A stretch of 24,185 nt of DNA, from positions 1 through 24,185 of the IMG/VR virus record IMGVR_UViG_3300046028_006597, one strand, 5' to 3'. The stretch comes from a virus. This document shows positions 1-24,185 of this stretch, one piece after another; the first letter of the stretch is position 1, and each line of letters opens with the position of its first letter. Under the pieces are notes generated by a model that was not told the DNA's origin, ran no database searches, and saw only the letters and a program-made list of their open reading frames with translations. The translations under genes were made by a program, and so were the position numbers.

Positions 1-2788
1 CTCTAACCATTATTACAATTACTTGTTTATTAGCATCTGTAAATATCGATAACGGATTATATGATAATGGTTGAGTCGATTGCCCCGAACAATTATCACT
101 AGACAAATATGTAAAAGACATATTGTTAAATAAATACCTTTTATTTAAACTTAAATTACTTGCAGATGGACTGCAAGACCCCGAAAAAGTATTATAAGTC
201 ATCGCAGTTATCACTTGGAAATACTCAGAATCCATCGCAAATTTAGCGTATGACGCGTCATCAGTATTTCCTGTTATTTGATATACCGTAGTCTGAACCG
301 GTAATCCTGTTGCCGCACCATAATTTGAATAGTTGATAGTTATAGTACTACCTGGAGCGTCATTAATTGAAGTTCCCGTAATACTTGCGGTCCCAAATTG
401 ATTTAATGAAGTAAACCCTGTCAAATTCTTATCCATTGATAACCCTGGGTCTTGGAATGAAATTAATTGTCCCGCAGGAAAACTAGCTAATTGACTTTCC
501 AGACATGAGATAACCACAACATTATCATAATGATATTTAGTCATAAAGTTATTTGATGGGGTATTAAATGTTACCTTAATTCTATTATAACCACCACCAG
601 GGTTTAAACCTCCAAAATCATCAAAATATTTTGCTTTATTATTAAATAAATTTATTCTTTCAGCTAAAGTAAGACTTGATGTAAACATATGTCTATCACC
701 TCCACCATCAGTTCCATATATCTGTAATTGAGGAACCAAAGATTGTGAAGTAGGACTACTAGTACTAATTGGTAATCCCGACATCATTTCGGTAAATGCT
801 CCAGGATAGGTTAATGTTGATGGTAAAAGACTATTATTATATTTTATTGATTGGGAGTATTGAGATAGAATACCATTAATACCTGATGTTGCAATAATTG
901 AATCAGTGTTAATAGGAACTGGCGAGTCACCAGGAGCATCTCCCTCAACCGTATCACCTTCTTTACAAGCACATAATTCGCAATCAGGATAAGATAAATT
1001 AGGTAATCGTAAGTGAGTAAATAATTTCCATAAATTTAACATTTTATCAATTAATGATTTCATGTCGTCAATAGTCGGACAACTACTAGGTCCTCCCACA
1101 TTAATACCGGGTAATGAGTTTATTGCGTCGGTAATTGCTTTTACAATATTACAAACTATAATAACTATAGTGAAAACAACGGCAACAAGAACCGCTAAAA
1201 TTGGTCCTAAAATAAACTTTAATAAAAAGGCTAAAATATGTGAAACTATTAGTAATAGGATTATTATGGGTTTGAAAACAAACATCATAATAACAAATAA
1301 AAGATATATAATATCAAATCTTAACACCGAATCATTTGTTGGAAACTTAACTGTATCACTTTCACAAGAATCGTCCAATATATTTTTCACAGTTATCATT
1401 CTATTAGGAAGATACCCTTGTCTATACTGGTCAATCATTTGTGACACAGTATACACTTTATTATATAACATTTCATAAAAAGTATCTTCACAATTAATTG
1501 CCGATTGTGGGTCGGCATAATCATTCCAATCTAAACTAAACGCATAAGTTTTAATTGCCGTAGAATAATTAGTAAACGGAGATTTAAGTGGGTCAGTACC
1601 ACCAACTGTCCACCCATATTCTCTAATATTTGGTACTAAAAAATATCCTCGTTTAACCGATTCACTTAATGATGGTGATTGATTCCATTTTATTTTAAAT
1701 CTATATTTTCCTTTTGTTGGTATTCCTTTTTTAGGGTCATTAGATAAGACTCTTTCCCCAAATTCGTTTGTTATAATATAATCCAAGTTCATTGGAACAT
1801 CAACTAACCAAGTTCCATTCTCGTCAATAACTTGACCCCCACCTTCTAACGATACCGTTTCTAATATAGGTTTTCCACTAACATCTTGAGCGATTGTTTG
1901 TCTTATCGCTAAAATTTCACCGGGACCCGCAACTAAATTACATAAACTACCTTGTTTTAATTTTGGTTTACAGTTTCTCTTCTGAAATTGGTCTTCGTTA
2001 GATGAAAAAATTGACCCCATGAATATTGATGTCGGTGTTATAGTAATATTTGATTCATCCGTTAAATCAAAATCTGTTCGTGTTACACCTAAATTACATA
2101 CTTCAGGTTGTCCCCATAATGGTTCGACTTCAATAATACGATTTATAGTAATAATTTGAGGTAATTCATTTAAATTGGTAGAACTCTTAAATTTTGTTCC
2201 AGCAACTTGTGCGGGAGTCGCAATACCCATACGGATTAAATCCTGAGGTGATAAAGAGAATTCCCCAATGTCAGATAAATCAACATCAACATGAATTGTT
2301 TGAGAACCTGTTGGAACTCCAAATATCATATAATCACCACTATCATTAGTTCTTGCGGTATACTTAAAATATTTGTCATAAACCTCAATTAATGTTGGGT
2401 CAACTAAAACATCATTCTTATCAAAAAAAGTTCCTGTTGGCGAGTGATTACTGTAAGATGGTAGGTATGGTAATAAATTATATCTATAACCATCCTCGTT
2501 TAATTCAGATAATGTTTTATAGGGATATAAGTCAGAAATAATAGGATTTGTAGTATCCTCACTTGTCAAAGGAATAAATACTGATATTTTAGCATTAGGT
2601 ATACCAAAACCATCATTCGCAGTTACTCTACCAATGATAACTCCGTAATCGGAACATTGTCTTGTATAAATTTGACTTTGTAATACTTTAAGTGATAAAA
2701 TTTCAAGATATTCAAAATCTTGGTCGATTAAAACCTTAATTGATTTATCTACACCTACTTGAGTTCTTATCCTATATGAATTCGACAT
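1..2788 (-). CDS. Large baseplate-cluster structural protein with a TTR-like N-terminus and a long membrane-like segment (C-terminus beyond window)
   Basis: Read directly from the sequence: an ATG at 2788-2786 opens a frame that runs without a stop to base 1, about 929 codons, so the C-terminus is missing. Residues about 50-170 resemble a carboxypeptidase-regulatory/transthyretin-like beta-sandwich (VIIGRVTANDGFGIPNAKIS near 50-69 and TNDSGDYMIFGVPTGSQTIH near 147-166). Residues about 493-550 are almost entirely hydrophobic, broken only by K/H/P/G, enough for two or three membrane helices. A Cys group follows (C570, C603, C606, C608; the last three form CxxCxC), and then a Ser/Thr/Gly-rich region typical of phage structural proteins. 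The gene follows the gp25 and gp6 homologues with a 73-bp gap, so a role in the baseplate periphery or tail-host contact is likely. No Shine-Dalgarno sequence is visible, only an A-rich leader. The family is not recognised; the function is inferred from position. Confidence 0.85.
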   Translation of the reverse strand, partial: MSNSYRIRTQVGVDKSIKVLIDQDFEYLEILSLKVLQSQIYTRQCSDYGVIIGRVTANDGFGIPNAKISVFIPLTSEDTTNPIISDLYPYKTLSELNEDGYRYNLLPYLPSYSNHSPTGTFFDKNDVLVDPTLIEVYDKYFKYTARTNDSGDYMIFGVPTGSQTIHVDVDLSDIGEFSLSPQDLIRMGIATPAQVAGTKFKSSTNLNELPQIITINRIIEVEPLWGQPEVCNLGVTRTDFDLTDESNITITPTSIFMGSIFSSNEDQFQKRNCKPKLKQGSLCNLVAGPGEILAIRQTIAQDVSGKPILETVSLEGGGQVIDENGTWLVDVPMNLDYIITNEFGERVLSNDPKKGIPTKGKYRFKIKWNQSPSLSESVKRGYFLVPNIREYGWTVGGTDPLKSPFTNYSTAIKTYAFSLDWNDYADPQSAINCEDTFYEMLYNKVYTVSQMIDQYRQGYLPNRMITVKNILDDSCESDTVKFPTNDSVLRFDIIYLLFVIMMFVFKPIIILLLIVSHILAFLLKFILGPILAVLVAVVFTIVIIVCNIVKAITDAINSLPGINVGGPSSCPTIDDMKSLIDKMLNLWKLFTHLRLPNLSYPDCELCACKEGDTVEGDAPGDSPVPINTDSIIATSGINGILSQYSQSIKYNNSLLPSTLTYPGAFTEMMSGLPISTSSPTSQSLVPQLQIYGTDGGGDRHMFTSSLTLAERINLFNNKAKYFDDFGGLNPGGGYNRIKVTFNTPSNNFMTKYHYDNVVVISCLESQLASFPAGQLISFQDPGLSMDKNLTGFTSLNQFGTASITGTSINDAPGSTITINYSNYGAATGLPVQTTVYQITGNTDDASYAKFAMDSEYFQVITAMTYNTFSGSCSPSASNLSLNKRYLFNNMSFTYLSSDNCSGQSTQPLSYNPLSIFTDANKQVIVIMVR

Positions 2789-2810
2789 TATTAATCTTTT
2801 TTGATAAATA

Positions 2811-2817
2811 GTTTATA
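2811..2817 (-). promoter_or_regulatory. Possible late-type -10 box TATAAAC
   Basis: On the minus strand the 73-bp gap upstream of the large structural gene reads TATAAAC about 23 bases before the ATG. It resembles a degenerate T4 late box (TATAAATA) at a distance that would leave a short leader. In such AT-rich DNA chance matches are common, so this is only a candidate. Confidence 0.2.
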
Positions 2818-2861
2818 TGCTACTTTCAAAAAGATAAACCATAATTTAATAAAATAAATTA

Positions 2862-4700
2862 TCAGCTGAAATTAACTGTTTTTAAATTTTTAACTCGAAC
2901 ATTAATATCTTTACTAGGAAATCTAACTTGATATGTTTGACTTGGTTCTGCATAAATTGTCTCATCAATTAAATCAATTTCTCTAGTTTCTGAATCTAAA
3001 TATTTTTGAGATGTTTGTGATGAGGAATATTGTCCCCCAACTTTATTAAAGACTTGTATACCCGAAACCGAAATAACTCCGTTTTCACTTTGTATTTGTC
3101 TTCTAATTTCTGATATATAAACATTCTGTCCCATCTGTCTGTTTGAAGGGTCAAAATATGTTGAAACAATATTAATAATTTGTGAGATTACCGCTCCTTG
3201 ATTTTGACTATTATCTAAAACAACATCAAGATTCATTGCCAAATCAATAACGTTTGCGGTTTCAATTGAGATATAGTCATTAATCATTCTATAATTAGAT
3301 AGATAATTAGCAACATTATTTTTTAATGTATTTGAGACAAGTTCAGTTAGTTTACCCGAATCATCATAAGATAACATTTTTATTTTAATCTTATTATTTT
3401 CTTCGGTTATCGCAGCTTTTGCAGGTGCACCAAATTGTGATGGCATTGTTCTAATAAGAGAATCATAATCATTTACAGTAACCGCTCTATTTTGTGCTGA
3501 GAAATTGAAAGCAACTAAGTTTCTAACTTCTTCTGTTGTTGGTGATGCCGCTCCACCAATTGCCGCAGTAACATTGATACAACTTAATGAATTAACTACA
3601 CTTGTATTTACGGAATCTGACGGCCCATTAACAAAAAAAGAAACTGTCCCAATTTGTGTAATCACATTAACCCCTAAATTGCTTCCTGTTCCACCACCAA
3701 TTCTATATTGGATAAACATAGTTGTGTTGGCTTTAACCGTACTACCTAACGCTAGATTATTAGAATATTTATATAAATTTAAATTATATCCATTTCTTGC
3801 AAACTCTCTTAATTGTTCATCAGCAGATTGACTACCACCACCAAAAGTCATTTTCATGAAACCTTCAGGAGTAAACTCAGTTATAAATTTATCACTTGTT
3901 GTTATATATTTCCCAACTTTAATACCAGGTTGGTCAGAGACTTTAGTAGGGTCTTCAATGAATACTCTATCTTCAATTAACGCCTTAACTTCATACCATC
4001 TATTATCTAAACCTAAAAACTCCTGTGAAGAAGGCATGTTAGCATATTGTGTTCCGTCTTTTAATAAAACACTTGTTACACCTAAAACATTTTTTTCGGG
4101 TAAGAACATTTCAAAGAATGGTTTAACATCATTCGGTGTCATTACTCTTTTATATACTTTTGTAATACCATTAACAACCGTTTCTCTTTTTACAATCGTA
4201 TAATTAAGTAACTTGTTATTTGAATCAAAATTAGGTATCTTTAATCTATTAGGATATCCATCAGCATTAATCGCCGATGCAAAATCAATATCATAAACAG
4301 TTTCAAATACTTGTCCTGCACCACTAACTTGTGACCCTCTTCTTAAGATACCACAATATCTTAAATCTTCTTTATCACCAAACGCTGGAACAGTAATTGA
4401 AAAGTCAACTAATGCTACCGAAGGTCTTTGACCAGGTACTTTTAATCCATAAGTTCTTGCGATGTTAAATATCGACGACCTTTGTTGTGCATATTGTAAA
4501 ACAGTTTCCTGAATACTTCGGTCAATATTGAATTGTAGGTTATCACTAACCGCGGCGTTTAAATCTAATAACGCTGAAAAAACTGACGCATCATTAAAAT
4601 TGTCAATTAATTCGGGATAATATGTTCGGGTAAAATTAATTAACTCAGTTCTTATTGACTGAAAATCCCTTGTCGTATACGATATTTTTTTATTTGCCAT
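2862..4700 (-). CDS. Baseplate wedge protein, gp6-like (baseplate J family)
   Basis: The protein has 612 residues, close to T4 gp6 (660). The N-terminus (KISYTTRDFQSIRTELINFT) and the following YYPELIDNFNDASVFSALLD are the usual opening of gp6/baseplate J-like wedge proteins. Around residues 380-420 lies the family signature in which a TTEEVRNLVAFNF stretch precedes NRAVTVNDYDSLI. In T4, gp6 dimers link neighbouring wedges and form the inner ring of the baseplate, and the same role is expected here. The ATG at 4700 lies 6 bp after the stop of the gp25-like gene, so the two are co-transcribed and probably translationally coupled; no Shine-Dalgarno sequence is seen. The gp25-gp6 pairing is a conserved feature of contractile tails. 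The gene appears intact. Confidence 0.88.
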   Translation of the reverse strand: MANKKISYTTRDFQSIRTELINFTRTYYPELIDNFNDASVFSALLDLNAAVSDNLQFNIDRSIQETVLQYAQQRSSIFNIARTYGLKVPGQRPSVALVDFSITVPAFGDKEDLRYCGILRRGSQVSGAGQVFETVYDIDFASAINADGYPNRLKIPNFDSNNKLLNYTIVKRETVVNGITKVYKRVMTPNDVKPFFEMFLPEKNVLGVTSVLLKDGTQYANMPSSQEFLGLDNRWYEVKALIEDRVFIEDPTKVSDQPGIKVGKYITTSDKFITEFTPEGFMKMTFGGGSQSADEQLREFARNGYNLNLYKYSNNLALGSTVKANTTMFIQYRIGGGTGSNLGVNVITQIGTVSFFVNGPSDSVNTSVVNSLSCINVTAAIGGAASPTTEEVRNLVAFNFSAQNRAVTVNDYDSLIRTMPSQFGAPAKAAITEENNKIKIKMLSYDDSGKLTELVSNTLKNNVANYLSNYRMINDYISIETANVIDLAMNLDVVLDNSQNQGAVISQIINIVSTYFDPSNRQMGQNVYISEIRRQIQSENGVISVSGIQVFNKVGGQYSSSQTSQKYLDSETREIDLIDETIYAEPSQTYQVRFPSKDINVRVKNLKTVNFS

Positions 4701-4706
4701 ATATTA

Positions 4707-5162
4707 TTAAATATTAATGATTACGAAATCACTCTGATTAAATGCAGAATCTGTAATTATATAATCAATTTTAATTTTAGCGGTATGTTCTTTCTCACTT
4801 ATACCAGGAACTCGATAAACTCTTGTATCCCCTTGGACATAAGTTCCTTTATCTTCCTCTCCATCAGATGCTGCGGTTACACTTATTTTTGTTATGGTGA
4901 TTCCCGGAATATACTCCGAAACCGAATCTCTTATTTCAGCTTCAATATCGGAAAATGTTGGTCCATCCATAGGTTCAAATATATATTCATATAGTCTTGT
5001 TCCAAAATCAGGTAAATAATATCTCGTACCTTTTCTTGTTAATAATAAATGAATTAAATCGGTTCTAATTTCTTCATCACCATCTTGTGATAAAGAAAGA
5101 TAATTCCCTTTTAAAGAATCTCTAAAAGGAAAATTAATTCCATATGTTTTACCTTCTGCCAT
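4707..5162 (-). CDS. Baseplate wedge protein, gp25-like
   Basis: A 151-residue protein, slightly longer than T4 gp25 (132). It has the gp25/IraD-superfamily core: residues 31-51 (EIRTDLIHLLLTRKGTRYYL, then P) followed by DFGTRLYEYIFEPMDGPTFS (52-71) and an alpha/beta half with IEAEIRDSVSEYIPGITI. The arrangement of a leucine-rich helix, R-Y-P-x-FG-x-L and FEP is characteristic. In T4 and related contractile machines gp25 sits at the wedge core and helps start sheath assembly. An acidic loop around residues 100-118 (DGEEDKGTYVQGDTRVYRVP) is an insertion relative to the shortest homologues. The gene is the first after the strong terminator at 5211-5237, yet the roughly 50 bp between terminator and ATG contain no convincing promoter. 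Its expression may depend on a late promoter I cannot recognise or on read-through. Confidence 0.88.
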   Translation of the reverse strand: MAEGKTYGINFPFRDSLKGNYLSLSQDGDEEIRTDLIHLLLTRKGTRYYLPDFGTRLYEYIFEPMDGPTFSDIEAEIRDSVSEYIPGITITKISVTAASDGEEDKGTYVQGDTRVYRVPGISEKEHTAKIKIDYIITDSAFNQSDFVIINI

Positions 5163-5210
5163 ATACTATAAATATAGTGTCGTAACATTTTCAATAAATA
5201 GATATAAAAT

Positions 5211-5237
5211 AAAAAATCCCGACAAAGTGTCGGGATT
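5211..5237 (-). terminator. Rho-independent-type terminator after nrdA
   Basis: Bases 5215-5224 pair perfectly with 5228-5237 (10 bp, core TCCCGACA/TGTCGGGA, loop AAG). In minus-strand orientation the stem is followed by a run of T residues (complement of 5211-5216, then a further AT-rich tract). It lies 25 bp past the nrdA stop and 49 bp before the gp25 start, and so marks the boundary between the replication/nucleotide block and the second baseplate block. Confidence 0.9.
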
Positions 5238-5261
5238 AATGTCGTGATAAGTTACCTTAAA

Positions 5262-7691
5262 TTAAGAACCACATCCAAAACATTCAAATTCAGAATCAGT
5301 TGGTTTAATAGTTGGGTCGACAGAAATAAATTCTGTTTTAGGAATTTGTTTTTCAATTTTTGATTTTTCCATTTTAGAAATATCAACCGCCAAGTGTTTT
5401 GCCCCCGTTGAAATTGCTTTAGTTCTAACATAATAACAAAGTGTTTTTAACCCTCGTTTCCATCCATGAAAATGTGCTGACGATATTTTAGGTAATGTTG
5501 GAGCCGACATATAGATATTCATTGATTGTGATTGGTCAACAAATGGTCCTCTATCCGCAGCCATGTCAATTAATTCTCTTTGTGAAATTTCCCAAATAGT
5601 TTTGTATTTTGGAATTAAATGTTCAATTCGTTTAACTTTTTTATTGTAATTTTTATCTTCAGGGTCTAAATAATGGTTAAAGTTAATATTCTGTACTGAA
5701 CCTTCATTCATAATAATCTCGTTTTTTAAATCTTCACACCAAACATCAATTTTTTCAAAATCACTAATCAAATATTTGTTTACAATTAAAATCTCACCAC
5801 CAACAACTCGTCTATTAAATAATGCCGAATGAGCCGGTTCTGTCATTTCAAATGAACCCGTAATTTTCGCTGAAGACGCCACAGGCATTTGTGCCGTGAA
5901 TAAAGAGTTACAAACTCCATGATTAGTTACTTCTAATTTAAGTGAATCCCAATCCCACATACCTCCTAAACTTTCTTTTTCTAATCCCCACATATCAAAT
6001 TGGAATATTCCTTTTGACATTGGTGACCCTTTAAAGAAGTCATACGGTTTATATTCACCTGTTTTACATAATTCCATACTTTCAGTTATTGCTGCAAAGT
6101 ATATTGTTTCAAAAATATCTTTATTCAATTTTTTAGCCTCTTCTGAGGTAAAAATATAATCCATTAAATAAAAAACATCCGCAAGTCCTTGAGTCCCAAT
6201 TGCAATTGCTCGTTGTTCAAGACCACCTTTACGACCTTTTTCAGTAGAATAACTATTAATATCAACCACCTTGTTTAATGCTCTCACAACTTTTCTAACT
6301 TCACTATATAATAAGTTAAAATTAAATTTACCATCATAAATAAAGTTTTTTAATACCATAGAAGATAATGTACAAATCGCGGTAGTATTCTCATCAGTAA
6401 ATTGATAAATTTCGTTACACAAGTTAGATTGTTTAATAACCCCAATATTTTGATGATTAGTCTTCATATTAGCACTATCCTTAGAACATAAATAAGGAAC
6501 ACCTGTTTCAATTTGTGATTCAATAATTTTATTCCAAATATCTTGAGCCTTAACTCGTTTACCGATACCTAAAGACACCGCTTTATTATAATTTTCCTCA
6601 TATTCATTACCATAACACTCTTGTAATGGTTTAACACCGTTACTAATAATATCATTCGGACAAAACAAATACCAATCACCATTAGACTCAACCGCTTTCA
6701 TAAAATTATCAGGAATCCAAAGTGCGGTAAATAAATCACGAGCCCTCATTTCTTCCGAACCTGTATTTTTTTTAATCTCCAATAAGTCTATAATATCTTT
6801 ATGCCATGGCTCAATATAAATTGCAGCACTACCAGGTCTACGACCTTGTTGGTTAAAAAATCTAAGTGATTCGTTAACAATTTTTAAATATTTTAAAAGT
6901 CCTCCTGCAAACCCTCCTGAACTTGAAATTCTACTTTCTTTACTTCTAATGTTAGACATGGAAAGACCTATTCCAGCGGCGTCCGATGAGTATGTTGATA
7001 TATCATTCAAAGTTCCTAATAAACCTTTACGAGAATCAGAATTATTATAATGTAATACACACGACGCTAATTGAGGTGTCTTTGTTCCAGCATTAATCAT
7101 GATAGGTGTTGCCGGAGAAATCAATTGATTTGATAATGAATTATAATACTCAACCGCCTCATCAAAAGATTTAGTTACCCATAAAGCAACTCTCATATAC
7201 ATATGTTGAGGTCTTTCAACTACTTTACCATTTGATAATTTTAACAAATACATTTCTTGTAATGAACGCCAAGCAAAATAATCAAAGTTATAATCATTAT
7301 CATGATTTATAATATTATCAATATTTTCTGAACCATATTCTTTAATAGTTTCCATTAATATTTCATTAATAATCCCATTATCAGATAATTCTTTCATAGT
7401 CTCACAAAAACTAGGATTAGTTTCTTTATGATAAGAAGAAATAGCCACTGATGACGCTAATCTCGAATAATCATGATGACTACCCGTATACGCCGCAGCA
7501 ATTTCATATACTAATTTATCTAATTCTTTTGTAGTAACACTACCCTCAGTTGGTACTGATGTAATAACCTTTATGAAAATCTCATCAGAATTAACATTTA
7601 AACCTTTTGCGGCTCTTTTAACTCTTTGATAGATTTTCTGGGGATTAAAAGAAACTTCATCCCCTCCTCTTTTTTTAATTTTTAATGACAT
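5262..7691 (-). CDS. nrdA: Ribonucleoside-diphosphate reductase, class Ia, alpha (large) subunit
   Basis: An 809-residue catalytic subunit that reduces NDPs to dNDPs together with the NrdB encoded just upstream. The N-terminal ATP-cone (about residues 3-95) is present, so dATP/ATP activity control is plausible. Active-site residues are visible: C211 in LASCVLHY, the N423-C425-E427 set in SNLCNEIYQF, and partner C440 in AICTLSS. A tyrosine pair for radical transfer lies in LKTLCYYVRTKA. The C-terminus FECFGCGS supplies the redox-shuttle cysteines C804 and C807. Phrases such as YDFFKGSPMSKGIFQFDMWG resemble the eukaryote-like NrdA branch found in T4-type phages and many Bacteroidota. It starts 13 bp after the nrdB stop, without a Shine-Dalgarno sequence, and is closed by a strong terminator. 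There is no intron, intein or frameshift, unlike the interrupted nrd genes of some T4 relatives. No glutaredoxin or thioredoxin gene is in the window. Confidence 0.97.
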   Translation of the reverse strand: MSLKIKKRGGDEVSFNPQKIYQRVKRAAKGLNVNSDEIFIKVITSVPTEGSVTTKELDKLVYEIAAAYTGSHHDYSRLASSVAISSYHKETNPSFCETMKELSDNGIINEILMETIKEYGSENIDNIINHDNDYNFDYFAWRSLQEMYLLKLSNGKVVERPQHMYMRVALWVTKSFDEAVEYYNSLSNQLISPATPIMINAGTKTPQLASCVLHYNNSDSRKGLLGTLNDISTYSSDAAGIGLSMSNIRSKESRISSSGGFAGGLLKYLKIVNESLRFFNQQGRRPGSAAIYIEPWHKDIIDLLEIKKNTGSEEMRARDLFTALWIPDNFMKAVESNGDWYLFCPNDIISNGVKPLQECYGNEYEENYNKAVSLGIGKRVKAQDIWNKIIESQIETGVPYLCSKDSANMKTNHQNIGVIKQSNLCNEIYQFTDENTTAICTLSSMVLKNFIYDGKFNFNLLYSEVRKVVRALNKVVDINSYSTEKGRKGGLEQRAIAIGTQGLADVFYLMDYIFTSEEAKKLNKDIFETIYFAAITESMELCKTGEYKPYDFFKGSPMSKGIFQFDMWGLEKESLGGMWDWDSLKLEVTNHGVCNSLFTAQMPVASSAKITGSFEMTEPAHSALFNRRVVGGEILIVNKYLISDFEKIDVWCEDLKNEIIMNEGSVQNINFNHYLDPEDKNYNKKVKRIEHLIPKYKTIWEISQRELIDMAADRGPFVDQSQSMNIYMSAPTLPKISSAHFHGWKRGLKTLCYYVRTKAISTGAKHLAVDISKMEKSKIEKQIPKTEFISVDPTIKPTDSEFECFGCGS

Positions 7692-7704
7692 AGTTTATTT
7701 TTAT

Positions 7705-8652
7705 TTAGAAATCATCCGTAAATGATAGTGTTTCGTTTAATTTAGCTTTTTGATATTCCATAGTTCTTGATTCAAAAAAATTACCCTTTGTTTCAACCGC
7801 AATTTGTTCCATAAATTTAAATGGTTGTTCAACATTAAATTCTTTTTTACATCCAAGTTTAAGTAATAAACCATCAGTAACAAATTCAAGATATTGTTTC
7901 ATTAAATTTGAATTCATTCCAATAAGAGATACCGGTAAAGATTCTGTAATGAATTCTTTCTCAATTTCTAATGCGGATAATAGAATTTCTCTAATTCTTT
8001 TTTCACTTGGTTTATTTTCAATATGATGATTTAATAAATGAATAGCAAAATCACAATGTAAATTCTCATCTTTAAAAATTAAAGTATTTGCATTACATAA
8101 TCCTTGTAAAATACCTCTTGATTTTAACCAAAAAATTGAACAGAAAGACCCTGAAAAAAAGATACCTTCAACCGCAGCAAACGCAATTAATCTTTCTTCA
8201 AATGTGGAATTTTTAATCCAATCCAACGCCCAAGTCGCTTTCTTTTGTACTGCAGGTAATCTATCAATAGCATGAAAACATTCGTCTTTTTCTTGTGGAT
8301 TCGATATGTATGTATCAATAAGTAAGGAATACATTAATGAGTGAATATTCTCCATCATTAATTGAAATCCGTAGAAGAATTTCGCTTCAGGATATTGTAC
8401 CTCCTTTAAAAAGTTTTCCGCTAAATTTTCATTTACAATACCGTCAGATGCTGCAAAAAAGGATAATACATTCTTAACAAAATACTTTTCATTTTCTGAC
8501 AAATTTTCCCAATCTCTAATATCATTTGATAAATCAACTTCCTCTGAAGTCCAAAATGCCGCCTGATGTTGTTTATAATACTCCCAAATATCGTCATGTT
8601 CAATTGGAAAAATGACAAATCTGTTTTTATTTTCTTCTAATATTTTTTCCAT
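7705..8652 (-). CDS. nrdB: Ribonucleoside-diphosphate reductase, class Ia, beta (small) subunit
   Basis: A 315-residue di-iron/tyrosyl-radical subunit that generates the radical used by NrdA. All expected ligands are present: D70 in [10 protein letters not shown]101 and H104 in [10 protein letters not shown], radical tyrosine Y108, E162 in [10 protein letters not shown], and E196 and H199 in FKDENLHCD. Keeping Y108 argues for the normal tyrosyl-radical class Ia enzyme rather than a radical-Tyr-less variant. The C-terminal peptide LSFTDDF resembles the tail by which eukaryote-like small subunits dock on NrdA. The gene starts 6 bp after the helicase stop and is followed 13 bp later by nrdA, so the three are one transcript. 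The order B then A is reversed relative to T4. An out-of-frame reading inside the N-terminal part is a shadow. Confidence 0.97.
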
Positions 8653-8658
8653 AATTTC

Positions 8659-10035
8659 TTATTGTTTTTCTCTTTCTTTTCTTTTATCAATTAAATCTTT
8701 AATTCGTTGTCGATTTCTTTCTTCAGTTTGTTCTTCAAGACCTAAGAAAGTTACTGACGATTCTGTATCAATATCTAACATACCATTATCAAATTTACAG
8801 TTTTCAAATACAACACCATCATCCCCAATTCTTGATTTGGTAATAGCAATGGTTGCTAGTTTCATTTCTTTCTGTTGTAACGATTTCGCCACCGAAATAA
8901 TAACGTGTCCAACTTGAGCTTTCTTAATTGAACCACCCATTTGGTCAGTTGTTACCACCTCCGAAGATATGGAACTTCTATTTCCTTGAGTTGCGGTCCA
9001 TCCAACTAAATTTAATTCATGACACATTGATTCAAATGCTCTCATAACCGACCCTTCTGATTTCCATTCATCCCCAAGATTTTTATTAGGAACAACACAG
9101 TCAATATAATCAAGTAACACCATATCAATTTTAATACCGTCAGCAATCATTTTTCTTATTTGCCCTTTAATTTGTAACATAGTTACAGTATCCGATGGTA
9201 ATTTTTTAAGGATTAATTTATTCTCCATAGAATCTTTAATCTCTTTAACTTTTAACATCACTTCATCTTTTTTTGCGGTTAGTTCATCAGGATGTACTTT
9301 TGTCCATAATGTGATGTGTTTTCTCTGAATAATTTTAGGATTGTCTTCAAAAAATATTTGTAAAACATTATACCCTAAATTAAATGCGTGATTAGAGATT
9401 TTAGTTAATAAAGTTGATTTACCAACACCTGTTGGAGCTAATACCACCCCAATTTCACCTCGAGCTAAACCTCCTTTTAAAAGTCTATCAATCCCCGGTA
9501 TACCCATTGGTATTGGATGTCTATAATCTTCGTTTAAAACCTCATCTAAGTTATTAAAAACGTCTTCCGTACCATCTTCTCTTTCACCTACTTGTAACGC
9601 CTCTCTAACAAGAGTCTCTAAAGTATCGTAATTCTCAAACTCACCACCATCAATAACTTTTTGAGCTTTAGTTATCGCTTTTTGTAATTCCTGTTGTTTA
9701 CAGAATTTTAACGCTTTCTCTTGAACAAATTCTTGTCCTTCAGTCGGAGCTTCTTTAATTTTTGTTAAAGTATCTAAAACAATTTTAGACGCTAACTCTT
9801 GTTGTAATTCTGATTTTGTAATTTGTTCTAAGGTGTCAAACGTTGGTGTATGTTCGTATTTGGTATAATACTCCTTTACCATTTGAATGATTATCTTAAA
9901 GTATTTGTTTTCAAAATAAGTATTTTCAATAACATCGATTATTGACCTTGAAAAGTCTTTATCTACGATGATTTGATTTAATAACTGTATCTGAAAAGTA
10001 CTTCCTAGATAATCGAAATTTTTGTTTGATGCCAT
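8659..10035 (-). CDS. Replicative DNA helicase, gp41/DnaB-like
   Basis: A 458-residue RecA-fold hexameric helicase of the DnaB/gp41 family (T4 gp41 has 475). Residues 1-150 are helical and match the N-terminal collar domain. The RecA core follows, with Walker A APTGVGKST (200-208), the catalytic-glutamate region FFEDNP (228-233), Walker B MVLLDY (305-310), the switch glutamine Q350 in ATQGNRS, and a MGGSIKKAQVGHVIIS arginine-finger segment after 366. It should unwind the phage replication fork 5' to 3' on the lagging-strand template and recruit a primase, which is not encoded in this window. The C-terminus is a charged, Arg/Lys-rich helix. The ATG at 10035 lies 28 bp downstream of the 152-aa gene. 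There is no Shine-Dalgarno sequence, but a TAAACA element lies 14-19 bases upstream. Confidence 0.95.
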   Translation of the reverse strand: MASNKNFDYLGSTFQIQLLNQIIVDKDFSRSIIDVIENTYFENKYFKIIIQMVKEYYTKYEHTPTFDTLEQITKSELQQELASKIVLDTLTKIKEAPTEGQEFVQEKALKFCKQQELQKAITKAQKVIDGGEFENYDTLETLVREALQVGEREDGTEDVFNNLDEVLNEDYRHPIPMGIPGIDRLLKGGLARGEIGVVLAPTGVGKSTLLTKISNHAFNLGYNVLQIFFEDNPKIIQRKHITLWTKVHPDELTAKKDEVMLKVKEIKDSMENKLILKKLPSDTVTMLQIKGQIRKMIADGIKIDMVLLDYIDCVVPNKNLGDEWKSEGSVMRAFESMCHELNLVGWTATQGNRSSISSEVVTTDQMGGSIKKAQVGHVIISVAKSLQQKEMKLATIAITKSRIGDDGVVFENCKFDNGMLDIDTESSVTFLGLEEQTEERNRQRIKDLIDKRKEREKQ

Positions 10036-10063
10036 GTATTTTTAGTTTTGTTTATGATAAATA

Positions 10064-10522
10064 TTAGGCCTTATTCGGAATCACACTGAACCCATAAGTT
10101 AAATTTTTTGTGGAAAAAATGTCAGTTAATTCCGAAAGTATACTTTTTATGTGCGGACGTATATCTACGGTGTATCTTATCTTCGGTGGGAAGATTTTTG
10201 CGTCCATCTGTCTATGACAAATTGTCATATCTCCATCCTTAATAAAAATGTTAAAATTCTCAGGTCCATTAGTATTTGAGGTTTCAAGCATTGCCGGATT
10301 CTGTTTAATCTCATAAGAATTGTCTAACAAATAAGTTATTGACTTCATTTTTAAATCGTACTCTAAAGTATCCTTCAAACTATAAAGATAGTCATAAAAT
10401 TCATTAGAATTTTTAGCTTTAGGATTGTAATCTCTAACGTTAAAAAATCTTTGGACAATGATGTTGTCGTTAACCATCATTAAAAATTCTAATTTGGTTG
10501 TTTCTTGGTCTTTTGTAATCAT
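10064..10522 (-). CDS. Unknown 152-aa protein in the replication operon
   Basis: I do not recognise this gene. It encodes a soluble-looking, mixed-charge protein with no signal peptide, no transmembrane segment and only one cysteine (about C102). A hydrophobic N-terminal strand pair (FLMMVNDNIIVQRFFNVRDY, residues about 13-32) is followed by an acidic/aromatic helix region (NEFYDYLYSLKDTLEYDLKM) and a basic C-terminal half (FPPKIRYTVDIRPHIKSILS). The ATG at 10522 lies 3 bp past the stop of the RNase H gene, and the gene precedes the helicase by 28 bp, so it is firmly embedded in the replication operon. In T4 the equivalent slot between uvsX and gene 41 holds gene 40, but I see no sequence basis for equating them. 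A helicase-loading or nuclease-partner role is possible on position alone. A TAAACA motif lies 11-16 bases before the start. Confidence 0.85.
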   Translation of the reverse strand: MITKDQETTKLEFLMMVNDNIIVQRFFNVRDYNPKAKNSNEFYDYLYSLKDTLEYDLKMKSITYLLDNSYEIKQNPAMLETSNTNGPENFNIFIKDGDMTICHRQMDAKIFPPKIRYTVDIRPHIKSILSELTDIFSTKNLTYGFSVIPNKA

Positions 10523-10525
10523 AAG

Positions 10526-11530
10526 TTATTTTTGTTTATAGTTTTTCTTTTCTTTTCTTGTTAGTTTTAAAAATGGGGTCAAGAAATTCACCCAATTATT
10601 GTCTCCTTTAGGTAGAAATTTAAAGAACCCATCTTCCATCATCATTTTAATGATATTTCTGTGTCCTCTACCGTCAGGGTCTAAAGATTCTGTGTAATAT
10701 AATTCTACGAGTGTTTTACCTTCATCGGTGATTAGTGGTTTTGATAAGTCAACAATTTGTTCATTAATTTCAAAAAATTCATTCCCATAAATTCCTGTTT
10801 TTGTTCTACCTGATAAAAGATTTTTTAAGACCGTGTTATCTTTATCCTTAGATAACAATTGTTCAGCCTTTGTTAAAATATCGGTAATATTAACCGTTTC
10901 GTCAAGTAACTCAGGGAATAATTTTATTAAAGTTTTTTCACCTAAATAATAAATCCCATCAATATTGTCAGATTTATCACCAGCTAATATTTTATATGTT
11001 TTTATGTTCTCATGAGGGATTTCATATTCGTAAATTCTGATTTTATCTCCGTTATGATACATCTTCTTTGTTGATGGGGAGTAGATACTCACCTTGTCGG
11101 AGATAAGTTGTGTAAGGTCTTTATCTGAAGAAAAAATGGTCTTTTGTTCGTTATGAGAGATTTGACAATAGTAAGCAATAAGGTCATCCGCCTCATTATT
11201 AGTGATGTTTATTTGTCTAATAAACATTTCTTCTAAATATTGTTTTACCCTTTCGTTTTGATATTGGAATGAAGTCTCTTTATATTCATTAACTTCCTTT
11301 ACTCTATTCTCTTTGTATTGAGGGTAAAGAAGTTTTCTACTTAAAGAATTTTCCTCACCATCCCAAAATACAACAACTTTATCAAAATTTTGTTCTTCGA
11401 TAAATCTTCTAATAGTATTTAAAAAATGCCAAATACCACCAATATGTTTACCATCATGATAAAAATCTTTTACTCCATGAAATCCAATCTTAAGGAGGTT
11501 ATTCCCATCGACTAATAATGTTTTAATCAC
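10526..11530 (-). CDS. 5'-3' exonuclease / T4 RNase H-like (FEN family)
   Basis: A 334-residue flap-endonuclease/5' nuclease similar in size to T4 RNase H (305), which removes RNA primers from Okazaki fragments. The metal-binding acidic residues of the family are all present: D8 in LLVDGNN, D57 in VVFWDGEEN, E113/D115/D116 in NNEADDLIAYY, D136 and D138 in FSSDKDLTQLI, and D185 and D188 in LAGDKSDNIDGI, followed by the helix-hairpin-helix-like YYLGEKTLIKLFPELL. The DGxxN, EADD and GDxSDN motifs make the call secure. The start is GTG at 11530-11528. An ATG one base upstream is out of frame and is immediately followed by TGA, and no in-frame ATG fits, so GTG was kept. The gene lies 75 bp downstream of the recombinase gene and directly precedes the unknown 152-aa gene. 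Confidence 0.93.
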   Translation of the reverse strand: MIKTLLVDGNNLLKIGFHGVKDFYHDGKHIGGIWHFLNTIRRFIEEQNFDKVVVFWDGEENSLSRKLLYPQYKENRVKEVNEYKETSFQYQNERVKQYLEEMFIRQINITNNEADDLIAYYCQISHNEQKTIFSSDKDLTQLISDKVSIYSPSTKKMYHNGDKIRIYEYEIPHENIKTYKILAGDKSDNIDGIYYLGEKTLIKLFPELLDETVNITDILTKAEQLLSKDKDNTVLKNLLSGRTKTGIYGNEFFEINEQIVDLSKPLITDEGKTLVELYYTESLDPDGRGHRNIIKMMMEDGFFKFLPKGDNNWVNFLTPFLKLTRKEKKNYKQK

Positions 11531-11573
11531 ATTAGTTATTTTAAATTATTACTACTAGTTCCTTACTCTTTTT

Positions 11574-11581
11574 CAAATATA
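11574..11581 (-). promoter_or_regulatory. Candidate Bacteroidota-type -7 box TATATTTG
   Basis: The 75-bp gap between the recombinase and RNase H genes contains, on the minus strand, TATATTTG, an exact match to the TAnnTTTG -7 element described for Bacteroidota promoters. It sits about 44 bases before the GTG start. I do not find a matching TTTG at the -33 distance, so it is only a weak candidate for an internal promoter of the nuclease-helicase-reductase genes. Confidence 0.3.
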
Positions 11582-11605
11582 CTAAAAATATATTTAATAA
11601 TATTA

Positions 11606-12583
11606 TTATTCTTCAATATCATCAGAAGACTCATCTAAAGAATAATCTGAAGACCCCAATTTTGTCACCCAATACTCGGAATAATCTTTTTTATATTTAT
11701 CTAAAGCCTCTTTTGTGTCGGCAATATATCCTTGAGGTATCGCGATTAATTTACCGTCTTTATATCCAAGTCCATTAACATGGTTCTTTAGAATAGATAT
11801 TTTAGTTCTAATAGCGAATGATACTTTTCTACCATTTTTAGTTGCGTCAATGTGACTAATACCCGCTTTTTTCTGATTACCAAATAAAAACACTAAACTA
11901 CTCGCTAAATAAATAGCATTACCCCCTTTAGGTTGAATTTCAGGTTGTCCAAATGGATTATCAGGAAGTAAAACCCAAGGTTGGTTTAAAATTACAAGAG
12001 TATTGTAATAAGGGTATTCTTCTTTTTTAGATTTTGAAATTCTAGAATGAACTCCCATACCAATCTTATCAGCTAATACTTTGGCATTGTGCATACCTCC
12101 ACCTTTACCATCAAAAGTCATTTGACAAGGAACACTTCCAATACTATCCCATAAAAATAATATACTATAAGGAATATCACCTCTTTCTTGAGCATCAAGA
12201 ATATCATTAATAAATTCGGTTGCCTGTTCAATAACATCAAATGAATCATTAAATATAAACAAACCATCATATTCACCTGATTCATTTTTTTCTGCCTGTA
12301 AACCTAATTCAATCGCATGTTCCCAAGACCATTTTTTTTCTGTGATAATAAAGACAGGTAAATGACCTTTTTTTTGAGCGTCCGCGGCAGCAAGAATCAT
12401 TGCCGTAGTCTTACTTGTATTACTATGTCCTAAGAACATATTAATCCCACCTAAAATAGGTCCGGGTAATCCACAGGCATCCATAAAAGCGGTTCCACAA
12501 TTATAGAAAGTTTCGGGCTTATATTTTGTTTTTGTTGAGAATTTGTCCTTAATGGACTTAAAATCGTTTTTTTTAATTGCCAT
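11606..12583 (-). CDS. uvsX: RecA-like recombinase, UvsX-like
   Basis: A 325-residue strand-exchange ATPase, shorter than T4 UvsX (391). The Walker A loop is GHSNTSKTT (52-60), with Ser in place of the usual Gly before the lysine; T4 UvsX has a comparably degenerate loop, so this is a family trait. E82 in ITEKKW is the likely catalytic glutamate, ILFLWDSIG (141-149) is Walker B, and LVILNQPW (196-203) supplies the sensing glutamine. The QPKGGNAIYLASSLVFLF segment (217-234) is in the position of the L2 DNA-binding region. The C-terminus is short and acidic (SLDESSDDIEE), like the regulatory tails of RecA proteins. In T4 UvsX drives recombination-dependent replication with gp32 and UvsY; no UvsY-like gene is recognisable here. 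It follows the gp32 gene but is separated from it by a hairpin terminator. Confidence 0.93.
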   Translation of the reverse strand: MAIKKNDFKSIKDKFSTKTKYKPETFYNCGTAFMDACGLPGPILGGINMFLGHSNTSKTTAMILAAADAQKKGHLPVFIITEKKWSWEHAIELGLQAEKNESGEYDGLFIFNDSFDVIEQATEFINDILDAQERGDIPYSILFLWDSIGSVPCQMTFDGKGGGMHNAKVLADKIGMGVHSRISKSKKEEYPYYNTLVILNQPWVLLPDNPFGQPEIQPKGGNAIYLASSLVFLFGNQKKAGISHIDATKNGRKVSFAIRTKISILKNHVNGLGYKDGKLIAIPQGYIADTKEALDKYKKDYSEYWVTKLGSSDYSLDESSDDIEE

Positions 12584-12611
12584 AATATATATGTGTTTGT
12601 TAAAATTTTTT

Positions 12612-12646
12612 AAAAAATAAAAACTTGGGCGCTTTGCCCAAGTTTT
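12612..12646 (-). terminator. Hairpin terminator/attenuator between the ssDNA-binding protein and uvsX genes
   Basis: Bases 12620-12630 (AAAACTTGGGC) pair with 12636-12646 (GCCCAAGTTTT), an 11-bp stem with a 5-base loop. On the minus strand the stem is followed by T-rich sequence (complement of 12612-12619). It lies 18 bp past the gp32 stop and 29 bp before the uvsX start. No convincing promoter lies between hairpin and uvsX, so it probably acts as a partial terminator that gives the ssDNA-binding protein more transcript than the recombinase. Confidence 0.85.
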
Positions 12647-12663
12647 AGTTCAATCCCATTATA

Positions 12664-13524
12664 TTAAAATGGCAGGTCTTCGTCAGGTGCACTATTTGCT
12701 TGCGAATCAGTTGTTTGTTTTTTTTCTTCTTTACCACCCATAGAAATTTCAGAAGAATCCGAATTTCCGTAAGCGTAACCACCTTTTTCACTATCCCAAC
12801 GTGGTGTTTCTCCTCGAGCAATAGCTTCAAGATATTCCACAGGTTTTTTAGAATAAACATCAGACCAAGTAAGTTCATCATTAATCCAAGATTTTGAAGT
12901 CTCATCATTTTCGTGAACAGGACCCGCATCTTCATACATAACAGTTTGGATAACTGTATAAACCGCTCCTTTAGGAGTTTTAGCCTTTGTTAATTCAAGG
13001 ATAATATCACGACCTATCTTAGAATCTGTAATGTCACCTTTAGCTCTCCAAATAGGGATTATCTTATCAAGAATCCCTTCATTTTTGTAATTGTGTTTAA
13101 ATCTCCAGAATTTAGGTCCGTCAGACTCATTATCACGGTCAATAACTTTTACGATGTAAAATTTACGTGATTTGTATTGTTTAGCAAGTTCTTTGTCAGA
13201 ATCTCTACCAGTTGACATAAGTTCTTCATTAACTTCATTTAACGGTGAACGTTCATTATCATTCTTACCTGGGTCAAATAACTTTACCCATTTTCCATCA
13301 ACTTGAACTTCGTGGAACCATACTTCTTTAAAAGGAGATGAACCGTCAGGTGTTGGTAAAATTCTTAGTCTTTTTTGACCTTGTTTCTCGTTATCCTTAA
13401 GGATTGCCGCGAAGTACTTTTTCATTCTATCTTCTTGAGATATTTTTGAAGTGGAAGTATAACCACCTTGTTTTGCTTGTTCGTACTGAGCCAGTACTGA
13501 ATCTAGGGAATTGTTTGTCGCCAT
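12664..13524 (-). CDS. Single-stranded DNA-binding protein, gp32-like, without zinc cysteines
   Basis: A 286-residue protein whose core (KRLRILPTPDGSSPFKEVWF, about residues 51-70; RKFYIVKVIDRDN; KFWRFKHNYKNEGILDKIIP) matches the gp32-type OB-fold ssDNA-binding proteins of T4-like phages (T4 gp32, 301 aa). The N-terminus is Lys/Gln-rich, as expected for the cooperativity segment. There are no cysteines anywhere, so the Cys/His zinc site of T4 gp32 is absent. The C-terminal 35 residues are low-complexity and acidic and end in DEDLPF, nearly identical to the protein-docking tip of bacterial SSB (DDDIPF). The gene has its own strong promoter upstream and is flanked by terminators on both sides, consistent with high expression of a stoichiometric protein. 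Start ATG at 13524. A 96-aa reading in another frame (12645-12935) is a shadow. Confidence 0.9.
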   Translation of the reverse strand: MATNNSLDSVLAQYEQAKQGGYTSTSKISQEDRMKKYFAAILKDNEKQGQKRLRILPTPDGSSPFKEVWFHEVQVDGKWVKLFDPGKNDNERSPLNEVNEELMSTGRDSDKELAKQYKSRKFYIVKVIDRDNESDGPKFWRFKHNYKNEGILDKIIPIWRAKGDITDSKIGRDIILELTKAKTPKGAVYTVIQTVMYEDAGPVHENDETSKSWINDELTWSDVYSKKPVEYLEAIARGETPRWDSEKGGYAYGNSDSSEISMGGKEEKKQTTDSQANSAPDEDLPF

Positions 13525-13550
13525 ATAATTTAAGTTTTAATTGTTTAATA

Positions 13551-13579
13551 AGTATAAGTGTCAGCCGTTGGTTTGTCAA
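13551..13579 (-). promoter_or_regulatory. Strong promoter for the gp32-like gene
   Basis: On the minus strand a TTGACA (13579-13574) and a TATACT (13556-13551) are separated by exactly 17 bases, a near-perfect sigma-70 promoter. The same stretch can also be read in Bacteroidota terms as TTTG, 20 bases, then TATACTTA, a partial match to TAnnTTTG. Transcription would start near 13544, giving a leader of about 20 bases that lacks a Shine-Dalgarno sequence. It directly follows the terminator at 13588-13614, as expected for the first gene of a new transcription unit. Confidence 0.8.
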
Positions 13580-13587
13580 ATAATTTA

Positions 13588-13614
13588 AATAAAAAACGGT
13601 CAATTAAGACCGTT
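13588..13614 (-). terminator. Hairpin terminator after the 229-aa gene
   Basis: Bases 13595-13601 (AACGGTC) pair with 13608-13614 (GACCGTT) around the loop AATTAA. On the minus strand a T-rich tail follows (complement of 13588-13594 and beyond). The stem begins 3 bp after the stop codon of the 229-aa gene. It closes the first baseplate block and sits immediately upstream of the gp32 promoter. Confidence 0.85.
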
Positions 13615-13617
13615 ATT

Positions 13618-14307
13618 TTATTTTAGTTTTGAAAAAGTATCAATCTCGGTATCATTGTTTCCGAAGTTTCTAAAACTTTTTTTAATATCTCCAGGGGAAT
13701 AAGCCTCAACATCATCTTTAGTTAAAACATACTCATTTTTTCCTGTCTTTTCCATATCTTCTTGTTTATCCTCAAAGAAATCACTTAGTTTTTGATTGAA
13801 TGGGCCTGAATCCAAACTTCTCAACTCTAATTTTTCTTCAGGAGTTTTTACTCGATATTTTTCAACTTTACTCTCAAGGTCATTTAATTTATTCATAATA
13901 CTATCCATATCAGAAAGTTTACTTTCCAATCCTTCAAGATGTTTAAATAAGTTATTAAAATAATCATCTTGTTTTTTCTCAACATTTTGTTGTGATTTAA
14001 CTAAGTCAGTTATTTCAAGTTCTTTTTTGTCTTTAGTCTCATTACCAATTTTTTCAACATCAGGGTCAGATGAAATATCGATAGTCTCGGGAGCAACTTC
14101 TCCTCCAACCGGAGCCACTGTTTCAGGTGATGGCGGTGGTGTTACTCCTGTATCTGTCGGTACCGCACCCGCATCAGTTGGTGGAACCGCACCTGCATCA
14201 GGTGGTGGCGGTAATGTCGCCTCTTGTTCAGTAATATAATTGTTTATACTTTTATGTCTCATTACCTCATTTAAGATTCTTACATCTATTTTCATTTTCT
14301 TATCCAT
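13618..14307 (-). CDS. Unknown 229-aa protein: Pro/Ala-rich linker plus coiled coil
   Basis: I do not recognise a function. The short N-terminus (KIDVRILNEVMRHKSINNYI, residues about 6-25) looks like a conserved docking helix. It is followed by a low-complexity Pro/Ala/Thr/Asp region (residues about 31-75) built from an 8-residue repeat (PPDAGAVP, PTDAGAVP and a decayed third copy). A long charged heptad-like helix (about 95-155, e.g. NNLFKHLEGLESKLSDMDSI) predicts a coiled coil. The C-terminal 70 residues are acidic and contain LTKDDVEAYSPGDIKKSFRNF. There is no signal peptide and no cysteine. The shape (anchor helix, flexible linker, coiled coil) would suit a scaffold, chaperone or virion decoration protein, but this is inference. 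The start overlaps the 74-aa gene by 8 bp, so the two are translationally coupled. A terminator follows directly. Confidence 0.85.
   Translation of the reverse strand: MDKKMKIDVRILNEVMRHKSINNYITEQEATLPPPPDAGAVPPTDAGAVPTDTGVTPPPSPETVAPVGGEVAPETIDISSDPDVEKIGNETKDKKELEITDLVKSQQNVEKKQDDYFNNLFKHLEGLESKLSDMDSIMNKLNDLESKVEKYRVKTPEEKLELRSLDSGPFNQKLSDFFEDKQEDMEKTGKNEYVLTKDDVEAYSPGDIKKSFRNFGNNDTEIDTFSKLK
14161..14208. repeat. Tandem 24-bp repeat (two copies) in the Pro/Ala-rich linker
   Basis: Copies at 14161-14184 and 14185-14208 differ at only three or four positions and encode the 8-residue units PTDAGAVP and PPDAGAVP. A degenerate third unit lies next to them at about 14137-14160. Being in-frame multiples of three, copy-number change would alter only the linker length. 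This linker is also much richer in G and C than its surroundings. Confidence 0.8.
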
Positions 14308-14524
14308 TTAATAATTGTTTTACCCCAGTAGTTGTTTCTACTTGGATTTTTTTATTTTTAGACATGGTATTGTCAACTCTTTCGATTAAACCATCTTTCA
14401 TCCTGATTGTATAACAATCTCCCGTATCCAAATCGCAAACTTGTTTAGAACCATCACCTAAGTCTTTCTCAGTGCTTCTGGTGTTCTTACCTAAATAGTT
14501 ATCTAATATTAATTTTGTGTTCAT
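14300..14524 (-). CDS. Unknown small protein, 74 aa
   Basis: A short, hydrophilic protein I do not recognise. It has no membrane segment or signal peptide. Its most distinctive part is a two-cysteine turn (QVCDLDTGDCYTIRMKDGLI, C30 and C37) followed by a Lys-rich C-terminus. The gene is supported by an ATG start with a TAAACA-type element 6-11 bases upstream, by a clean 43-bp gap after the giant structural gene, and by an 8-bp stop/start overlap with the 229-aa gene (the ATG of that gene precedes the TAA of this one). The tight coupling suggests that the two products act together or are needed in fixed proportion. The CDLDTGDC loop could be a disulfide or metal site, but two cysteines alone do not show this. 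Confidence 0.75.
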   Translation of the reverse strand: MNTKLILDNYLGKNTRSTEKDLGDGSKQVCDLDTGDCYTIRMKDGLIERVDNTMSKNKKIQVETTTGVKQLLNG

Positions 14525-14567
14525 AATAGTGTTTATATATAAATATCGTTTATTATTAAAAAATTAC

Positions 14568-17500
14568 TTAGTTAACTCCGTTAAAGATATTAATCGCCAA
14601 TTGTACTTTAGATTCAATATTTGATTTATCTGTTGGGGACATTTGGTCGTAAACATTAACAGGTGTCAACTTTTTATTTTTATCTGCCGTATTAGCATTT
14701 AAAACCCAAAACTTAGTAATTTCTGTTATACCATCATTAGTTAATGACCCCATTCTCTGTGACCATCTATTAACCATCATAGTTACAACATCAGAAAAAC
14801 TTTCAAAACTGGCATTAGGAACATTTCTACTTGAACAATAATAATAACCGTTAATAAACGTCGCATTCCCCCAATATTGATTTAAAGTAATACCACCATA
14901 ATTATTTTCATATGTTGTTAACCCGACATTATCATTAGATGCTAAATAAACTGTTGAAAAAATAACTTTTTGTAATTTTACATCATTAGTTAAAATCTTA
15001 ATTGTTGCAATAGCGTCCTTATATGTTAAACTATTTTTTCCTGGATACGACAACGGTACCCATTGAGAATATTTAGAATTTGGTTGACAAGATAACTGTA
15101 TAGTATCACTAGCAGTTGAACTATCCTGTTGAGTCGATTGATTATTAATATCAGTAGATTGTCCAATAACATTTGTACTATTAATTTTTGCTGCGTCCTT
15201 TTTCCTAGTTTCAAGTTTAGTTTTATCAATAATTGTTTGTAATAAATTAGTTTTAAGTGATTGTAAATACGCATCAACTTTAGGTAATGATGCAATAGGT
15301 TGTCTAACACCCGTAATATAAGTCTCAAAATTTCCTGGAGTAATAGTATGGTCAACACTTAATATCATATACGGACCACTAAACATTGGTACATGTCTTA
15401 AATTAAAATACATTGTTGGTTGAATCATTGCATTCCCCATCATGGTTATTGAACAACCATAACTTCTGTTTTTATAAAGATTATATAAGGAAGTATTTTG
15501 AGTTGTTCCTTTTCTACCTCCACCTAAATTAGCCATCTGATTTAATACTTCCATCCCTTCCGCAGTTGCTTTACCCGCACTTTGGTCAACAGTAAAACTT
15601 TTAAATATTTGTTGATTCTGTGGACCAATGTCAACATTAAATCCAACAACTTTATTAGACATATCCCAATCTTTTTTACCAACTTGATTTTCAACTAACG
15701 GATTATCACTAGCTCTACGTAAATCAAACGCATCATTTCTATAACGATAATCAACATTATTTTTTAAATCTAATTGTTCGCTTGGCTTACCAGCATAAAA
15801 ACACACTAATTTTGATGACGAATCCCTATAATCAACATTTAAAAATGTTCCAAATAACGTGTTCGCAAATTCGGAAGGACCTTCAATTCTTGGTATTGGA
15901 TTTTTTACCGCATCTTGTACATTATAAAAATTAACATACGAAGGTATATTCATAACCACAAAATGATTTTCAACTAAAATACTTTGAACATATGACAACA
16001 TCGATGCTTTAGTATTTATGTTTTCAGGCTTTAATTCATCTTTTAATTTATAAATGTCGACTAATATTTTATCACCAATATTTCTACTCGCTCTATCTAA
16101 TAATAAAACATCTTCAAACAATGTTTTTGTTTTAAAATCATTACCTGAAATCCACTTATCATTCAACGCTTTAAACGTTTCCCATAATTCAACTTTAGTT
16201 TGATTTCCAGATAAATCCGATTCAACTTGTCCTTCCGCACCAATTGTCGTTGCCGGTAAAGATAATTGTAATTTTGGTATTAAATTATTAATAATTTTTG
16301 ATTGGAAATTATTAATATCCAACAGATAATTGGTCATGGCAGTATAAAACGCCCCTTGACCCGCTTTATCATTTGGATTCGGTACTTGTGGGTACTCATC
16401 TTGTGGAACAAAGACTGTATTAACAATAAATTGTGGTGCGGTAGGTAATGTAGATAAAGAACCAAAAACCGCAATAATAGATTCATTTATTAATGTTTGG
16501 GTATTACCTGTAGTTGTTGGTAAGATACTTGGTAAACTTTCATATAATATAATACCAGCACTATTTGATAAATAAGAAATTTTTTGTGGTCCATATTGTC
16601 TAACCGTTATAGTATCACCACTTAAAAGAGTAGTAAATGAAACAACTTTACTTGGTGAAGATATAGGTGCGTCCGGCGGAGCAATTGGGTTACTTTGGAA
16701 TTGATTTAATTTTTGAGTCGCATATATCTTAATAATCGTCGCAAATAATTTTATATTATTAACAGTAAACGCAATGTTCAAGTCAACAAAGAAATCTGTT
16801 ATATAAGAACCATTATTACCGTAAACTAATTCAGGTATTTCTGAAAACCCAACATAAGTATATAATGTCGACCACTCATTAGGATAATTTATCTTAGATG
16901 TTGTTAATGTTATACCACCACCATTCGTTGGTACCGCATTAGGTGTCATAACAGTATAATATTCCCAAGTATAAGGGTCGGTTAATGGTAATGATGAGAA
17001 TGTGTAGAATAATTTTTTATCATATAAAGATGGATTACCATATTTAAACACAACATCGTAATTTAAAAATTGTCTTAAAATATTTGTAACATTACTTGTT
17101 TGAAAATCTTGTATTTTTGTAATAATATTAGAACCAGTATCCCCCGTTACTGTTGGGACTTTTAATAAACTTCTAAATAACATTTGAAAATTTTTAAAAG
17201 TCTTAGTTGTTTCTGTATCGGAGCCTCCTGAAGAATTAGACATAGAATTTAAAACATCAAGACTACTAACCCCCATTGCACTTGCAATAGCATTTGCTTG
17301 TCCAATATCATTAGTCGAATCATTTGGAGAATAATCATAAATCGATTTTGAAAACTTTAAGAACTCTGTTTCAAACCCATCCAACACATCTTTTTCAAAC
17401 ACTGATAACATTTCACTCATTTGTGAATAATCCACATCAACACCATTTATTGAGAAATTTTCTTGTTGACTTTGTCCTGAAAAAATATGCTTCATATAAG

Positions 17501-20500
17501 CAAATGGTGAAGGCTTTTTAACTTTTGAATTATCATAGTAACCATAGTTTGGTGCTCCCCAAAATAATCTAACGGAACCATCATACATTGCTTGATTTGA
17601 ATTAACCTCAACTTTTAACTTGTCTAATTTAAAACACTCATTTTTTGTTTGATTTAAAAGAGACCCTTGTGATGGCATTAAATAAGTAAACTTTTTATCA
17701 AGGGTATCAACACTAACAGACCAAGGTATTATCCTTAAATCTCTTAAAGGAACTGCTGGGTCAAATCCTTCAGCAAGACTAATAATCGCATCATCAACAT
17801 AATTAATTGAAACTCCCGAAGTTATCCCTGATTGTATTGCACTGTCAGTATATCCTGAGAAAATCTCATATCCTTGACAGAACACGTTAAAATCATTTAT
17901 TAATTTGGGATAAAATCCTGTATTAATTAATGTTGAAACTTCCGCACCAATTGTGGTATCTTTTTGTAATACTATATCAATCGGAGCTCCATTAATAATT
18001 AAACCATAGTTTCGAGTATTCGCACTTGTTATGGGGTCAAAATTAGTGGTATAACTAAACCCTGACCAAGACGTATCTAATATATCAACATTTGTTTCAT
18101 TATATGTTTTATACCTATACCAAATAGAACCAAATTTTAAAATCCAAGCGTAAGGCATTTTATGAACCGCACCAAATTTCTTAAGTGCCGCAAAAATATA
18201 ATCTAAATCTGTTGAGGTATTATTATTATAAGTTTTAAACTTTTCTCTCATTGTTGCCAATGGTAAACTATTAATAAAAAGATACGCTGACGCAACAAAT
18301 GGGTGAGTATCATTATTCCTAAAATTCTTAACCCCTTGTTGAATTGAATTAATAAAATATGGTGTGTTTAGAATTGATGTTGTTTGGTTACTACTAACTT
18401 CACCACTATAATTAAGATATCTAACATTACCTTCAGTCACTAATTGAGACTCAAAAGTTCTATTTTGATACCATGTTTTTAAATCGGTTGAGTTAATAAC
18501 ATTTGGTGTTTGTCCCGATAAATAAACAAAGTTAGTTATTGGTCGAATACTATTTAATGTTGTAGTATTAACAAAATTGGTAATTAATTTAACACTATTA
18601 TCATATTTTAAAACCTTTCTAGTGTCGAAAGAACCATTAGCATCTAAAATAGTACTACCATTTGCCAAATAATTTTTATCCCAAGTTCTATTAGTAAAAG
18701 GAAACGTATCCGCTAAATCAAATTTATTAGACGTTGTAGACTCCAGAATATATTCTGACATAGCAACTTCATTTGGTAAAGAAATCGAAGGTAGTGATTT
18801 AGTACTATTTAAAACATCCACATTAATAAAACTAAACCCACCATTTGTAACCAAATTTTTAATATAGGGTGTGTTATAGATTCCCCTAATATAATTTTGC
18901 CAACTTTCTCCTAATCCACTATTCGAAAACTGTCTTAAAATTGTCGTGAAATTAGTTGCATTAAATCCATATTCTTTTAGTTTTTGAATAATAAAAGGGT
19001 TATCATTTGTTAAACTTTTAACGATATTATTACTTTCCGATTCGGCAATTAAATTACTTATTTTATCAGCATCAGATACAAAACCATTACTTCTTGAAAG
19101 TCTTGAATAATACGAGGTTAACATAATTCTTTCATAAATTTCAAAAAAGAATTTAACCTCTTCTTTATTACCATAAACCCAATTTCCTACAGGAAATTCT
19201 ATCGCATCTAACGAAACTCTTTGTGGTTGTGTTAATTCATTGGTATTTGCCGTAGGGTCTGCAGGTGGTAAAGTTCTTTCCGTAAATCCTTTAATAAATT
19301 CTTCAACAAATTCAACTTCAGGCCAAACATTAAACAAATATCCCTTACTTCTATTAATAATTTTTGGGTCACCAGGATAAGTGATTTCATACTTTTCATG
19401 ACCATCTTCCCCTGAAGTCTCAACAATTAATTGTGGCCATGGATAAACAGGTTCTTTAGAATTATCTCCCGATGAAAGATTATCCGCAGACGCTCCAGCA
19501 ACTTGTTTATCAAATATAACATCTTTTCGATATTTGGTATCTCTCTGTTCCCAAGCTTTAGTATGAACATCATCCATCAACCTTAAAAAAGCTTCACCAT
19601 TAGCAAAAATAACCGCAAGTACATTTCTTATGTTTGGAACAAATCCAATACCACTATCCTTACTCTGTAATAATTTAGATAATGCTGCAGTTAATTCTGT
19701 CTGTATTTGTTGTTCTTTTTCATGTAATTCTTTAGATAATTTATCAATTTTATCAACAAATCGTTTATTACCCTCAAAAACATGGTAAACATAAATTGGT
19801 TGTTTTTTACCATCACGCTCAATAAATTTACCAGAGTTAAATATTTTATTTTTTTCTAACTCCGCCATTAATTCCGTTAATTCAATTGTTGTCGGTTCTT
19901 TATCATTATTTTTTTGTTTAAAAGTCTCAGTTAAATCAACATCATTTGAGGTTATCTCTATTGGGAAATCATTGTAATCAATATTACAAACTATCTGACA
20001 AGGCTTTGTTTTATTATCAATTTTATACGAACCTTTTTCTCCAACAGACGTATTTTTATTTAATTTAATATTATATTCCGAAATAATACTTTTTAATTCC
20101 GAAATTGCGGTATTTTGCTTTGTTAAAGTATTAATTTCAGGTTTAAAACTATAAATCTTAGTATCGCTATTAGATAAATTAATACCACTAGATAAACTTA
20201 TGTTTTTCTTTAAAACAAAATAATTAGTTTTATCCATATATTTGTCAAACCAAGATACCCCCGCAGCATAATAAACATCTTTACCATATGAAATTAATTG
20301 TTTTCTATACACATCAACATCGGTTATAGGGTCTAAATTTTGTTTAGTAAAAGAATCTAAAATATTCTTAACAAAATTTTCAATTCTGTTTTGCATTTGA
20401 ACAAGAGTAAGTTCAGGAAAATCATCAGGAATTAATCCTTTTGTTTTGTATTCACTATACATCTCTTTAACTTTTTGATATCCTCTTTCGTAAATAGTAT

Positions 20501-21320
20501 CATCAACATTTGAAAATTGACTGGAGTTACCACTAGTTGTTTGAATTTTAACTCTCGATTTATACATATGAGGAGCAGCAATTAAATACCCCATTGAAAC
20601 CTCACTTAAAATTGTATACTTATATGTCACAAAAGTTAAATCAATATGAAAATTACCTGAATTACTATTATACCTTGACGTGAAGTTTTTTAACATTATA
20701 GGTAATCGAACCGCCTTACCATAATAACCTTTTATAGTTAAATAAAATAAAGGGTATGGCAGATTAAAAAATGCCGCATATGGTGAGTTATCCCCGCCTT
20801 CAAATAAAGCCCTACCTTTAATATCCTCCATAGATATATTAATGGTTGACATAAACGAGGTATTTTGTTTAACACTAATACTTGTAATACCTAATAATCC
20901 ATTATCAGTAGAACCTGGTTTACCCCCTGAGTTAATTGTTTGTCTAATATAATAATCATTATCATTTTTTGGATTACGTATCGATTCTTGTTTTGGTTGA
21001 TTCACCCCTTTTCCTTGAATTGAATCTTTACCCGTAAATTCATCAGTATATTCATTATCTAAAAAGGTCTTCCCACCTGGCTTTAAAAAGTTCATAGACG
21101 CAACTGAAATAGTTTGAATCGCATCATTACTCGCAGTACCGACAGATAATTTAGTTCTTGGAATAACCTTACATTCCAAATTGGCATACATAACTAAATC
21201 TTCTTGTCTTACGTGCCTATCTGACGCAACCCCGTGTTCGTCAACAAGTTTGTTTGGGTCAATTATTGTAATGTTGTTGTAGTCGAGTTCGACCAATATA
21301 TTTTCTGGTTTATCTACCAT
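14568..21320 (-). CDS. Giant baseplate hub-like structural protein (2250 aa) with a cell-wall-hydrolase-like C-terminus
   Basis: A single uninterrupted 2250-residue frame. Residues about 144-255 (SISVKQNTSFMSTINISMED; PYPLFYLTIKGYYGKAVRLP) resemble the first beta-domain of tail-hub proteins. Residues about 1950-2035 (GCSITMMGNAMIQPTMYFNL; then HVPMFSGPYMILSVDHTITP and NFETYITGVRQP) resemble the second hub domain of the gp27/gpD/VgrG-type fold. The roughly 1700 residues between are Asn/Thr/Ser-rich with no domain I can name, apart from a charged helical stretch near 500-560. After a Gln/Ser-rich linker, residues about 2105-2250 look like a lysozyme/glucosaminidase-type domain (TTYENNYGGITLNQYW, then a VTMMVNRWSQRM helix). 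T4 gp27 has 391 residues and gp5 575. The gene overlaps the gp53-like gene by 11 bp and has no Shine-Dalgarno sequence, so coupled translation is likely. The hub role is inferred from domain resemblance and from neighbours. Confidence 0.82.
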   Translation of the reverse strand: MVDKPENILVELDYNNITIIDPNKLVDEHGVASDRHVRQEDLVMYANLECKVIPRTKLSVGTASNDAIQTISVASMNFLKPGGKTFLDNEYTDEFTGKDSIQGKGVNQPKQESIRNPKNDNDYYIRQTINSGGKPGSTDNGLLGITSISVKQNTSFMSTINISMEDIKGRALFEGGDNSPYAAFFNLPYPLFYLTIKGYYGKAVRLPIMLKNFTSRYNSNSGNFHIDLTFVTYKYTILSEVSMGYLIAAPHMYKSRVKIQTTSGNSSQFSNVDDTIYERGYQKVKEMYSEYKTKGLIPDDFPELTLVQMQNRIENFVKNILDSFTKQNLDPITDVDVYRKQLISYGKDVYYAAGVSWFDKYMDKTNYFVLKKNISLSSGINLSNSDTKIYSFKPEINTLTKQNTAISELKSIISEYNIKLNKNTSVGEKGSYKIDNKTKPCQIVCNIDYNDFPIEITSNDVDLTETFKQKNNDKEPTTIELTELMAELEKNKIFNSGKFIERDGKKQPIYVYHVFEGNKRFVDKIDKLSKELHEKEQQIQTELTAALSKLLQSKDSGIGFVPNIRNVLAVIFANGEAFLRLMDDVHTKAWEQRDTKYRKDVIFDKQVAGASADNLSSGDNSKEPVYPWPQLIVETSGEDGHEKYEITYPGDPKIINRSKGYLFNVWPEVEFVEEFIKGFTERTLPPADPTANTNELTQPQRVSLDAIEFPVGNWVYGNKEEVKFFFEIYERIMLTSYYSRLSRSNGFVSDADKISNLIAESESNNIVKSLTNDNPFIIQKLKEYGFNATNFTTILRQFSNSGLGESWQNYIRGIYNTPYIKNLVTNGGFSFINVDVLNSTKSLPSISLPNEVAMSEYILESTTSNKFDLADTFPFTNRTWDKNYLANGSTILDANGSFDTRKVLKYDNSVKLITNFVNTTTLNSIRPITNFVYLSGQTPNVINSTDLKTWYQNRTFESQLVTEGNVRYLNYSGEVSSNQTTSILNTPYFINSIQQGVKNFRNNDTHPFVASAYLFINSLPLATMREKFKTYNNNTSTDLDYIFAALKKFGAVHKMPYAWILKFGSIWYRYKTYNETNVDILDTSWSGFSYTTNFDPITSANTRNYGLIINGAPIDIVLQKDTTIGAEVSTLINTGFYPKLINDFNVFCQGYEIFSGYTDSAIQSGITSGVSINYVDDAIISLAEGFDPAVPLRDLRIIPWSVSVDTLDKKFTYLMPSQGSLLNQTKNECFKLDKLKVEVNSNQAMYDGSVRLFWGAPNYGYYDNSKVKKPSPFAYMKHIFSGQSQQENFSINGVDVDYSQMSEMLSVFEKDVLDGFETEFLKFSKSIYDYSPNDSTNDIGQANAIASAMGVSSLDVLNSMSNSSGGSDTETTKTFKNFQMLFRSLLKVPTVTGDTGSNIITKIQDFQTSNVTNILRQFLNYDVVFKYGNPSLYDKKLFYTFSSLPLTDPYTWEYYTVMTPNAVPTNGGGITLTTSKINYPNEWSTLYTYVGFSEIPELVYGNNGSYITDFFVDLNIAFTVNNIKLFATIIKIYATQKLNQFQSNPIAPPDAPISSPSKVVSFTTLLSGDTITVRQYGPQKISYLSNSAGIILYESLPSILPTTTGNTQTLINESIIAVFGSLSTLPTAPQFIVNTVFVPQDEYPQVPNPNDKAGQGAFYTAMTNYLLDINNFQSKIINNLIPKLQLSLPATTIGAEGQVESDLSGNQTKVELWETFKALNDKWISGNDFKTKTLFEDVLLLDRASRNIGDKILVDIYKLKDELKPENINTKASMLSYVQSILVENHFVVMNIPSYVNFYNVQDAVKNPIPRIEGPSEFANTLFGTFLNVDYRDSSSKLVCFYAGKPSEQLDLKNNVDYRYRNDAFDLRRASDNPLVENQVGKKDWDMSNKVVGFNVDIGPQNQQIFKSFTVDQSAGKATAEGMEVLNQMANLGGGRKGTTQNTSLYNLYKNRSYGCSITMMGNAMIQPTMYFNLRHVPMFSGPYMILSVDHTITPGNFETYITGVRQPIASLPKVDAYLQSLKTNLLQTIIDKTKLETRKKDAAKINSTNVIGQSTDINNQSTQQDSSTASDTIQLSCQPNSKYSQWVPLSYPGKNSLTYKDAIATIKILTNDVKLQKVIFSTVYLASNDNVGLTTYENNYGGITLNQYWGNATFINGYYYCSSRNVPNASFESFSDVVTMMVNRWSQRMGSLTNDGITEITKFWVLNANTADKNKKLTPVNVYDQMSPTDKSNIESKVQLAINIFNGVN

Positions 21321-21633
21321 AATAGAAGAAATGATTGTCTAATTGATTTTTATAGTCCTGTAAAGAAGCTACTAAAGGAAATGGAATTGTCAAGATAGCA
21401 CCATCAGGAATATCCCATTCTTGTCCACCATACGTTGGATTACCTTGCATAATCAACCACCCAAAGGTTGCGGAACCATAATACTGTTGCGAAACTTTAT
21501 CCATCCTTGATTGACCAACCTTGTAAATATATCTTTTATCCGTCGATTTTGTTGGTAATGTTATATATGGAACAACGGTTTGTTGTCCATCAAGAATAAA
21601 ATTATTATATCTATTATAATTTTGTTTTGCCAT
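21310..21633 (-). CDS. Baseplate wedge protein with LysM-like fold, gp53-like
   Basis: A 107-residue protein with a LysM-like domain at about residues 35-86. Its strand-helix-helix-strand pattern is visible in YIYKVGQSRMDKVSQQYYGS, then ATFGWLIMQGNPTYG and a closing DIPDGAILTIPFP. LysM folds of this kind occur in T4 gp53 and in tube-initiator or hub-linked proteins of contractile tails, where they clamp wedge to hub rather than bind glycan. The length is about half that of T4 gp53 (196), so it matches the minimal version. The ATG at 21633 lies 2 bp after the stop of the OmpA-domain gene, and the 3' end overlaps the giant hub gene by 11 bp, a tightly coupled trio. No Shine-Dalgarno sequence is present. 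Confidence 0.8.
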   Translation of the reverse strand: MAKQNYNRYNNFILDGQQTVVPYITLPTKSTDKRYIYKVGQSRMDKVSQQYYGSATFGWLIMQGNPTYGGQEWDIPDGAILTIPFPLVASLQDYKNQLDNHFFYYGR

Positions 21634-21635
21634 GA

Positions 21636-24185
21636 TTAATCAAATTTAATTTTTCCGTTAAAAGTATTTTTTTCCAAAGGAGGAACATTAACTGTTTTAT
21701 AAAGATTTGAAATGTCAATTTTTTGAGTCGGTTCTGTTGCTGAGTTAGCAACTGTAGTATATTCAAATTTCCTTGTCTTACCTTTAGGATACATTTTATT
21801 CTCAATACCATCAGTAAATGATTTATATTCTGAACCGGATTTAAATTTAACAAATTTATTTTCTTCTTCTTTTATTTCCTTAGAATATCGTTTAGCAATA
21901 TTATCAGTAATATCATTAAATTTTTTCTTCAAATTAATAGGGTCGTTAATACTTAATAAATCACCTTTTATCACAAATTTCTTAAATTCTTCAATTTTAT
22001 TTAAATTATTAAAAAGTCTAGAAATAACCAAGTAAAATCTTTTATCCTCATAAGTAGTGAATAAAGATTCATTAACAGGTGTAAAATCTCCACCATCATA
22101 TAACGAAATATCACTAACAATATCATTTTTATTTAATAACTCACTATACTCATTTAATGTTAATGATAATGAAATATAATCAAGTCTAAATTCATCATAA
22201 GTATCATTAGGTATTATACCACCAGCCTTACTTGAGTTACTAATTTGGTCAGTTCCCTTAATATTATATATTCTCGGAGTTCCGGTGTCTAAAATTTTAC
22301 CGTCTGTTTTACTATTAACTAAATTTAATTTTCTAATAGTTTGAACATAATTTTGTTGTTGTATAGTTAATTCTTGAGTAATTGTAGTTATTTCAGAGGC
22401 AAATGTCGCCGATAAAGTTGTAATATAGTCTACCATATTTTTTCTAACCCCTCTAATTGCCGGACTATTAGCATCAAATTTCTTTAAAAGTTCATCTATA
22501 ATTGGGTTGCCAACATCGTTAATATCATCTACAACCATTTTAAATAAATCACCAAGTCTTTTTTCAATACTTTCAGGTTTACCATAAATCTTAACATCTG
22601 ATGGTGTTGTTCCCGCAGAAACAGTTCCACCACTATATAAACGAGAATCATTAACTAATTGTTCAATACCATAGTTAGTATTTAATGTTAATTTTTGCAT
22701 TTGATTTGTTACCGCCTCAAAATATGTTTTAGTTTCAGTTAATAAACTATCCATAATTTTTTGATATGATATTTCACCTGTTTGTCCACTAGGAACAGGA
22801 ATATTAGTAATAATTTCACCAATTGTTGTTCCCCCATTATTTGTTGGAGGATTGTCAACATTTGCAACTGTAGCAAGTGTCTGTGACGCTAAAATTGAAT
22901 CAACAACACTTTTGTCCAATGCGGAAGTGTCTTCGGTCCAAACTGACCTCTCATCATAAATTTCTGTGTTTGCATAGTAATTGAAAGAGAGAGCGTTCTG
23001 TAGTTGTTCCACAGGTTTAGCAAGTCCCATACCACCAATAATATTAAAATTCAAATTAACACTGGCAATCATCGGTTGGATACCGATACCTTCAGGATTC
23101 ATATCCAATATTAACGGGTCATACGTAAATGATAATGATGTTGGAATAATTTTACTATTAACAAAATCACCTAATCTTAATATTAAGACCGGTGGAGCCC
23201 CAAATGAAGTGTTAACTGCGTCGTTATATTTTGGTTTACCGTCAGTACCAATTGTTGGTATGGTTTCTCCAGGTCTAACACATTGATTTAAGAACGTTAA
23301 ACGAGCGTTTAACCCTTCCGGAGTAGTCGAGTGGAATGCTGGGTTAAAGTACTTAATCTTTTCTTTAAATGAATCATATACCATTGGTGACTCTTGTTTA
23401 ATAACTTCGAAATAATCACACTCAGATAAAAGACCTCTTAATATTTTTTTAGTAATCCCTTCTTTAATTTTTTTAATAGTATCAACTGTTGGGACAGGTT
23501 TTGGAACATCCACATTAACCGTTTTAACTTCTTTAATAGTTTTAATCGGGTCTATCGGTACAACAGGTTTAGGTGGTATCACCACATTAATTGTTTTAAC
23601 CCTAACTCGTCTACACGCCATCGCACTCACTGAAAATGTTTGAGAGTTCACGGTTACATTACCATTTTTATCTTTTTGGTTAACTTTACAGTCAACATCA
23701 AATCCTGGTGTAGTATTTGAAGTCGTCGATTGTGTATCCCCCGACGCTTTTTCAGTATATGCTTTAGGAATTACTGTCTCTTCACCTGCACCAGGTTCTG
23801 TTGTTATACTAAATTTACCATTAGTTATAAACGGTCCTAATGAAGCGTCCCCATCTTTATATTCTTTGAAAAAATTTAAAATCGAATCAATTCTTCGAGT
23901 AGATAATGATTTATTATATGCAACTGAGGCACTGGCTGATGCCGAACCTTCCATCACAACAGTAATTTTGGCTTCAGGATTATTTGTTAATAAATTAAAT
24001 GCGTCTTTAACAAACCCTTTACTAAAAGTCGTGAAATTCGACTCAACAACCGTCTTAAAAAATTCTAATACATTTTTTTCTCTACTATCAGAATTAAACG
24101 TTGATTTAGCAATACTTTCATATTTTGTTTTATTACCCCCATCAATATATACATTATATAAACCTTGATAACTACCTATCGTTGT
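21636..24185 (-). CDS. Baseplate/tail structural protein with an OmpA-like domain (N-terminus beyond window)
   Basis: The frame is open from the right edge of the window, so the true start lies beyond 24185; 849 residues are visible. A GTG at 23957 is internal and not the start, because it falls inside a domain. Visible residues about 55-130 match the OmpA C-terminal peptidoglycan-binding fold: a helix (GFVKDAFNLLTNNPEAKITV), the strand VVMEGSASAS, and the signature NKSLSTRRIDSILNFF. A Pro/Val/Lys linker follows (VVIPPKPVVPIDPIKTIKEV). Next comes a beta-rich part with PTSLSFTYDPLILDMNPEGI and ASVNLNFNIIGGMGLAKPVE, reminiscent of tail-tube-initiator or baseplate-hub proteins, and then a helical C-terminal half. 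It abuts the gp53-like gene by 2 bp. The likely role is in the baseplate or tube base, with the OmpA domain perhaps touching the peptidoglycan layer; the location is inferred from neighbours. Confidence 0.85.
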   Translation of the reverse strand, partial: TTIGSYQGLYNVYIDGGNKTKYESIAKSTFNSDSREKNVLEFFKTVVESNFTTFSKGFVKDAFNLLTNNPEAKITVVMEGSASASASVAYNKSLSTRRIDSILNFFKEYKDGDASLGPFITNGKFSITTEPGAGEETVIPKAYTEKASGDTQSTTSNTTPGFDVDCKVNQKDKNGNVTVNSQTFSVSAMACRRVRVKTINVVIPPKPVVPIDPIKTIKEVKTVNVDVPKPVPTVDTIKKIKEGITKKILRGLLSECDYFEVIKQESPMVYDSFKEKIKYFNPAFHSTTPEGLNARLTFLNQCVRPGETIPTIGTDGKPKYNDAVNTSFGAPPVLILRLGDFVNSKIIPTSLSFTYDPLILDMNPEGIGIQPMIASVNLNFNIIGGMGLAKPVEQLQNALSFNYYANTEIYDERSVWTEDTSALDKSVVDSILASQTLATVANVDNPPTNNGGTTIGEIITNIPVPSGQTGEISYQKIMDSLLTETKTYFEAVTNQMQKLTLNTNYGIEQLVNDSRLYSGGTVSAGTTPSDVKIYGKPESIEKRLGDLFKMVVDDINDVGNPIIDELLKKFDANSPAIRGVRKNMVDYITTLSATFASEITTITQELTIQQQNYVQTIRKLNLVNSKTDGKILDTGTPRIYNIKGTDQISNSSKAGGIIPNDTYDEFRLDYISLSLTLNEYSELLNKNDIVSDISLYDGGDFTPVNESLFTTYEDKRFYLVISRLFNNLNKIEEFKKFVIKGDLLSINDPINLKKKFNDITDNIAKRYSKEIKEEENKFVKFKSGSEYKSFTDGIENKMYPKGKTRKFEYTTVANSATEPTQKIDISNLYKTVNVPPLEKNTFNGKIKFD

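Follow-up and report, generated by a model that had tools for sequence, protein, structure and literature searches.

A protein of 2250 residues, encoded on the minus strand of the window (the whole 24,185-base stretch that was analysed, IMG/VR record IMGVR_UViG_3300046028_006597), is a baseplate hub, identified as such by its gene order, a protein-family match and its predicted fold. With a probability of roughly 0.8, we propose that it is the trimeric hub of a contractile-tailed phage, standing in the position of T4 gp27, with two tube-type domains per chain, an oversized structural insertion between them and an exchangeable distal module (Table 1). Such a hub would be nearly six times as long as T4 gp27 and about three times as long as its syntenic counterparts in Microcystis phage Mel-JY01 and in LR756508, and it offers a defined target for structure work.

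Table 1. Features of the hub gene and its upstream neighbours, in window coordinates.
Feature	Position	Strand	Evidence
Baseplate hub protein, 2250 aa, one ORF	14568..21320	minus	ORF list; full-length relatives
Conserved N-terminal leader, residues 1-107, mostly strands, low-confidence model	21000..21320	minus	majority identity 0.72 over 103 sequences; DSSP, pLDDT
Tube-type barrel, proposed hub domain I, residues 108-278	20487..20999	minus	DSSP strand order; PDB fold matches
Very large insertion, residues 279-1889, mostly helical	15654..20486	minus	no family match; BFVD fold matches; G198-H1991 spacing
Hypervariable, often absent segment of the insertion, residues 1541-1690	16251..16700	minus	majority identity 0.21; DSSP
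C-terminal hub domain (domain IV), residues 1890-2010	15291..15653	minus	PDB fold matches, ranks 1-19; phrog_52 and phrog_196
phrog_52-matching stretch, residues 1956-2004	15309..15455	minus	phrog_52 positions 460-511, E = 1.1e-4
Exchangeable C-terminal domain, residues 2076-2250, C2078 and C2162 nearly invariant	14571..15095	minus	model, alignment, no family match
LysM/gp53-like baseplate protein, 107 aa	21310..21633	minus	phrog_7145 baseplate wedge subunit, E = 1.6e-6
Tube-initiator-like protein, C-terminal 849 aa	21636..24185	minus	position matches immuto gp035; putative function

The hub ORF starts at an ATG and contains no internal stop. We confirmed relatives of its product in at least 559 IMG/VR stretches, that is, in hundreds, some of them on contigs longer than 300 kb. 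Each of the 184 full-length relatives among the matches listed (1976-2579 aa) is encoded by one uninterrupted ORF, so the 2250-residue ORF, present and intact as first described, is not a fusion artefact. Sequence searches with the whole protein gave no match in Pfam, PHROGs, the PDB or 50,697 phage records, and no relatives were found in the bacterial genomes searched.

The tape measure is followed by the tube-initiator and LysM/gp53-like genes, and the hub gene stands next to these, as expected of a hub. The LysM gene, whose label was read from the sequence rather than from a Pfam match, lies directly upstream of the hub gene in 176 of 177 relatives. The relative L010, in which the full tube-initiator-like protein is 1672 aa long, has the order gp26/gp51-like (phrog_150, E = 2.2e-15), tape-measure-like (weak match, E = 0.0057), initiator-like, LysM/gp53-like and hub. 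The UvsX of the window is closest to that of Flavobacterium phage immuto (39% identity), in which sheath, tube, hub subunit and tape measure are followed by gp035 (716 aa), gp034 (101 aa) and gp033 (938 aa) and, across the record ends, by DNA polymerase, ssDNA-binding protein and recombinase. The order of initiator, LysM protein and hub is common to immuto, Mel-JY01 and LR756508, and in phage A-1(L) the hub gp15, the LysM protein gp16 and the initiator gp18 are near one another in gene numbering (PMC10966104). Also in the window are gp25-like and gp6-like wedge proteins, together with a putative ribonucleotide reductase, helicase and ssDNA-binding protein, named from our reading of the sequence and from the gene order shared with immuto. 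The open-ended 929-aa ORF that follows gp6 has a run of about 70 strongly hydrophobic residues (486-556; window 1121-1333, minus strand), unusual for a baseplate region, and a weak CarboxypepD_reg match. The initiator-like protein has a weak inner match to the OmpA family in the window (23862-24041, minus strand, E = 0.0045) and in L010 (4667-9685, E = 0.0027), both below the cut-off; the stretch is possibly a peptidoglycan-binding insert.

Residues 1890-2010 are a hub domain, the C-terminal tube-type domain of the gp27/gpD/VgrG-type family, and the assignment is strongly supported by two PHROG families and by fold. A PHROG scan of residues 1820-2035 matched phrog_52 ("tail protein") in 52 of 59 relatives (best E = 1.4e-7; window, 1.1e-4) and phrog_196 ("baseplate hub") in 17 of the 59 (best E = 5.1e-6). 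As a control, residues 309-353 of T4 gp27 match phrog_52 positions 461-506, weakly (E = 0.072). The protein was modelled with AlphaFold2 in two overlapping pieces, residues 1-1160 and 1150-2250, the second from 103 sequences with a mean pLDDT of 74.9. In the PDB fold search with this C-terminal half, ranks 1-19 are all phage hub, tail-tip, baseplate, VgrG and contractile injection-system chains (E = 0.017-0.49). Neither half gave a Foldseek E-value below 0.001 against the PDB, and overall superpositions were poor because the query is large. Profile comparisons with the syntenic hubs of LR756508 (P = 2.1e-4 to 5.2e-4) and Mel-JY01 (P = 2.2e-3 to 6.7e-3) also align at the C-terminus; that with the immuto hub is weaker (P = 0.0077). 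A hub-like part had been predicted at residues 1950-2035, and the predicted strands and the PHROG match to residues 1956-2004 bear this out, with the domain at about 1890-2010.

At the other end, residues 108-278 would form hub domain I. The model of residues 1-1160 (mean pLDDT 76.8, less confident over the first 130 residues) shows a predicted strand-strand-helix-strand-strand-strand order by DSSP, from which the domain boundaries were taken; Foldseek output carries no residue ranges. Tail tubes, tube initiators, tail terminators, hubs and VgrG-type proteins make up most of the PDB matches of this half (E-values from 0.0096 up), and we assign these matches to residues 1-278 because most strands of the half lie there. 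None of the sequence methods applied to this domain confirmed a hub relationship, and in a direct profile comparison with T4 gp27 its score was the best among 16 candidates at P = 0.012, which is not convincing. A GITSI... motif followed by a strand ending in G-aromatic was seen by eye also in the immuto and LR756508 hubs and is a lead only. The hub-like N-terminal part originally predicted at residues 144-255 is thus supported by fold, at about 108-278, but not by sequence methods. The many tube initiators and tail tubes among these matches would also suit a baseplate protein of tube fold other than the hub, such as a second tube initiator or one that attaches fibres. We consider this very improbable, because the fold matches of the C-terminal half and phrog_196 name hubs, and the gene lies directly after the LysM gene while the initiator-like gene is separate.

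Between the two hub-like ends lies an insertion of about 1,600 residues, as had been predicted, which is large, conserved in size and fixed in the relatives. In 103 diverse relatives, 1632-1877 residues separate G198 from H1991 or their equivalents, as compared to 516 in the immuto hub, 560 in LR756508 and 499 in Mel-JY01; in these three hubs we placed the equivalent points by eye, guided by the G-aromatic and H motifs. The region should also contain hub domains II and III. The insertion matched nothing in Pfam, PHROG or the PDB by sequence. Its middle had been described as rich in Asn and Thr, which is not specific to it: N+T makes up 16.8% of residues 280-1890 as against 17.2% of the whole protein, 16.0% of gp6 and 17.7% of the adjoining 849-aa protein.

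Over the 103 sequences, the two tube-type domains have majority identities of 0.63 and 0.73; residues 1691-1889 reach 0.69, and most of the insertion lies at 0.50-0.67. Conservation in most of the insertion thus comes close to that of the hub domains, and this speaks for a structural role. Three segments vary strongly (about 376-525, 1351-1425 and 1541-1690), the last of them with a small unit of four predicted strands (about 1558-1594), and such variation might mark a receptor-binding or host-range module. The insertion mostly stays at 0.5-0.7 majority identity, however, and the clear exchange lies in the C-terminal 225 residues, so that we regard this possibility, including the receptor-facing module of the original prediction, as improbable.

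In BFVD, the N-terminal half resembles in fold two models that differ from it in sequence: A0A6J5L837, over 1115 columns and nearly the whole length (E = 2e-76, 33% identity), and A0A8S5LAH1 ("Lysozyme", Myoviridae sp. ctPuP5), over 905 columns (E = 2e-19, 17% identity). Neither name was found in the literature searched. These matches indicate that part of the insertion is older than the lineage. Tentatively, and with some doubt, the insertion may represent a mostly helical architecture that is new, has become fixed in a large lineage of uncultured phages and is partly common to ctPuP5-like myoviruses; it would add a further ring or dome round the hub and alter the coupling of spike release and sheath contraction.

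The insertion had also been proposed to form an additional spike, but related genomes hold a separate gpV/gp5-like candidate. PF04717 matches below the cut-off were found in 4 of 7 related genomes, all in frames of 516-610 aa, with weak E-values from 0.12 for a 523-aa protein down to 0.0012 in another genome. The 523-aa frame (L255:1462-3033) belongs to a relative of 322 kb (G001), where the hub gene is about 86 kb away, and the N-terminus of the frame looks gpV-like by eye. The whole 523-aa protein had no match in Pfam, and searches of the seven related genomes with the immuto spike (gp116) and with the Gp5_OB and PAAR families found nothing. If the candidate is right, the phage would have an ordinary hub-spike pair, and an extra spike in the hub would not be needed; a ring or collar is possible.

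The same candidate bears on whether the insertion is a plug that closes the tail tube and opens on infection. In T5 and GTA the tube is closed by a large insertion in hdII of the hub (PMC10038345), and the insertion described here is situated between the same pair of tube-type domains. Contractile phages, however, close their tube with an OB-fold domain and a spike (PMC10038345), for which the related genomes encode a candidate, and an insertion about three times as long as the barrel-to-barrel stretch of the syntenic hubs is beyond the need of a plug. We therefore give a plug like that of T5 pb3 little credence.

The most exchangeable part of the hub is the C-terminal module (about 2026-2250), which has been swapped between lineages. 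Compared in 75-residue steps, the window protein and that of the relative L018 are 75-95% identical up to residue 2025 (83-92% in 1726-2025) and 32-43% identical thereafter; identity to the relative L086 is 72-84% in 1726-2025 and 56-63% after. That the nearer relative, L018, diverges at the end of the hub domain indicates module exchange. Along the DNA (14571-15243, minus strand), the relationship shifts sharply at residue ~2026, from L018-like before to closer to L086 after. The clean exchange of this module suggests where the hub adapts to hosts.

The C-terminal domain is confidently modelled by AlphaFold2, and Pfam searches with it from 72 relatives gave no family match. A glucosaminidase-like pattern (NNxxGI) in the domain was dismissed, as these searches did not match it. 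We also considered that the insertion or the C-terminal module bears wall-degrading enzymes. There are precedents in gp15 of the Anabaena myophage A-1(L), a hub with lysozyme, endoglucanase and peptidase domains (PMC10966104), and in the immuto hub, which ends in VanY, and one of the BFVD matches is named "Lysozyme". In none of the relatives scanned, however, did the sequence searches find a hydrolase domain or other enzyme family in the insertion or the C-terminal domain, and the Glu present in the C-terminal domain of some relatives is mostly not conserved, which makes an enzyme carrier unlikely.

In the structural reading that we prefer, the two tube-type domains of each chain (about 108-278 and 1890-2010), six per trimer, would form a ring that prolongs the tail tube, sitting below the tube initiator and beside the gp53-like LysM protein; both trimer and ring we infer. 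The ~1,600 residues between the domains would take the place of T4's short hub domains II and III. Most likely they would build a large structural collar or dome, either round the hub or beneath it, that grips both the wedges and the separate gpV/gp5-like spike. Judged from conservation alone, we put this collar role at about even odds. The C-terminal 175-225 residues would be the exchangeable distal module, probably touching the host envelope.

Like T4 gp27, the window protein would have two tube-type domains per chain, and gp27 residues 309-353 and window residues 1956-2004 fall on the same phrog_52 positions; unlike it, it has 2250 residues rather than 391, and no direct significant alignment joins the two. 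The immuto protein gp033 (YP_010114650.1; L235:21555-24371) is annotated as a carboxypeptidase. From gene order and motifs it is probably a hub with a C-terminal VanY domain. It shares with the window hub the place after initiator and LysM genes, N- and C-terminal motifs that are similar by eye and an extra C-terminal module, but that module is VanY, the spacing is far shorter and the profile match is weak. The Mel-JY01 protein WWT39331.1 (671 aa) and the 721-aa ORF of LR756508 likewise follow the LysM gene and match at the C-terminal profile, but have the shorter spacing and lack the C-terminal module; no relatives of these two hubs were found in IMG/VR. Our assignment provides a better name for the Mel-JY01 and immuto proteins that at present go under "hypothetical" or "carboxypeptidase".

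Hub insertions are already known, and none near this size was found in the literature searched. A-1(L) gp15 is also a contractile-phage hub that has extra domains and contacts a LysM protein (PMC10966104), but there the fold identifies the extra domains as enzymes, whereas none is recognised in the window hub. T5 pb3 also has a large insertion between the two tube domains of a hub, but in a non-contractile phage (PMC10038345), and an insertion has been described in the hub of lambda, gpJ (PMC10721106). The baseplate centre is thus unusual in size, as predicted, but not in kind, since T5 pb3, lambda gpJ and A-1(L) gp15 carry insertions of their own.
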